Positions 1 to 64,000 of a stretch of 64,000 nt of DNA are shown here, piece by piece. The stretch comes from a bacterium. Its GTDB lineage: Bacteria; Fidelibacterota; Marinisomatia; Marinisomatales; UBA1611. Where the stretch lies: the NCBI GenBank assembly GCA_004321745.1, contig SGYO01000003.1, positions 1-64,000 of the forward strand, written 5' to 3'. The position numbers were made by a program, and so were the translations under genes. Under the pieces are notes generated by a model. That model was not told where the DNA came from. It ran no database searches and worked only from the letters and a program-made list of their open reading frames with translations. How positions within the stretch are numbered: position 1 is the stretch's first letter; each line of letters begins with the position of its first letter.

Positions 1-547
1 AATCTACTCTTGGACGAGGAACAAAAACAGTCGGGGGTATAGAAAAACAATACTCTACATTTAAATATGCCCCCACTACAACTGTCAGTCTCCCATATTC
101 TTTTGTGCATATCTGTGCAACTAGCCTTTGGGCGACCTCTTTTTGTACCATAATAAATGCATCATCCCAATAATCTAATTGCTCGATTAACCAAAAAATT
201 ATCTTTGAAGTGATGTTGTATGGTATATTACCAATTATTCTAACAGGGTTTTTAATATCAAAGTCATAAATGTTTGTTTTCAGTATGTCCTGATGAACAA
301 TTTTTAAAGATTTTAAACTTTTCTGATCATATAATTTATCTATTAATAATGGATCGACTTCCACAGTTAGCATATCACGAACGTTAGGATATATTACTTT
401 TGTTAATGCCCCGTCACCGGGTCCAATCTCGATAACATTATCATTTTTTTTAGGTTTTATAACACTGTAAATCTTTTTAATTATATTAGGGTCAACTAAA
501 AAATTTTGCCCCCACTTTTTTCTGAAGGAATGTGTTTCTCGATTCAC
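1..547 (-). CDS. rsmA: 16S rRNA (adenine(1518)-N6/adenine(1519)-N6)-dimethyltransferase RsmA/KsgA, 3' part cut by window edge
   Basis: Dimethylates two adjacent adenosines near the 3' end of 16S rRNA, using S-adenosylmethionine, late in small-subunit assembly. The translated minus strand shows the N-terminal GQNFLVDPN segment, the SAM-binding IEIGPGDGALT motif, the acidic VEVD that holds the ribose, and the catalytic NIPYNI motif, followed by the family's FxPRPxVD-like stretch (VFVPRPRVD) at the window edge. About 182 codons are visible and the C-terminal domain lies outside. No ATG fits the N-terminus. A GTG at 547 puts the start just before the conserved RKKWGQNFL region, 18 nt after the tatD stop, so it is my chosen start. 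It is last in the tatD-metG-holB run. Confidence 0.93.
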   Translation of the reverse strand, partial: MNRETHSFRKKWGQNFLVDPNIIKKIYSVIKPKKNDNVIEIGPGDGALTKVIYPNVRDMLTVEVDPLLIDKLYDQKSLKSLKIVHQDILKTNIYDFDIKNPVRIIGNIPYNITSKIIFWLIEQLDYWDDAFIMVQKEVAQRLVAQICTKEYGRLTVVVGAYLNVEYCFSIPPTVFVPRPRVD

Positions 548-565
548 TTTTTCAAAGAATTTTGA

Positions 566-1321
566 CTAAAGATTAAACAAATTAGTAGCATTATTGGTTG
601 TAATTAAAGCTATTTGATTTATGGTTGATCCATGCAATTTAGCTAAAAGTTCTGCAACAAAACGGGTTCTTCCTGGCTCATTGATCTTACCTCTATGCGG
701 TACTGGACTTAAAAATGGAGAGTCGGTTTCAACCAATATTTTATTTAAGGGTAGCTTTTTAGCTACGTCTGGTAGATGGCTGTTTTTGAATGTTAAATTC
801 CCAGAAAATGAAATATAGAACCCCATATCAATTAATTTTTTAGCTACTTTATAAGAACTAGAAAAACAATGAGCCACACCGATAACATCAGGAAATTTTG
901 ATAGTGTATCAAGTATGTCCTTGTCAGAATCGCGATTGTGAAACACTATTGGGACATTAATCTCCTGAGCTAGCTCTAATTGTTCCCTAAAAATATTTTT
1001 TTGAATTTTTTTATCCGAAATATTTTTAAAATAATCCAATCCAATCTCGCCTAATGCGATCACCTTGGGTTTTTTTAATAAAATTTTTATTTGATCCAGG
1101 TAATCTTTTGGTACCTCTTCCGAATCATGGGGATGAACTCCAGCTGTTGAAAATATATTTTCATATTTTAAAGAAAGTTCATAACTATGCTGCGAATCTT
1201 CAACATTTGTGCCAACACAAATGAATTTTGTAACGCCTAATGCCGCTGCTCTAGACAAGACTCCATCAAGGTCTTTTTTAAGCTCATCAAAGAATAAATG
1301 ACAATGAGTATCTACTAACAT
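566..1321 (-). CDS. tatD: TatD-family metal-dependent deoxyribonuclease
   Basis: TIM-barrel amidohydrolase-type metal-dependent nuclease. Family members show 3'-5' DNA exonuclease or D-aminoacyl-tRNA deacylase-like activities. The N-terminal metal motif DTHCHL (His6, His8), GEIGLDY (metal-bridging Glu), FHNRD and AHCF (His ligands), and VETDSPFLSP (Asp ligand) are all present in order. The length of 251 residues is normal for the family. It begins one base after the metG stop and is followed by rsmA. The tatD-metG-rsmA association is widely conserved, which fits co-transcription. The physiological substrate cannot be told from sequence. Confidence 0.93.
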   Translation of the reverse strand: MLVDTHCHLFFDELKKDLDGVLSRAAALGVTKFICVGTNVEDSQHSYELSLKYENIFSTAGVHPHDSEEVPKDYLDQIKILLKKPKVIALGEIGLDYFKNISDKKIQKNIFREQLELAQEINVPIVFHNRDSDKDILDTLSKFPDVIGVAHCFSSSYKVAKKLIDMGFYISFSGNLTFKNSHLPDVAKKLPLNKILVETDSPFLSPVPHRGKINEPGRTRFVAELLAKLHGSTINQIALITTNNATNLFNL

Positions 1322-1322
1322 G

Positions 1323-2828
1323 TTAATTATTTTCAGTGTTTATTCTTGGGAATAAAACAGTTAACGGACCTAACTGTGTACCTGGTTTTAAACCACCCCA
1401 ATCTCGACCTGTAGAAGTTGTATTTAATACTAAAAAAAGATTTTTTGTTCTTTCAGGCATAATTGATGAAAGCAAAACAGCAGCTATTCTTAAAGCCTCG
1501 GCTCCAGTGTATAATATTGTTCCCGCAAAGATTTTATCATCTTTAACTACCTTCCAAGGAACGCTTTGTTCAAAGTATTTATTTATACTCCTTACAAATT
1601 GAAGTGCCGCTTCAATGGCTTCATTTATTGCCATATTTGACATATGACTATCAAAATTTTTCACAACTTCTCGGGATGAATGTTGAATTTCTATTTCAAG
1701 AGAAGAAAAATCGGAAACATTTGGGATAATGCCTTCATAATTTTTATTTATCAATGTTGATACTCTACTTAAAAGATTTCCAAAATCATTTGCTAAATCG
1801 CTATTATATCTAGTTATAAAAGATTCTTTAGAAAAACTTGCATCATGGCCTAAAACCATTTCCCTCATTAAATAATACCTAACAGGATCAACTCCATAAT
1901 CTTCTATTAAGTCCAAAGGGTTAATAACGTTACCTGAAGATTTGCTCATTTTCTCATCTTTCATCAACCACCATCCATGAGCAAAAATTGTTTCAGGCAA
2001 TTTAATACCTGCTGCCATAAGCATCGTAGGCCAATAAACAGCATGAGTAGTCAAGATGTCTTTGCCAATCAAATGCATACTGGCAGGCCAAAACTTTTGA
2101 AATTCTTGAGGATCTTCACCATACCCTGGAGCAGTTATATAATTTATCAAAGCATCGAACCAAACATAAGTCACATAATTGCTATCGAAAGGCAACTCAA
2201 TCCCCCAATCAAGCCTTGATTTAGGCCTTGAGATACATAGATCGTTAAGGGGCTGTTTTAAAAACCCTAATATTTCATTCTTTCGATGTTCTGGCTGAAT
2301 GAATTTTGGGTTCTTATTTATATGGTCAATTAATTGATCCTGATATTTACTCATTTTGAAAAAATAATTTTTTTCTTTTAATTTTTTTATATCTCGAAAT
2401 TGACCGCTCTCTGACTCTTTTTCTGTAATAAATCTTTCCTCAGAAATTGAATAAAGACCTTCATACTCATCTGCATATATATCACCAGCATCATTAACTA
2501 TATTTAATATTTTTTTCACAACTTTCTGATGCCTTTGCTCTGTAGTTCGAATGAAGTCATCATTAGATATATGCAATTCTTGCCAAAGAGAAGTAAAACG
2601 TTTTGCCATTTCATCACAATGATGCAAGGGGTTCACTTCTCTTTTTTTAGCAGCCTCTTGAACTTTCTGTCCGTGTTCATCAACCCCAGTTAAAAAAAAG
2701 CTATCATTCCCAATTTGCTTTTGGTGCCTACTTATAACATCAGCAAGTATTGTTGTATATGCATGCCCAATATGAGGAATATCGTTAACATAATAAATTG
2801 GAGTAGTGATATAAAATATTTTATTCAT
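1323..2828 (-). CDS. metG: Methionine--tRNA ligase
   Basis: Class I aminoacyl-tRNA synthetase that charges tRNA-Met. The HIGH signature (PHIGHAYTT) lies near residue 20 and the KMSKS loop (EKMSKSSGNV) near residue 295. The connective peptide reads YSISEERFITE where zinc-knuckle enzymes carry Cys pairs, so this is the zinc-free subtype. At 501 residues it ends after the anticodon-binding helical domain and has no C-terminal EMAP/Trbp111 dimerisation domain. It overlaps the upstream holB gene by 8 nt and abuts tatD, so a single transcript is likely. Confidence 0.96.
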   Translation of the reverse strand: MNKIFYITTPIYYVNDIPHIGHAYTTILADVISRHQKQIGNDSFFLTGVDEHGQKVQEAAKKREVNPLHHCDEMAKRFTSLWQELHISNDDFIRTTEQRHQKVVKKILNIVNDAGDIYADEYEGLYSISEERFITEKESESGQFRDIKKLKEKNYFFKMSKYQDQLIDHINKNPKFIQPEHRKNEILGFLKQPLNDLCISRPKSRLDWGIELPFDSNYVTYVWFDALINYITAPGYGEDPQEFQKFWPASMHLIGKDILTTHAVYWPTMLMAAGIKLPETIFAHGWWLMKDEKMSKSSGNVINPLDLIEDYGVDPVRYYLMREMVLGHDASFSKESFITRYNSDLANDFGNLLSRVSTLINKNYEGIIPNVSDFSSLEIEIQHSSREVVKNFDSHMSNMAINEAIEAALQFVRSINKYFEQSVPWKVVKDDKIFAGTILYTGAEALRIAAVLLSSIMPERTKNLFLVLNTTSTGRDWGGLKPGTQLGPLTVLFPRINTENN

Positions 2829-3930
2829 AAATGAGTTCTTGAATGTCTAATAGCATGTTTAATAAGATTAATGGCATATATAAATTTTGACGAGCTAATG
2901 ATTTAACTTCTTCAATACATAAAATAATTTTGTAAATATTAGCATTGGGAAATTTTTCATTGAATGAGGTCATTCGACTATGCAACCCTGTTCTTTCAAA
3001 CCCACTAACTAAATTTTGTCTTAACTTATTCGCGCCTTGCAACCAAATTATAATTAGATTCAATTGGCGATCAAAATCTAGCTGATTTGAATTAAAAACG
3101 CGACTATAATGAGAGGTGAAATTACGCCATTTTTGAGGATCTTTGCCGATAACTGTAGTAGTTAATTTTTCAATTGTGTTCATTATATCTTCAATTGACT
3201 GAGATGATAACATTCGAGCATTATGAATGTTGCTTCTACTTATTTTAACTAAAATATCTGCGTCCACCTCACTTAGTTGTTTTTCAATTAGCCAATCATA
3301 TATATAAGCGTCATTTAAACAAGGAATATCAATGTTTTGACACCTTGAAATAATAGTTTCAAAAAGCATTTTTTTATGATCGGTAACCAAAATAAATGTC
3401 GTTTCTCCAGGGGGTTCTTCAAGTAATTTAAGCAAAGCATTTCCTGATTCACCTTGACCAGAACATAATCGTTCAGCATCAAAGATTAAAACAAATTTTC
3501 TACCACTTTCTTTTTCAGACTTAAAATATAATTTTTTTTTTAAATCTCTTATTGATTGAATGAGTATTCTATTCGCTTTAGGAAGCGCCATTTTATAAAA
3601 TAAATCTTTAGACTTATTATTTAAAGCTTCAAAATACTCTTTTGGAATGATATCTGTATTGCTTGAGCTTTTTGGAGTAGGTAGAGGAATTATGAGATTT
3701 AATTGTTCATGTTGTAATGTTTGAAATTTTAAACAAGAATCACACCCATCACAAAACTCACTAAAACCAGATTTACAATTAATTAATTGTGCAAATTTGA
3801 GAGCAAGACCTTCTTTACCTGACCCAGCAGGCCCAGAAAATAAATATGCACTGCCAATTTTTTTTGACCTCGATATACTGAATAATTTACCCCAAGTACT
3901 GGCTTGAGCACTTATTAAGTCACTTACCAT
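2821..3930 (-). CDS. holB: DNA polymerase III subunit delta' (clamp-loader ATPase-like)
   Basis: Clamp-loader subunit that helps place the sliding clamp on DNA. Visible are a P-loop region (GPAGSGKEG, near residue 35), a Cys-rich zinc module (C-x6-C-x2-C-x2-C pattern in the region 52-66), the NALLKLLEEPP segment and the sensor-1/SRC motif (ISRCQN). The P-loop and SRC pattern fit delta' or the DnaX-like family. The length of 369 residues and lack of DnaX-type C-terminal domains favour delta'. It starts 4 nt after the stop of the EnvC-like gene and overlaps metG, as in other genomes where holB sits with metG and tatD. Confidence 0.9.
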   Translation of the reverse strand: MVSDLISAQASTWGKLFSISRSKKIGSAYLFSGPAGSGKEGLALKFAQLINCKSGFSEFCDGCDSCLKFQTLQHEQLNLIIPLPTPKSSSNTDIIPKEYFEALNNKSKDLFYKMALPKANRILIQSIRDLKKKLYFKSEKESGRKFVLIFDAERLCSGQGESGNALLKLLEEPPGETTFILVTDHKKMLFETIISRCQNIDIPCLNDAYIYDWLIEKQLSEVDADILVKISRSNIHNARMLSSQSIEDIMNTIEKLTTTVIGKDPQKWRNFTSHYSRVFNSNQLDFDRQLNLIIIWLQGANKLRQNLVSGFERTGLHSRMTSFNEKFPNANIYKIILCIEEVKSLARQNLYMPLILLNMLLDIQELIYE

Positions 3931-3934
3931 CTAG

Positions 3935-5125
3935 CTATTTTTTAATTAACCATTTTTCAGGATCAAGTTTTTGCCCTTTACCCCACACCTCAAAATGTAA
4001 TTTTGATCCATTGACTGACCCTGAGTCGCCCATATAGGCTATCACATCTCCGGACCTAACTTCACTATCAACCTGCGTTTGAATATTAGTTACATGACTA
4101 TAAACTGTATAAAAACCACCACCATGATCTATTATAACTGTTGTACCATATCCTCTTATGTACGTAATAGTTGTCACAACCCCACTCATTGTAGATCTAA
4201 TTGGAGACCCGGGCTGACCCTTAATATCAATACCTGGGTTATCAGTAGTTGTCTTCAAACGAGAGTTCCACTGCTTGCCAAACTTTGAAATTACCCTTCC
4301 ATCAGTAGGCCAAGGTAATTGACCTTTTAATAAATTGAATTCTTTTGTTTTTAGGGCTTGTTGTTGTTGCCTTATTCTTTCTTCTCTTTCAGATCTGGCT
4401 TTATCTTCAAGCACTTTTTTAATAATAGATTCCAATTGCTTAACCCCAGCAGATTTTTCTTGCATGTAATTTGCCAAAGCAGATTTGTCCTGCCTGATCC
4501 TATTAAGCTCTTTTTCTCTTTTAATTCTCATTTTACGTAATGAGGCCATCTGCTTTTGTTTATCTCTTTTTAAAGAAATACTTTGTCTCAAAAGTGATTC
4601 AAGCTTGAGCTTATCTTTATTTATTGCTAATAATATATTTTCGATATCTTTTGTCATTTTTTGCTCGATAGAAGAAATGATTTTCAGATATTGAGTTCTA
4701 TAAACAGCCTGGCGCCAAGAAGTCGAAGACAATACTTTTTCTAAGTCAGAAACTCGCCCTTTTTGGTATGTGTTAATTATTCTTTGTTCATAGCGTGTTC
4801 GAAGTAATTCTAGTTCATCTTCTTTTGTTTTAATTCTATCTTTTAAAACATTGACCTTATTTCTATTTGAAGTTTCTTCTTTTTTCAAAGATTGAATAAG
4901 TTTATTTACTAGGGCAATTTCTTCATCTAAGTTTGTAATTCTTTTTGATGTAGTCGTTTCATTAATATTTGCCTTTCTTAATTTTGAGCTTAATTCTTCA
5001 ATTTCTTTTTTCATTTTATTGATGGCATCATTTTGATAGCGCAATTCTTCATTATAATCTCTCTGAGAAGATTGTGCATTGAGAACACAAAAAGAAACTA
5101 ATATAACATAATTAAATATTTTCAT
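3935..5125 (-). CDS. EnvC-like murein hydrolase activator: coiled coil plus degenerate LytM (M23) domain
   Basis: Exported protein with a signal peptide (residues 1 to about 18, ending LNAQ), a long Lys/Glu/Arg-rich coiled coil (about 20-260) and a C-terminal LytM domain (about 285-393). In active M23 peptidases the first zinc ligand lies in HxGxD and two more residues in HLH. Here the first site reads NPGIDI (His replaced by Asn) and the last reads KLHFEV (first His replaced by Lys), while Asp and the final His remain. E. coli EnvC and NlpD are similarly degenerate and activate amidases rather than cut peptidoglycan. I infer a division-linked amidase activator. It shares an operon with holB. 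Confidence 0.85.
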   Translation of the reverse strand: MKIFNYVILVSFCVLNAQSSQRDYNEELRYQNDAINKMKKEIEELSSKLRKANINETTTSKRITNLDEEIALVNKLIQSLKKEETSNRNKVNVLKDRIKTKEDELELLRTRYEQRIINTYQKGRVSDLEKVLSSTSWRQAVYRTQYLKIISSIEQKMTKDIENILLAINKDKLKLESLLRQSISLKRDKQKQMASLRKMRIKREKELNRIRQDKSALANYMQEKSAGVKQLESIIKKVLEDKARSEREERIRQQQQALKTKEFNLLKGQLPWPTDGRVISKFGKQWNSRLKTTTDNPGIDIKGQPGSPIRSTMSGVVTTITYIRGYGTTVIIDHGGGFYTVYSHVTNIQTQVDSEVRSGDVIAYMGDSGSVNGSKLHFEVWGKGQKLDPEKWLIKK

Positions 5126-5185
5126 CTCACTTAAACTACCTAGATTAGTTCACAGTATACAATGAGCAATATTTTCCAATTTAAA

Positions 5186-7042
5186 CTAAATCTCTTCGAT
5201 CTTAAATAAGATAAAATCTTTAAAAGAAAGTTCTAGCTTTTTATCTTCTAAAAAATATACCCAGAGTTGTTCTTTTTGATTAGTTGCTTTAGAAGTAATT
5301 ATTTCATGAGGCTCGCCAAGCAATTCTTCTATTAAAGGCAAGGTCATCCCAATGGTCAAACGTGGAGATCGAGCTATTGCTTGTAAATATCTTGCTTTTG
5401 ACATTTCATAATCAATTATCATGTTAGTCTTATAATTGTTGTAACTATTAAGCTTCCCTTGTAAGTCTCTTAATAATTTCTCATTGTTCGAGCCAATGGA
5501 AGATGATAATATTTTTGCCTCCTCCAAAGATTGCACAGCTAAATTAATTTCATCAAAGGCATCAACCTTGTTTGCCAATTCAACTAATTGTATACCTGCC
5601 TGATATTGTAATGCTTTTACATTAGATTCTAAGTTTGTGTTTAATTTCAATGCTTCTGAATATTTTTCTATAGCCTTCCCAAATATTAATATGGATTGTA
5701 ATTTTTTACCCTCTTCAAGAATTACATACGATTTAAACTTATTTATTAATTTATCTTCGACACTGTAAAATGATGATACCTTCTTTACTAAATCCAATGC
5801 ATCCTTGTGAAAACCCCTGTCTAATAATAGCTCAGCAGAATTAAGCCACTTCCTAGCAATTTCATTAATTCGAAAGTTCAATGATTCTAAAATTAATGTA
5901 TCATTTGTCATTACTCTGGATCTGGCTTTAATATATTTATCGAGCGCCTTTTCAGAATCACCAATATCATCAAAATACAAACCTTCCTCCATAATCTGAT
6001 ATGGTATTTTTCTATTACACTCTTCAATGAATTCTAATGCCCTATATTTATTTGAGTGCGTCGGATAATCGTTAATGAAATCCGTGAACTTACTTTTTGC
6101 AGTTAAATAATCACTTTCATAATATATATCTTTAGCTTCATCTCCGACCGTTTTCTTCCCACCATAAAAAGTCGAAAGGGAAAGATATATTCCATAATTA
6201 GCAAGATCGAACCTATTTACTGGAGTTAAATCATTAGGATCGTCAATACTATTTATTTTGGTATAAGAATGCCTCAGATCCACCCCAATTGAAAAACGAT
6301 TTGCTTTGCCAGGGTCAATTATATAACGAAACCCGAGCCCAACATTCATTGAAGTACCACTACCCTTAGGAGAATCATTTATAGACTCTAAATCATCATC
6401 ATAATAAAACTTTGAAAATGCCAGGCCATAGCCGTATCTAAAATTCAAATACCAACTATTAAGCGGTTGCCACTGAAAAGAGTTTGTGATTAGATATTCA
6501 CGCACCTCTGGCTTAAATTTAATTTTATTTGTTTCTAAAACTGTACCAGTTTTCCAATTTGGAGGAACTTCTTTTGGCGAAATAATTGAACTAGATCTAT
6601 AGTTTAATCCAGTTAATACATTCATCCAGCTTGTTTTCATGATAAGGTTTGGGATATTTATCATTCCTATATCAATATCTAATGAGGTCCCAAATATGTT
6701 TTCAATATTTTGATCCAAAGGTTCTACTTCACTGTCGAACCAGATCCAATTATCTAAATCAGTAGCTGAAGGGGATGAAGTACTACCAGATAATTTTCCA
6801 TTAACACCAATACCATAGCGGATTTCTATCGGCATATAATTAATAGGAGTAGCAAATTCTCTGCTTCGGAATATTCTATCATAAATTGGTTCTTTTTGAG
6901 AATTATCATCGTTTGGAATTTTAATCAGTCCCCACAATATTTTTTTAGGCTCTTTACTGCCCAAAGTTTGAGATTCTAATTCCATTGCATTGAATAGAAC
7001 TAAAAATATCCAAATAAATATTTTTTGTTTAATCATCGACAC
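5186..7042 (-). CDS. Exported protein of unknown function: beta-rich N-terminal half, TPR-like C-terminal half
   Basis: No family name recognised. A signal peptide covers residues 1 to about 25 (MIKQKIFIWIFLVLF, then ESQ). Residues about 50-290 have alternating aromatic/polar strands typical of outer-membrane beta structure (for example SWYLNFRYGYGLAFSKFYY). From about 300 the protein turns helical with TPR-like repeats (SEKALDKYIKARS, FGKAIEKYSEALKLN). The last 60 residues contain LTIGMTLPLIEELLGEPHEI, which resembles SmpA/BamE-like 'GxPxxi' ends, a weak resemblance only. It is separated by 60 nt from the EnvC-like gene and divergent from the DUF4159 gene. An outer-membrane/periplasmic role is inferred from the architecture. 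Confidence 0.72.
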   Translation of the reverse strand: MSMIKQKIFIWIFLVLFNAMELESQTLGSKEPKKILWGLIKIPNDDNSQKEPIYDRIFRSREFATPINYMPIEIRYGIGVNGKLSGSTSSPSATDLDNWIWFDSEVEPLDQNIENIFGTSLDIDIGMINIPNLIMKTSWMNVLTGLNYRSSSIISPKEVPPNWKTGTVLETNKIKFKPEVREYLITNSFQWQPLNSWYLNFRYGYGLAFSKFYYDDDLESINDSPKGSGTSMNVGLGFRYIIDPGKANRFSIGVDLRHSYTKINSIDDPNDLTPVNRFDLANYGIYLSLSTFYGGKKTVGDEAKDIYYESDYLTAKSKFTDFINDYPTHSNKYRALEFIEECNRKIPYQIMEEGLYFDDIGDSEKALDKYIKARSRVMTNDTLILESLNFRINEIARKWLNSAELLLDRGFHKDALDLVKKVSSFYSVEDKLINKFKSYVILEEGKKLQSILIFGKAIEKYSEALKLNTNLESNVKALQYQAGIQLVELANKVDAFDEINLAVQSLEEAKILSSSIGSNNEKLLRDLQGKLNSYNNYKTNMIIDYEMSKARYLQAIARSPRLTIGMTLPLIEELLGEPHEIITSKATNQKEQLWVYFLEDKKLELSFKDFILFKIEEI

Positions 7043-7117
7043 AAATTTAAGTATTCATATATCATTTACAATGAGAGACTAGGTATATTATAAGGCTAAA
7101 TTTCAACCTATTTTATT

Positions 7118-7765
7118 ATGTATAAAAAATACTTTGCCACTGCTCTCATTCTCATCAACATTCTACTTTCACAAAACTTTAACATTGCTAGAATTCAATA
7201 TGGCGGTGGTGGTGACTGGTACTCTGACCCTAGTAGCTTGCCTAACTTATTACAATATCTTAAAGATCATACCTCAATGAAACAGGCAGGTAATGAAATT
7301 AGAATTAAACTAACAGATAATAACGCTCATCATTTTCCTTACTTATACATGACTGGACATGGTAATATTAATCTTTCTGATGATGAAGTGATTGCTTTGA
7401 GGACCATATTGCAAAATGGAGGCTTCTTACATGCAGATGATAATTACGGTATGGATGCATCTTTTAGAAGAGAAATGAAAAAAGTGTTCCCAAACAAAGA
7501 CTTAGTTGAATTACCGCATGACCACCCTGTTTTTTCATCGTACTATCAGTTTGACAATGGCCTTCCTAAAGTTCATGAGCACGACAACAAACCTCCTCAA
7601 GCATTTGGAATATTTGAAAAGGATATTTTAGTTGTCCTTTATACATATGAGACAGACTTGGGGGATGGATGGGAAGATGAGACGGTTCATAATAATCCAT
7701 GGGAATTAAGAGAAAAAGCTTTAAAAATGGGTGTTAACATTATTTATTTTGCACTTACACAGTAA
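7118..7765 (+). CDS. DUF4159 domain protein, exported
   Basis: Begins with a signal peptide (residues 1 to about 19, ending LLSQ), so it acts outside the cytoplasm. The body matches the DUF4159 pattern: FNIARIQYGGGGDWYSDP, then YLYMTGHGNINLSDDE, NGGFLHADDNYGMD and LPHDHPVFSSYY. DUF4159 belongs to the amidotransferase/flavodoxin-like fold group and has no defined enzymatic role. The length of 215 residues is typical. Its stop is one base before the ATG of the DUF4175 gene, a pairing also known from Bacteroidota and relatives, so the two products probably work together at the envelope. Confidence 0.85.
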   Translation: MYKKYFATALILINILLSQNFNIARIQYGGGGDWYSDPSSLPNLLQYLKDHTSMKQAGNEIRIKLTDNNAHHFPYLYMTGHGNINLSDDEVIALRTILQNGGFLHADDNYGMDASFRREMKKVFPNKDLVELPHDHPVFSSYYQFDNGLPKVHEHDNKPPQAFGIFEKDILVVLYTYETDLGDGWEDETVHNNPWELREKALKMGVNIIYFALTQ

Positions 7766-7766
7766 A

Positions 7767-10700
7767 ATGAAAATTTCTGATTATATTAAATCATTAAAAG
7801 TTGAGAAAGTTAAAACAGACTTATTACGAATATTATTTCTGTTCATCATTTCCTTTATCGTAATCATAGTATCCCTATTGCTCCTTGAAGCAATATTCTA
7901 TTTCCCTCCAATAGTAAAAAAATTGACCATTTTAAGTATATCTGGATTAGTCTTTCTTAAAATTATATTTGTAGTAGCTTTCTTACTTTTAGTAGACAAA
8001 GAGTATTTTGATAAATACTCTGGTTGGAGTCTTGCTCGAATTATAGGTAAAAGCATTTTCCCAGATAACAAAGATACAGCTTTGAACGCACTTCAAATTG
8101 AAAATGCAAAAAACAAAAATCAATCTAGTGAATTAGCTGATAACTTTACTCAAAGTATCGCAAAGAAAATAGAACGCCACAACCCAAAGGAACTTATAGA
8201 TAAAAAACCAATGATTAATATTAAGATGGCAACATCAATAATTATGCTTCTATCCATAATTTTCTTGTCAGTTTTTTCAAAACAAAGTAGTAATGCATTT
8301 TATAGGTGGAAACACTATGATCAAAAATTTCATGCGCCAAAACCTTTCAAATTATACAATTTAACAAAAAACCATCATATTCTAGGTGGAGAGAAATCAT
8401 CAATCACAATAATGTCAGAAGGCTCAAATCCAGATACTGTAAATTTAATTTTATCACCTACCCAAGAATCCACTAGTAAACGAGATTCATTGAAAATAGT
8501 GTTGAAATCTAGTAGAGATATGAATGGATTTTATCAATTTAAATTACCAGCATTATTTCAAGATTATGAATATAATGCTTTCGTTAATGCAAACCATTTT
8601 TATGAGGCATGGAAAATAGTTGTATCAACCCCTGATACAATCTTTGTTACTGATAGACCAAAACTAGAAGAGTTTGAAATGGTAATTATACCTCCATCAT
8701 ATTCAAGATTACCATCTGAAAAGCTCGATGGAAGCATAGCAGCTGTCCAGGGGCTCAAAGGCTCGAAAGTAAAAATCAACTTGATGAGTAATAGGAAACT
8801 GAAATCCAGCTTTATTAAACAAAATGATTCAATACAATACCTAAATACAATGGGCTATAAAGGTAGTGGAAGTTTTAAAATAAAAGCTGATGGAGAGTTT
8901 TCTATTCATTTAGTTGATCCAAGGGGCATAACAAATCGTGACCCAATACCATATAAAATAAATGTTATCCCTGACCACTACCCAATAATCAAGATTGCTG
9001 ATCCAGCTCCTGTTATTACACTAGGCAACAATCAAATTATTGGTTTTGATATTGACATTGAAGACGATTATGGCTTCGATAAACTGCAGCTGGCCTATGA
9101 GATTATTAGACCTAAATATTTAAATGTTGAACCTTATATATCCATGTTCATCATACCCGATATCATAAAAGACACATCATACCAGAATATCAAAACTCCA
9201 TGGAATCTGTCTGAGTTAATGCTTATGCCTGATGACGAAGTTCATTATCATCTTGAATTAACTGACAATGATATCATTTCAGGGCCAAAAAAAACTATAA
9301 GTAATAAGCTTATAGCAAAAGTACCATCATTGGCAGACTTATACGAAGAGATAGAAAACAAAGAAGAAAACATTGAAGAAAAATTAAGTGAAAGTATCAA
9401 TGAGCTGGTAAACTTAAAAAGCCAAATCGAAGATATGGAATTGAACGTTTTAAAAGCAGAGGATGAATTAAAATGGGAAGATCAACAAAAAATTAAAGAA
9501 TTGGTAGAAAATGCTAAAGAAGAACTAAATAAAATTAAAGATATTTCAAATGCTATGGAGACCTTATTAGAAGAAAGTGAAAAGCATAATTTATTTTTGC
9601 CAGACCTAGCTGAAAAATTCAAAGAGCTGTCAAACTTAATTAATGAAATACTGCCTGAAAATATAATGGATGATTTAAATGAACTTCAAAATTCATTAGA
9701 AGATATGAACTTAGAGTCTCTACAAAAATCATTAGAGCAAATGGCAAATAATTTAGAAGAAATTGAATCTGAACTAGACAGATATATCGATATTTTTAAG
9801 AGACTCAAAGCAGAACAAAAGTTAGATGAGTTAAAGAACAGGATGGAGAAATTAGTTCAGCAAAAAGATAAACTTGACGATGACATTAATAAAATTGAAA
9901 ACGAAGGCAAGATGAATGATGGGCAAAGAATTGCCCAGGAAGAGCAAAGACTACTTGAAGAATTAACTCAATTGAATAAAGAAATAGAACAAGCCTCTGA
10001 ACTGATAGAACCTTTTAGCCAAAATTCAGCAACAGAATTAAGTGAACTTGCGTCTAATGAAGAATTCAAAAATACAAAAAACGATATTAAAACTACGATT
10101 TCAAATCTTCAAAAGAGTAAAAACAATAAAGCAAAATCATCGAGTAAAGATGCTTTAAATGGTCTACATAATTTGCAAAATTCATTTTCAATGATTCAAA
10201 ATCAATTTCAAAATGAAACAGTTTCCGAAATGGCAGCAAAATTAGAAAAAATAATGAGAGACTATTTATTTATATCAAAAGAGCAAGAGAGATTAAAAGA
10301 AAGCACCTCATCCCTTTCAAGAAATTCTTCACAATTAAAGATAATGGCATATAACCAACAATTAGTACAAGACCAGCTACGGCAAACCACAAAATTAATG
10401 ATTGAACTTTCTAAGGAGACTTTCTCGGTTACGCCTGAAATTGGTAAGGCAGTTGGAACAGCAAATAATTCAATTGAACAATCTAAATCTGACTTAACAA
10501 ATAGAAATATTCAAAAAGCTGTAAAAAATCAGGACCTTGCAATAGAGGCCCTTAATGCGACAGCATTAAAATTGTATCAAAGTATTCAACAAATGCAATC
10601 ATCAGGTTCAGCGAGCGGGTTTGAACAGTTTTTAAAAATGATGCAACAAATGGCTGGACAACAACAAGGGCTTAATCAAAAAGGAATGAACCTAAATTTT

Positions 10701-11195
10701 GGGAAAATGTCTGAAGCAGCGAAACAACAGTTATTACAATCTATGTTGCAAGGTCAAAAAAATATTCAACAATCACTTCAAAAACTGATGAAGGAAATGC
10801 AACAATCATCAAACAAGCATGGGCAAGGAGATTTAAAAGGGATTTCCCAAGATCTAAAAGATGTTATTTCTGATTTATCAAAATCAAACTACACAAGAAA
10901 TACAAAAAATAAACAGCGTAGAATTTTATCAAGAATGCTTGATAGTCAAACTTCCTTATCTCAGCGAGGGTATAAAGAAGAAAGAAAGTCATACTCGAGC
11001 AATGAATCTACAATCTACTCTTCATCAAGCGGGCTCCCAGAAGATTTAGGACAAAGACAAAGCCTTACGTTAGATGCCTTGAATAGATCTTTAAACTCTG
11101 GTTATTCTAAAGAATATCAGAACATGATTAAAAGATATTTTAATGCTATGACTCAAATGAAAAATGCAGAACAAAAAAATGAAAACACAAATTAG
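7767..11195 (+). CDS. DUF4175-type giant membrane-anchored coiled-coil protein
   Basis: A protein of 1142 residues. Two N-terminal TM helices (about 22-48 and 54-78) and a third near 150-170 anchor it. An Ig-like/beta-rich extracytoplasmic part (about 170-520) follows. A very long acidic Glu/Lys coiled coil (about 530-850) then leads to a Gln/Met-rich low-complexity tail (MMQQMAGQQQG, SLQKLMKEMQQ). This layout is that of DUF4175 proteins. A start 36 nt upstream is possible, but the ATG at 7767 begins MKISDYIK, follows the DUF4159 stop by one base and avoids overlap, so I prefer it. The function is unknown. The shape suggests a scaffold or stalk that spans the periplasm. Confidence 0.82.
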   Translation: MKISDYIKSLKVEKVKTDLLRILFLFIISFIVIIVSLLLLEAIFYFPPIVKKLTILSISGLVFLKIIFVVAFLLLVDKEYFDKYSGWSLARIIGKSIFPDNKDTALNALQIENAKNKNQSSELADNFTQSIAKKIERHNPKELIDKKPMINIKMATSIIMLLSIIFLSVFSKQSSNAFYRWKHYDQKFHAPKPFKLYNLTKNHHILGGEKSSITIMSEGSNPDTVNLILSPTQESTSKRDSLKIVLKSSRDMNGFYQFKLPALFQDYEYNAFVNANHFYEAWKIVVSTPDTIFVTDRPKLEEFEMVIIPPSYSRLPSEKLDGSIAAVQGLKGSKVKINLMSNRKLKSSFIKQNDSIQYLNTMGYKGSGSFKIKADGEFSIHLVDPRGITNRDPIPYKINVIPDHYPIIKIADPAPVITLGNNQIIGFDIDIEDDYGFDKLQLAYEIIRPKYLNVEPYISMFIIPDIIKDTSYQNIKTPWNLSELMLMPDDEVHYHLELTDNDIISGPKKTISNKLIAKVPSLADLYEEIENKEENIEEKLSESINELVNLKSQIEDMELNVLKAEDELKWEDQQKIKELVENAKEELNKIKDISNAMETLLEESEKHNLFLPDLAEKFKELSNLINEILPENIMDDLNELQNSLEDMNLESLQKSLEQMANNLEEIESELDRYIDIFKRLKAEQKLDELKNRMEKLVQQKDKLDDDINKIENEGKMNDGQRIAQEEQRLLEELTQLNKEIEQASELIEPFSQNSATELSELASNEEFKNTKNDIKTTISNLQKSKNNKAKSSSKDALNGLHNLQNSFSMIQNQFQNETVSEMAAKLEKIMRDYLFISKEQERLKESTSSLSRNSSQLKIMAYNQQLVQDQLRQTTKLMIELSKETFSVTPEIGKAVGTANNSIEQSKSDLTNRNIQKAVKNQDLAIEALNATALKLYQSIQQMQSSGSASGFEQFLKMMQQMAGQQQGLNQKGMNLNFGKMSEAAKQQLLQSMLQGQKNIQQSLQKLMKEMQQSSNKHGQGDLKGISQDLKDVISDLSKSNYTRNTKNKQRRILSRMLDSQTSLSQRGYKEERKSYSSNESTIYSSSSGLPEDLGQRQSLTLDALNRSLNSGYSKEYQNMIKRYFNAMTQMKNAEQKNENTN

Positions 11196-13038
11196 TAAAA
11201 TAATTTTTTTAACATCTTTGTCTTGTACAGCTTTTAGTCAATATAGCGGTTTTCTGAGAACAGCTAAAATGTATGAGATGCAAAAAAATTGGGATGCTGC
11301 TATATTTATATATAATGACGTATTAAATAAAAACCCTAATAATTATCAAACAATTAGAAATTTGAAAGCTTTGTACAAAAAAAGCCAAAGATATAAGGAA
11401 GGAATTAATTTTTTAATTTACCAAATATCTCGGAACCCTAATGATATTCAACTTAATGTTGAATTAGGAGAGTTTTATTTTTTGGATGAGAATGTTGAGG
11501 AAGCAAAGAAAATTTGGAAAGAGGGCTTGTCAACGTTTAAAAACAATAGATCCTATTACAGATTACTGTTTTCAATTTATAGTAAACATAGTCTAGATAA
11601 AGAATTATTTCAAATGGTTGAAAATGGGAGGCTTATTTTTAATGACAACTTTTTATCAACAGAATTAGGTAATTACTATCAAAAAAGAAAACAATATAAG
11701 GATGCAATGGATGAGTACTTATTATCACTTATAAATTACTCAGGTGCAAATTCTTCTGTATCTAGAAAAATTCTAATAATGAGCGATGATATTGATTCGA
11801 AAAATATCATTGAAATGAAACTTCTTGAAAATAGTTTTAAACACCCAAATAAAATTTTACCCATTTTGTCTGATCATTATTTTAAGCACCGTGAATTCAA
11901 GAAATCATATGAGGCTTTACTTGAATTAAGCGATAAAGAAATATTCAATGCGAAAAAATGGCTTAGTTTTTGCAATAGTTTAAGAAAAGAGAAAGCGTAT
12001 TCTCATTCAATTAAAGCTTATCAATATTTGTTAAAAAAAGATTTAAAAGATTATCAATATGGAGAAGGATTATTAGGTTTAGCAAAAACATTTGAAGACC
12101 AAATATTCCCTGTAGGAAACTATGATTTAGTTCCATATTACTATAATGACAATATTTTTTTTAAAGATGCTTCTCAGCTCTCTACAAATATTTCTTCAGA
12201 AAATCTATCTTCTAGCCTATCAATATATGATTCAGTATTAGTATCCATACCTGAATCAGCTATTGTTGCCGAAGCTGAATTTAGATTAGCTGAAATTCAA
12301 TATAGAATAATAGAAGATTTTGACAAGGCTCTCCTCTTATATAAGTCTTCATTAAATAAATCACCTTCAAACACCTTAAAAGAAAAGAACATTCTTAGAA
12401 TTGCTGACGTGTTCAAATCTAAAGGAGATTTTAATTCATCAATTAAATTTTTAGATTCAACCTACAATATTCACATCATCCCTGAAATAAAAAATAAACT
12501 AATTGAAATGCATTTATTTTCTGGGAACCCTGATACATCCCTTTTTTTAATTAGTGAATCATTTAAAACAATTCTGCCAGATAATATATATTTCAATGAT
12601 TTAATGGAGTTGAGGGATTTCATTAACCATTTCTATACTAATGTAGATGAAAAAGGTAAAGAAGGTTTCATCGCTTTTTTAAAATCTGAATCACTTCTAA
12701 AACAAAGAAAAGTTTTTGAGGCAAATCAACTTTTAGCCCACATTAAATCAAGCAATAACAGTAAAACTATTTCTCCATTATTATCATTACGAAGAGCAAT
12801 TATCTTAACAAGATTAAAAAAATATAATGAAGCCTTATCTGAACTAAATTTTTTAGAAGGTACAATATTTGCTGATAAAGGTATAATAATGTCTGGCCAA
12901 ATCTATGAACGTTTTTATAATGATTCACCAAAAGCATCTGAATTTTATTTTCGTATCATTAATGATTATCCAGAATCAATTTTTTCAGAACCAATTAGGT
13001 ATCACCTCCGAAAGTTAAAAGATAATGAAAAAATTTAA
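11179..13038 (+). CDS. Exported tetratricopeptide-repeat protein
   Basis: A signal peptide (MKTQISKIIFLTSLSCTAFSQ, cleavage before or after the Gln) is followed by many TPR-like helical pairs, for example NWDAAIFIYNDVLNKNPNN near residue 30 and later AEFRLAEIQYRIIEDFDKAL and YNEALSELNFLEG. It has 619 residues and no catalytic motif. Another in-frame ATG lies 15 nt upstream (11164). The later one directly starts the signal peptide and is preferred. The gene overlaps the DUF4175 gene by 17 nt and the next gene by 14 nt, which supports a four-gene operon from 7118. A scaffold or assembly role in the periplasm is inferred. Confidence 0.8.
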   Translation: MKTQISKIIFLTSLSCTAFSQYSGFLRTAKMYEMQKNWDAAIFIYNDVLNKNPNNYQTIRNLKALYKKSQRYKEGINFLIYQISRNPNDIQLNVELGEFYFLDENVEEAKKIWKEGLSTFKNNRSYYRLLFSIYSKHSLDKELFQMVENGRLIFNDNFLSTELGNYYQKRKQYKDAMDEYLLSLINYSGANSSVSRKILIMSDDIDSKNIIEMKLLENSFKHPNKILPILSDHYFKHREFKKSYEALLELSDKEIFNAKKWLSFCNSLRKEKAYSHSIKAYQYLLKKDLKDYQYGEGLLGLAKTFEDQIFPVGNYDLVPYYYNDNIFFKDASQLSTNISSENLSSSLSIYDSVLVSIPESAIVAEAEFRLAEIQYRIIEDFDKALLLYKSSLNKSPSNTLKEKNILRIADVFKSKGDFNSSIKFLDSTYNIHIIPEIKNKLIEMHLFSGNPDTSLFLISESFKTILPDNIYFNDLMELRDFINHFYTNVDEKGKEGFIAFLKSESLLKQRKVFEANQLLAHIKSSNNSKTISPLLSLRRAIILTRLKKYNEALSELNFLEGTIFADKGIIMSGQIYERFYNDSPKASEFYFRIINDYPESIFSEPIRYHLRKLKDNEKI

Positions 13039-14290
13039 CCTTATCACAAAAATAATTATTTTTTCATTTGTATTAAATATTGCCTACGCTCAGAAATTGT
13101 TGATCCCAATGGATCAAACACAAAATGATCATTTAAAATCTTATGGGATTGCATATTACGCACTAAAAAGAAATATTAATGTAGAATGGCTTTTAAACTT
13201 TCAAGGGGGTGCCTTTTTGATTGATAGCCAGTCCTCAATTAAAGCGGAGTGTAAAATAAGGGGTGTTACGTTTATAGAAATAACTGATGAGGTGCTTAAT
13301 ATCTATTCAACAATAGAAAAAAACAATATGGACATCGTCCTTTTAGAAAAAGCTCCTCGGATTGCAATTTATACCCCTCCCAACAAACAACCATGGGATG
13401 ATGCTGTAACATTAGCATTAACATATGCAGAGGTAGATTATGAAACACTTTGGGATGAAGAAGTATTAAACAATGGCTTAGAAAAATTTGACTGGCTTCA
13501 TCTCCATCATGAAGATTTCACAGGACAATATGGTAAATTTTACCGGAACTATCACAATGCTCCTTGGTACATTGAACAAAAAAATAATTTTGAATCGTTA
13601 GCGAAAAAATATGGAATGGTTAGCGTGCATGAAGAAAAAAAAGCGATTTCAAGGATCATTAAAAATTATATAGGTAACGGCGGATTTTTATTTGCAATGT
13701 GTTCCGCAACAGACTCTTATGACATTGCATTGTCATTAGAAGGTGTTGATGGAGTGCACAGCGTTTTTGATGGTACCCCAGTAGAAAAAAACCTATCTAA
13801 AAAAATTGACTACAAAAAAACATTGGCTTTTAAAGACTTTTCGGTATATCCAGACCCAATGATCTATGAATTTTCAGATATAGATTTTCCACCAAGCCAT
13901 AACCCAGTAACAAGAGGTGCTGAAGCAGATTATTTCTCTTTATTTGAATTTTCCGCAAAATATGACCCCGTGCCAACTATGTTAACACAAAACCACGTTC
14001 CAGTTGTTAAGGGATTTATGGGGCAAACAACGGGTTTTAATAAAAACATGATAAAAAACCATGTAATTATTATGGGTGAAGATCCAAGCTCAAACCAGGC
14101 TAAGTATATCCACGGTAACTATGGAAAGGGGACATACACATTTTATGGCGGTCATGACCCTGAAGATTATCAGCATTTTGTAGGTGATCCTCCAACGGAC
14201 TTGTCATTGCATAGAAATTCTCCTGGGTATAGACTTATCCTAAATAATATTCTTTTCCCAGCAGCAAGAAAAAAAGAGAAAAAAACATAA
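13025..14290 (+). CDS. Secreted amidotransferase-like protein (often mislabelled 'asparagine synthetase B')
   Basis: The signal peptide ends AYAQ near residue 23. The mature protein starts KLLIPMDQTQNDHLKSYGIAYYALKR and contains WLLNFQGGAFL, YTPPNKQPWDDAVTLAL, FDWLHLHHEDFTGQYG, NGGFLFAMCSATDSYDIAL and a GTYTFYGGHDPEDYQ end. From memory, homologues in Bacteroidota and Gemmatimonadota carry the database name asparagine synthetase B, but no N-terminal-Cys glutaminase or ATP-pyrophosphatase domain is present, so that name looks wrong. The GGFLFAMC segment resembles the nucleophile region of class I glutamine-amidotransferase or ThuA-like folds, which is an inference. Last gene of the envelope cluster. 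Confidence 0.72.
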   Translation: MKKFNLITKIIIFSFVLNIAYAQKLLIPMDQTQNDHLKSYGIAYYALKRNINVEWLLNFQGGAFLIDSQSSIKAECKIRGVTFIEITDEVLNIYSTIEKNNMDIVLLEKAPRIAIYTPPNKQPWDDAVTLALTYAEVDYETLWDEEVLNNGLEKFDWLHLHHEDFTGQYGKFYRNYHNAPWYIEQKNNFESLAKKYGMVSVHEEKKAISRIIKNYIGNGGFLFAMCSATDSYDIALSLEGVDGVHSVFDGTPVEKNLSKKIDYKKTLAFKDFSVYPDPMIYEFSDIDFPPSHNPVTRGAEADYFSLFEFSAKYDPVPTMLTQNHVPVVKGFMGQTTGFNKNMIKNHVIIMGEDPSSNQAKYIHGNYGKGTYTFYGGHDPEDYQHFVGDPPTDLSLHRNSPGYRLILNNILFPAARKKEKKT

Positions 14291-14297
14291 TTTAAAT

Positions 14298-14723
14298 ATG
14301 TGGATAGAAAAAAATATTGTGATTACAAATAAATGTAGAGGATTCCACTTAATTACAGATGAAGTTGAAAAAAAAGTTCCAGAAATACATGATTTTCGCA
14401 TTGGAATACTTAATCTGTTTATAAAACATACTTCAGCATCACTAACAATTAATGAAAATGCAGATCAAAGTGTTAGGAATGACTTTGAGTATCATTTCAA
14501 TAAAATGGTACCAGAAAAAGACCCAAATTATGAACATACATTGGAAGGTGACGACGATATGCCAGCACATTTAAAATCATCAATTCTTGGTAATTCTATT
14601 TCTATTCCAATAAAAAGAGGAGCTCTTGATCTAGGCACCTGGCAAGGAATATTTTTATGTGAACACCGAAATAATATCACCAAAAGAAACTTATCAGTGA
14701 TAATCAATGGTGTGAATAACTAA
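14298..14723 (+). CDS. YjbQ family protein (UPF0047)
   Basis: Small cytosolic protein of 141 residues matching the YjbQ/UPF0047 family in full: LFIKHTSASLTINENAD, HTLEGDDDMPAHLKSS, ISIPIKRGALDLGTWQGI and FLCEHR. Conserved His and acidic residues form a metal site. E. coli YjbQ shows weak thiamine-phosphate synthase activity, and the true role is unsettled. It starts 8 nt after the previous gene, so it is probably co-transcribed with the envelope cluster although it has no signal peptide. Its stop overlaps the convergent mazG stop by 4 nt. Confidence 0.9.
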   Translation: MWIEKNIVITNKCRGFHLITDEVEKKVPEIHDFRIGILNLFIKHTSASLTINENADQSVRNDFEYHFNKMVPEKDPNYEHTLEGDDDMPAHLKSSILGNSISIPIKRGALDLGTWQGIFLCEHRNNITKRNLSVIINGVNN

Positions 14724-15502
14724 CCCTTCTTAATTAAATCCCAAATTTCATTTAATTCATTAATAGAAAAATCTTCTATTTCTCTCCTTGATTTTGATAC
14801 ATGGTCTTCTAGCAAATTAAATCGCTTTTTGAATTTTTTATTGGCTTTCCTCAATGCATTTTCTGCTGAAACATTCAAAAATCTGCAAAGATTTACAACT
14901 GAGAAAATTAAATCACCTAGCTCTTCTTCAATCTTATTGTAATCATTTTCTTTTTGAGCCGCTCTAACCTCTAATAGTTCTTCTTCTAATTTTTCCCACA
15001 CCTGATTAACACTAGACCAATCAAAACGTGCGGCTGAAGCTTTTTCTTGAATCCTTTGTGCTGATAATATTGAAGGTAAAATTTTCGGCACCCCATCAAT
15101 CCTTGATTTTCTATTTTTGTTTTTTTGTTTTTCTTTTTCCCAATTTTGTTCATCCTTTACATCATTTTGAGACTTAGATTGATTAAAAACTTTCGGGTGC
15201 CTTTTAGTCAATTTTTCGTTTATACCATCAATAACATCATTGATTGTAAAAAAATTTTTTTCTGAAGCGATTTGAGACTGAAAAATAATATGTAATAAAA
15301 CATCGCCTAGTTCTTCTTTAATATTGTTAGAATCTTTTTTATCTATTCCATCTATCAATTCATATACCTCTTCGATGAAATATGGAATTAATGTATTTGC
15401 AGTTTGAGCTCTATCCCAATCACACCCGCCAGGCTTTCTTAATTTATTTACAATATCATTTAATTCCTGAAACAATTGCGTATTAATTTTATGATTTTTC
15501 AA
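14720..15502 (-). CDS. mazG: Nucleoside triphosphate pyrophosphohydrolase MazG
   Basis: Hydrolyses (d)NTPs to NMP and pyrophosphate, a house-cleaning role. Both tandem MazG domains are visible. The first holds the hallmark LRKPGGCDWDRAQT, then EEVYELID and EELGDVLLHIIFQ. The second holds LEEELLEVRAA and EELGDLIFSVVNLCRFL, so the EExxE-x(12-28)-ExxD metal-binding pattern occurs twice. The length of 260 residues is usual. It overlaps the upstream ybeY gene by 14 nt, which suggests translational coupling. Confidence 0.95.
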   Translation of the reverse strand: MKNHKINTQLFQELNDIVNKLRKPGGCDWDRAQTANTLIPYFIEEVYELIDGIDKKDSNNIKEELGDVLLHIIFQSQIASEKNFFTINDVIDGINEKLTKRHPKVFNQSKSQNDVKDEQNWEKEKQKNKNRKSRIDGVPKILPSILSAQRIQEKASAARFDWSSVNQVWEKLEEELLEVRAAQKENDYNKIEEELGDLIFSVVNLCRFLNVSAENALRKANKKFKKRFNLLEDHVSKSRREIEDFSINELNEIWDLIKKG

Positions 15503-15932
15503 TTAACCCTCGCCATAATTCATCCTCTAAGAATTTTTCTTCAAGTATAGTCATCTTCTTTTTTTGCTCTGTAGACTTGTCCTCAATACCTAACAAATGC
15601 AATAAACCGTGAATAATTAACCTTCCTAATTCTTTTTTATATGGTTCTTTAAATAAGTTAGCATTTTTTTTGGCTGTAGGTATGCTTATGTATATTTCAC
15701 CTTCTATAAACTTAGAATCTCTTTGTAGGGGAAAAGCAATTACATCTGTCCATTGATCCTTAGAAAAAAACTCTTTTTTTAAATCACTTAAGTGTACATC
15801 TGATGTAAAAATGACATTAACATCATAAGACGTATATTTGTAATGAGTTAAAGTTTTTTCAATTATTGACTTGCAAAGAGGTTCGTTTAATTTTTCATAT
15901 TCTTTATCTATAAATACATTAACATTTCTCAT
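15489..15932 (-). CDS. ybeY: Endoribonuclease YbeY (rRNA maturation factor)
   Basis: Single-strand-specific metal endoribonuclease needed for 16S rRNA 3'-end maturation and ribosome quality control. The C-terminal metal motif reads HGLLHLLGIED. The first two His match HGxLHLxGYDH, but the third ligand position is Asp (with Lys after it). The same His-to-Asp change is common in Bacteroidota YbeY, so it is probably functional and a lineage marker. The central DVIAFP segment is also present. At 147 residues it has normal size. It lies between the 7TM-HD gene (15 nt gap) and mazG (14 nt overlap), a common arrangement. Confidence 0.92.
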   Translation of the reverse strand: MRNVNVFIDKEYEKLNEPLCKSIIEKTLTHYKYTSYDVNVIFTSDVHLSDLKKEFFSKDQWTDVIAFPLQRDSKFIEGEIYISIPTAKKNANLFKEPYKKELGRLIIHGLLHLLGIEDKSTEQKKKMTILEEKFLEDELWRGLIEKS

Positions 15933-15947
15933 AAGAGTAAATATAGA

Positions 15948-18257
15948 CTATTTATCATCAGGATATTCAATACGTATGTGATAAATTCCTCTAAGCACAT
16001 GAAGCATACCAGTGTTTCCATCTACAGTACCCTTGATTTTATTAAGCTCATCAAGTGTTAATGGACATTCACTTAACTGCTCATCATCAATTCTTTGCTT
16101 TATGATCTTATCTATCATATTCTCAATTTTCATAATATCGGGATTTTTTATAGAGCGAACTGCAGCTTCAATTGCTTCACATATCATTAATATACCTGTT
16201 TCTTTTGTATTTGGCTTAGGTCCAGGATATCGAAATTGACTTTCATCAATTTTTGACTCATCACCTCCAACTGCCTCTAGAGCTTGACGATAAAAATATT
16301 CAACTCTAGTAGTTCCATGATGCATTGGAATGAAATCTGAAACGATTTTAGGTAAACCATACTCCTTAGCTAATTGTAAACCATTGTTGACATGACTTCT
16401 AATTATTTTTGCACTCATCGTTGGCTTTATTGCATCATGCTTATTATCCGAGGCATACTGATTTTCAATAAAATAATCAGCTTTAATCATTTTGCCAATG
16501 TCATGATAATAAGCCCCAACCCTGCATAAAAGAGAATGTGCTCCAATAGCTGTCGCACATGCTTCAGCTAGATTACCAACAACAATACTATGATTAAATG
16601 TACCATTCGTTTCTCTTTGCGCTCTTTTAAGTAAAGGCCTATCATAATCAAGTAATTCAATTAATGTTAAATCCGTGGTTACTTCAAAAACCATTTCTGT
16701 CAATCCAATTAATCCATAGGTAATGATTGGTGCTAAAAAGCTATTTAATGTTAAAACCTGCAAATCGAGAATAATTTTAGCCCAAGATTGTTCTTTAAAT
16801 AGCCCAATAGCAATTATAACGACAATACTCGCTGCTATCAGAGCAAACATTGTTGTGAATAATTGACTTCTTTTCCTTAGTTCACGAATGTTATATACAC
16901 CTACAGTTGATATAAATAGCGATGAAATAACAAAATCAATATTTTGTCCCATCATTAACCCTACTAAAATTGACACTGCAACTGTTGACATAAAACCAAT
17001 TCTAGCATCAAACAAAATTGTAAGTGTTAGTGCACCTACAGATATGGGAACTAAGTATTCAGAAAATTGAAAATAATTAATAATTAATGAGGCTAATAGC
17101 ATTTGAAAGAGCATTATGATTGACATCAATAAAATCATCTTCCAATCTGAAAAAACATCTATTCTATACATGTATAAAAAGGTAAAGAATAAGGAGACAA
17201 CCACTGATAATAAAATCACTCGCCCTAAATAGCTCCATACATTATCTACAGGTCTACCCTCATTCATACTATCAATAGAAGCAGAGAGAGAGTTTAACTT
17301 CTGAATTACGTCCTCTGTAATCCTAATGTTTGCATCAACAATTAACTCATTTTCTAAAACAACTCCCTTACTTCTTGGTACTTGCTGAATACTCAGTCTT
17401 TGATTTGACTCAGTTAATTGCCTATCATATATAAGATTTGGAACCAAGTGCTCAACAATAATGTCATATCCAATGTCAAAGAAAATACTTTCAGTTAAGA
17501 CTTTGCTTATATACTCTTCTTTAGATTTGATCCAGGCAAGCTCTAAACTATTAAAATCAGATTTTTTTGTGATAATTGGAACTTCACCTTGATTAATTTT
17601 TACTTTGTCACTTAGGATACTATCTAATGGGATTTCATAAATTCCTTCTGACCACCTATTTTTGCATATTTGTTTCACTATGTTTTTATGAGAAATCCAG
17701 TCTCTTATTTTCCTAGGCTCATCATCTGTAGTTAAATATTTATTCCATGAAGAATCTTTTAAAACTATAAATGGATAATTATTTTTAAAATCATTGGAAA
17801 CCATGACTAAACTAGTACTGTCAGCAAAAAATTCATTTTTTGCTTTTTCCGCAGTAGGATGGTACTTACGCTCATAATATAGTTGTTTTGACTGACTAAA
17901 TCTCCACTTTGCCAATCTGTATTCATTCACAGTTTCAAAAAATTCATCAATAATTTTTAGTTGAATATTTGCAATCTCTTGATTCCTGTTAAAAATATAT
18001 GCTACTGATTTTTTCTCTGCTTTTTTATCTTCATCATAATCTTTCTCTGTTTTCAGAATCGGGAACGTGTAAGGAGCAATGATTGGTTCCCTAGTGACAT
18101 CATTAATTTTATAAGAATATTTCAAAGCTTCACCACCAGGAAATAATAATGAAATCAATATAACTAATGAAAAGATAATCCCAATCTGTTTTAAGTTTTG
18201 TTGAAAAAATTTTATTTCTTTAGATAAGAAAGAAGATGTTAGGTTTTCTTTTCCCAT
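15948..18257 (-). CDS. 7TM-HD family cyclic-di-AMP phosphodiesterase-like protein (PgpH-like)
   Basis: Membrane protein of 769 residues. It has one N-terminal TM (about 20-42), a large extracytoplasmic 7TMR-HDED region (about 45-335), seven closely spaced TM helices (about 340-530) and a cytoplasmic HD domain. The HD domain holds NHSIVVGNLAEACA, the metal motif YYHDIGKM and the second histidine cluster MSAKIIRSHVNNG and IPMHHGTTRVEYFY. Listeria PgpH, of this architecture, hydrolyses c-di-AMP to pApA. The substrate here is inferred from the family. It is followed by ybeY and mazG, and its start is only 26 nt after the rnpB RNA. Confidence 0.88.
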   Translation of the reverse strand: MGKENLTSSFLSKEIKFFQQNLKQIGIIFSLVILISLLFPGGEALKYSYKINDVTREPIIAPYTFPILKTEKDYDEDKKAEKKSVAYIFNRNQEIANIQLKIIDEFFETVNEYRLAKWRFSQSKQLYYERKYHPTAEKAKNEFFADSTSLVMVSNDFKNNYPFIVLKDSSWNKYLTTDDEPRKIRDWISHKNIVKQICKNRWSEGIYEIPLDSILSDKVKINQGEVPIITKKSDFNSLELAWIKSKEEYISKVLTESIFFDIGYDIIVEHLVPNLIYDRQLTESNQRLSIQQVPRSKGVVLENELIVDANIRITEDVIQKLNSLSASIDSMNEGRPVDNVWSYLGRVILLSVVVSLFFTFLYMYRIDVFSDWKMILLMSIIMLFQMLLASLIINYFQFSEYLVPISVGALTLTILFDARIGFMSTVAVSILVGLMMGQNIDFVISSLFISTVGVYNIRELRKRSQLFTTMFALIAASIVVIIAIGLFKEQSWAKIILDLQVLTLNSFLAPIITYGLIGLTEMVFEVTTDLTLIELLDYDRPLLKRAQRETNGTFNHSIVVGNLAEACATAIGAHSLLCRVGAYYHDIGKMIKADYFIENQYASDNKHDAIKPTMSAKIIRSHVNNGLQLAKEYGLPKIVSDFIPMHHGTTRVEYFYRQALEAVGGDESKIDESQFRYPGPKPNTKETGILMICEAIEAAVRSIKNPDIMKIENMIDKIIKQRIDDEQLSECPLTLDELNKIKGTVDGNTGMLHVLRGIYHIRIEYPDDK

Positions 18258-18283
18258 GTATATAATCTCTTAATTGTATATTT

Positions 18284-18645
18284 TTGAGCTAGTCTGTAAG
18301 CCGAGTCCTGTCCACCTCTAAAGAGGATAGATGATTATTTATCTGCGCATAATGTTGCCATTATGCTGAAGCGATCTACCCATTCATCAAACAATGCGAA
18401 CAACATCTCTGAAACTATTCGACCTTGCACCTAGAGGGGTTTACAAGCTCAATCTATTTAAAGAAAGACTGGTGGTCTCTTACACCACCTTTTCACCCTT
18501 ACCTGAAAACAGGCGGTTTTTTTTCTGCTGCACTTTCCATATCCTCACGGATTCCTCTCGTTAAAAGGCTCTATGTTCTGCGGTGCCCGGACTTTCCTCT
18601 CTATTAAAAATTAATTTTAATAGAGCAATCATCCAACTAGCTCAA
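18284..18645 (-). ncRNA. rnpB: RNase P RNA, bacterial class A
   Basis: Catalytic RNA of RNase P. On the minus strand it starts with TTGAGCTAG (18645-18637), which pairs with CTAGCTCAA (18292-18284) to close helix P1. Between them lie the universal CR-I sequence GAGGAAAGTCCGGGC (18599-18585), the GTGAAAAGGTGG and AGAGACCACCAG region, and the 3' conserved CTCGGCTTACAG (18305-18294). About 362 nt is normal for class A. Ends are set from P1 pairing and may be off by a few bases. It sits in what would otherwise be a long gap of nearly 400 bases without a gene, only 4 nt after the stop of the zinc-ribbon gene. Confidence 0.95.
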
Positions 18646-18649
18646 TAAA

Positions 18650-19348
18650 TTAATTTTTCTTATTATAAACAAATCTACCACAACTTTGGCAATTATGAAG
18701 ATCGCCTGCTCTGATTTCAGATACCATTTGCAATGGTAGAGCTGCGCCACAACCTCCACAAGAGTTTCCTGAAAGCGGAACGACAGCAATACCAGACCTT
18801 GCAGATATGACTTTATTATATACCTGCATCGTATTATCATCAATTTCTGTTACTTGTTTTTTCCTGGAATTTTCTAAAGCTGCTTTTTCATCAGCGGTCT
18901 CTGATAATGCCTCATCTAGCTTATTACGCCTAACATCAAGATCAGTTTTTAACTCCTCTAGTGACGCTTCATTTTGGTTTATATTTTTTTCCAGAGTTTC
19001 TTTTTCTTCTAAATTTAAAATTAAAAGTTCTTCGTTTTCTTTTTTTTGTTCTTTTAAGTGTTCAATTTCATTGGTTAGAGCATCATACTGTTTGTTATTT
19101 GTAACAAGAAATAACTGGTCTGTTAATTTATTTATTTTTTCCTGAATGCCAGAATTCACTTTCTCAGACTTACTACTATTGAGATTAATTGCTTTTAAAC
19201 TTACTTTATCCGCTTCAACTCTATCTTTTAAGCTATTTTCTTTTTCATTAAGCTCATCAACCATTTTAGGTAAATCACCTAAGAGACTATTGAGGTCTTC
19301 AAGTTGAGAGTCTATATCTTGTAATTCAACAAGTCGCGTTATTGACAT
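18650..19348 (-). CDS. Coiled-coil protein with C-terminal C4-type zinc ribbon
   Basis: Protein of 232 residues with no signal peptide. Residues 1-175 are almost entirely heptad-like coiled coil (LEDLNSLLGDLPKMVDEL and onwards). The C-terminus carries a zinc ribbon, with SCGGCGAALP and NCQSCGRFVYN supplying four Cys. This matches the widespread 'C4-type zinc ribbon domain' family (zf-RING_7; chlamydial CdsZ is a member). The function is unknown in most bacteria; nucleic-acid or protein docking is inferred. It is upstream of rnpB on the same strand and divergent from gcvP. Confidence 0.85.
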   Translation of the reverse strand: MSITRLVELQDIDSQLEDLNSLLGDLPKMVDELNEKENSLKDRVEADKVSLKAINLNSSKSEKVNSGIQEKINKLTDQLFLVTNNKQYDALTNEIEHLKEQKKENEELLILNLEEKETLEKNINQNEASLEELKTDLDVRRNKLDEALSETADEKAALENSRKKQVTEIDDNTMQVYNKVISARSGIAVVPLSGNSCGGCGAALPLQMVSEIRAGDLHNCQSCGRFVYNKKN

Positions 19349-19529
19349 ATTTATTCCTACTTAATTAAGATTTTTTAACATTTCTTCTATATTAAACTTA
19401 TCTCATTAACATCTATATCTGAAATTTTAATTTCAAAATTATATATTGCGATTCCATTGGGAAAATGATTATAAATTTGGACTTATTTATACCTTTAAAA
19501 TTAAAATTTTGAATAATGTTTTAGAGATT

Positions 19530-22349
19530 ATGACAGCAAGCCGTTTAAATTTTTTAAAAAGACACCTTGGCCCGAGTAACACAGACATTGATTTAATGCT
19601 TAAATCTATGTCTGTTAACACAATTGATGAACTTATAGAAAGAGTAATACCTCCAAATATTTTATCAAAAATTGATGAAGATTTAATCGATATTAATCTT
19701 TCTGAGGATGAAGTTTTATTTAAGTTAAAAGATTATTCAAATAAAAATACCTTATACAAATCCTTCATTGGAATGGGCTACTACGGGACTATTGTCCCAA
19801 ACGTAATTAAAAGAAATATTTTTGAGAATCCCGGATGGTACACTCAATATACTCCATATCAAGCCGAAATTAGCCAAGGCCGTTTAGAAGCTTTATTAAA
19901 TTTTCAAACCTTAATCTCAAGTTCTACGGACTTGCCCATTGCCAATGCATCTCTATTAGACGAAGGGACAGCAGCCGCTGAAGCAATGACAATGTTTTTC
20001 AATGCAACTAAGTCAAAAGATAAAAAGACTTTTTTGGTTTCAAAAAATTGCCATCCCCAAACAATTGATGTTTTAAAGACAAGATCAGAACCATTAGATA
20101 TTCTTTTAGTTATTCAAGATGAGAAAGAACTTGTTTTTGATGGAACAGAGTTTGGTATGTTACTACAATATCCTCATACAGATGGCAACCTTTGTGATTA
20201 CACAAAATTAATAAATGAGGCAAAAAATAAAAGTATATACACTTGTTTAGCAACAGATCTTCTGGCTCTTAGTATACTAAAAACGCCCGGTGAAATGAAC
20301 GCCGATGCAGCTGTAGGGAACGCACAAAGATTTGGAGTCCCTTTGGGGTATGGTGGCCCACATGCTGCTTTTTTTGCAACAACAGATGAATTTAAGAGAA
20401 AAATCCCCGGTAGAATCATTGGAGTATCTAATGACAGCCACGGCAATAGAGCTTTGAGAATGGCTTTGCAAACTAGAGAGCAACATATTAGAAGAGAAAA
20501 AGCAACATCAAACATATGCACTTCTCAAGTTCTTTTGGCAATAATGTCTTCAATGTACGCTGTTTATAATGGGCCTAAAAAAATTAAACATATTGCACAG
20601 AAAGTAAACAGACAATGTAACCAATTAGCTGAGTCACTTTTAGCATCAGGTATTCACCTTTTTCACAAAAAATTTTTTGACACAATCCGATTCACACCAA
20701 AAAATGATTGGGAGCCGCTAGCTGAAAACGCAAAGTTTAACTTCAGAAAATATGATGATGGTAGTATCGGAGTTACCATTGATGAAGAAACAAAGGAAGA
20801 TGACATATTTAAAATTTGTGAAATATTTGAAGTAAAAAAAGCTGATCTACTTCAAACTAATTCCCTTAGTGATAAAGACAAAAGAAAAACGGACTATCTA
20901 ACACATGACGTCTTTAATTCCTTCCACTCCGAAACCGAAATGCTTAGATACATTCATAAACTTGAAACAAAAGACCTTTCATTAAACACTAGTATGATTC
21001 CTCTAGGGTCTTGCACCATGAAATTAAATGCTACAACAGAAATGATTCCTGTAACTTGGCCAGAGTTTAGTAATATTCATCCATTTGTACCAGCCGAGCA
21101 GGTCGGGGGATATATGAAAATTTTTGATGATTTGAAATCTTGGCTTTCAATATTAACAGGCTTCGATGACTGCTCCTTACAACCAAATTCAGGAGCACAG
21201 GGAGAGTACACAGGATTGCTCGTAATAAGAGCTTACCATATTAGTCGAAATGAAAAACATCGTAATATTTGTTTAGTTCCAGAATCTGCGCATGGGACAA
21301 ATCCTGCAAGCGCGATAATGGCTGGTATGTCAGTAGAGATAATATTATGCGATCAAGATGGTAACATTGATCTGCAAGATCTAAAAGCAAAAGCAGAATT
21401 GCACTCAGAAAATTTATCTGCCATAATGCTAACCTACCCCTCTACTCATGGAATTTTTGAAAATGAAATCCAAGAAGCTTGTGATATAGTGCATGACCAT
21501 GGCGGTCAAGTATATATTGATGGAGCAAATTTAAATGCTATGGTCGGACTCTGTAAACCAGGAGAATTTGGTGGAGATGTTATGCATATTAATTTACACA
21601 AGACATTTTGTATACCTCATGGTGGTGGTGGACCTGGCATGGGCCCAATCGTTTGCAAAGAACATCTTTCAAAGTTTTTGCCTGCCCATTTATATAATAC
21701 TCCAAACGATGATGAAAACGCCATAAATCCTGTATCAGCAGCGCCTTATGGAAGCAGTAGTATACTTCTTATCTCATGGGTTTACATATCATTGCTAAAT
21801 ACTAAAGGCTTAACAGAATCAACAAAAATAGCAATATTAAATGCAAACTATATGGCTGAAAGGTTAAGTCCTTACTACGATATTCTTTTCAGAGAAAAAA
21901 GCAATTTTAATGCGCACGAATTCATCATTGATATCAGGCCAATAAAGAAAGAATATGGTATTAATGAGGAGGATGTCGCAAAAAGATTAATGGATTATGG
22001 GTATCATGCTCCCACTATGTCCTGGCCAGTGCCTGGTACGATGATGATAGAACCAACAGAGAGTGAATCGAAAAGAGAACTTGATCAATTTTGTGATGCT
22101 CTTATTTCTATCAAAAAAGAGATTGAAGACAGTGTTAATTTTAGTGAATCCCCTCTTAAAAATGCTCCTCATACAGCAATTCAAATAGCATCAGATAATT
22201 GGGATCATCCATACACAAGAAATGAAGCGGCTTTTCCATCTGAACATCAAAAATCTCATAAATATTGGCCACCTGTAAGCAGAATAGATAATGCATATGG
22301 TGATAGAAATCTTGTATGTACATGCCCCACCATAGATGAATATAAATAG
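19530..22349 (+). CDS. gcvP: Glycine dehydrogenase (aminomethyl-transferring), P protein
   Basis: PLP-dependent decarboxylase of the glycine cleavage system; it passes the aminomethyl group to lipoyl-GcvH. Single-chain form (939 residues, both halves fused), with FIGMGYYGT, NPGWYTQYTPYQAEISQGR, the C-terminal half MIPLGSCTMKLNATTEM, and the PLP-lysine segment MHINLHKTFCIPHGGGGPG. An upstream in-frame ATG at 19446 would add 28 residues without family similarity, whereas the ATG at 19530 gives MTASRLNFLKRHLGPS, the normal start. gcvT and gcvH are not in the window. It is followed after 2 nt by a DUF3050 gene, suggesting one transcript. Confidence 0.97.
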   Translation: MTASRLNFLKRHLGPSNTDIDLMLKSMSVNTIDELIERVIPPNILSKIDEDLIDINLSEDEVLFKLKDYSNKNTLYKSFIGMGYYGTIVPNVIKRNIFENPGWYTQYTPYQAEISQGRLEALLNFQTLISSSTDLPIANASLLDEGTAAAEAMTMFFNATKSKDKKTFLVSKNCHPQTIDVLKTRSEPLDILLVIQDEKELVFDGTEFGMLLQYPHTDGNLCDYTKLINEAKNKSIYTCLATDLLALSILKTPGEMNADAAVGNAQRFGVPLGYGGPHAAFFATTDEFKRKIPGRIIGVSNDSHGNRALRMALQTREQHIRREKATSNICTSQVLLAIMSSMYAVYNGPKKIKHIAQKVNRQCNQLAESLLASGIHLFHKKFFDTIRFTPKNDWEPLAENAKFNFRKYDDGSIGVTIDEETKEDDIFKICEIFEVKKADLLQTNSLSDKDKRKTDYLTHDVFNSFHSETEMLRYIHKLETKDLSLNTSMIPLGSCTMKLNATTEMIPVTWPEFSNIHPFVPAEQVGGYMKIFDDLKSWLSILTGFDDCSLQPNSGAQGEYTGLLVIRAYHISRNEKHRNICLVPESAHGTNPASAIMAGMSVEIILCDQDGNIDLQDLKAKAELHSENLSAIMLTYPSTHGIFENEIQEACDIVHDHGGQVYIDGANLNAMVGLCKPGEFGGDVMHINLHKTFCIPHGGGGPGMGPIVCKEHLSKFLPAHLYNTPNDDENAINPVSAAPYGSSSILLISWVYISLLNTKGLTESTKIAILNANYMAERLSPYYDILFREKSNFNAHEFIIDIRPIKKEYGINEEDVAKRLMDYGYHAPTMSWPVPGTMMIEPTESESKRELDQFCDALISIKKEIEDSVNFSESPLKNAPHTAIQIASDNWDHPYTRNEAAFPSEHQKSHKYWPPVSRIDNAYGDRNLVCTCPTIDEYK

Positions 22350-22351
22350 CG

Positions 22352-23143
22352 ATGTTCAAACTACTTAAAAACAACCTACTTAATATTCTTGATGAGACGC
22401 AAGATGAAAGAAATATTTTAAAAAATCATATTTTATATAGCTCCATCAAAACTGAACAACATTTACATTTATTTATGGAGCACCATGTTTTTGCTGTGTG
22501 GGACTTTATGTCAGTATTAAAGTCACTACAAAAAGAATTTACCTGTGTAGAAATTCCTTGGCGACCAAAACCTAATGGAAACTTGTCCAGGTTGTTAAAT
22601 GAAATTGTTCTTGCAGAAGAATCGGATATTGATAGGTTTGGACAACATCTTAGCCACTTCGAAATGTATTACCATGCCATGAAAGAAGCTGGCGCAGACA
22701 CAAAAAAGATAGAAAATTTTCTCACTGAACTGGATAGCTCTGACCTAAAAAATTCGCTTATTAAAAGCAGTGCTCCAAAAGCTGCTAAAGATTTTGTTTT
22801 AGGTACATTTAGATATGTAGACATGAATAAACCGCACCTTACTGCAACAATTTTTACTTTAGGAAGAGAAGAAATAATCCCCGATATGTTTCGTGAACTT
22901 GTAGAAGATCTTGAAAGTAACTCTTCTGGCCAATATAAATCTTTCATCTATTATCTTGACAGACATATTGGTCTTGATGAGGATGAACACACACCGTTAG
23001 CATTAAAAATGATCAAAGAGATATGTGGAGATGATGAACAAAAATGGAAAGAAAGTATAGATTGCGGCAAAAACGTTATGAGATCAAGAATAAAATTTTG
23101 GGATCAAATTTTATATGAAATAAAAAAAACAGACACTAACTAG
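22352..23143 (+). CDS. DUF3050 protein (heme-oxygenase-like fold)
   Basis: 263 residues matching DUF3050 along the whole length: HLFMEHHVFAVWDFMSVLKSLQ near residues 39-60, VEIPWRPKPNGNLSRLLNEIV, then FTLGREEIIPDMF and YLDRHIGLDEDEHTPLAL. The fold is heme-oxygenase-like, a superfamily that includes non-heme di-iron oxygenases. Candidate metal residues are Glu43/His44-45, Glu89/90, Glu173/174, His205, Asp209 and His213, but the exact ligand set is my guess. It is translationally close to gcvP (2 nt) and its stop overlaps the convergent mtaB stop by 8 nt. The reaction is unknown. Confidence 0.82.
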   Translation: MFKLLKNNLLNILDETQDERNILKNHILYSSIKTEQHLHLFMEHHVFAVWDFMSVLKSLQKEFTCVEIPWRPKPNGNLSRLLNEIVLAEESDIDRFGQHLSHFEMYYHAMKEAGADTKKIENFLTELDSSDLKNSLIKSSAPKAAKDFVLGTFRYVDMNKPHLTATIFTLGREEIIPDMFRELVEDLESNSSGQYKSFIYYLDRHIGLDEDEHTPLALKMIKEICGDDEQKWKESIDCGKNVMRSRIKFWDQILYEIKKTDTN

Positions 23144-24443
23144 TCATTAATATTTCACATTCTACATAACTTGTTTTAAAGTCCGAAATAAGTACATTTT
23201 GTATGGTGTTTTCTAAAGAAACTGGTCCTTGGATTCTTGTTTTAATATAATTATCGGTATAACCAAATAGCATACCGTTTTTATTCCTCTCAACAAGCAC
23301 AGGTTTTATTTGCCCAACAGACTTTTCATAAAAAGCAGACTTTTTCTTGTCCGATAGTTCATGCAAAACCTTAGACCTTCTGGATCTTTCACTATGAGGC
23401 ACTACAGGTCTAATATCTATGGCCTCTGTATTTTCCCTTTCAGAATATGTAAAAACATGTAAATAAGAAACATCATTGCTTTTTAGAAAATTATAAGTTT
23501 CAAGAAAGTCTTCATCAGACTCTGTTGGATATCCAACAATTACATCTACACCGATACATGCATCTTGATCAAAACTTTTTATTTTATTTAATCTATCGGA
23601 GTACAGACTAGTTGTATATCTCCTCTTCATAGATTTTAACATCCTATCAGATCCAGATTGTAAAGGTATATGAAAATGTGGCATAAATTTTCTTGATGAG
23701 AAACAGAACTCAATTATTTCATCAGTTAGTAAATTAGGTTCAATGGAAGAAATCCTAATTCTTTCAATATCAACTTTATTATCTATTTGTTGAATTAAAT
23801 CATAAAAATTTTCATCTGTCCCTTTTCCAAAATCACCAATGTTTACTCCCGTTAAAACAATTTCTTTCGCATTTGTTCTAGAGATATCTTTAGCCAAGTT
23901 AACAGTCTTTTTAATCGATGCGTTTCTACTTTTACCCCTCGCTAGTGGGATAGTACAGAAAGTGCAATTATAGTCACAACCATCTTGTACTTTCAAAAAA
24001 GATCTAGTCCGATCATCACTAGAGTAAGATGGCTTAAATGTTTTTACGTCTGTTATGGGTCCACTATATGATGATTTAATATCATTAGAAAAATCAATTT
24101 GATCTAAATAGTTTAACAATTCAAATTTATCTTCTGTGCCTAAAACAAGATTTACATCCTCAATATTTGTTAATTCTTCTGATTTTAATTGAGCATAACA
24201 CCCTACAAGAGTAATGAATGCGTTTGGATTAATACGCTTACTCCTTCTGATAAGTTTACGAGTTTCTTTATTAGCATTTTCTGTAACTGAGCATGTATTA
24301 AATACATATATGTCCGCAAACTCTTTAGAGTCAACATTTTCATAACCATACTTAAGTGAGTCTCTAGACAGTGTTGATGTCTCAGAAAAATTCAACTTAC
24401 AACCTAGCGTATGAAAAGCTATCCTTTTTGCTGTTGTACTCAT
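23136..24443 (-). CDS. mtaB: tRNA t6A37 methylthiotransferase MtaB
   Basis: Radical-SAM methylthiotransferase that converts t6A37 to ms2t6A37 in ANN-decoding tRNAs. The N-terminal MTTase domain supplies three Cys (TLGCKLN, NTCSVT, LVGCYAQ). The radical-SAM cluster motif is CDYNCTFCTIP near residue 150, followed by RGKSRN. The C-terminal TRAM-like region is short. The TLGCKLNFSET N-terminus and absence of the MiaB-specific segments favour MtaB over MiaB or RimO. The length of 435 residues is typical. It is divergent from the PAS-UbiA gene. Confidence 0.92.
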   Translation of the reverse strand: MSTTAKRIAFHTLGCKLNFSETSTLSRDSLKYGYENVDSKEFADIYVFNTCSVTENANKETRKLIRRSKRINPNAFITLVGCYAQLKSEELTNIEDVNLVLGTEDKFELLNYLDQIDFSNDIKSSYSGPITDVKTFKPSYSSDDRTRSFLKVQDGCDYNCTFCTIPLARGKSRNASIKKTVNLAKDISRTNAKEIVLTGVNIGDFGKGTDENFYDLIQQIDNKVDIERIRISSIEPNLLTDEIIEFCFSSRKFMPHFHIPLQSGSDRMLKSMKRRYTTSLYSDRLNKIKSFDQDACIGVDVIVGYPTESDEDFLETYNFLKSNDVSYLHVFTYSERENTEAIDIRPVVPHSERSRRSKVLHELSDKKKSAFYEKSVGQIKPVLVERNKNGMLFGYTDNYIKTRIQGPVSLENTIQNVLISDFKTSYVECEILMTS

Positions 24444-24533
24444 TAAAAAATTTAAAATATGTTTCGTTCTAAGAAAATATTGAGAGCTAAATTTAAATCC
24501 TTATTATTTTTAAAGATAAAGGAAATAAATATT

Positions 24534-25814
24534 ATGAGTAAAAATTTAAAAAGCGTAATAACCTGCGATCTGGATGGTAAAGTTGAAACGTTTAGTGAAG
24601 GTGCGCAGCAATTATTCGGATATACAGAAGAAGAAATTATTGGCAAAGTTAGAGTGAGCGATTTCAGTGCTGGTCAAATTGTATTAGGGCATGTAGTTAA
24701 TTGGCTTGCAGAGTCCGTTGAAAAAGGAGTTTGGGAAGGCAACACTGTTTTTTTACACAAAGACGGAACTGAAATGCCTTGCAAAATTAAAATCACACCC
24801 ACCAAAGATAAGGAAGGTAACCACATCGGCTATTGTGGTGTAACCTCTCCACTATCTGATAAGTCGGCAGATGAAGTCCGTCCAAAAATCAGTTTTGGAA
24901 CAAAGCTATTCAGTTGGATGGTGATAATGAGACTACCATTTTTAACTGCAACTATTGTCCCAATCCTTTTAGGAGCAGCTGTAGCAAGTAGATTTGTAAG
25001 TATTGATTGGTTTTATTTTACTTTAACAATGTTAGGCGGATTTTTATTGCACATAGGTACAAACACATCGAATGACTATTACGACCACACTAGTGGGACA
25101 GATGAAGCAAATTACAACTACATGGTGCCTTTTTCAGGAGGCAGTAGGAGTATTCAAATGGGACTTATCTCAGCTAAAGGTATGTTAAATGTTGCTATAA
25201 TAACTTTTGCTTTAAGTGCTATTGTTGGTATACCTCTTATTTACAAAGCAGGCATAAACATCTTGTATCTTGGGATCGTTGGATTTCTTTCCGGTCTTTT
25301 TTATACAGCTCCACCATTTAGATTTGCATCTAGGAAAGGAATGGGAGAACTTTTAATAGGGTTAAATTTTGGACCTCTAATGGTTGCTGGTAGTTTTCTT
25401 GTGCAAACAGGTGGTGACATGACCCACATCATGGATGCAGTATTTGCAGGGATACCAATAGGCTTTCTAGTAGCTGCTATAGTTTTCGTTAATCAATTTC
25501 CTGATCATGATGGTGATAAAGCAACCGGCAAAAATAATTTAGTAGTTGTTTTTGGGCCAGAGAAAGCGAGGATAGGATATGTTGCATTAATCATAGGGGC
25601 GTTTGTTAGCATAATTGCATTATCCTGGACTAACCCACTGACTTTCCCAACATTATCTCTTGTATCGTTAATAACATCAGTTTACAGTATTTTTACAATA
25701 AAAACATTATACAAACATTATGACAATAGATTATTACAGCCCGCTAATGCAGGAACTATTGGATTACACTTCCTAACGGGGTTATTTTTCTGTGCCGGTA
25801 TATGGCTAGGATAA
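24534..25814 (+). CDS. PAS domain fused to UbiA-family (MenA-like) prenyltransferase
   Basis: Residues about 5-108 form a PAS sensor domain (VITCDLDGKVETFSEGAQQLFGY, with the EEEIIGK and HKDGTEMPCKI hallmarks). From about 120 to the end is an eight- or nine-TM UbiA prenyltransferase with both Mg-prenyl-diphosphate motifs: TSNDYYDHTSGTD (first) and NQFPDHDGDKATGKNNLVV (second). The NDYYD-x3-GTD and N(E/Q)FPD forms are those of MenA/MqnP-like enzymes that prenylate naphthoate acceptors on the way to menaquinone. A PAS module fused to this enzyme is unusual. An upstream ATG (24459) exists, but ATG 24534 has GGAAA about 10 nt before it and starts right at the PAS domain. A CADD-like gene follows after 29 nt. 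Confidence 0.9.
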   Translation: MSKNLKSVITCDLDGKVETFSEGAQQLFGYTEEEIIGKVRVSDFSAGQIVLGHVVNWLAESVEKGVWEGNTVFLHKDGTEMPCKIKITPTKDKEGNHIGYCGVTSPLSDKSADEVRPKISFGTKLFSWMVIMRLPFLTATIVPILLGAAVASRFVSIDWFYFTLTMLGGFLLHIGTNTSNDYYDHTSGTDEANYNYMVPFSGGSRSIQMGLISAKGMLNVAIITFALSAIVGIPLIYKAGINILYLGIVGFLSGLFYTAPPFRFASRKGMGELLIGLNFGPLMVAGSFLVQTGGDMTHIMDAVFAGIPIGFLVAAIVFVNQFPDHDGDKATGKNNLVVVFGPEKARIGYVALIIGAFVSIIALSWTNPLTFPTLSLVSLITSVYSIFTIKTLYKHYDNRLLQPANAGTIGLHFLTGLFFCAGIWLG

Positions 25815-25843
25815 TTTAAATCATTTAACGTTTGGAGTACTGT

Positions 25844-26518
25844 ATGAACAAAATTGAATTTTTAAATATAATTGAAAACAAAATTGAAGAGCATCATTTA
25901 TTAAACCACTCTTTTTATAAAGCTTGGAATGCAGGTGAATTAGATCGATCTACTATTCAAGAATATGCTGCCCAATACTTTAAGCATGTTTCTGCTTTCC
26001 CTAGATATTTATCATCAATCCACTCAAACTGTGATGATATATCAGTAAGACAAGAAATTCTAGAAAACTTAATCGATGAGGAGCGTGGTGATGAAAATCA
26101 TCCAGAATTATGGATGCGTTTTGCAGAAGGCATGGGTAAAAAAAGAGAAGATGTAAAAAATACTGTTGCAATAAAAGAAACTAAAGAGCTAGTGGACAAT
26201 TTTATGAAACTATCAAAAGACGAGCGTTACCATGTTGGATTCAGTGCTCTTTATTGTTATGAATCTATGATCCCTGAAATTGCCGAAAATAAAATTGACG
26301 GTTTAAAGAAATATTACGGTGCTAAAAATGGTGAGGATACATTAAAGTTCTTTGAGGTGCATCAATCAGCAGATATCATTCACAGGCAAGTTATTAAAGA
26401 TTTAATTGGCGATGTTTGTGATACTGATGAAAAGAAAGAAGAAGCGCTAGAAGCTATTGAACTTGCATTATCTTCTTTAAACAATTTCCTCTCAGGAATG
26501 GAAAGAGTCTACTGTTAG
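25844..26518 (+). CDS. CADD-like heme-oxygenase-fold di-metal protein, possible p-aminobenzoate synthase
   Basis: Protein of 224 residues in the TenA/PqqC/CADD superfamily. The ligand pattern of Chlamydia CADD (Glu81, His88, Glu142, His174, Asp178, His181) reappears as Glu79, His86 (ERGDENHPELWMRF), Glu140 (YCYESMIPE), and His173/Asp177/His180 (VHQSADIIH). Tyr25 and Lys150 fall where CADD has Tyr27 and Lys152, the residues reported to be consumed in self-sacrificing pABA formation. I therefore infer pABA supply for folate. PqqC or a thiaminase are less likely. The start is the ATG at 25844 with GGAG 6 nt upstream, rather than the TTG at 25832. Confidence 0.82.
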   Translation: MNKIEFLNIIENKIEEHHLLNHSFYKAWNAGELDRSTIQEYAAQYFKHVSAFPRYLSSIHSNCDDISVRQEILENLIDEERGDENHPELWMRFAEGMGKKREDVKNTVAIKETKELVDNFMKLSKDERYHVGFSALYCYESMIPEIAENKIDGLKKYYGAKNGEDTLKFFEVHQSADIIHRQVIKDLIGDVCDTDEKKEEALEAIELALSSLNNFLSGMERVYC

Positions 26519-26531
26519 GTATAGATTAATA

Positions 26532-26687
26532 TTATGAGCGTCGGTCCTCTTCAGAACGGCGCTCATCTTGTCTCCTATCTTCATCAGTTCTTCTATTATT
26601 TTCAACTGTTACATTGCTTACTCTTCGATCGGCATTTCTGCGGTCATCACTTCGTCTATCGTCACTGAGTGTTCTTTTTTCAGACAT
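26532..26687 (-). CDS. Small, highly charged DRR-repeat protein
   Basis: Predicted protein of 51 residues, almost all Asp, Arg, Glu, Ser and Asn. It carries repeated DRR/ERR units: DDRRSDDRRNADRR in the first half and NRRTDEDRRQDERRSEEDRR in the second, split by VSNVTVEN. No TM, signal or Cys. The start at 26687 is preferred over 26741 because a GGA-containing site (TAGGAATACGAATATG) precedes it and because the longer form would run through the hairpin at 26716-26744. The function is unknown. Similar Arg/Asp repeat peptides can be disordered and RNA- or membrane-associated, which is conjecture here. The TerB-like gene is upstream on the same strand, across a terminator. Confidence 0.6.
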   Translation of the reverse strand: MSEKRTLSDDRRSDDRRNADRRVSNVTVENNRRTDEDRRQDERRSEEDRRS

Positions 26688-26710
26688 ATTCGTATTCCTA
26701 TTTAAATTAA

Positions 26711-26744
26711 TAAAAACGATACCTGGGATTAACCCAGGCATCGT
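26711..26744 (-). terminator. Rho-independent terminator after the TerB-like gene
   Basis: Near-perfect 12-bp stem (ACGATxCCTGGG / CCCAGGxATCGT with one A-C mismatch) around a 5-nt ATTAA loop at 26716-26744, followed on the minus strand by TTTTTA. It lies 15 nt past the TerB-like gene and just before the DRR-repeat gene. A T-run also follows on the plus strand, so it may work in both directions. Confidence 0.75.
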
Positions 26745-26758
26745 AATATATTTTTTAA

Positions 26759-27190
26759 TTACCCTTTAAAATCGACAAAAAGGGTAGATTCAGTTTTAAC
26801 CAAACTGACTTTATCTTCCATATCTAAATCGCTAACTGCTTGCTCAATCATTTTCATTTCATTTTCGTGAATGAATTCATCAGCCCTAGCAATATAAGCA
26901 AGGTTTTTAATTACCTTATAACGATCATCATCAGAAGAAAACATTTCTTTGATTGCACTGAGTGAAGAACCATATTGGTCAAAACGAGAAGCTTCATCGC
27001 CGAGGGCAATAAATTTATCAATAACTTCTTTTTCAACTTGATGATACTCGTCATCTCCCATATCTGGGAGCATAACTTTTACGTTACCACGCATTGCTTC
27101 TTTCTCAGACTCGTCAACATCTCCATCTGCTAAAAAGGAAACACAAACAAATGCATATACTAAGTCGTGACTATTTGTCCAATCTGACAT
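26759..27190 (-). CDS. TerB-like (DjlA N-terminal type) helical acidic protein
   Basis: 143 residues, all helical and acidic, with two TerB/DjlA-N-type acidic helix ends: SFLADGDVDESEKEAM near residue 19 and AYIARADEFIHENEMKMIEQA near residue 98. TerB-like domains bind divalent metal ions and occur in tellurite/stress and membrane-associated complexes; the role here is unknown. A clear GAGG ribosome-binding site (ACGAGGTAATTATG) supports the start. It stands alone on its strand, divergent from the 4-TM membrane protein, and ends in a rho-independent terminator. Confidence 0.7.
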   Translation of the reverse strand: MSDWTNSHDLVYAFVCVSFLADGDVDESEKEAMRGNVKVMLPDMGDDEYHQVEKEVIDKFIALGDEASRFDQYGSSLSAIKEMFSSDDDRYKVIKNLAYIARADEFIHENEMKMIEQAVSDLDMEDKVSLVKTESTLFVDFKG

Positions 27191-27242
27191 AATTACCTCG
27201 TTAGAATTAATTTACACTTAAAGTTCGTAACTACTATTACTA

Positions 27243-27280
27243 CTCTATATTGAGTCTACGAACCTCTAAACTCAATAGAG
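27243..27280. repeat. Imperfect inverted repeat in divergent intergenic region
   Basis: CTCTAT(AT)TGAGT at 27243-27255 and ACTCAATAGAG at 27270-27280 form an 11-bp stem with a two-base bulge and a 14-nt spacer. There is no T-run on either side, so a terminator is unlikely. It lies between the divergent TerB-like and 4-TM genes (27191-27443), and an operator or a 5' leader structure is possible. I see no other recognisable element in this 253-bp gap. Confidence 0.4.
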
Positions 27281-27443
27281 CTATTAGGAAGTTATCAACG
27301 GTTTATGTGAAGAGCAATAAAAACCGATTCCACTCTAATGCATTATATTAAGTAACATATGGATAGAAAGTCTTCTTCAATATTGAAAAACATATATCAA
27401 AATCGTAGCTTCCATTAACAATGTTTTACTACTTTATATAACA

Positions 27444-29246
27444 ATGAACAGTAATATTACAATATTTTTTGCAAATACATTGAATCTGATAAATAAAAGC
27501 AGATCGCTAGCCGCCTTACTAATCGTTTTTTTAGTCATTCTCATAAGCGATTCTTTATTTCATCAGCTTTATCCACAAGTCATTTTATTACTTGAACAAT
27601 TCTTTGATATTAACAAAGAAGCTCATGGCGCTGTAGACCTCACTTTTGCGCCCGAAATATGGGGAGGAGTATTAGCTACAGTTTTAGGTACATTGATAAT
27701 TGTCATTGCAATAGCAGCAGAGTCTACTCCAAAATTGATGGACCTGTTCGTTAGAGATTGGATCAGTCTTATCTTCATATGGTTTTTAATTCTTGCATCT
27801 ATTCATTCAACAATAATTATGTACTATTTTGAACCAATGGATAGGCTATCTAGTGTCATGTTAAATACTTACATTTACCTCCCCCTATCTTCTGTTTTAT
27901 CATTGCCATATATATTTTACATATTACTCTATTCAAAAACAGATAATGTAATTAGAAAACTCTATTCGCTGAATATTGCTGATATAAAAAGGTTAAAGCA
28001 AAAGCCCATACAACTTACAATGAATGATAGTCGAGTTATTGAACATTATCAGCATCAATTAATGTCTACTATAGATCAATTCGATGACCTGCTTGAATAT
28101 ATATCGTTCAAAGAGGCTCAAACAGAAATTATTCGTAGAGTTGGTGATACAGTAAGAGTGTATATGATGAACAAAGATTCCTACGATCCGAAATTTTTTA
28201 CTGCTACAGATACCATCAGAAATAATCCGACATTCAGAACATATGTTGAACACCAATATGAGGATATAGAAGACAGAAAAACATTTTACGAAGTTAAATC
28301 CTTTAAGATGATGGGTAATGCATATATACGAAAAATGGAGAATGGGGAATATGAACTAGCATCACTTATCGCTAATGAGATTAGCTCAATAGGACTTTTA
28401 GCCTTAGAACTCGAACAAGATAATTTAATTACGGATATTAATATAAGATTTAATACTTTTATGAGATTTGCAATAAAGCATGCAGTTAGAAATAATGAAC
28501 CAAGGAATTTATACAATTTAGCATTCCACTATTCTACTCTTTTGCAAGGTTATGTTGATAAAAATAAAATTGATTTGCTAAAAATGGGATACTTTTATTT
28601 CAAATTCTATAGTAATGAAATTTATAAACAGGCAGCTAACAACCCTTCGCTATATTTTATTGTAGATGTTTTAACTGCTGAGCTAAAAAAGATATCTATC
28701 CTCATATCTGAAAAAAATTGGGACCTCGAGCTGCAGGAACATTTATTAAAAGAAATTTTACAGCTTGACAATCCTCCAGACTATCCAAAAGATGATTTAG
28801 ATCAAAGCGTAAATAATGGCGTACGAGTATTACAAATTGGACTAGCTCTTCATTATATAAAAATTAAAAACCTTGATTTTGCAGAGACTATTGTTGCAGA
28901 TGTACTTGATGACCTTGCTTATTTTGACAATCAAACTTATCTGAACTTAATGGAAGGACTATATAATAGAATCAAATTTAGTGGCCCAACATTTTGGGAA
29001 GACACTGATCGAGGAAATACGAATATTTATTATTCTTCAGATAGCGATAAAATTGATGATTTTAAAAAAATGTTGTCTAAACAAATGAAAGGACGTCTCG
29101 AAAAACTTGATCGTGATGTCCAATTCTTAAGATTAGAATTAGATAAATTGAGCTCTAAAGAAGAAACGACGCCTTTAGAAAAAGAAAAAATAATCGAACT
29201 TGAAGAAAAAATAAATACTAGAAGGAAGACGTTTTTTATTAAATGA
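27444..29246 (+). CDS. Membrane protein, four N-terminal TM helices and a large helical cytoplasmic domain
   Basis: Unrecognised family, 600 residues. Hydrophobic segments lie near 22-42, 75-97, 110-130 and 143-165 (IWGGVLATVLGTLIIVIAIAAE, DWISLIFIWFLILAS, YLPLSSVLSLPYIFYILLYS). From about 170 the protein is a long soluble helical region with no P-loop, kinase or nuclease motif, ending in a coiled coil (LEKLDRDVQFLRLELDKLSSKEE). The organisation recalls DUF2254-type predicted membrane proteins, but I cannot confirm that. It is convergent with the cNMP-binding/K+ channel pair (3-nt gap) and divergent from the TerB-like gene. Confidence 0.7.
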   Translation: MNSNITIFFANTLNLINKSRSLAALLIVFLVILISDSLFHQLYPQVILLLEQFFDINKEAHGAVDLTFAPEIWGGVLATVLGTLIIVIAIAAESTPKLMDLFVRDWISLIFIWFLILASIHSTIIMYYFEPMDRLSSVMLNTYIYLPLSSVLSLPYIFYILLYSKTDNVIRKLYSLNIADIKRLKQKPIQLTMNDSRVIEHYQHQLMSTIDQFDDLLEYISFKEAQTEIIRRVGDTVRVYMMNKDSYDPKFFTATDTIRNNPTFRTYVEHQYEDIEDRKTFYEVKSFKMMGNAYIRKMENGEYELASLIANEISSIGLLALELEQDNLITDINIRFNTFMRFAIKHAVRNNEPRNLYNLAFHYSTLLQGYVDKNKIDLLKMGYFYFKFYSNEIYKQAANNPSLYFIVDVLTAELKKISILISEKNWDLELQEHLLKEILQLDNPPDYPKDDLDQSVNNGVRVLQIGLALHYIKIKNLDFAETIVADVLDDLAYFDNQTYLNLMEGLYNRIKFSGPTFWEDTDRGNTNIYYSSDSDKIDDFKKMLSKQMKGRLEKLDRDVQFLRLELDKLSSKEETTPLEKEKIIELEEKINTRRKTFFIK

Positions 29247-29249
29247 AAA

Positions 29250-29813
29250 TTATTTAGTTAAAGCAAAAAAGAATGCCTGAGTCAAATTAGATATATCTTG
29301 AGTTGCAGTTGCTAAGTTATTAACTGCGGACTTTGCTACTTCAAAATATACCGGCCCCCCAATTGAAGGGTTTTTATCTACTATCCTTGAAAAGTCCTCT
29401 AAACTTAAAATTCCATATTTTACATCTGTCATTGCTGTGACATGTGATGTGCGCTTAGCGTCATCAAGGACTAAGGAAAATTCTCCTATACCAAAAGCAG
29501 GAGCCTTTACCACTGATACAGTTGGTTGAGTAATAGGGTCATTTGATGGCGCAGGGTCTGTAGTTTCTAATCTTATTATTGACTTAGTTGACATAGTAAA
29601 CCCGCTAGAAGCTTTAACCATCATATTTTTAGATACTTCAACTTGACCTTGGAAAATTAAAAGCATTGTATCTCCCGCTTCACCTTCTTTAAGCAGCACA
29701 GTTCCAGGAAGACACTTTTCTTCCACTACTGCCTCAGCAATTTGAGAGCAAAATTCTTCTGGAACTTTACTAAAATAATTTATTTTTTGTATTTGACTAG
29801 CACTAACATCCAT
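29250..29813 (-). CDS. Stand-alone cyclic-nucleotide-binding domain protein
   Basis: 187 residues with a Crp/CNBD-type beta-roll: FSKVPEEFCSQIAEAVVEEK at the start, then PGTVLLKEGEAGDTMLLIFQGQVEVSK, and FGIGEFSLVLDDAKRTSHVTAMTDV where the phosphate-binding cassette would lie. The canonical cassette reads FGExAL-x(6-8)-R-x-A. Here it is GIGEFSLVLDDAKRTSHV, with Glu and Arg kept, so nucleotide binding is plausible. There is an insertion of about 30 residues between the two halves. No HTH follows, so it is not a CRP-type transcription factor. It begins 4 nt after the K+ channel stop, which strongly suggests it serves that channel. Confidence 0.78.
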   Translation of the reverse strand: MDVSASQIQKINYFSKVPEEFCSQIAEAVVEEKCLPGTVLLKEGEAGDTMLLIFQGQVEVSKNMMVKASSGFTMSTKSIIRLETTDPAPSNDPITQPTVSVVKAPAFGIGEFSLVLDDAKRTSHVTAMTDVKYGILSLEDFSRIVDKNPSIGGPVYFEVAKSAVNNLATATQDISNLTQAFFFALTK

Positions 29814-29817
29814 ATCT

Positions 29818-31206
29818 TTACCTCAATACTAAAGCTTTATGTTTCCCATCAATAACATATTCATCATCAGGGTTGATCTCAACAATTACATGCTCATCAC
29901 TTGACAACTTTATTCCTGCACCATCAAGCTGTTCTTTAATCATGTCTCTAATAATAGGGCTACCACTCTCACTCATTTGCTCTTCAAGGCTAAATCCAGC
30001 TTTCTTAATTGCATATCCTACCAATAGCCATTTATGTTTGAATTTGTAATATGCTGAAACTTTATTATGCGTTAAGCCAACCAATCCTTTTGGAATCGGT
30101 ACAACCTGAATGCCTTTATCCTGTTTTTCCTGTGTAATAAGTTCATCAAAAAGTTGTGGGACACCTGGATCAGTAACATGCTTGGCTAACATATGCGGAA
30201 TGTGTTCATCAGGAAAAACAATCTCGTTTACATTTGCTCTATGTAAATGAGAAATGTACTCTTCGTCTAAAATATATGCTACAACCTGAATGTCCTCTAG
30301 TATAGATTTCGCAGTAAGAGCTGTTAAAACTGTTTTATCCTCATCAGGCTTTTCGTTTGGAAGCAGTCCAGATTCATCAGGAACTATCATAAATGTACCA
30401 CACTCTTCAATATACGCTTTTTTCAATACTCCTTCTTGAGTAAAATTCTCTGATAGGTGCGTTATATCCAATCGATCAAAACCAGAAATAGCTCTTTTAA
30501 TTATTTCCTCTTCTGTCTCATTAATTAAAATCACAACAGAAGTAGAATCCTCATTTGCCTCAACCAATCTAAGCGCTGATTGCACTGCAGAATTCCAACC
30601 AGCTATGATTAAATGTCCATAAAATTTAGTTTCGTCCAATTTATCATCTCCTTTCAAACGCGCTGCTACTAAAACTGAAGAAACAGCACCTGTAAGCATT
30701 GTAACAATGCCTAGATTTAAAATCATTATAATTATAGTTAAAAATTTTCCTAAATGTGTCTCAGGGCTCACATCACCATACCCTACAGTAGTAAAGGTTA
30801 CTACTGCCCACCAAAAAGTATGAAAAAATGTATCTATCCAGTTCGGCTCACTACCACCAAACATAAAACCATCGCCAACATCATCTTTTACACTTCCACT
30901 AAAAAGAGGATATTCAATAATCGTTAAAATAGTTGTTGCAAAAAATACAGCGCCAAACCCCCAAATAGCATATCTAAATAATTCATTTGATTGGTAATAA
31001 TTTGATAATTTAAAAAAAACAGTTTCATCAGGACCTATTTCAGATTTGCTATTGGCTAAACTTTTCTCATCTTCATCCACCTGAGCTAAAGATTCATCTA
31101 CTAAGGACTGATGAAGCTGATCATACAGAACCTGATTAGCATGTATTTTTTTTTCTATGTCATCAAGAGATGACAAGCTAGCTTCATTTTTTTTATTTAT
31201 ATCCAT
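29818..31206 (-). CDS. MthK-like two-TM potassium channel with cytoplasmic RCK/TrkA domains
   Basis: Cytoplasmic N-terminus of about 75 residues, TM1 (about 79-98), pore helix and selectivity filter TVGYGD (140-145), and TM2 (about 153-175). An RCK N domain follows (KFYGHLIIAGWNSAVQSALRLVE), like MthK's CGWSES start, then a C-terminal TrkA-C-like region. The RCK Rossmann motif is of the MthK type rather than GxGxxG, which fits Ca2+ or ligand gating more than NAD(H). It is in tandem with the CNBD gene. Probably an inner-membrane K+ channel; the gating ligand is unknown. Confidence 0.88.
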   Translation of the reverse strand: MDINKKNEASLSSLDDIEKKIHANQVLYDQLHQSLVDESLAQVDEDEKSLANSKSEIGPDETVFFKLSNYYQSNELFRYAIWGFGAVFFATTILTIIEYPLFSGSVKDDVGDGFMFGGSEPNWIDTFFHTFWWAVVTFTTVGYGDVSPETHLGKFLTIIIMILNLGIVTMLTGAVSSVLVAARLKGDDKLDETKFYGHLIIAGWNSAVQSALRLVEANEDSTSVVILINETEEEIIKRAISGFDRLDITHLSENFTQEGVLKKAYIEECGTFMIVPDESGLLPNEKPDEDKTVLTALTAKSILEDIQVVAYILDEEYISHLHRANVNEIVFPDEHIPHMLAKHVTDPGVPQLFDELITQEKQDKGIQVVPIPKGLVGLTHNKVSAYYKFKHKWLLVGYAIKKAGFSLEEQMSESGSPIIRDMIKEQLDGAGIKLSSDEHVIVEINPDDEYVIDGKHKALVLR

Positions 31207-31260
31207 TAGTCTAAATATATTTATTCTTTATTGCAGAATGAAAGAAAATGTCATTACTCT

Positions 31261-33141
31261 TTACTTAAAATAATTATTGAATGTACTCTCTAACTTTTTA
31301 GAAGAGATAGGCTGTGAAAAACCCATATGAAAAGCTAAAAACCACATCACAAAAATCCCAAAAAATAAAAAAACTAATTGCCATATCCATATTGATGGCA
31401 AATTAAATGGTGCCCAAGTAGCAGGTATGTTTGGATCGGAAAATAAAGTGTTGCCAATCATCGCAAAAGGGCCAAACCCAAATAAGAACCAAAATAGGAC
31501 GAGACAATATGCTAAAGGAACTAATTTTTTCTTTGACTCTGGTACTCCTGCAACTTCAGATAAAAATGCATGCCTTTTTTCTTTATCTAAATTTTTTTGA
31601 TCACTGTCTGGGAAAAAATAAGAAGCAAAGCCTGTAAAAATTATATTAAAAAATATCCCCCACCCTGCAGAGTGTATAGTAAGAGGATAAGCTCCCCACG
31701 GCAGGGGGAATATACTGGACATCTTATCTGTTAAAGTAACAGCCAAAAGTCCAGCAATTAAACCCATAGTAACCCCAGTTTTAGAAATCCATTTACAATA
31801 AAGGTTCCCAAAAAGCGCTGGATACATCTGAAATCCATAAGCTACCGCAAGACCGCCTAACATTACCAAAGCATCTGTGGAAACTATCGCAACAACTAAT
31901 GCTGCAACTGCTACAACAACTACAAATAAACGTCCTATGAATTTTTGTCTATCTTCAGTTACTTCTTCATCAATATAATTTTTATATATGTCTCTAGTTA
32001 TCATTGCACTAAAAGTTGACATATAAGCAGATCCTGTACTTTGCATTGCTGCAAGGGCACAAACAGCTAAAAGCCCAACTACCCATGGTGCTGATTCAGA
32101 CATTAGGTTAATTAACTTTGGTACTAAAGTACTATCCGATATTGTCTCAAAAATTCCATTTAATACTAAGACATCAGCGCCCATCCCTTGAATGATAGTA
32201 AATGTAAACAGAATGATACCTATAACGATTGATGAAGCAACTACTTGCTGCCACCTAAAGGGTTTAGAGGTTTTATTTGCATAGGCCCACATTGAAAATG
32301 CCGGTGAAGACTGTATACCCATTAAAGCAAACATGTATGTCATACACATCATGCCAGTCCAAACACCGCCGACTGCATTTGAACCTGATGAAACAATTTG
32401 AATAGAACCCGGCATCGCCACTCTATTAGAAAAACCTTGTAATGTTAATCGATTAGCACTAATCAAATCATTTTTAACTAGAACGCCAATCCCCTCAGTG
32501 AATAAATTCCATCCACCAATCCATTTTATCGTAATAATTCCAAGTACTATTATACCCAATGCTAACAAAATTGCTTGAGCACAGTCAACATAAGCAACCG
32601 ATTTCAATCCTCCTGAAGCAACATAGATAACTACAACTGTAGATAATAATATCATACCTAAATTAGTTGAAATTAAACCATCAGTAAGAACATTAAATAA
32701 TGCTCCGGAGGCTCGAAGTTGAATACCCAAATATGGGACAGAAAATAGAAATGCAACTAATACTGTTAATACTCTCATTGAACTACCGCCGTAATAATCA
32801 GAATACATTTCTCCTGGAGTCACATAATTATAAACTCTTCCAAGCACCCATTGTCTTCTCAAAAAAAGAACTCCAGTAAATGGTATTGTAAGTGCATAAA
32901 ATGAAGCAAATGCATACGGTAGACCATCTGTAAGTATTTTCCCCGGATGCCCAACAAATGTCCATCCTGAAAAACTAGTTGCAGTTGCTGCAAGTACAAA
33001 TACCCAAGTTCCTATTGATCTACCTGCTACAAAATAATCTTCAGAGGTTTTAGAAGTAATTGCGCCTTTAATCCCCCAAAAAATACAATAGGACCAATAG
33101 AGTCCTACGAACGCCAATAACCAGTATATTTTTGCATCCAT
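31261..33141 (-). CDS. Sodium:solute symporter family protein
   Basis: Inner-membrane secondary transporter of 626 residues with about 13-14 TM helices. SSS-family features include SEDYFVAGRSIGTWVFVLAA near the N-terminus, ATSFSGWTFVGHPG, and VASGGLKSVAYVDCAQAILL (the sodium:solute symporter signature region), then AAMQSTGSAYMSTFSAMITRDIY in the later part. The substrate cannot be assigned from sequence; proline, pantothenate, sugars or carboxylates are all possible in this family. It lies 7 nt downstream of the PepC-like gene, so the two may be co-transcribed, which would fit peptide or amino-acid use. Confidence 0.9.
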   Translation of the reverse strand: MDAKIYWLLAFVGLYWSYCIFWGIKGAITSKTSEDYFVAGRSIGTWVFVLAATATSFSGWTFVGHPGKILTDGLPYAFASFYALTIPFTGVLFLRRQWVLGRVYNYVTPGEMYSDYYGGSSMRVLTVLVAFLFSVPYLGIQLRASGALFNVLTDGLISTNLGMILLSTVVVIYVASGGLKSVAYVDCAQAILLALGIIVLGIITIKWIGGWNLFTEGIGVLVKNDLISANRLTLQGFSNRVAMPGSIQIVSSGSNAVGGVWTGMMCMTYMFALMGIQSSPAFSMWAYANKTSKPFRWQQVVASSIVIGIILFTFTIIQGMGADVLVLNGIFETISDSTLVPKLINLMSESAPWVVGLLAVCALAAMQSTGSAYMSTFSAMITRDIYKNYIDEEVTEDRQKFIGRLFVVVVAVAALVVAIVSTDALVMLGGLAVAYGFQMYPALFGNLYCKWISKTGVTMGLIAGLLAVTLTDKMSSIFPLPWGAYPLTIHSAGWGIFFNIIFTGFASYFFPDSDQKNLDKEKRHAFLSEVAGVPESKKKLVPLAYCLVLFWFLFGFGPFAMIGNTLFSDPNIPATWAPFNLPSIWIWQLVFLFFGIFVMWFLAFHMGFSQPISSKKLESTFNNYFK

Positions 33142-33148
33142 ATTTAAT

Positions 33149-34492
33149 TTACTTTGCTAAAGCGCCCATTGGGTCCCAAGGAGGCAATAATTGAGCTTCC
33201 TCTTTTTCGTATAATTTTACATACTCGTCGTCTAAATATTTTTTATCTACAACAACTTCATATAAAAATTCATCAAACCATTTATCTGACATTATATAAA
33301 ACCCTTTTTCACCATTTCGATCACCCCAACTATTTTCAACTCTCCATTTTACAGGATTACCATTTAAATCTAGGTCAACACCAGTAAAAAGCATAGCATG
33401 TGTCATTTTGCTTTCACCATACTCCAATCGTGTAGCTTTGTCCATTGTAAATTGCGTATCATAAAATAAATCAAAAGCAAATAAATCAGTATCCATTACA
33501 CCATGAGACCGGTGTAGGTATTTACCAACATCACATCCAAACCACACAGGGTCATCATTTTTTATTGATTGAATAGCTGCTTTTTTTAGTATTTCAATTT
33601 TTGTATTTAAATATCTAATTGGTTGGCCTTCAATAACATTTCCAAGATGCTCCACGCTATAAACTTTTTTATAGGATTTATCTGACATCGGACAATTAAT
33701 TAGACAAACTAAGTCACTAAGGTAAATGCCCACATGTTTACTAAAAAAACTTTGAGGAGTTAAATTCTCGAACCGAAGAAAATTTTTCTTCTTATCTCTA
33801 ATTTGCCAAGTAAATTTATTTGGAGGAGCACCTAAATGAATGACTAACATTTTATAAACAATATTTAACATGTCATTTTTCATGTTAAATAAGCCTTGTT
33901 CACTTATTTTACTTTTTAATGCCTCTCTTAATTCTTTTGCAAATTCACGAAGTTTTCTAGTAATCATTCTATTCATTCGCATAGAGCGACTAGATTGATA
34001 AGTTTCAGGCATTTCAGATTTTGGAACAACTCCATATTTATTTATCAGATTCACCCACATATCCCATTGACCACCATCTTGTATCGGGTTTTCTAATAAG
34101 TGCATAATTATGCGACTATTCCAAGAGCTATCAGCAGTACTGATGATACTGTTTAAAAAATAATTTGATTTTTCTAATTTATCCCAAAACATGAAATATG
34201 TTTGAGAAAATTCAAAATTACGAATATTATGCTTCCTTCCAAGATAAACTCTAAAAAGATTCAATCCCGCAAATCCCCAACATCTACCACTCGACTTTTG
34301 ATTAGTTATCTTCATTTCACCAGAAATTGTTTCTGAAAATGAATGGTCTATTTTTCTAAACTCATCCCAGTCCATAGCTAGATCTGTAATCTCGTTATGG
34401 GTTGCAGCATTTCGAGAAAGCTTTAATTTTACGTTGCTATTGCACTCCTCCTGGTAATTATTAATCATTTTTTTTGTAATAGATTTATCCAT
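33149..34492 (-). CDS. pepC: Aminopeptidase C / bleomycin hydrolase (peptidase family C1B)
   Basis: Papain-like cysteine aminopeptidase, cytosolic because there is no signal peptide. The catalytic Cys71 lies in KSSGRCWGFAGLN, the His in KMTHAMLFTGVD and the Asn in WRVENSWGDRNGEKGF. The family's TVxCCLPRI-like core is replaced by its own variant, but length (447) and order match bleomycin hydrolase. It releases N-terminal residues from peptides and often forms hexamers. It is followed on the same strand by a sodium:solute symporter. An exported precursor is excluded by the charged N-terminus. Confidence 0.93.
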   Translation of the reverse strand: MDKSITKKMINNYQEECNSNVKLKLSRNAATHNEITDLAMDWDEFRKIDHSFSETISGEMKITNQKSSGRCWGFAGLNLFRVYLGRKHNIRNFEFSQTYFMFWDKLEKSNYFLNSIISTADSSWNSRIIMHLLENPIQDGGQWDMWVNLINKYGVVPKSEMPETYQSSRSMRMNRMITRKLREFAKELREALKSKISEQGLFNMKNDMLNIVYKMLVIHLGAPPNKFTWQIRDKKKNFLRFENLTPQSFFSKHVGIYLSDLVCLINCPMSDKSYKKVYSVEHLGNVIEGQPIRYLNTKIEILKKAAIQSIKNDDPVWFGCDVGKYLHRSHGVMDTDLFAFDLFYDTQFTMDKATRLEYGESKMTHAMLFTGVDLDLNGNPVKWRVENSWGDRNGEKGFYIMSDKWFDEFLYEVVVDKKYLDDEYVKLYEKEEAQLLPPWDPMGALAK

Positions 34493-34508
34493 AGGTCTTT
34501 TCCCTCAT

Positions 34509-34910
34509 TTAAAAACTAAAAATTGTAACAATACATAAAATAAAATAAATAGTGATATCTGCAGCGCCAGCATAGTCTTTAGCCAAACGCTGTCCAAGCA
34601 ATAATAACAACAAAACAATAGCACTAATGAGCAGACCATAATATATAAAAATCGAATCATGATATGAAAGTTTGTAAAAAATCCCAAAACAACATAAAAA
34701 AGCGGAAGCAATTTCGAATAATGCTAAAAATTTAAGAGATATTGATGTGTAATTTTGAAAAAAGGTTCCTCTAAAGTGATGATTGAAAAACTTCAAATTA
34801 CCTTCCCTATCATTTATTTTATCTATGCTTGATTGAAAAAAAACAATTGAAAAAAATATAGATACTAAAATCTGCGCAATTTCAATGTTATTAAAATTTA
34901 AAATGCTCAT
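34509..34910 (-). CDS. DoxX-like small four-TM membrane protein
   Basis: 133 residues with four hydrophobic helices (about 10-28, 57-80, 85-104, 112-131), compatible with the DoxX/MauE-like fold: ILVSIFFSIVFFQSSIDKI at the first helix, FLALFEIASAFLCCFGIF in the second and AADITIYFILCIVTI at the end. DoxX proteins are linked to redox or thiol stress and quinone pathways in some bacteria; no specific activity can be assigned. It lies 7 nt downstream of plsC and 16 nt upstream of pepC, so it is part of the marR-mutY-plsC-pepC run. Confidence 0.65.
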   Translation of the reverse strand: MSILNFNNIEIAQILVSIFFSIVFFQSSIDKINDREGNLKFFNHHFRGTFFQNYTSISLKFLALFEIASAFLCCFGIFYKLSYHDSIFIYYGLLISAIVLLLLLLGQRLAKDYAGAADITIYFILCIVTIFSF

Positions 34911-34917
34911 TACATAA

Positions 34918-35625
34918 CTAATCTAGGATGGTTTTATACTGATCAAGAGTATAATCTCTTAGCTCTTCAACCGTCATATCTTTATACAATTCTTGACCAA
35001 TTATATCAGCAAAATGAATGTTTATTACACCTGGATTTAGCCTCCAATCCCCAACATTTTTAGCTTTATATGCACCATCAATAATGACTGGGATAATTTT
35101 TACACCTGTGTTTTTTGCAATGTGAAATGCTCCTTTTTTAAAAATTCCTAATTTACCATCTTTTGACCTTGTGCCTTCTGGAGCAATAAGGAAAGATGTC
35201 TTTTCATTTATAATTGCTTTTTCAACAACTTTTAGGCTTGATAAAGCCTTTTTAATATTTGCTCTATTTATAGGAACTATTCCATACGACCTTGCTACTT
35301 GCCCCCAAAGTGGATAACTAAGGTGCTCTTGTTTAGCAACAGCCGTAACATAATGATTCATATATTTACCTAATGCAAAATGGTCGAAGAGAGATTGATG
35401 ATTAATTAAATATAAATACGGGCCTCCTTCTGGATCAGGTGTTAACCCAGTTTTTTTTACTAATTGACCACCTAGAAGGCAAAATAAATAGGACATTGGA
35501 CTTAAGAAATAATGAAAATATTTTTTATTTACAACTATAGTATAGACCAAAAAAATTGGGAATATGACTAATAAATATGCAAACCACAATGGCCATAGAA
35601 TTAATGAAATAATTACTCTAAACAT
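34918..35625 (-). CDS. plsC: 1-acyl-sn-glycerol-3-phosphate acyltransferase (PlsC family)
   Basis: Transfers an acyl chain to lysophosphatidate to make phosphatidate at the inner membrane. Motif I NHQSLFDHF (NHX4D with catalytic His/Asp), the second block with the arginine GIVPINRAN, and motif III APEGTRSKDGKLGIFKKG are in order; two N-terminal hydrophobic helices anchor it. An ATG at 35766 would overlap mutY by 149 nt with non-homologous sequence. The ATG at 35625 gives MFRVIISLILWPLW and an 8-nt overlap, so I chose it (235 residues). It may instead be a paralogue acting on another acceptor. Confidence 0.88.
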   Translation of the reverse strand: MFRVIISLILWPLWFAYLLVIFPIFLVYTIVVNKKYFHYFLSPMSYLFCLLGGQLVKKTGLTPDPEGGPYLYLINHQSLFDHFALGKYMNHYVTAVAKQEHLSYPLWGQVARSYGIVPINRANIKKALSSLKVVEKAIINEKTSFLIAPEGTRSKDGKLGIFKKGAFHIAKNTGVKIIPVIIDGAYKAKNVGDWRLNPGVINIHFADIIGQELYKDMTVEELRDYTLDQYKTILD

Positions 35626-36670
35626 CCCAATTAAAACTCTTAAATAATTTAAATACTTTATGATTAGCTCTATGGAAAGCATAGCGGTCAATATCTCTTT
35701 TATAAATCCAAGAAAAAGAATTTCCAGTGTTTTTAACATCATCACAATTAATAAAATCCATGACAATTAATTTCATTTTAAAATGAGAGTAAACATGTTC
35801 AACTTCGGATATAATCTTTTTAAAACTTATTATGTATCCATATTTATCAAATATATATTTCTTAAAATCAAAAATATAATTGCTATCTAGAGTTACTTGC
35901 TTCATAGGAATTTCCCAAAGACCATTCAACATTTGGCTATCTCTTTTTTGGATCAAAATCCTATCCTTAAATCTAATTATACCTCCTACAAAAGTACGCA
36001 CAGGGACTTTTTTAATAACTGATTTTTGAGGGTAATTACTTGGGGTCCCACTTTTGTAACCAGCACAAAACGAATTAAGAGGGCACTGTCTACACTTAGG
36101 CAACCTAGGTAAACATATGCAAGCCCCTAGTTCCATAATAGCTTCGTTAAAATCCCCAGTCCTAATTATATCTATATTCTTTGATAAAAAAGATCTTATA
36201 TAATTCAAATTATATTTGCTCAATTTTTTTCTTCTTGTAATTCGAGAAACAACTCTTTTAACATTACCATCAATTGCTAAATAGTTCTTATTAAGAGCAA
36301 TTGAAAGCACAGCTCCGGCAGTGTAGTCACCAACTCCAGGGAGTGACCTGAAATTGTCCCAATCCTCAGGAATTTTTGAACCATAATCATTTACAATTAT
36401 TTTAGCAGCTTTGTGAAAATTTCTACACCTAGAATAATACCCTAGACCTTCCCAAGATTTTAGAATGTTTTCCTCAGATGCCTCTGCTACAGACTTTATG
36501 TTGGGAAATTTTTTCATCCATGAATTGAAATATGGGATAACAGTATCTACCTTAGTTTGTTGTAACATTACCTCTGAAACCCAAATACTATATAAACTTC
36601 TATTTTTACGAAATGGTAGCTCTCTTTTATTTTCATCAAACCAGTCTAATAAAAAAGCTGATAAATGCAT
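35618..36670 (-). CDS. mutY: A/G-specific adenine DNA glycosylase
   Basis: Removes adenine mispaired with 8-oxoguanine. The HhH-GPD core has WVSEVMLQQTKVDTVIPYF, SLPGVGDYTAGAVLSIAL (hairpin-loop region) and the catalytic Asp in AIDGNVKRVVSR. The FeS cluster uses C-x6-C-x2-C-x5-C (CICLPRLPKCRQCPLNSFC). The C-terminal MutT-like domain (GGIIRFKDRILIQKR, LNGLWEIP) is present. Start 36670 (MHLSAFLLDWFDENK) matches E. coli MutY spacing; a start at 36715 would add 15 residues and overlap marR by 34 nt. The length is 350. Confidence 0.94.
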   Translation of the reverse strand: MHLSAFLLDWFDENKRELPFRKNRSLYSIWVSEVMLQQTKVDTVIPYFNSWMKKFPNIKSVAEASEENILKSWEGLGYYSRCRNFHKAAKIIVNDYGSKIPEDWDNFRSLPGVGDYTAGAVLSIALNKNYLAIDGNVKRVVSRITRRKKLSKYNLNYIRSFLSKNIDIIRTGDFNEAIMELGACICLPRLPKCRQCPLNSFCAGYKSGTPSNYPQKSVIKKVPVRTFVGGIIRFKDRILIQKRDSQMLNGLWEIPMKQVTLDSNYIFDFKKYIFDKYGYIISFKKIISEVEHVYSHFKMKLIVMDFINCDDVKNTGNSFSWIYKRDIDRYAFHRANHKVFKLFKSFNWDV

Positions 36671-36681
36671 GGAGTTACTCT

Positions 36682-37104
36682 TTATTTTTTTAGAAATATC
36701 TTTTTCAAAGACCATTGAAATAATGATAAATTTTCTAAAAATAATTCTTTCTCAACCTGATTATTTTTTACAAATATTTGATTACCAATTTTATCTATTT
36801 TTTTTTCAATATCAGCTTGCAACATAACGCCTTTTTGATCAAGAAAAACATTAATTGATCTTTTATCTACTTCACTTTTTTTTCTTGTAACATAATTATT
36901 ACGCTCTAAACGAGCGATAAGTCTGGTTACACTACTATTTTCTAGACCAAGTGCTCTCGCTAATTCGGACATCTCGATCCCGTCATCAGGAATGATAATA
37001 ATAGCTAAAACTTGACTGTAGGATAAATTCTTGGGGACTACCTCTGTTCTGAAAATTCTTTGTAAATCAATAAGAAAAGCAGTAAAAAGTTCACCATGAT
37101 TCAT
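36682..37104 (-). CDS. MarR-family transcriptional regulator
   Basis: 140 residues with a winged helix-turn-helix: LAIIIIPDDGIEMSELARALGLE then NSSVTRLIARLERNNYVTRKKSEVDKRS, which has the MarR recognition helix and the DxR wing motif (EVDKRS). MarR proteins usually repress nearby genes and are released by small ligands or oxidants. It is first in the run marR-mutY-plsC-doxX-pepC-SSS, so autoregulation of this run is plausible. No palindromic operator stands out upstream (37105-37141 is only 37 nt). Confidence 0.85.
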   Translation of the reverse strand: MNHGELFTAFLIDLQRIFRTEVVPKNLSYSQVLAIIIIPDDGIEMSELARALGLENSSVTRLIARLERNNYVTRKKSEVDKRSINVFLDQKGVMLQADIEKKIDKIGNQIFVKNNQVEKELFLENLSLFQWSLKKIFLKK

Positions 37105-37141
37105 AGTTGCATATTACAACTAATTTTCTGTTTATAAAATA

Positions 37142-38344
37142 TTAGTCTTTAGGAAGAGACCAGAGCAGTTTTGCATGATTTACATAAATTGAATCTAACA
37201 TACTTCTTTTTTCTCTTGGTATCATATGACCTACGCTCTGGTAATGATCTAGTTTTATGGGTTCAAAGGCATACCATCGCCCTCTAATAAGTTGTTTTGA
37301 AGGTTGATACTCTACTATTAGATCTGCTCCATTTTGTCCTGTGGTAGGACCTCTCATCGATCTAGAATTAACTATGCCATCATTCTCCCACCAAGTTGAA
37401 TCGGTTGCGCTTCCACTATTGGTAAACACTACTCTAGATCCTATTAGTTTCGCTCTTGAACGTATTAATAAAAAAACATCTTTATCAGGAGTGTGATATC
37501 CAGTCACTCTATTTTTTGAAGTAGCTGAAAAAGTATATGAAAAATAAAATACATTAGGACTAGCATTTAGATAGGTGTTTAACTCTGCAGCTCCGTCTAA
37601 ACTCAAATCCCAAGAACTTATATTTTTTGTAATCCAAGCATTGTGCCGTCTCATCCTTTGAACATATTTTGACCAGGTTTCATCAGTGTTTCTTTTTATA
37701 TCCCACTGACTAAGGTCAAAATCATAAAAATTTGTTCCAACTACCCCCGCAAGACCAGTAAAGTATTGTATGAATGGAAAGGTTTTTGTGACAATATCTG
37801 CTAATGTACTTCCATCATGAGGCGTTGCTATAGATGTAATACTTTTTACCCAACCCCTATTTGAACTACCCAATAATTTAGAATCTTCTTTCAATCCCAA
37901 GCTGTCATCCACATAAAATTCGTTTTCCAGTAGGTATTGAAGCATCCTTGCGGTTTGCCCACCCATACTATGACCAATTAGATGTACTGGGTTATCGCTA
38001 CCCCACTCTCTGTATAAACCTACATATTTTTTATCATGTGGTTTTTGAATTAAACCATATTTTTTTGAGTGACTTAAGCCGTAATCAGCTTGCCCACCTT
38101 TTAATTGGTAATATACTTCTATAGCCCTATCCCAATTTGATGAAATAGGGCCAATAGAAACATTAATAACCTTGTATCCATGACTCTCCAACATTCTTTG
38201 AATATCTTTTTTACCACCCCAATATTTGTAATCTCCCAACTCTTCATTCCCCCAACCAAAAAAACCGTGAATAAGCACTATGGGATTTTTATTTTGAGAG
38301 AATACAACACTAATTAAAAAAATATATAATGAAAAAATTTTCAT
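37142..38344 (-). CDS. Exported lipase (family I.5-like triacylglycerol lipase)
   Basis: Signal peptide (residues 1-17, ending VFSQ), then an alpha/beta hydrolase with NPIVLIHGFFGWG (oxyanion region), KYWGGKKDIQRML and GPISSNWDRAIEVYYQLKGG, all hallmarks of Bacillus/Staphylococcus family I.5 lipases. The nucleophile is Ser126 in GHSMGG. SIATPHDGSTLAD resembles the family's conserved post-nucleophile segment, and DHYQSVG supplies the likely catalytic His. The length is 400. It hydrolyses ester lipids outside the cytoplasm. It abuts the upstream OM-barrel gene (shared boundary at 38344), so the pair is likely co-expressed. Confidence 0.88.
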   Translation of the reverse strand: MKIFSLYIFLISVVFSQNKNPIVLIHGFFGWGNEELGDYKYWGGKKDIQRMLESHGYKVINVSIGPISSNWDRAIEVYYQLKGGQADYGLSHSKKYGLIQKPHDKKYVGLYREWGSDNPVHLIGHSMGGQTARMLQYLLENEFYVDDSLGLKEDSKLLGSSNRGWVKSITSIATPHDGSTLADIVTKTFPFIQYFTGLAGVVGTNFYDFDLSQWDIKRNTDETWSKYVQRMRRHNAWITKNISSWDLSLDGAAELNTYLNASPNVFYFSYTFSATSKNRVTGYHTPDKDVFLLIRSRAKLIGSRVVFTNSGSATDSTWWENDGIVNSRSMRGPTTGQNGADLIVEYQPSKQLIRGRWYAFEPIKLDHYQSVGHMIPREKRSMLDSIYVNHAKLLWSLPKD

Positions 38345-39237
38345 TAAAAATTAATGCTCATATCTAACCCTGAACAAAATCCACCTGTTCCATAAAAGTA
38401 CAAACCGTAACTAATGACTAATTCTTTATTTTTGAATAATACTCCAACCCCGCTTGATCCAAAAATAGTCTGAGATAAATTTTGTTCAGTGTTTTGGCTG
38501 AATTTTCTTGTTGATGTACCCAAGTTTAATGCAATATTTTTTGATATGTAAAAAGTTCCACTTAAAAAATAATCCATAGGAACTAGACTTGTACTAAGCT
38601 TGGTGTCAATTGATAGCTTGAGTGGCAAATGTACTAAGTCTTTGCAAACTCCAATAAGAAAATCCGTTGAATTAATATCATCAATCGATCTATTATAAAA
38701 TAAAAGTATATCATTAACAGTCCATCCAATATCCAAATTATATTTTTTTATTGTCCATACTAATCCAAAAGATGAGTAAATAGATGTAGAAATAATGTCT
38801 TCTAGTTTCGAGATATAAAATTGATTAGAGACTCCGTAATTAAAAGGCAACGTTTTAGATTTTTCATTATAACCAAACCTAAACCAGGTATCGCTTGAAG
38901 TGTAGTTTCCTGTCGCCACCGCATTTTCATCATAACCTTTAAATGTACCATATGAGACATGATTGATTGAAGCGATTATAGATTTAGTGCTCTTACTTAA
39001 TAACATAGAAGCAGACTGAGCTTGAACCCCCGCAGGATAGAATATAAATGATGTCGAAAAAATTTTATTATTTGAAATAACGTTTAAATCAACATCCCTA
39101 CCATTTGGATTGAAAAGCAACTTGCCTCCTCCGGCAAATGAGAGTTCATTAGCGGAAAACCAAACCGATAAACCAGGTCGCGATTGATTAGAATGCAGAC
39201 ATGATAATGAAAGTATTAAGAATAAAATGAATTTCAT
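38344..39237 (-). CDS. Outer-membrane beta-barrel protein, PorV/PorQ-like
   Basis: 297 residues with a short signal peptide (about 1-18) and repeated amphipathic strands ending in an aromatic residue (DMSINF at the C-terminus, as outer-membrane barrels do). SINHVSYGTFKGYDENAVATGNYTSSDTW resembles the PorQ/PorV pattern of FCB bacteria, which act with type IX secretion. That is a moderate-confidence resemblance; the barrel could be another family. It overlaps priA by 4 nt upstream and the lipase gene by 1 nt downstream. A role in displaying or exporting the lipase is a testable inference. Confidence 0.6.
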   Translation of the reverse strand: MKFILFLILSLSCLHSNQSRPGLSVWFSANELSFAGGGKLLFNPNGRDVDLNVISNNKIFSTSFIFYPAGVQAQSASMLLSKSTKSIIASINHVSYGTFKGYDENAVATGNYTSSDTWFRFGYNEKSKTLPFNYGVSNQFYISKLEDIISTSIYSSFGLVWTIKKYNLDIGWTVNDILLFYNRSIDDINSTDFLIGVCKDLVHLPLKLSIDTKLSTSLVPMDYFLSGTFYISKNIALNLGTSTRKFSQNTEQNLSQTIFGSSGVGVLFKNKELVISYGLYFYGTGGFCSGLDMSINF

Positions 39238-41465
39238 ATCATTGAGATAGGATCAATATGAATATTGATTTTATTTGAACCTGTTATTTGATTTTTATGC
39301 TCAATAAAGTTTTTACTTATGAAAGAGTGTAATTTTTCACTATTTGAATCATACTTTTTTATGGATTTCAAAATAATTTGAAATCGGTATTTATTATTTA
39401 CTTTCTCCTTAAAACATGGAGCGGGGCCAAGGATTTCAAGGCCTTTATATGTACCAAAAAAATTATTTCTAACCCTATTAGACAAAGAAAATACAGATTT
39501 TAAATTAGAACCTAAAAATTCAATTTTTGAAACCCAACTATAAGGAGGATAATTCAGTGTGTTTCTGTCAGTTAACATATTATTATAATAATCTTTTAGA
39601 TTTAATTTAGATGCTGCATTAATTACAAGATTTTCTTTATCATAAGTCTGAATTACAACCTCTCCTCGTTTCTTCCCCCTTCCTGACCTGCCAGCTGCTT
39701 GATAGATTAATTGAAATGTTCTCTCACTAGATCTGAAATCGGGTAAATGCAATCCTAAGTCAGCATTAATAATGCCAACTAAAGTTATTTCTGGAAAATC
39801 TAAACCCTTTGCTATCATTTGAGTCCCTAAAAGGATATCTATTTCACCATCGTGAAATTTTTGTAAAACCTTAATAGTTGAAGAGCTGTTTTTCGAACTA
39901 TCATGATCTATCCTAGCAACCCTTGCATTGGGGAAAGTTTTTTGTATTAACTCTTCAACTTTTTGCGTTCCAGTCCCCATATATGAAAAGTTTTGACTGA
40001 AGCATTCACCGCAATTTTCTAAATTTTTAAAACTGATAAAACTACATATATGACATTTAAAATTATTATCATATTTATGGAATGTTAATGGCGTCTTGCA
40101 AGCTAGACACATTACTACAGTACCACAATCAGAGCACTTTACTGTAGGAGAAAATCCTCTTCGATTCTGGATAAGCAAAACTTGCTCATTGTCACTTAAC
40201 CTTTTTTCAATTTTCTCTTGCAATAAGCCTGAAATAATAATGTTAAACTTTCCAGATTCTTTACTTTCATCAATTAAATCTACTACTCGAACTTTTGGAT
40301 ATAGAGCATCTCCATACCTTTTTGATAATGTCAAATAGTTATATTTTTTAAGCTTATAATTATAGAATGTTTCCAAGCTAGGGGTGGCACTAGACAAAAC
40401 AACAGTGCATTTTTCTATTTTAGATCTCATTATAGCAACATCTCTAGCATGATAACGAGGAGATGGTGAATCTTGCTTGTATGAACTATCATGTTCTTCA
40501 TCGACAATGATCAGCCCTAAGTTTTTAACTGGTGAAAAAATAGCACTTCTGGCTCCAATTACGATTTTACATGTTCCATCATTTATATCCCTCCAAGTTT
40601 TTGCGCGCTGAGATTTAGATAATTGTGAGTGCCATAAGGCCATGTCATCCCCAAAAACCTGTTTAAAACGTCCAGCAATTTGAGATGTAAGTGAAATTTC
40701 GGGAATGAGAACAATAGAACACTTACCAAGTTTTTTAACAGTTTTTATGATTTCAATGAAAATTTCAGTCTTACCACTTCCCGTAACACCATGTAATAGG
40801 TTTGGGCTATATAACCCTGATTTAATTGCAGTCTTTAGACTTTCAATGACTACAAGTTGTTCTTTATTGTATAATATATTTTTTTTTAAAGATTTAAATG
40901 AAGTTTCTCCAATCGCTTTATCTTGATTTCTTCTTTCAAGCTCAACTAAACCTTTTTTTTCAAGTGCTTTGCATATTGATATGGGGTTTGAGCTAATTGC
41001 TTTAAATCTAGAAACTTTTATGTATTCTAATGGAGCTTGTCTAATGGCTTCAAAAACTGAATTTTGCTTAGGAGATAACTTTTCATAAGTATTTTTAGCC
41101 TTATGTCTAGCTACATACCTTACGAACCAAGATCGCCTAGGACTGTAATTGCTTGAAAGTGAAAAAGGTAATACAGTATTATACGCTAATCCAATCGGAG
41201 TAACATAATAATGGCTTATCCAATTAACTAGCTTCCAAAGTTCGTTGGATAATACTGGCGTGTTATCGTCAACGTCAATGATTGATTTTAAGTTGCCAGC
41301 AAACGAACTTTCTTCAATTAATGAGACAATGATACCGCTAACTTTTCTTGCCCCAAATGGAACTTTGACTCTTGATCCAACTAATAAGGAATTTTTTAAA
41401 TTCTCAGGAATTGAGTATGTAAAATTTTGGAATGAAGATATTGGAAGCGATACCTCAGCAAACAT
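39234..41465 (-). CDS. priA: Primosomal replication restart helicase PriA
   Basis: Superfamily 2 3'-5' DNA helicase that reloads the replisome at stalled forks. At 743 residues it has the N-terminal 3'-DNA-binding domain (FAEVSLPISSFQNFTYSIP), Walker A GVTGSGKTEIF near residue 225, Walker B IIVDEEHDSSYKQDSPSPRYHARD, and eight zinc Cys in two groups (CSDCGTVVMCLACKTPL and CHICSF, CGECF). Motif V/VI GTQMIAKGLDFPEITL and QAAGRSGRGKKRGEV complete it. The start is at the canonical N-terminus. First of a three-gene run with the OM barrel and lipase. Confidence 0.96.
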   Translation of the reverse strand: MFAEVSLPISSFQNFTYSIPENLKNSLLVGSRVKVPFGARKVSGIIVSLIEESSFAGNLKSIIDVDDNTPVLSNELWKLVNWISHYYVTPIGLAYNTVLPFSLSSNYSPRRSWFVRYVARHKAKNTYEKLSPKQNSVFEAIRQAPLEYIKVSRFKAISSNPISICKALEKKGLVELERRNQDKAIGETSFKSLKKNILYNKEQLVVIESLKTAIKSGLYSPNLLHGVTGSGKTEIFIEIIKTVKKLGKCSIVLIPEISLTSQIAGRFKQVFGDDMALWHSQLSKSQRAKTWRDINDGTCKIVIGARSAIFSPVKNLGLIIVDEEHDSSYKQDSPSPRYHARDVAIMRSKIEKCTVVLSSATPSLETFYNYKLKKYNYLTLSKRYGDALYPKVRVVDLIDESKESGKFNIIISGLLQEKIEKRLSDNEQVLLIQNRRGFSPTVKCSDCGTVVMCLACKTPLTFHKYDNNFKCHICSFISFKNLENCGECFSQNFSYMGTGTQKVEELIQKTFPNARVARIDHDSSKNSSSTIKVLQKFHDGEIDILLGTQMIAKGLDFPEITLVGIINADLGLHLPDFRSSERTFQLIYQAAGRSGRGKKRGEVVIQTYDKENLVINAASKLNLKDYYNNMLTDRNTLNYPPYSWVSKIEFLGSNLKSVFSLSNRVRNNFFGTYKGLEILGPAPCFKEKVNNKYRFQIILKSIKKYDSNSEKLHSFISKNFIEHKNQITGSNKINIHIDPISMI

Positions 41466-41482
41466 TATAAATTAATAAGGAA

Positions 41483-41926
41483 CTAACCCTTTATGACATA
41501 TAACTTGACATCAGATGCAATATCCTTTGCAATTTTAACTTTTGCATGATAAATACCTAAAGCTTTGATTGGTTCATCAATAATTATCTGGTTTTTATCA
41601 AGGTCAAACCCTTTAGATGTTAGCTCTTTGTGTAAATCTAGGTTAGTAATTGAACCAAACATTTTTTCTTCTTCTCCAACGTTAACTTCAATAGTTATTT
41701 CAACATTGCTAAGTTTTTTAGCTAACTTTTGCAAAGAAATATTTTCACGTTCAAGCTTAACATTCGCTACTTTTTTTCTCTCACTCGCAACAGCAATATT
41801 TTTATTTGATGCTCTTAACGCCAAACCTTGAGGTATTAATCTATTTCTAGCAAAACCAGGTTTTACGATAACAATGTCTCCAGCGAGACCTAAATTTTCA
41901 ACATCGTTTAGTAAAATAACTTTCAT
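41483..41926 (-). CDS. rplI: 50S ribosomal protein L9
   Basis: 147 residues. The N-terminal domain carries the L9 signature (MKVILLNDVENLGLAGDIVIVKPGFARNRLIPQGLALRA), then the long connecting helix, and a C-terminal domain beginning EEKMFGSITNLDLHKEL. A GGAGATTATATC site precedes the ATG. It follows rpsR in the standard rpsF-rpsR-rplI order, with the priA gene 17 nt after it. Confidence 0.97.
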   Translation of the reverse strand: MKVILLNDVENLGLAGDIVIVKPGFARNRLIPQGLALRASNKNIAVASERKKVANVKLERENISLQKLAKKLSNVEITIEVNVGEEEKMFGSITNLDLHKELTSKGFDLDKNQIIIDEPIKALGIYHAKVKIAKDIASDVKLYVIKG

Positions 41927-41944
41927 GATATAATCTCCATACTA

Positions 41945-42172
41945 TTATTCAGAACCACTATCAACAAAAGGCATTAAGCCTATAGTTCTAGCTCGTTTTA
42001 TAGCACCAACAACTTTACGATGCATTTTAGCACTAGTCCCAGTAACTCTTCTAGGCATAATTTTACCATTATCATTGGTAAACCTCTTCAACAATTTTAC
42101 ATCCTTATAATCTACTGTTGAAATATTGTTTTCTTTAAAGAAACAATATTTTCTTCTTGTTTGAAAAGCCAT
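41945..42172 (-). CDS. rpsR: 30S ribosomal protein S18
   Basis: 75 residues with the S18 core: [25 protein letters not shown], then [21 protein letters not shown]. Only one N-terminal Cys (YCFF) is seen, so it is a zinc-independent type. The start codon overlaps the rpsF stop by one base, as expected for tightly coupled S6 and S18, which bind the ribosome as a heterodimer. Confidence 0.97.
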
Positions 42173-42606
42173 TATTCTACCTCCTTATCTTCTTCGACAA
42201 TTTCTTTTTCTAATTGTCCTTTATTTTCTTCTGCTAGTTCTTCTGCTAGTTCTTCTGATTTTTTTTCAGAGTTATTTTCAGTTTTTTCATCATCAAAATC
42301 TTTGACAACATCAGGTTTTTCTTCTAACCTGACAATCATATGTCTAATCACCAAACCACTGAGCTTTAACCATGAATCAAATTCATTTAGCTTGTTATTG
42401 TCTCCACCTTCGTAATGTAACAGAATGTAATTTCCATAGGAGTTCCCTTTTATGGGATATGCTAGTTTTTTCTTACCCCAAACAACATGATTTATTATTT
42501 TTGAATCAGTATTTTCTAACCTACTACTAATATCTTTCATGATTTGGTCAATTTTTTTTCGTTCTACATTTGAGTTAACAATGTATATTAGTTCATAATA
42601 ACGCAT
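42172..42606 (-). CDS. rpsF: 30S ribosomal protein S6, with long acidic C-terminal tail
   Basis: The S6 domain covers residues 1 to about 98 ([20 protein letters not shown], then [24 protein letters not shown]). It is followed by about 45 residues of Glu/Asp/Lys, including [10 protein letters not shown] encoded by 12-bp tandem repeats (42226-42258). Total length 144, longer than the usual 95-135. A GGGAGATT site precedes the start. S6 pairs with S18 on the platform. Tail glutamates recall the RimK-added tail of E. coli S6, but here they are gene-encoded. Confidence 0.95.
42226..42258. repeat. 12-bp direct tandem repeat inside rpsF
   Basis: TTCTTCTGCTAG occurs twice back-to-back (42226-42237, 42238-42249) and a partial third copy begins TTCTTCTGA (42250-42258). 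It encodes the EELA units of the S6 acidic tail, and it is a place where slippage could change tail length in steps of four residues. Confidence 0.8.
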
Positions 42607-42622
42607 ATAATCTCCCTAGATT

Positions 42623-44806
42623 CTATTTAATCAATGGTGCAATTACCAAAGACACCACTGACATAAGTTTTATTAAAATATTTAATGATGGACCAGAAGT
42701 GTCCTTAAATGGATCTCCGACAGTATCACCGACAACAGAGGCTTTATGAGCCTCGGATCCTTTAACTAATTTTTGACCATCTATTGTAATGCCTTCCTCA
42801 ATCATTTTCTTTGCATTATCCCAGGCTCCTCCTGAATTTGATTGAAAAATAGCCATCAATACGCCAGTTACTGTTACTCCTGCAAGCAATCCTCCTAATA
42901 TTTCAGGACCTTGATTGCTACCAAACAATTTTGGTAAAAATCCCACAATAACAGGCATTGATACTGCTAAAAGGCCTGGTAAAATCATTTCTCTAATGGC
43001 AGACTCAGTAGAAATTTCAACGCATTTCCCATGCTCTGCCTTTCCCATAGCATCATTGTAGGCTTTCTTATCATCTTCATTCCAATCTTCTCGGTTTTTA
43101 AGATTCATTATCTCTAGTGCTTTTTTCAACTCAGGAATTTCCTTGAACTGTCTTCTCACTTCTTCAATCATTGACATTGCAGCTCTACCTACAGCTCCCA
43201 TCGCCATTGAAGAGAAAAGAAAAGGTAACATACCACCAATAAACAAACCTGCCATTACCATGGGATCAGAAATATTTATAATATCAATACCACTTTTAAC
43301 TTTAAAAGCAGCGAATAACGCTAAAGCAGTTAAAGCTGCAGAACCTATAGCAAAACCCTTACCAATTGCAGCAGTAGTATTACCTACAGCATCAAGCTTA
43401 TCTGTTCTCTCTCTAACCTCTTTGGGTAATTCAGCCATCTCTGCAATCCCGCCTGCATTATCTGAAATTGGTCCATATGCATCGACAGCCAGTTGAATCC
43501 CAGTATTTGCAAGCATTCCAAGAGCTGCCATAGCTATTCCATAAAGACCTGCAAAATAGTATGCACCCATAATGCTACCTGAAATTATCATAATTGGAAC
43601 TGCAGTAGATTCCATACCAACACCCAGACCTGCAATAATGTTAGTAGCTGGTCCGGTCATGGATTGCTTAGAAATAGACTCAACTGGTTTTGTACCAGTT
43701 CCAGTGTAATATTCGGTTATTTTACCAATTCCAAGCCCGCCAAACAGGCCTATGACTGTGGCATAAAATACACCTATACTATCATAAGTTGCCCCAGAAC
43801 CCTGCTGAGCAACAAATTTTTCTGGTAAAAAGTAAGTTATTAAAATATATATTACCGCAACCATTATTAGCCCGCTACCAAACTCTCCTTTATTTAATGC
43901 TTTCTGAGGGTCCCCGCCTTCCTTGACTGAAACTAAAAAGGTACCACCTATTGATACGACTATACCTGATGCTGCGATTAGAAGTGGAAGCAGGACAAAA
44001 TTGAAATCAAACCCAGCATCGTAAGCATAAAGAGTTGAACCTAAGACCATAGATCCAATTATTGAGCCTACATAGGATTCAAATAAATCTGCTCCCATGC
44101 CAGCCACATCTCCAACATTATCTCCAACATTATCAGCTATAGTAGCAGGGTTAAGAGGATGATCCTCAGGAATACCAGACTCTACCTTACCCACTAAATC
44201 TGCTCCAACATCAGCAGCTTTTGTATAAATACCTCCCCCAACTCTTGCAAAAAGCGCAATAGAAGAAGCTCCTAAAGAAAATCCAGATAAAACATTTAAT
44301 ATTATTGAAATGTCATTGTTAAAAATTTCCATTTTCCCATAAACATAAAAAAGAATTCCTAAGCCTAGAACGCCTAAACCAACAACACTTAAACCCATTA
44401 CAGCTCCGCCGCTAAATGCTACATTTAAAGCTTTAGCCAAGCTTGTTTCTGCAGCATGAGTGGTACGATTGTTTGCCTTTGTTGCTACTTTCATACCTAG
44501 GAATCCTGCAAAACCAGAAGCTACGGCGCCGATAATGAATGAAAGAGCTATAAATGCGCTTGAATCTGCTCTCCCAGAATTTGCATAACCAAGGACGAGA
44601 GCTACAACGACAACAAAAACACCTAGTATTCGATACTCAGCACGAAGAAAGGCCATTGCTCCATCTGCAATGCTAGCACCAATAGTTTTCATACGCTGAT
44701 TACCCTCGTTTTGCCTGTTTATCCATGAGGCCTTCCAAAAAGCAAAGGCCATTGCAAGAATACCAGATAAAATCACTAGTAAAACAAAGTTATTTTCATT
44801 TTGCAT
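42623..44806 (-). CDS. hppA: Membrane-bound pyrophosphatase, K+-dependent type (H+ or Na+ pump)
   Basis: Pumps ions across the inner membrane using PPi hydrolysis. 727 residues with about 16 TM helices. Active-site blocks: [46 protein letters not shown] and the C-terminal [17 protein letters not shown]. In the K+-selectivity region the protein reads [13 protein letters not shown]. Ala after GNTTA is the mark of K+-dependent enzymes, while K+-independent ones have Lys there. Family data link K+-dependence to either Na+ or H+ pumping, so the ion cannot be fixed here. It stands between rpsF and pth. Confidence 0.96.
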
Positions 44807-44826
44807 TATTTTTTAGATCTCCATTT

Positions 44827-45381
44827 CTATGAGTTATAAATATTCATTGTTCTATCTATTCCATTAAAAACCACACTATCTAAAGCATCTGCTGCATTTT
44901 TTACAGTTTCACGAGCAAGGGTTTTATCATCATCCTTTTTGAATGGTTTCAATACATATTTTTCTGCTGGACGCATTTTTTCACTAGTGCCAATACCAAA
45001 TCTAAGCCTAGGAATGTTGTATGTGTTTGATACGTAAATGATATTATGTAAGCCTCGATGAGAACCATCACCGCCTTTTGGTTTTATACGTATTTTACCA
45101 AGAGGTAAATCTACATCATCTAAAACGACACAAATCTGTTCAGGCAGGATATTTTTTGATTCGATTAGTTGTGAAACTACATTGCCACTTCTATTCATAC
45201 CTGTGCTCGGCTTAACAAGGTGGAAATTATCTGACTTTGATGCAATAACATAATCACCGCCCCCTGGACTAAAAGAAATTTTATGTCTTGTTGCCATCTC
45301 GTCCATTATCCAAAATCCTGCATTATGCTTTGTTTCTTCATACATCTCACCAACATTTCCTAAACCTATAAATACAATCAA
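44827..45381 (-). CDS. pth: Peptidyl-tRNA hydrolase
   Basis: 184 residues. Releases peptides from drop-off peptidyl-tRNA. N-terminal IVFIGLGNVGEMYEETKHNAGFWIMDEMA carries the catalytic His region (HNAGF), KPSTGMNRSGNVV follows, then the loop VVLDDVDLPLGKIRIKPKGGDGSHRGLHNI with the key Asp and His. The order hppA-pth-rplY-prs puts it next to L25 and PRPP synthase, as in many bacteria. Confidence 0.95.
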   Translation of the reverse strand: MIVFIGLGNVGEMYEETKHNAGFWIMDEMATRHKISFSPGGGDYVIASKSDNFHLVKPSTGMNRSGNVVSQLIESKNILPEQICVVLDDVDLPLGKIRIKPKGGDGSHRGLHNIIYVSNTYNIPRLRFGIGTSEKMRPAEKYVLKPFKKDDDKTLARETVKNAADALDSVVFNGIDRTMNIYNS

Positions 45382-45389
45382 AACTAGAT

Positions 45390-46052
45390 CTATTCTTTTG
45401 ATTTCTCTTCATTATCACTATCATCAGATTTTTGATCATCAGATGGTTCGTCTTTATCCTCATCAGTAACAGTATCATCAGAAATTGTTTCTTCTTCAGC
45501 ACTAGGAGCTGTAATTGTTGCAACATTTATTTCTGATGAACTAAGTATCTCCACCTCTTCATCATCAGTGGATACATCTGCTACGCTAATTGATGAATTA
45601 AGCTCCATTTTATCAATGTTAACCTCAATTTGATCTGGTACGTTTGTTGGAAAACAACTTATTTCAATTTGATTAAGGGCTTGAGATAAAATTCCACCTT
45701 CAACTACACCTATTGGCTTACCAATGAGAACTAGAGGAACAGAAATCGTCATCTTTTCGGACCTACGTACTCGCATAAAATCTAAATGAATGATCTCATC
45801 TGTTACAGGATGATATTGTACAGCTTTTACCATTACATACTGAGATTCACCACCTAACTCAACCTCATAGACACGCTGGTCAGATTTTAACGCCTGATAA
45901 AGTTTAATTTTATCTATAGCAATATTCTCAGGTTCATCTCCCTTAAAATATAATGTACTTGGAATCCTGCCATCTCTTCTGATTGCTTTTGTAGATTTTT
46001 TACCAACAGATTCTCTGGTTTCAATATCTAATTTATAATAAGATGTAGCCAT
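45390..46052 (-). CDS. rplY: 50S ribosomal protein L25 (CTC-type, two-domain) with acidic tail
   Basis: 220 residues of the long L25/TL5 type. The N-terminal 5S-rRNA-binding domain includes SVGKKSTKAIRRDGRIPSTLYFKGD and VKAVQYHPVTDEIIHLDFMRV. The second domain includes IPVG-like VPLVLIGKPIGVVEGG and SCFPTNVPDQIEVNIDKMELN. From about residue 185 an acidic tail of Asp, Glu, Ser and Lys closes the protein (TDEDKDEPSDDQKSDDSDNE). AAAAAGGAGAAATAAAGATG gives a strong ribosome-binding site. It sits 15 nt after prs and 8 nt before pth. Confidence 0.95.
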   Translation of the reverse strand: MATSYYKLDIETRESVGKKSTKAIRRDGRIPSTLYFKGDEPENIAIDKIKLYQALKSDQRVYEVELGGESQYVMVKAVQYHPVTDEIIHLDFMRVRRSEKMTISVPLVLIGKPIGVVEGGILSQALNQIEISCFPTNVPDQIEVNIDKMELNSSISVADVSTDDEEVEILSSSEINVATITAPSAEEETISDDTVTDEDKDEPSDDQKSDDSDNEEKSKE

Positions 46053-46067
46053 CTTTATTTCTCCTTT

Positions 46068-47012
46068 TTAAAATTCAAATAATGCGCTAACGGATTCACC
46101 ATTGTGAATACGATTTATCGCTGCCCCAAACACATCAGCGACTGTGATAATTTTCATATTACTTAATATTTTTTCTTCTGGTATTTGTATTGTATCAGTA
46201 ACAACTAAATTTTTTATTGGAGCGCTTTTTAATCTTTCAATTGCAGGCCCTGACAAAACTCCATGAGTCGCTATAGCAGTTACAGATTTAGCTCCTTTTT
46301 CCATAGCTGCATTAGCTGCGCCTACAGTGGTCCCCGCGGTATCAATCATATCATCAATGATGAGAACATCCTTACTGTCTAAATCACCTATTAAGTGACT
46401 TACTTTAGCTTGATTAGGAGCAAACCTCCTCTTATCAATCAATGCAAAATGCATTTTTAATCTTTTTGCATAAGCTTGGCTTATAGCAGCAGAACCTACA
46501 TCAGGGGCTAAAACAACTGATCTTTTTGGATCAAGACCTAAATCTGATATTGCCTTCATTAATACCATTCTACTATATAAATGATCAAAGGGTATTTTCG
46601 CAAAACCTTGAATTTGAGTGGAATGTAAATCCATTGTTACTATTCTATCTGCTCCCATACTAGTGAAAATATCAACCATCACTCTTGATGAAATCGGCAC
46701 TCTTGGTTGATCTTTTCTGTCTTGCCTCCCATAACCAAAGTAAGGCATAATTATGTTAACTGTACTAGCAGATGCTCTAACAGCAGCATCTGTCATCAAA
46801 GCTAATTCAATTATATTTTCAGAAGGACCGTTTGTAGATTGAATAATAAATACATCCTGACCTCTAACATTTTCTTCATATTTTACCCATATTTCACCAT
46901 CTGAAAATGTCTTAATTGAAATATCTCCTAATTGACAATCAGCTGAAATAGCAATTTTTTTTGCTAACTCAGGATTACTTCTTCCACTAAATATTTTACG
47001 TTCTCTTTTCAT
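46068..47012 (-). CDS. prs: Ribose-phosphate pyrophosphokinase (PRPP synthase)
   Basis: Makes PRPP from ribose-5-phosphate and ATP for nucleotide, His and Trp synthesis. 314 residues: KIFSGRSNPELAKKIA, SDGEIWVKYEENVRGQDVFIIQST, NIIMPYFGYGRQDRKDQPR (ATP loop), TMDLHSTQIQGF, and the PRPP-binding loop DVLIIDDMIDTAGTTVGAA. Class I type. The gene begins 14 nt after the 3' end of a tRNA-Gln, and a separate leader is therefore very short. Confidence 0.97.
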   Translation of the reverse strand: MKRERKIFSGRSNPELAKKIAISADCQLGDISIKTFSDGEIWVKYEENVRGQDVFIIQSTNGPSENIIELALMTDAAVRASASTVNIIMPYFGYGRQDRKDQPRVPISSRVMVDIFTSMGADRIVTMDLHSTQIQGFAKIPFDHLYSRMVLMKAISDLGLDPKRSVVLAPDVGSAAISQAYAKRLKMHFALIDKRRFAPNQAKVSHLIGDLDSKDVLIIDDMIDTAGTTVGAANAAMEKGAKSVTAIATHGVLSGPAIERLKSAPIKNLVVTDTIQIPEEKILSNMKIITVADVFGAAINRIHNGESVSALFEF

Positions 47013-47026
47013 TTAAACAACATTTG

Positions 47027-47097
47027 CTGGGGCGTAGGGACTCGAACCCCAACTGCCTGGACCAAAACCAGGTGTCCTACCATTAGACGACGCCCCA
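47027..47097 (-). tRNA. tRNA-Gln (anticodon TTG)
   Basis: A 71-nt cloverleaf on the minus strand. The acceptor stem TGGGGCG / CGCCCCA closes it with a G discriminator. The D arm is GTCTAATGGTAGGAC, the anticodon stem CCTGG/CCAGG encloses loop TTTTGGT with anticodon TTG, and the T arm is TTGGGGTTCGAGTCCCTA. CCA is not encoded. It lies between ispE and prs on the same strand; ispE-tRNA-Gln-prs-rplY-pth is a known conserved order in Gammaproteobacteria as well. Confidence 0.96.
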
Positions 47098-47120
47098 ATT
47101 TTTATAATTTGACCAACAAA

Positions 47121-47966
47121 TTAAATAGAGTGAGCAATATATGCCTTGTGCATTGGAGAGAAATGAGAAAATGCTTTTTTAACTTTAGCATTATCATCGA
47201 AAATCCCAAACACAGTCGAGCCAGAACCCGACAGACTGGCAAACTTTGCACCTAATGCAAAGAGTTCTTTTTTTATTGCACCAATCTCTGGATATGTTGG
47301 AAAAACAACAGATTCAAAATCGTTCTCAAAAAACTTTATTGTGTCAAGATCAACTACCTTTTCACTAAATAAGTCGGAAAATTTAGTAGGGAGTGTAGCA
47401 TTATCCAATATATTTTTAAATTGTGAATATGCCCATTCTGTATCAATAGTAAGATCTGGAGTAATAATTAAATACCAGCCTTTTATTTTAGATTTTAAAC
47501 CTATGAGTTTTTCACCTATCCCTTCACCAATTTGAGTGCTCCCTTTTATGAAAAAAGGAACGTCAGCTCCAATTTTTGACCCAATTTCTATCAAATTCTC
47601 ATCAGAAACATTTAAATCATAAATTTTACTAATACTTTTCAAAACAGCCGCTGCATTCGATGATCCACCACCTAAACCGCTACCTCTAGAAATGTTTTTT
47701 GTCAGAACGATATCAATTCCTTTTATATCGTAAAGATCTTTCATATGATTGTATGCTATGACACACAAATTATTTTGATCATTATGCAACCAATTAACAT
47801 TTGAGCTAAATTGACAACCCCTGATTTTTTTAGAAACTGTTAACTCATCATGTAAATCGATTTCCTGAAATATTGTGCTTATGTTATGATATCCATCGGA
47901 CCTTTTATTTAAAATTTTAAGTCCCACATTAACTTTAGCATATGAATTAATCTTAAAAGTCTTCAT
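47121..47966 (-). CDS. ispE: 4-diphosphocytidyl-2-C-methyl-D-erythritol kinase
   Basis: GHMP kinase of the MEP isoprenoid pathway. 281 residues: the N-terminal MKTFKINSYAKVNVGLKIL has the family's substrate Lys, then SDGYHNISTIFQEIDL, the glycine-rich ATP motif ISRGSGLGGGSSNAAAVLK near residue 90, and FASLSGSGSTVFGIF at the C-terminus. An ATG 9 nt upstream (47975) would add MTL; the second ATG gives the typical start. It overlaps ispF by 14 nt, so ispD-ispF-ispE is an operon. Confidence 0.95.
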   Translation of the reverse strand: MKTFKINSYAKVNVGLKILNKRSDGYHNISTIFQEIDLHDELTVSKKIRGCQFSSNVNWLHNDQNNLCVIAYNHMKDLYDIKGIDIVLTKNISRGSGLGGGSSNAAAVLKSISKIYDLNVSDENLIEIGSKIGADVPFFIKGSTQIGEGIGEKLIGLKSKIKGWYLIITPDLTIDTEWAYSQFKNILDNATLPTKFSDLFSEKVVDLDTIKFFENDFESVVFPTYPEIGAIKKELFALGAKFASLSGSGSTVFGIFDDNAKVKKAFSHFSPMHKAYIAHSI

Positions 47967-48441
47967 TAATGTCAATTATAGTTGCAATGGATATTACGCT
48001 CCAGCCTTTTGAATCACCAACATACCCTAAATAATCTGTTGTCGTAGCTTTAATGGAGACATGATTTTTATTTAGCTCTAATATTCTTGAAATATTATTA
48101 CGAATTAATTCTATATATGAATTAATCTTTGGTTTTTGCAATATAACAGTACAATCAATATTGGAGATTTTAAACCCATTATTAATAAGAATTTTTTTTA
48201 CTTCAATTAAAAATATCTCACTTTTTGAGTTCTCCCACTCATTTTCCTCACTAGGAAAATATTGACCAATGTCCCCCATCCCCGCAGCACCCAATAATGA
48301 ATCTGCAATAGCATGAATTAAAGCATCCCCATCAGAATGGCCTAAAGAGCCCAAATTCGAATCAATTTTTATTCCACCAATATATAAATCAAAACCTTTT
48401 TTTAATTGATGAGCATCAAAACCTATTCCAGAACGAATCAT
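47953..48441 (-). CDS. ispF: 2-C-methyl-D-erythritol 2,4-cyclodiphosphate synthase
   Basis: 162 residues. IspF signature IRSGIGFDAHQLKKG with zinc ligands Asp and His, LGHSDGDALIHAIADSLLGAAGMGDIGQYFP with the third His, and NIDCTVILQKPKI and SIKATTTDYLGYVG near the C-terminus. It catalyses the cyclisation step of the MEP pathway as a trimer. It lies 3 nt after ispD and overlaps ispE. Confidence 0.97.
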   Translation of the reverse strand: MIRSGIGFDAHQLKKGFDLYIGGIKIDSNLGSLGHSDGDALIHAIADSLLGAAGMGDIGQYFPSEENEWENSKSEIFLIEVKKILINNGFKISNIDCTVILQKPKINSYIELIRNNISRILELNKNHVSIKATTTDYLGYVGDSKGWSVISIATIIDINEDF

Positions 48442-48444
48442 AAA

Positions 48445-49122
48445 TTATTCTCCCTTCACGATGACCTTTGCTAACTCCCAGTCTATTGCATTGGTTATTT
48501 TAAAATTAGACTGATCACCTTCAATTAATTTAATTTTAAAATTGGCTTCCTCCATTAATATACTCTCATCTGTAATGTTTAAATGTGAAAAATTCTTGAT
48601 AGCATATAGAAGTTTATCCTTTTTAAAAGTTTGAGGGGTTTGTGCCATCCACAAAGATTCTCTATCAATTGTATTTTTAATTAGCTGATTATCGGCTTTT
48701 TTCACTGTATCAACAGCAGGTATTGCTATAATAGCACCATCAAATTCACTACAAGCATCAATTGAATATTTGATGTAAGAGGTTTTAATAAATGGCCTTG
48801 CTGCATCATGAATGCAAACAATATCATTTGCTTCTTTTACTGATTTGAGGCCGTTAATAACTGAATCTTTTCTAGATTCACCACCTGAAACTAATTTAAT
48901 ATTATCTTCTTTATTTAAAGATATGAAAATTTGAGATTTTTTTAAAGTTTCTAATGAATAATTAGGAACTACTAAAATTAACTCATCAACACATTCAGAT
49001 AGAATGAAAGTATTTATTGAATAAACCCAAATGGGATTCCCATTGAGCTCTTTAAACTGTTTTATTTCACCAAATCTACTACCGCTGCCAGCAGCAAGAA
49101 TTATCGCAGAGACTTTATTCAA
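48445..49122 (-). CDS. ispD: 2-C-methyl-D-erythritol 4-phosphate cytidylyltransferase
   Basis: 225 residues. The nucleotidyltransferase loop AIILAAGSGSRFGEIKQFKEL is at the N-terminus; HDAARPFIKTSYI and WMAQTPQTFKKD carry the CTP/MEP-binding residues, and TDESILMEEANFKIKLIEG closes the active-site region. First enzyme of the MEP branch in this operon, 3 nt before ispF and 16 nt after queA. Confidence 0.95.
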   Translation of the reverse strand: MNKVSAIILAAGSGSRFGEIKQFKELNGNPIWVYSINTFILSECVDELILVVPNYSLETLKKSQIFISLNKEDNIKLVSGGESRKDSVINGLKSVKEANDIVCIHDAARPFIKTSYIKYSIDACSEFDGAIIAIPAVDTVKKADNQLIKNTIDRESLWMAQTPQTFKKDKLLYAIKNFSHLNITDESILMEEANFKIKLIEGDQSNFKITNAIDWELAKVIVKGE

Positions 49123-49138
49123 ATTTTTAAACTAATCG

Positions 49139-50194
49139 TTAAACAATTATCATAGCATCACCATAACTAAGGAATCTATAGTCGTTCTTTTTTGCTTCAC
49201 GGTATGCCTTTTTTAACAAATCAATATCAGCAAAAGCACTTACCATCATCATTAGTGTTGATTTTGGGGTATGAAAATTAGTAACCATGGAATCGACCAT
49301 TTTATATTCATATGGTGGGTAGATAAACTTGTCTGTCCAACCTCTTTTAGGAGAAACCATAAAGCCAGACACAACTACAGTCTCAAGAGCCCTGATTGTT
49401 GATGTTCCGACAGCAACAATTCTCCTGTGCTTTTTTCTAGCTTCATTGATAGCCATCGCAGTCTTTGGAGACACCTCAAAATATTCAGAATCCATTTGAT
49501 GCCTATTTAAGTCTTCTACCTGAACTGGTCTAAATGTACCTAGCCCAATATGCAAGGTTATATATTCTATCTTCACACCTTTTTTTTCAATTTTCTTAAT
49601 TAAGGCATCAGTAAAATGAAGTCCTGCTGTTGGAGCAGCAACAGCTCCGCGCTCAGTAGCATATACAGTTTGGTATCTTTTTTTATCACTAGGTTCAGGA
49701 TCTCTGGTTATATATGGTGGTAAAGGAGAGGTCCCTATTTTTTCAATTATACTATGTAATTCTTCCTGACTTTCGGATTCAAATCGAACTACTCTTCCGC
49801 CTGAAACCGTATTATCAATGACATCACACATTAACTTTGACGTAAATACTAATTTATTGCCTATTCTAACCTTTCTAGCAGGCCTGACCATTACTTCCCA
49901 TAAATTTTGAGCAAGCTCCCTTAATAAAAAAACTTCTACTTTTGCATCTGTTCTATCTTTCGTTGCAAACAACCTAGCTGGGAAAACTTTCGTATTATTT
50001 AATATCAATAAATCATTTTTTCTTAAGTGATCAACAATGTTACTAAATTTTTTATGCTCAATAGTTTTTTCTTCTCTATTGACAACCATTAATTTTGACT
50101 CGTCTCTTTTCTTACCAGGGTACTGAGCAATATATTTTTTTGGTAGGGGGTAATCAAAATCTCCGAGTTTAAATTTTTTCTTTTTTTCAATCAT
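49139..50194 (-). CDS. queA: S-adenosylmethionine:tRNA ribosyltransferase-isomerase
   Basis: Makes epoxyqueuosine at wobble position 34 of GUN-anticodon tRNAs. 351 residues with [45 protein letters not shown], then [29 protein letters not shown] and [17 protein letters not shown]. It overlaps the ruvB stop by 8 nt; ruvB-queA pairing is common. Confidence 0.96.
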
Positions 50195-51215
50195 TAAATA
50201 AATCCTTTTGGTTGTTATTGTTTATCGGTTTGTCAAGTAATTTATATGCTGACTCCTGAGCTACTCTACCCCTTGAAGTACGCTGCATAAAACCTTGTTT
50301 TATTAAGAATGGTTCATAGACATCTTCAATCGTAGCTGGATCTTCCCCAACCGCAACTCCAAGAGATTTTATCCCCACTGGACCGCCGGAAAACTTATCA
50401 ATTAGTATTTCTAAAATATTCCTATCCATTATATCAAGGCCAAATTTATCCACGCCTAATTTATTCAAAGCCATGTTTGCAACATCATAACTTATTCGTC
50501 CATCTGCTTTCACTTGAGCATAATCTCTTGCCCTTCTTAAGATACGATTTGCTACTCTTGGTGTCCCTCGACTTCTTTTTGCAAGTTCCATAGCACCTTC
50601 ATCGTCTATGTCAACCTCTAATATCTCAGCTGATCTACAAACTATATGAAATAAATCCTCAGCGCCATAATAATCTACTCTTAAGATAATTCCGAATCTA
50701 TCTCTCAATGGAGAAGTTAAATTCCCTAGCCGAGTAGTTGCCCCAACTAAAGTGAAAGGATCTAAATCCAACTGGACACTCCGAGCACTAGGCCCTTTGT
50801 CGATCATAATGTCAATCTTAAAATCTTCCATAGCAGAATATAAATATTCTTCAACGACGCTATTAAGTCTATGAATCTCATCAATAAAAAATACATCTCT
50901 ATACTGAATATTTGTCAACATTCCTGCTAAGTCACCGGCTCGATCAATTACTGGCCCTGAAGCTTGTTTAATATTTACATTCAGCTCTCTAGAGATGATA
51001 TTTGCCAAAGTGGTTTTGCCTAAACCTGGAGGACCAAATAATAAAACATGATCTAGTGCCTCTTCTCTACCATTAGCTGCATCAATATACAATTTAAGAT
51101 TATCGACAAGCTCTTTCTGCCCTATGAACTCATCAAACTTTAATGGCCTGAGAGATTTTTCTGCAATTATATCTTCTTCAAAGGGGCTAGGATCAGTGAT
51201 AAATATATCTGTCAT
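50187..51215 (-). CDS. ruvB: Holliday junction branch-migration helicase RuvB
   Basis: 342-residue AAA+ ATPase that moves Holliday junctions with RuvA. Walker A is [14 protein letters not shown] near residue 62, Walker B is FIDEIHRLN, sensor 1 is [19 protein letters not shown] and the arginine-rich sensor 2 motif is [17 protein letters not shown]. The C-terminal winged helix ends with [13 protein letters not shown]. ruvA and ruvC are not in this window. Confidence 0.97.
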
Positions 51216-51287
51216 ATAAAAAAATACTGTTAAAGCGACCCTAAAATTAAGCCTTCATGTGTCCGACACCAAGAACACTAATTTTAT

Positions 51288-54140
51288 TTATTTTAAAATA
51301 TTTTTTAGAAACTGACCTGTATATGATTTCTTATTTTCAGCTAAACTCTCAGGAGTACCACAAGATATTATTTGCCCTCCTTCATCACCTCCTTCAGGGC
51401 CTAAGTCTATTACCCAGTCTGATGATTTGATTACGTCCATATTATGTTCGATTATTATAACAGTATTCCCTCTATCAACAAGTTTCTGTAATACTTTAAG
51501 CAATATTCTTATATCTTCAAAATGCAAACCCGTTGTTGGCTCATCCAAGATGTATAAGGTTTTCCTTGTATTCATCTTTGAAAGTTCAGTAGATAATTTT
51601 ACCCTTTGAGCTTCGCCGCCTGATAAGGTTGTTGCCTGTTGCCCAAGATGAATGTAGCCTAGGCCTACATCTTTTAATGTTTTTAACTTTTTGGTAATTG
51701 CAGGTATGTTCTCAAAAAATGTGAGAGCTTCGTCGACGTCCATGCTAAGAATGTCAGATATTGACATGCCTTTATATTTTATTTCTAATGTCTCTCTATT
51801 ATATCTAGCCCCATTACAAATTTCGCAGGTAACATAAACATCAGGTAAAAAATTCATTTCAATTTTAATTATTCCATCCCCTTCACAAGATTCACACCTG
51901 CCTCCTTTAACATTGAATGAAAAACGACCAGGTTTATATCCTTTAACTTTTGAATCAGGTAATTTGGCAAACAAATCTCGAACAAAAGTGAAAAGTCCTG
52001 TATAAGTTGCTGGGTTTGATCTAGGCGTCCTCCCAATAGGTTTTTGGTCTATTTGAATGATTTTATCAATGAATTTCAATCCTTCAATTGAAGAATATTC
52101 TAAAGGATATACTCTTGAACCATTTATATGTTGAGCGATTATAGGATACAATGTTTCATTAATTAAGGTACTTTTACCACTACCTGAAACGCCCGAGATT
52201 GATATTAACTTTCCTAGAGGAAACTGAACATCTACATTTTTTAAATTGTTCCCTTTTGCTCCAAATAATCTAATTGATGAGGATACTCCATTTCTTCTAT
52301 TCTCAGGTATTGCTATTCTTTTTTTACCAGATAAGTATTCCCCAGTAAGAGATTTTTCTGAATTGTATATGTCTTTTGGTTTGCCTGCAAAAACGACCTC
52401 GCCTCCAAGTTTACCAGCCTTTGGCCCAATATCAATGATAAAGTCTGACGATTCCATTGTATCTTGGTCATGTTCCACGACAAGTATAGAGTTACCTATA
52501 TCACGCAAGGTTTTTAATGTTGAAAGGAGCCTCGCATTATCTCTTGAATGTAACCCGATAGAAGGCTCATCAAGGATATACAAAACCCCCATCAGTTGTG
52601 AACCAATTTGAGTAGCAAGTCGAATCCTTTGCGATTCCCCTCCAGATAAAGTTGCCGCAGATCTACTTAAAGTAAGATACCCAAGTCCTACATTGTTAAG
52701 AAATGATAACCGTTGATTAATTTCTTTTAGAATTTGATTTGCTATTTGCTTATCTTTTTCTGAAAGTTGAATCTTTTCAAAAAATTCTTGTAATTTTTTT
52801 ACAGACATCGCTGAAATGTCGCCTAAATTTTTACCGTCCAAAAGCACAGCTAAACTTTCTTTTTTTAATCTAGTCCCATTACATGCCATACAATCTCTCA
52901 TGCTCATAAATTGCTCTATCCACTCTCTCACACCGTTAGACTTTGTTTGTTTATATCTTCTCATCAAATTTGGTATTGCGCCTTCCCACCCTCCACTATA
53001 TGTACCAGACCACCTTTCGGAGTTATATTGCATTTGATATTCAGTATTACCGGAACCATAAAGAAGTTCGTAACGGGTATCTTTATCTAATTTTATCCAA
53101 GGTGTGGAAAAATTAAAGTTTAGATGTTTAGCTAAACTTTTTAAAATGCTACCATACCAATTCCCCCTAGGTTGCTCTCCTAAAGAAGCAATTGCGCCTT
53201 GCACTAAAGATTTGCTTTTATCAGGAACAACTAGGTCAGGGTTCACTTCCATGTGAGTCCCTATCCCTTCACACTTTTTACAAGCACCGAAAGGAGAATT
53301 AAATGAGAACATTCTTGGAGTTAATTCTTCAAGACTAACATTACATTTAGGACAGGCAAAATTTTCACTAAATATATGATCCTCTCCATTTATCTCATGG
53401 ACAATTATCAATCCATCCCCTAATTTCATGGACAATTCTACAGATTCACTAATCCTTTCTTTCATGGAAGGTTCAACAATTAACCTATCAACAAGAATTT
53501 CGATAGTGTGTTTTTTATTTTTATCTAATTCGATTTTATCATCAACCTTATATACTTCACCATCAATTCTAATACGCAGGAAGCCTTGTTTTTGAATTTG
53601 ATTAATGACACTTTTATGTTGCCCTTTTTTACCTCTAATAACTGGAGCTAGAATGAAAATCTTAGTTTTCTTTTTAATTTTGAAAATAGAATCAACAACC
53701 TGTTGAACAGATTGCTTTTTTATTGGGTCACCACATTTCCAGCATGTTGGCTGCCCAACATGTGCAAATAATAATCTTAAGTAATCATGAATTTCAGTTA
53801 CAGTCCCGACTGTGCTTCGTGGATTTCGAGCACTTGCTTTCTGTTCAATACTTATAGCAGGTGACAATCCTTCAATAGTATCCATATCTGGCTTTTCCAT
53901 CAATCCAAGAAATTGCCTTGCATATGTCGATAGGGATTCAACATATCTACGCTGACCTTCTGCATAAATTGTATCGAACGCTAAAGAGGACTTACCAGAG
54001 CCTGATAATCCAGTTATGACTACTAACTTATCTCTAGGAATGGCAACGTTTATATTTTTTAAATTGTGTTGCCTAGCGCCTTTAACGACTATTTCGGTAA
54101 TTGATTTTGTATTACCGTATGTTTTTTTAATTTTAGACAT
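51288..54140 (-). CDS. uvrA: Excinuclease ABC subunit A
   Basis: Damage-recognition ATPase of nucleotide excision repair. 950 residues with two ABC modules: Walker A GLSGSGKSSLAFDTIYAEGQ near residue 43 and GVSGSGKSTLINETLYP; ABC signatures LSGGESQRIRLATQ and LSGGEAQRVKLSTE; Walker B ILDEPS and ILDEPT. Zinc Cys appear as CWKCG, CPKC and CESCEGDG...CEICNG. The first gene of the minus-strand run, divergent from yqgE (76-nt gap). Confidence 0.97.
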   Translation of the reverse strand: MSKIKKTYGNTKSITEIVVKGARQHNLKNINVAIPRDKLVVITGLSGSGKSSLAFDTIYAEGQRRYVESLSTYARQFLGLMEKPDMDTIEGLSPAISIEQKASARNPRSTVGTVTEIHDYLRLLFAHVGQPTCWKCGDPIKKQSVQQVVDSIFKIKKKTKIFILAPVIRGKKGQHKSVINQIQKQGFLRIRIDGEVYKVDDKIELDKNKKHTIEILVDRLIVEPSMKERISESVELSMKLGDGLIIVHEINGEDHIFSENFACPKCNVSLEELTPRMFSFNSPFGACKKCEGIGTHMEVNPDLVVPDKSKSLVQGAIASLGEQPRGNWYGSILKSLAKHLNFNFSTPWIKLDKDTRYELLYGSGNTEYQMQYNSERWSGTYSGGWEGAIPNLMRRYKQTKSNGVREWIEQFMSMRDCMACNGTRLKKESLAVLLDGKNLGDISAMSVKKLQEFFEKIQLSEKDKQIANQILKEINQRLSFLNNVGLGYLTLSRSAATLSGGESQRIRLATQIGSQLMGVLYILDEPSIGLHSRDNARLLSTLKTLRDIGNSILVVEHDQDTMESSDFIIDIGPKAGKLGGEVVFAGKPKDIYNSEKSLTGEYLSGKKRIAIPENRRNGVSSSIRLFGAKGNNLKNVDVQFPLGKLISISGVSGSGKSTLINETLYPIIAQHINGSRVYPLEYSSIEGLKFIDKIIQIDQKPIGRTPRSNPATYTGLFTFVRDLFAKLPDSKVKGYKPGRFSFNVKGGRCESCEGDGIIKIEMNFLPDVYVTCEICNGARYNRETLEIKYKGMSISDILSMDVDEALTFFENIPAITKKLKTLKDVGLGYIHLGQQATTLSGGEAQRVKLSTELSKMNTRKTLYILDEPTTGLHFEDIRILLKVLQKLVDRGNTVIIIEHNMDVIKSSDWVIDLGPEGGDEGGQIISCGTPESLAENKKSYTGQFLKNILK

Positions 54141-54216
54141 CCTTTATATTACGTCTAATAAGAACCCAGCGCCAAAACTCTTAAGTAATCTTTTTTAAAA
54201 AATAAAAAATAACGTC

Positions 54217-54765
54217 ATGAACTCTTTAAAAAACCATTTTTTAATATCTGTACCACACTTAAAAGATCCTTTTTTTGAAAAGTCTGTAGTCTATTTGTGC
54301 GAGCATGATAAAAAAGGCGCAATGGGTCTTATAATTAATAAGGCGATAAAAAAAAATAACATTACTTTAAAAGATACAAGCTCAGATATTGAGTTCAATA
54401 AATATCTTGAAGAAAATTATCTTCACATAGGTGGCCCAGTGCTAACAGATAAGATTCTTTTTTTGCATACAAATAATGATATAAGCAAATCAGTGCCTAT
54501 CAGTGATGAAGTATCAATTTCAGGGAATATCGAGCTATTATCCTCAATTCAAAAATCAAAAGATGTTAAGAGCAAACTGTTCTTAGGACATGCAGGTTGG
54601 GGTAGTGGCCAGCTTGAAAGGGAAATAGAAAATGGAGATTGGCTAATTCAAAAATCAAGCACTTCTATAATTTTTGAGCAAGAAATTGATAACATTTGGG
54701 TCATTACAACTAACTCCCTAGGTATCGAAATTGGTGATATTAGTAATACTTCGGGCTATAGTTAA
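54217..54765 (+). CDS. YqgE/AlgH family protein (UPF0301)
   Basis: 182 residues. The family pattern is visible: FLISVPHLKDPFFEKSVVYLCEHDKKGAMGLIINK at the N-terminus, NYLHIGGPVLTDKILFLHT, and LFLGHAGWGSGQLEREIENGDW. AlgH/YqgE proteins have no settled function. It starts 76 nt from the divergent uvrA start and is followed after 9 nt by an EamA transporter. Confidence 0.9.
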   Translation: MNSLKNHFLISVPHLKDPFFEKSVVYLCEHDKKGAMGLIINKAIKKNNITLKDTSSDIEFNKYLEENYLHIGGPVLTDKILFLHTNNDISKSVPISDEVSISGNIELLSSIQKSKDVKSKLFLGHAGWGSGQLEREIENGDWLIQKSSTSIIFEQEIDNIWVITTNSLGIEIGDISNTSGYS

Positions 54766-54774
54766 CGCAACAAT

Positions 54775-55671
54775 ATGTATAAATATGCCCCACATCTTGC
54801 GGTAATATTTGCAGCCTTACTTTGGAGCGTTGATGCCTTACTAAGGCAATCACTCTACGCACTCCCAGCGCTTCTAATAATAACTATTGAGCACGGTGTA
54901 GGCACCTTAATTTTCATTCCTTTTCTAAAAAAATATTGGGATGATATAAAAGAACTTCTACAATCTGGATGGATATCAATATTATGGATATCTTTTTTAG
55001 GAGGAATGGGTGGCACATATTTTTATACAAAAGCATTGAGCTACGTTGGATATATTGATCTATCTATTGTGGTCTTGCTTCAAAAACTACAACCTGTTTT
55101 TGCTATGTCGTTAGCAGCCATTATCCTTAAGGAAAAATTATCCAAAAAGTATATACTATTAGCTTTTTTAGCAATCATTGGTGGCTATTTAGTTACATTT
55201 GGTAAAAATTCAGTGCCTAATTGGGATGATAATACTTTAATAGCTGCACTGCTTGCAATATTGGCCGCTTTTTGTTGGGGTAGTTCTACTGCTATAGCTA
55301 AAAAAGCTTTAGTCAGCTTGCACTACAGTGCAGTCACAGGATTGCGATTAGCCGTTACAACACTAATCAGTCTAATAATTATTATTATTTTTAATTTTGA
55401 AATTTTAAATGTTGATATATCATTAAATCAATGGAGTATGATAATCATCATTGTTCTTTCTAGCGGAACATTCGCTCTTTTTATATACTACTACGGCTTA
55501 AATAAACTCCCTGCGTCTCATACTACTCTTTTTGAACTGTTTTGGCCTTTGTCTGCTGTGATCATTGATTGGATAAGAAATGGTGAACCACTTGCATTCG
55601 TACAACTGCTTGGAGCTGCTTTTCTACTGCTATCAACTACTCTACTTGCACAAGAGAATTCAAATGAGTGA
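54775..55671 (+). CDS. EamA/DMT-superfamily transporter
   Basis: 298 residues with ten predicted TM helices and two EamA repeats: LAVIFAALLWSVDALLRQSLY and the second around residue 150 (LLAILAAFCWGSSTAIAKKAL). Conserved GGMGGTYFYTKALSYVGYIDLSIVVLLQKLQPVF lies in the first repeat. The substrate is unknown; members export amino acids or metabolites. Its last codons overlap the ATG of the following MFS gene by 8 nt, so they are translated from one transcript. Confidence 0.86.
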   Translation: MYKYAPHLAVIFAALLWSVDALLRQSLYALPALLIITIEHGVGTLIFIPFLKKYWDDIKELLQSGWISILWISFLGGMGGTYFYTKALSYVGYIDLSIVVLLQKLQPVFAMSLAAIILKEKLSKKYILLAFLAIIGGYLVTFGKNSVPNWDDNTLIAALLAILAAFCWGSSTAIAKKALVSLHYSAVTGLRLAVTTLISLIIIIIFNFEILNVDISLNQWSMIIIIVLSSGTFALFIYYYGLNKLPASHTTLFELFWPLSAVIIDWIRNGEPLAFVQLLGAAFLLLSTTLLAQENSNE

Positions 55672-56911
55672 TCTTAAAATCACCCATCATTATCAAAATC
55701 AAAAATTTAATAACATTCATGAATTTTTTTGGGGGTTTGGAAGCTCATTTCATACTGTTTATGCTGTCGTTCCTCTTTTTTTGAAAGAGCTAGGAGCCCC
55801 AGAAGTAATTGCGACATCTTCAGCAGGAATATTTTCTATCATAATTGCACTGCCAATGTTAATCATAGCAGCTTTGACTAGAAACATTACTAATACAAAA
55901 AGGCTCGTCATCAGCGTTCACTGCATAATTTTATTTGTGGCTTTTATAATGGGATATGTTTTTACATTTTCTGATATAATTAAAAACCCAAATGCTTGGA
56001 AAATTTACTTTACACTTTTTATCGCTTATGCTCTAGCAATTGGCATAATCATTCCTATTTGGGCTGACTTTTTAGAAAAAACTACAAACAAATCTTTAAG
56101 AGGAAAGTTTTTTGGTGTTGGATTTGCTTTCAATAGTATCGGTGCTCTTACAGGCGGAATTGCTTTAAAAAACATATTAGAAAAAAATATTCAATTCCCT
56201 AGAAATTTTGGTATTGGTTTCATCATTTTATTTTTCAGTTTAGCAATAGGCACCTTTGTTTTTTATTTTTACAAAGAAAAAGGAAATGAGATCAAAAAAA
56301 AGTCCTTAACAGCATTTAAAAAAGAAATAAAAGAGGTCATATTAAAAAGAACAAATTTTCACAGATATCTTTTTTCTAGAATATTTTACTGCGCAACTCT
56401 TCCTGCAATGGGTCTATACGCAGTATATTGCCAAAATAAATTCAACTTTAATATCAGCGAGGTAGGATTATTTACAATACTAAATGTCATTTCTATGGGA
56501 GTCTTTAGCTATGCGTCGGGGCACTTAGGAGATAAATATGGTCATAAAACAAGTATGCTTTTAGCTTATTTATTTCATTTTTTAGCAGTTGTTTCAGCAC
56601 TATTCTCAAAAAACATGTTTATCGTAAATTGTATATTTATTTTCATCGGTGCTGGCCAAGGTGCATTTATGCCATCTGCAATGAATTTAATTTACGATTT
56701 TGCTAAGGATAAAGATAAAAAAACATATATGGCTCTTATAGATTCATTTTTAGCACCATTTGCAATTTTATTTTTGTTAGGAATTGGATTTTTAATAAAT
56801 AAAGGGCAATTCATTCTCTCATTCTATGTAATAGGCGCCTGTTTATTTATTTCTATAGTATTGTTATTATTTTTTGTTAAAGACCCCGGTTATAATAAAT
56901 TACACATTTAA
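55664..56911 (+). CDS. Major facilitator superfamily transporter
   Basis: 415 residues, 12 TM helices. The N-terminal region reads FFWGFGSSFHTVYAVVPLFLKELGAPEV, a pattern of MFS carriers, and ASGHLGDKYGHKTSML between helices 8 and 9 is the GxLxDRxGRR-type loop. Starting at 55580 would add 28 residues out of the other gene; the ATG at 55664 overlaps the EamA stop (ATGAGTGA) and is the natural start. The substrate is unknown. Confidence 0.87.
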   Translation: MSDLKITHHYQNQKFNNIHEFFWGFGSSFHTVYAVVPLFLKELGAPEVIATSSAGIFSIIIALPMLIIAALTRNITNTKRLVISVHCIILFVAFIMGYVFTFSDIIKNPNAWKIYFTLFIAYALAIGIIIPIWADFLEKTTNKSLRGKFFGVGFAFNSIGALTGGIALKNILEKNIQFPRNFGIGFIILFFSLAIGTFVFYFYKEKGNEIKKKSLTAFKKEIKEVILKRTNFHRYLFSRIFYCATLPAMGLYAVYCQNKFNFNISEVGLFTILNVISMGVFSYASGHLGDKYGHKTSMLLAYLFHFLAVVSALFSKNMFIVNCIFIFIGAGQGAFMPSAMNLIYDFAKDKDKKTYMALIDSFLAPFAILFLLGIGFLINKGQFILSFYVIGACLFISIVLLLFFVKDPGYNKLHI

Positions 56912-56967
56912 TTGATTTTCTTCTTGATTTTAGAATGCATGAACTTCAATATTAAGAGCTTATAATT

Positions 56968-57354
56968 ATGAATTTATATAAACAATATCTTAAACAAGGT
57001 ATAATAGCGCTAGCATTAATTTCGATATATGCTTGCGAAAAAGATCCAGAACAACACCTTGAACTTGGTAATTGGTACCTTCAAAAAGGACTTATTGACG
57101 ATGCTATTACAGAATATCGTGAAGTAAGTAGATTACTGCCACCAGATCATAGCAAATTAGACAGAGAACAATTTAAAATTTTAGGAACAGCCCACTTTAA
57201 ATTGGCACTTTCTTACACAAAAAAAGGATGGTGGGAATACGCACTTAGAGAAGCAGAAAATAGTTTTGATTTATCTCCTTCTCCAGATACTCATGAGCTA
57301 GTAGAATTAATTAAAGAAAAAATACAACTTCAAAGTAAGAAGAGTTCTTCTTAA
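56968..57354 (+). CDS. Small TPR lipoprotein
   Basis: 128 residues. A lipobox (ALISIYAC, Cys near residue 23) makes it a lipoprotein. Two TPR-like units follow: EQHLELGNWYLQKGLIDDAITEYREVSRLLPP and AHFKLALSYTKKGWWEYALREAENSFDLSP. It ends in a Lys/Ser tail. The role is unknown; lipoproteins with TPR often assist envelope assembly. 56 nt after the MFS gene, and 9 nt from the convergent enoyl-reductase stop. Confidence 0.75.
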   Translation: MNLYKQYLKQGIIALALISIYACEKDPEQHLELGNWYLQKGLIDDAITEYREVSRLLPPDHSKLDREQFKILGTAHFKLALSYTKKGWWEYALREAENSFDLSPSPDTHELVELIKEKIQLQSKKSSS

Positions 57355-57363
57355 AATTTTTAT

Positions 57364-58146
57364 TTAAAACGAGCCCGATCTGTGCTCACCTCCATCACAG
57401 TATATAATTGAGCAATTTATAAAATCAGCTTCTGGTTCCATCAATAACTTAACAGCATTAGCTACATCATTAGGTGTAGTTGTGCGACGCATAGGGTTTC
57501 TTTTCTTTGTATTTTCAACCCATGTCTCCCATCTATCTGTTATTTTTGTTAATGCACGAGTAGGTGTTATGCCTGCCTGAATAGAATTAGCTGTAATACC
57601 AAATTCACCTAACTCCCATCCAATCTGCCTAATTATTGCTTCCATAGCAACTTTAGCAACACTTACAGGGCCATACCCTTCCATCGCAAGATAATTCCCT
57701 TCGCTAGTTAACCCTATAATTCTAGAGCCATTAGAAAGCAGTTTTTGATTAAATAGTTTTTGCGTCCAGTAAAGTAACGAACTACCCATAACATGTACTG
57801 TCATATCCATTTGACGTTGCGTAACCGGTTTGTCTCCAAAAAAATTTGTTGTTGTGCCAAAAGCAATAGAATGCAATAATAATTTTAAGTGACCATCTCC
57901 AACTATCTCTTTTATTTCTGGAATATATTTTTCCATAGTTTCTTCAGATGCAGCATTTGTATTCCAATAGTGGCACATACCCCCATTTAATTCACTTACT
58001 TTGGAAATTGTTTTTTCTGCCTCTTTTTTTGTCTGACCTCGATCAAAATGAAAACCAAGTATTCCGTAACCTTTTTCAGCTAAGCTAATTGCGGTTGCTC
58101 CACCATGACCGGTTGATGCGCCTAATATCAAAGCCCATTTAGACAT
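57364..58146 (-). CDS. Enoyl-ACP reductase-like SDR (FabI/FabL type)
   Basis: 260-residue Rossmann-fold reductase. N-terminal LILGASTGHGGATAISLAEKGYG carries the nucleotide loop, LLLHSIAFGT is typical of enoyl reductases, and the catalytic Tyr-x6-Lys reads YGPVSVAK, the spacing of FabI and FabL. GITANSIQAGITPTRA and IIYCDGGEHRSG complete the fold. It is probably an enoyl-ACP reductase finishing fatty-acid elongation; NADPH or NADH use cannot be decided. A strong GGAGG site precedes the start. Divergent from fabA across 128 nt. Confidence 0.82.
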   Translation of the reverse strand: MSKWALILGASTGHGGATAISLAEKGYGILGFHFDRGQTKKEAEKTISKVSELNGGMCHYWNTNAASEETMEKYIPEIKEIVGDGHLKLLLHSIAFGTTTNFFGDKPVTQRQMDMTVHVMGSSLLYWTQKLFNQKLLSNGSRIIGLTSEGNYLAMEGYGPVSVAKVAMEAIIRQIGWELGEFGITANSIQAGITPTRALTKITDRWETWVENTKKRNPMRRTTTPNDVANAVKLLMEPEADFINCSIIYCDGGEHRSGSF

Positions 58147-58274
58147 ATATCCTCCAAATTTTTATCATATAAATTACCAAAATTTCAATTACTAAATAGA
58201 TTCAAATGCTTAATTCATAAATAAGTAATAATTTATTTAACTAAATGAACTCGCAATAAAAGGAAAATAACCAT

Positions 58275-58820
58275 ATGAGTCAGAAAAATTCATTTAATAA
58301 ACAAGAGCTATTATCTATGGCAAATGGAGATATGTTTGGTCAAGATAATGCCAAACTTCCTCTTGAACCCATGTTGATGATTGACAGAATTCTAAATATT
58401 AGCAAAGAAGGTGGAGCATATGATAAAGGCTCAATCCTAGCTGAAATGGATATCACTGAGGAATTATGGTTTTTTCATTGTCACTTCAAAGGAGACCCGG
58501 TAATGCCTGGCTGCTTAGGCCTTGATGGAATGTGGCAATTAGTAGGGTTCTTCCTCACTTGGAGTGGAGCAATTGGCAAAGGAAGAGCGTTAGGTGTTGG
58601 TGATGTAAAATTCCGTGGCCAAGTAAGACCATATCATAAAAAAATAATTTATAATGTTAGCATTAAAAAATTAATTACAAGATCTAAATCGATGATATGG
58701 GCTGATGCTGAAATGCAGGCTGATGATAAAAAAATCTATACAGCAAAAAATCTTCAAGTTGGAATCTTTGATAATTTAGTTTACGACTTCGGCAAAGATC
58801 CATCGCTAGATTCTTTTTAA
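58275..58820 (+). CDS. fabA: 3-hydroxydecanoyl-ACP dehydratase/isomerase
   Basis: 181 residues of the hot-dog dehydratase family. The block FFHCHFKGDPVMPGCLGLDGMWQLVGFFLTW carries the catalytic His and Asp, and the GRALGVGDVKFRGQVRPYHKK segment is diagnostic of FabA rather than FabZ. FabA also isomerises the trans-2 product to the cis-3 form, which starts unsaturated fatty acids. A GGAAAATAACC site precedes the ATG. It is divergent from the enoyl-reductase gene and its stop is directly followed by the ychF ATG. Confidence 0.93.
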   Translation: MSQKNSFNKQELLSMANGDMFGQDNAKLPLEPMLMIDRILNISKEGGAYDKGSILAEMDITEELWFFHCHFKGDPVMPGCLGLDGMWQLVGFFLTWSGAIGKGRALGVGDVKFRGQVRPYHKKIIYNVSIKKLITRSKSMIWADAEMQADDKKIYTAKNLQVGIFDNLVYDFGKDPSLDSF

Positions 58821-59921
58821 ATGTCATTACAATGTGGTATAGTAGGACTTCCTAATGTTGGCAAGTCAACCCTGTTTAATGCGCTAACAAAATCAAATGC
58901 TCCAGCTGAAAACTTCCCTTTTTGTACAATAGACCCTCATGTGGGCATCGTTAATCTTCCAGATGAAAGATTAAAAAAACTTAAAGACATATATAATCCT
59001 GAGAAAGTAATTCCAGCAACAGTTGAGTTCATAGATATTGCAGGATTAGTTCAAGGAGCAAATAAGGGTGAAGGATTAGGAAACAAATTCTTAGGCCAAA
59101 TAAGAGAGACATCTGCAATCATTCACGTTGTAAGATGTTTTGATGATTCAGGTATTGTACATGTTAATGGGTCTGTTGATCCTGTAAGAGATGCTGAGAT
59201 AATTGAAACAGAATTATTACTTTCAGATTTAGATTCGCTCGAAAGAAAATTTGATAAGACAAAACGTTTAGCAAAGAATGGAGATAAAAAATTAAAATTT
59301 GAAGCAGAGCTTCTTGAAAAACTAGTTAATCACTGCGGTGAGGGATTTTGGGCAAATAGCCTAGAGTATAACGCTGAAGAGGTAGAGGTATTGAAGACAT
59401 TTCATCTTTTAACAAATAAGCCAATTCTGTACGTAGCGAACATTAGTGAAGAAGACATTGCTAATGATAATACCAATAAAAATCTAGAAGCATTAATTAA
59501 TTATGCATCTTCAAAAAATAGTAGCGTTGTAAAAGTTTGTGCCTCTATAGAACAAGAAATATCAACACTGTCTAGAAAAGAAGAAAAACTTTTTCTGGCA
59601 GAATATAATTTAAATGAATCAGGATTGAATAAAATTGTAAAAACTAGCTTCGACCTGTTAGGCCTTCAGACCTATTTTACAGGTGGACCATCAGAAGTAA
59701 GAGCCTGGACAATACGGAAAGGCTATACTGCTAAACAATCAGCTGGCGTAATCCATAGTGATTTTGAAAGAGGATTTATCAAAGCCGAAGTATTCAGTTA
59801 TGACGATCTAATATTGCATGGATCAGAAACTGCACTATCAAATTTGGGATTATCAAGAACAGAAGGTAAAGACTACATTGTAAAAGATGGCGATTGTATC
59901 TTTTTCAAATTCAATGTATAG
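58821..59921 (+). CDS. ychF: Redox-regulated ATPase/GTPase YchF (OLA1 family)
   Basis: 366 residues. G1 GLPNVGKSTLFNAL near residue 8, the switch FPFCTIDPHVGIVNLPD, G3 DIAGLVQGANKGEGLGNKFL, and a C-terminal TGS domain ending IRKGYTAKQSAGVIHSDFERGFIKAEVFSYDDL. The NKxD motif is replaced by a variant, as in YchF proteins that prefer ATP. It binds ribosomes and responds to oxidative stress. It starts immediately after the fabA stop. Confidence 0.95.
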   Translation: MSLQCGIVGLPNVGKSTLFNALTKSNAPAENFPFCTIDPHVGIVNLPDERLKKLKDIYNPEKVIPATVEFIDIAGLVQGANKGEGLGNKFLGQIRETSAIIHVVRCFDDSGIVHVNGSVDPVRDAEIIETELLLSDLDSLERKFDKTKRLAKNGDKKLKFEAELLEKLVNHCGEGFWANSLEYNAEEVEVLKTFHLLTNKPILYVANISEEDIANDNTNKNLEALINYASSKNSSVVKVCASIEQEISTLSRKEEKLFLAEYNLNESGLNKIVKTSFDLLGLQTYFTGGPSEVRAWTIRKGYTAKQSAGVIHSDFERGFIKAEVFSYDDLILHGSETALSNLGLSRTEGKDYIVKDGDCIFFKFNV

Positions 59922-59939
59922 AAATATCTATGTAGTAAA

Positions 59940-60581
59940 CTACTCTTCGTAGTCGTCTTCATAATCGTCTTCATAATCGTCCTCATCATAATAATACTCA
60001 GGCGGGTAAGCATACACGTAAGGATTATTATATTGATGAGTAGCTGCTTCTTGGGCAAGACCCTTAGCTTTAGCTGTGGTATCTTCCTTATCTTGGGAAT
60101 TCGCTTCTTGTTTTACAACAATAACTCTAGGGTCAGAAGAACTAGAACTTTGACCTTCGTTTTTTAAAGCATCCTCAACCCATTTTTTTTCCTGAACATT
60201 CAAATCATATGATGGATTAGTTTGTTGAATGATAGGCTGCCCCCTAAAAAGCATACCAGTAAGGACAGAAAAAAATAAAATAACTAAAGCAAAAAGTGAA
60301 CCTTCAGATACGAATTCTACCCCTCCCCACATATTTTGAGAAACACCAAAACCCATGAAGACTCCTATTGATAACAGGACACCAAAAAAGATGATCAGAT
60401 TTCCAAGATTAGATGGAGGTGAAGACTCCATTACAACCATATACAAGAACCAAACAAGAATACCTGCTATAGCAATGACAATACTAATTAAATATTCACC
60501 GAGAATTAGAGCAGTAAAAAACCCTATAATAGCCCCAAAAGGTATAATATACCCAACCCCGGATTTAACATCGTTTTTCAT
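59940..60581 (-). CDS. Membrane protein of unknown function with acidic Asp/Tyr/Glu tail
   Basis: 213 residues. Four to five hydrophobic helices occupy residues about 8-115 (YIIPFGAIIGFFTALILGEYLI, IVIAIAGILVWFLYMVV, LGNLIIFFGVLLSIGVFMGFG, EGSLFALVILFFSVLTGMLF). A soluble linker of about 80 residues ends in a Tyr/Asp/Glu repeat tail made of DDYE units. No family recognised. It is convergent with ychF (18 nt) and divergent from the dehydrogenase gene. Confidence 0.6.
   Translation of the reverse strand: MKNDVKSGVGYIIPFGAIIGFFTALILGEYLISIVIAIAGILVWFLYMVVMESSPPSNLGNLIIFFGVLLSIGVFMGFGVSQNMWGGVEFVSEGSLFALVILFFSVLTGMLFRGQPIIQQTNPSYDLNVQEKKWVEDALKNEGQSSSSSDPRVIVVKQEANSQDKEDTTAKAKGLAQEAATHQYNNPYVYAYPPEYYYDEDDYEDDYEDDYEE
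59953..59988. repeat. 12-bp tandem repeat coding the acidic tail
   Basis: TCGTCTTCATAA occurs at 59953-59964 and 59965-59976 with a diverged third copy TCGTCCTCATCA (59977-59988). Read on the minus strand it codes the DDYE units of the membrane protein tail. The length is a multiple of three, so unit gain or loss would not break the frame. Confidence 0.8.
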
Positions 60582-60731
60582 AACGAAACTCCGATTTTAC
60601 CTACGAATTACATCTAAAATTGATTTATTTAAACACTAAATGCAAGTTTTTTTACTCAATAATTTCTGTAGAGATTTCACTAATTAATCAACAATTTTAT
60701 ATATATTAAAATCAAAAAAATATTAAATCTT

Positions 60732-61724
60732 ATGAGTTCACAAAAGATAAGCATTGGGGTAATAGGTGTAGGCCACCTTGGACAGCATCATGTTAAACAT
60801 TATAGTAATATGAATAATATAAACCTATTAGGTGTGTATGATAGTGACTCTGTTCGAGGTAAAATAATAGCAAATACCTATGATACAAAATATTTTGAAG
60901 AAGCAAATGAATTGATGCAAAAATGCGATGCAATATCAATAGTAACTCCAACCAAGTCTCATTATGATGTAGCAAATTCAGCAATATCTAATTTTAATTG
61001 CAATGTGTTTATTGAAAAACCTATTACTGAAACAATCATACAAGCTGATGAATTAATTGAAGAAGCAAAAAAGAGAGGGTTAATAATCCAGGTTGGTCAT
61101 ATTGAAAGATTAAACCCTGCGCTTAGAGTATTAGATAATTATAATCTAAATCCAAAATTTATAGATATTCAAAGACTTGCACCATACACTGTAAGGGGGA
61201 CTGATGTCCCAGTTGTTCTTGATCTAATGATCCATGACATTGATATACTATTATCCTTAGTAAAATCAAAGGTGAAAAGTATTCATGCAAGTGGAGTTTC
61301 AATTTTAACTAATTCTGTAGATATTGCTCATGCAAGAATACGATTTGAAAATGGAACTGTATCTAGTATTACTTCTAGTAGGGTTGCAAAAGATAAAGTT
61401 AGAAAAATTAAAATTTTTCAAGAAAATTTGTATTCAACAATAGACTTATTATTATCTCAAACAGAAATATATAACATAACAAAAGATAAACATCTAATTG
61501 AAAATGCATTGCATATTGAACCATTCCCAGAAAAAAATGATAATAAATATATCATTTACGAAAAACCAGAAATTGACGAATATGATCCCTTACGCGCAGA
61601 GCTTGATAACTTTGTAAACTCGATACTAAAGAAAGAAAAACCCATTGTCGATGGTATTGCAGCCCGAAATGCTTTAAATGTAGTAATTAAAATTAATGAT
61701 ATGATCCTTAAGGATTTAAATTAA
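60732..61724 (+). CDS. Gfo/Idh/MocA-family NAD(P)-dependent sugar dehydrogenase (possible GnnA-type)
   Basis: 330 residues. The Rossmann motif is IGVIGVGHLGQHHVKHY; the catalytic block CNVFIEKPITETIIQADELI has the EKP motif, and DVPVVLDLMIHDIDILL carries the conserved acidic/His site. It stands three genes before the DUF374 acyltransferase and two before lpxB. In some bacteria a Gfo/Idh dehydrogenase (GnnA) oxidises UDP-GlcNAc for GlcN3N-type lipid A. No GnnB-like aminotransferase lies in the window, so this is only an inference. The next gene overlaps its stop by one base. Confidence 0.82.
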   Translation: MSSQKISIGVIGVGHLGQHHVKHYSNMNNINLLGVYDSDSVRGKIIANTYDTKYFEEANELMQKCDAISIVTPTKSHYDVANSAISNFNCNVFIEKPITETIIQADELIEEAKKRGLIIQVGHIERLNPALRVLDNYNLNPKFIDIQRLAPYTVRGTDVPVVLDLMIHDIDILLSLVKSKVKSIHASGVSILTNSVDIAHARIRFENGTVSSITSSRVAKDKVRKIKIFQENLYSTIDLLLSQTEIYNITKDKHLIENALHIEPFPEKNDNKYIIYEKPEIDEYDPLRAELDNFVNSILKKEKPIVDGIAARNALNVVIKINDMILKDLN

Positions 61725-62317
61725 TGGATATAAGAAACATATTTTTCAAATTTAGAAGCTATACACCAATACCAATAGCTTTAGCAATCATTTATAACAG
61801 CCAACCAATACTCCCTTTTAACGTATCAGGAATTTTACTAATAGCTGTTGGGGAAGTGATTAGAATAAATGCTGTTCGCTATGCTGGTGGAGCCACTAGA
61901 ACTAGAAATGTAGGCGCCCCTTCTTTATGCACCTCAGGGCCCTATTCTTACACAAGAAACCCCCTCTACTGGGGGAATATAATTATTTATGCTGGTGTGG
62001 CATTTCTTGGGGGAGGACAATGGATGTGGCACCTTGTTACAATAATTATAATCTTTTTCTTAGTTCAATATTATTTCATCATATCTTTAGAGGAAGAAAT
62101 ACTCAAATTAAAATTTGGAGAGGAATATGAATCATATATTGAAAATGTTCCCAAACTTTTACCAAAACTTACACCTTGGGATAGCGGCAATAAAATTGAA
62201 CCTCAAAACTTATATAAAACACTAAAAATAGAGAAACGAACTCTTCAAAACATTTTGTTAATTTTGATATTAATATTATTTAAAACTCAGATTATTTCTC
62301 TATTTAACTTTTTATGA
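61724..62317 (+). CDS. Isoprenylcysteine carboxyl methyltransferase-like membrane protein
   Basis: 197 residues with four to five TM helices. The core TSGPYSYTRNPLYWGNIIIYAGVAFLG, then LEEEILKLKFGEEYESYIENVPKLLPKL, is the family pattern (RNPLY and the E-x-L-x-x-x-FG-x-x-Y motif of ICMT/PEMT-type enzymes) that binds SAM at the membrane. The acceptor is unknown; lipid or quinone head groups are possible. It is co-transcribed with lpxB (4-nt overlap). Confidence 0.8.
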   Translation: MDIRNIFFKFRSYTPIPIALAIIYNSQPILPFNVSGILLIAVGEVIRINAVRYAGGATRTRNVGAPSLCTSGPYSYTRNPLYWGNIIIYAGVAFLGGGQWMWHLVTIIIIFFLVQYYFIISLEEEILKLKFGEEYESYIENVPKLLPKLTPWDSGNKIEPQNLYKTLKIEKRTLQNILLILILILFKTQIISLFNFL

Positions 62318-63444
62318 GTGATAAAATTAGTACTTTCTTTATCTCTGTCGGCGAGCCTTCTGGGGATGTCCATGCAGCAAAATTAGTATTATCATTAAAA
62401 AAAATTTCTCCAAAGATAAAATTCATTGGAAATGGGGGAGACAAAATGATAGAGGCGGGTGTAGATGTAAAAAACCATATCGACACCATGTCAGTAATGG
62501 GTTTTGTAGAAGTATTAAAAAACTACAAAAGTCTATCTAAAATTTTAAATAATACAATTTCTGAAATTAAAATTTCTAAACCTGACAAAATACTACTTGT
62601 TGATTATCCGGGATTTAATTTGCGTTTAGTAAAAAAGATAAAAAATTTAAATATCCCTATTACTTATTTCATCCTGCCCCAAACATGGGCCTGGAAAGAA
62701 AATCGAATCTTTTTTATGAAAGAAACAATTTCAAATTTTATATCTATTTTCCCATTTGAAACTAATTGGTATAAATCGAGAGGATTGAAAACATACTATC
62801 CAGGACATCCTTTTTTAGATGATGACTATAAGCAAGATAAGGATAAATTTTTCCTTAAAAAACACAATTTAAAAAATAATGATTCGTTATTAGTTCTACT
62901 TCCAGGTAGTAGGCAGCAAGAAATAGATAATCATTGGCCTGTTTTTTTAGAAACCATCTTTTTATTGAAAAAAAAATTACCCTCACTAAGATTTTGCCTT
63001 GTTAAATCTACTAATGTAATTATTAAAAATATTCCAGATTTTTTAATAATTGAATCTTCTGTTACCAATGCACTTAAGCATGGGACTGCGGCAATTAGCA
63101 GCTCTGGTACTGTAAATCTTGAATGTGCCCTAGCAGAAATACCAACTATAGTTTGCTATAAAACCTCATACATTAATTGGATGATTTTCAAAATATTTGG
63201 GAAAGTAAATTTCATATCAATAGTAAATCTAATTTCAGAAGAAAAGATTATACCTGAACTTATTCAAAGTGATATGACTTCAAAAAAAATATTGCCCCCC
63301 TTACTTGAATACCTCTCACCATCATCAAAAAAGCGAAAAGAGACTATAGAAAAATATAAAAAAATAAGAACAAAGTTAGGATCTCCAGGTGTGTTTGATA
63401 GAGCTGCAAAACATATAATATCAGAAAAAGATAATGAAAAATAA
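62314..63444 (+). CDS. lpxB: Lipid-A-disaccharide synthase
   Basis: 376-residue GT-B glycosyltransferase that joins UDP-2,3-diacyl-GlcN and lipid X. N-terminal FFISVGEPSGDVHAAKLVLSL, GNGGDKMIEAGVD, then VDYPGFNLRLVKK, YFILPQTWAWKENRI, LVLLPGSRQQEIDNHWPVF and AAISSSGTVNLECALAEIPTIVCYKTS follow the LpxB order. It shows the organism makes lipid A, hence an outer membrane. Last 11 nt overlap the next ATG. Confidence 0.96.
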   Translation: MSDKISTFFISVGEPSGDVHAAKLVLSLKKISPKIKFIGNGGDKMIEAGVDVKNHIDTMSVMGFVEVLKNYKSLSKILNNTISEIKISKPDKILLVDYPGFNLRLVKKIKNLNIPITYFILPQTWAWKENRIFFMKETISNFISIFPFETNWYKSRGLKTYYPGHPFLDDDYKQDKDKFFLKKHNLKNNDSLLVLLPGSRQQEIDNHWPVFLETIFLLKKKLPSLRFCLVKSTNVIIKNIPDFLIIESSVTNALKHGTAAISSSGTVNLECALAEIPTIVCYKTSYINWMIFKIFGKVNFISIVNLISEEKIIPELIQSDMTSKKILPPLLEYLSPSSKKRKETIEKYKKIRTKLGSPGVFDRAAKHIISEKDNEK

Positions 63445-64000
63445 ATACGATAACTTTTTACTTTCTGTACAAGCAAGCTTGGCAAAGTGGATATTGTATT
63501 TTTTTTATAAAACAAATAAATGGGATGTAAGAGGCTCTAACAATTTCAAACTTCCGTTAAAAAATAAAAAAAGTATTATTTTATCTTGCTGGCATGGACA
63601 ACTATTAACTCCATTTATGCACCTAATGAACAAGAAATTTTATGGCTTGGCAGGGTTAAATAAAGATGGAGAATTGATATCGAGAATAGGAATTAAACTT
63701 GGCTGGAAAATGCTTAGAGGTTCAAGCTCTAAAGGAGGATCTAAAATATTTGTTAAAATAGTTAAAATACTAAGGCAACCTTCTTCTCTCGTTGGTATAA
63801 CGCCTGATGGCCCCAAAGGACCAGAAAGAATCCCTAAACCAGGTGTTATAAAAGCAGCTCAAAAAACGGGGGCATTAATAATTCCTGTTTCTGCAATATC
63901 TACAAAAAATTGGCAGTTTACTAATTGGCATACATTTTTTTTAGAAAAACCATTTGGTAAAATTTTTCTCCAATATGGTGAGCCATTGCAGCTTGATCCT
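63434..64000 (+). CDS. DUF374 lysophospholipid/lipid A acyltransferase-like protein, 3' end cut by window edge
   Basis: 189 codons visible; translated directly from the sequence. It starts MKNKYDNFLLSVQASLAKWI, continues with a catalytic HxxxxD-like segment in the CWHGQLLTPFMHL region, and shows LRGSSSKGGSKIFVKIVK, VGITPDGPKGPERIPKPGVIKAA and TGALIIPVSA, the typical DUF374 blocks. Such proteins follow lpxB or kdtA in many genomes and are thought to acylate lipid A precursors. It overlaps lpxB by 11 nt and runs off the window edge. Confidence 0.88.
   Translation, partial: MKNKYDNFLLSVQASLAKWILYFFYKTNKWDVRGSNNFKLPLKNKKSIILSCWHGQLLTPFMHLMNKKFYGLAGLNKDGELISRIGIKLGWKMLRGSSSKGGSKIFVKIVKILRQPSSLVGITPDGPKGPERIPKPGVIKAAQKTGALIIPVSAISTKNWQFTNWHTFFLEKPFGKIFLQYGEPLQLDP

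Follow-up and report, generated by a model that had tools for sequence, protein, structure and literature searches.

The CADD/PabS-family gene and its surroundings

The window, the whole stretch of 64,000 nucleotides analysed here, belongs to the genome of an uncultured Marinimicrobia/SAR406 bacterium (NCBI Fidelibacterota; 1.75 Mb, 92% complete), and loci 99% and 93% identical, together with the surrounding tree, place it in uncultured Marinimicrobia. The features at the locus are as follows.

24459 to 25814, plus strand: gene for a PAS domain joined to a MenA-like UbiA prenyltransferase, recognised by domain matches, with 29 nt between its end and the pABA synthase gene
25834 to 25837, plus strand: Shine-Dalgarno-like GGAG, read from the sequence, 6 nt upstream of the ATG at 25844
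25844 to 26518, plus strand: gene for a predicted self-sacrificing p-aminobenzoate (pABA) synthase of the CADD/PabS family, 224 aa, assigned by TIGR04305, PDB relatives, invariant residues and an AlphaFold model with Foldseek

The open reading frame comprises an ATG start, 224 codons and a TAG stop. The ATG at 25844 is favoured over an in-frame TTG at 25832 because of the GGAG that precedes it. Scanning for promoters and terminators yielded no signal exceeding that of shuffled sequences.

Membership of the known and widespread CADD/PabS family, whose mechanism is known from homologues, is well supported by sequence comparison. TIGR04305 (fol_rel_CADD, "CADD family putative folate metabolism protein") matches the protein over its full length (residues 6-220) with 276.3 bits against a cut-off of 200 (E = 1.5e-82), and we find nothing that distinguishes the protein from this family. 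It is the sole NCBIfam model above its own cut-off; the PqqC model TIGR02111 (58.3 bits, cut-off 240) and the BesC model NF042919 (52.1 bits, cut-off 500) score far below theirs, while the Pfam families PF03070 and PF14518 both match. Among solved structures searched with phmmer, the closest relative is 9pj4, a 4-aminobenzoate synthase (E 1.2e-52), followed by 1rcw (4e-46) and 8va9 (7e-46), all of them pABA synthases.

Catalytic residues and predicted structure

The initial annotation had aligned the protein by eye with CADD (CT610) of Chlamydia trachomatis, and phmmer alignments reproduce that assignment residue by residue. The six CADD ligands Glu81, His88, Glu142, His174, Asp178 and His181 correspond to Glu79, His86, Glu140, His173, Asp177 and His180, with an offset of two and then of one, and make up a dimetal site of three histidines and three carboxylates. 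The residues consumed in CADD, Tyr27 and Lys152, fall at Tyr25 and Lys150, and Tyr141 falls at Tyr139, directly before the ligand Glu140. Tyr41 and Trp90 stand for CADD Tyr43 and Trp92, and Tyr45 for Tyr45 of NePabS (NE1434), the biochemically characterised enzyme of Nitrosomonas europaea that rescues an E. coli pabABC deletion (PMC11965152). In NePabS the aromatic residues Y41, Y45 and W99 are required for activity, mutation of Tyr45 reducing it (PMC11965152), and their counterparts Y41, Y45 and W90 are all present here. No substitution occurs at the eight key residues (the six ligands, Tyr25 and Lys150) or at Tyr41, Tyr45 and Trp90 in an alignment of 16 sequences from the same order, nor, leaving aside one X and one truncated sequence, among 81 family members. 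Given the E value of the family match, the agreement with CADD is far beyond chance.

An AlphaFold2 model, built on the alignment of those 16 sequences, has a pLDDT of 92.7 and a pTM of 0.89 and adopts the seven-helix heme-oxygenase-like fold of CADD. With Foldseek, the top hits are the Mn/Mn and Fe/Mn forms of CADD (TM 0.89-0.90, rmsd 1.7-2.0); the model superposes on Fe/Mn CADD with a TM of 0.90, and 8va9 aligns at a TM of 0.90 and an rmsd of 1.7 over 219 columns, and about 38% of the structurally aligned residues are identical. PqqC, BesC and UndA structures rank after CADD, at TM values of about 0.76-0.89. The initial annotation had proposed that a model placing Tyr25 and Lys150 far from the metals would speak against the assignment; this reasoning is invalid, since CADD itself keeps Tyr27 and Lys152 about 14 A away from its metals and acts on them through radical transfer over a long range (PMC13108848).

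A mixed pair at the metal-selecting positions

Absent from the initial annotation is Phe169, found where CADD has Tyr170 and NePabS has Phe177. The metal-selecting pair of the window enzyme is thus Tyr139/Phe169, present in neither characterised wild-type enzyme and identical to that of the NePabS variant F148Y. CADD (Tyr/Tyr) uses Mn/Fe and NePabS (Phe/Phe) prefers Fe/Fe, whereas F148Y works with Fe/Fe as well as Mn/Fe (PMC11965152), and by analogy the window enzyme is predicted to work with either. The window enzyme shares with CADD all metal ligands, the consumed residues and the Tyr at the Y141 position, and CADD likewise replaces PabABC; with NePabS, which we identify with 9pj4 from peptide sequences in common, it shares the metal ligands, the consumed Tyr25 and Lys (159 in NePabS), Tyr41, Tyr45, the Trp and the Phe at the F177 position, differing in having Tyr139 in place of Phe148.

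Of 81 sequences, 75 carry Tyr/Phe at these positions, five Tyr/Tyr and one Phe/Tyr, in a sample biased towards the nearest relatives and in part towards Tyr, as one search pattern contained Tyr beside the ligand Glu. Within the order, the sequences of family f9 are Tyr/Tyr. These counts are a lead that the mixed state may be the commonest in the family. A wider reading, which we hold only tentatively, is that most natural members carry the mixed pair, that the Tyr/Tyr and Phe/Phe enzymes studied so far are the exceptions, that the usual synthase works with Fe/Fe or Mn/Fe, and that it replaced PabAB in several separate Marinimicrobia lineages.

Folate genes of the source genome and apparent replacement of PabB

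The source genome encodes DHPS (FolP), HPPK (FolK) and FolB, the last adjoining FolK; because these are present, the organism needs pABA. The initial annotation had raised a bypass of PabABC, and the search of the organism's own genome for pabA, pabB and pabC agrees with it: no PabB is found in the 92% that is complete, and TrpE, which scores 553 bits against a cut-off of 517.7 and has TrpG as its neighbour, is the sole chorismate-binding protein. The sole class-IV aminotransferase is below every cut-off; models of branched-chain transaminase fit it better than those of PabC.

The same exclusion extends across the order, where 130 genomes were searched for TIGR04305, PabB and DHPS. Length, the active-site motif (PGGS[IV][TS]G[AC]PK in PabB, PAGTVTGAPK in TrpE) and, for seven proteins, NCBIfam ranking served to tell PabB from TrpE. 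TIGR04305 is above its cut-off in 44 genomes, and a further four carry a copy that is partial, broken or scores slightly lower, giving 48; PabB is present in 18 and DHPS above cut-off in 118. Not one of the 130 holds both the CADD-family gene and PabB (hypergeometric P about 1e-4, a value that is indicative only and overstates the case, the genomes being related and not independent). Counted by genus, a single one of 38 (g33) has the two genes, in different species (P about 0.03, likewise indicative only).

Nor was PabB found in 43 further gene-carrying genomes, drawn from the loci with relatives in GTDB contigs, for which there are no completeness figures; they are mostly of other phyla and include cyanobacteria, Acidobacteriota, Kapabacteria, Myxococcota and a Marine Group III archaeon. 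Twenty of them lack any match to a PabB-type search, all 19 strong matches have the length (476-567 aa) and motif of TrpE, and those of the weaker matches that were read individually resemble isochorismate or salicylate synthases. The family thus appears to replace the usual pathway in the source bacterium and in at least 43 other genomes.

Three further observations were made in the order. Among 45 near-complete Marinimicrobia genomes, 23 have DHPS and neither PabB nor the CADD-family gene; these may take up pABA or use another, unrecognised route. Three members of family f9 with genomes of 0.6-1.0 Mb (G019, G020 and G035) carry CADD-family copies interrupted by stop codons or frame breaks, which may mean that streamlined relatives have lost the route or that the assemblies contain errors. 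A second heme-oxygenase-like family that matches TIGR04305 weakly (35-59 bits) occurs at five loci (G095:C24, G096:C5, G109:C23, G115:C49 and G123:C14), one of them in a genome of the window's genus without the CADD-family gene.

Neighbouring genes

The pABA synthase gene of the window adjoins a prenyltransferase gene and not a folate gene; in an Oligoflexia MAG, folK and then folP follow the CADD-family gene. The PAS-UbiA gene is possibly co-transcribed with the pABA synthase gene and is not needed for the pABA mechanism. The two are adjacent only in the window's genus and in one other genome (G120), and lie apart elsewhere in the order. We considered PAS-UbiA as a functional partner and rejected it since the gene context is not conserved; a UbiA fusion of a different type, near folP in the small-genome family f9, was likewise rejected as a link to pABA, as an unrelated gene lies between.

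Neither isochorismate synthase nor MqnA was found in the source genome. Across the order, strong PAS-UbiA homologues occur in 55 genomes and an isochorismate-synthase-like gene in 17, with both in none (P about 4e-5, for related genomes).

Two more reading frames lie close by. At 22352-23143 (+), directly after gcvP and 2.7 kb upstream of the pABA synthase gene, a DUF3050 protein (PF11251, 312 bits) is encoded; PMC4520260 places its family in the heme oxygenase clan and uses CADD to model it, making the protein a putative second dimetal oxidase near the pABA synthase gene. At 26532-26687 (-), a 51-aa reading frame rich in DRR repeats converges on the pABA synthase gene and is conserved at this position in no fewer than 13 related loci.

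Distribution and history of the family

Relatives are encoded at no fewer than 504 loci in GTDB contigs. In a tree of 95 sequences (midpoint root, some long branches) the sequences of the order are split: a main clade of 28 includes that of the window, those of family f9 stand beside an alphaproteobacterium, near Rickettsiales and Paracaedibacteraceae, and those of families f11 and f14 lie among Acidobacteriota and Chloroflexota. These scattered positions suggest that the family entered the order by transfer in several separate lineages. Viral contigs contain no family member; as to phages and plasmids as carriers, their matches are PqqC-like or other distant heme-oxygenase-like proteins of 22-28% identity, and this candidate was set aside.

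Discussion

We consider it very probable that the gene encodes a self-sacrificing pABA synthase that feeds FolP in an organism lacking the PabAB route. The chemistry would be that worked out in the homologues (PMC11965152, PMC13108848). The seven-helix heme-oxygenase-like bundle would bind two metals through Glu79, His86, Glu140, His173, Asp177 and His180, and from O2 and a reductant an oxidant would be generated at the metal centre, with the Tyr139/Phe169 pair allowing the use of Fe/Fe or Mn/Fe. A hole would then hop along aromatic residues, for which Tyr139, Trp90, Tyr45 and Tyr41 are candidates, to Tyr25, whose side chain would be cut off, leaving a glycine behind. The ring would be oxidised to the carboxylate with oxygen from O2 and aminated by the nitrogen of Lys150, a residue expected to end as aminoadipate, so that each protein molecule would yield at most one pABA, which would pass to FolP, and would then be spent.

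Could the protein instead be a heme-oxygenase-like dimetal oxidase of the PqqC, BesC or TenA type that acts on an external small molecule and merely resembles CADD? PqqC, BesC, UndA and TenA have the fold in common with it, the dimetal oxidases among them the metal site as well, PF03070 and PF14518 match, and the first three superpose on the model. Yet these enzymes take external substrates and, to our knowledge, lack the sacrificial Tyr/Lys pair, whereas here TIGR04305 alone exceeds its cut-off, Tyr25 and Lys150 do not vary among 81 members apart from one whose end is truncated, and PabB is missing wherever gene-bearing genomes were checked. We regard such an oxidase as very unlikely. Only slightly less improbable is that the protein can make pABA without being its physiological source, the organism instead salvaging pABA from seawater or encoding PabB in the missing 8% of its genome. 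The 23 near-complete relatives with FolP and with neither gene do point to salvage or some other route in the order, but all six members of the genus that carry the gene have it intact, its catalytic residues are invariant in aligned relatives, and PabB is lacking in all 48 genomes of the order with the gene and in the 43 others. This pattern across the order makes it unlikely that a PabB hides in the missing part of the source genome.

The adjacent PAS-UbiA gene raises the thought that the synthase supplies an aromatic head group for prenylation and not for folate. Yeast Coq2 prenylates pABA, the two genes are 29 nt apart, and neither isochorismate synthase nor MqnA was found in the genome to point to an acceptor for the MenA-like enzyme. 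Nevertheless, the adjacency is confined to one genus and one further genome, PAS-UbiA is also found with PabB or with neither gene, and FolP, FolK and FolB are there and need pABA, leaving this service to the prenyltransferase a highly improbable role. Synthesis of pABA for FolP is thus the reading we retain.

That the gene is of the CADD type, as the initial annotation held, is borne out by the family model, the solved relatives and the structure model. The occurrence outside Chlamydia that it emphasised is not new, as NePabS of Nitrosomonas europaea was already characterised. Homologues outside Chlamydia have been listed from Wolbachia, Rickettsia, Chloroflexi and Sphingomonas (PMC11965152). 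With the enzyme already known there, the details added here are modest; a literature search of limited reach found no earlier report of CADD homologues in SAR406. CADD sits in a cluster of folate genes, and an effect on host apoptosis has been reported for it. As far as known, neither applies to the presumably free-living marine bacterium of the window.

Few known biosynthetic routes are as odd as one that spends a protein on a single molecule of a vitamin precursor. That this route appears to replace PabAB in SAR406 lineages and in many other phyla suggests that it is a common aerobic option and no peculiarity of intracellular parasites. Free-living models are gained in which the choice of metal can be tested, and the supply of pABA in an abundant, uncultured marine group becomes a concrete question.
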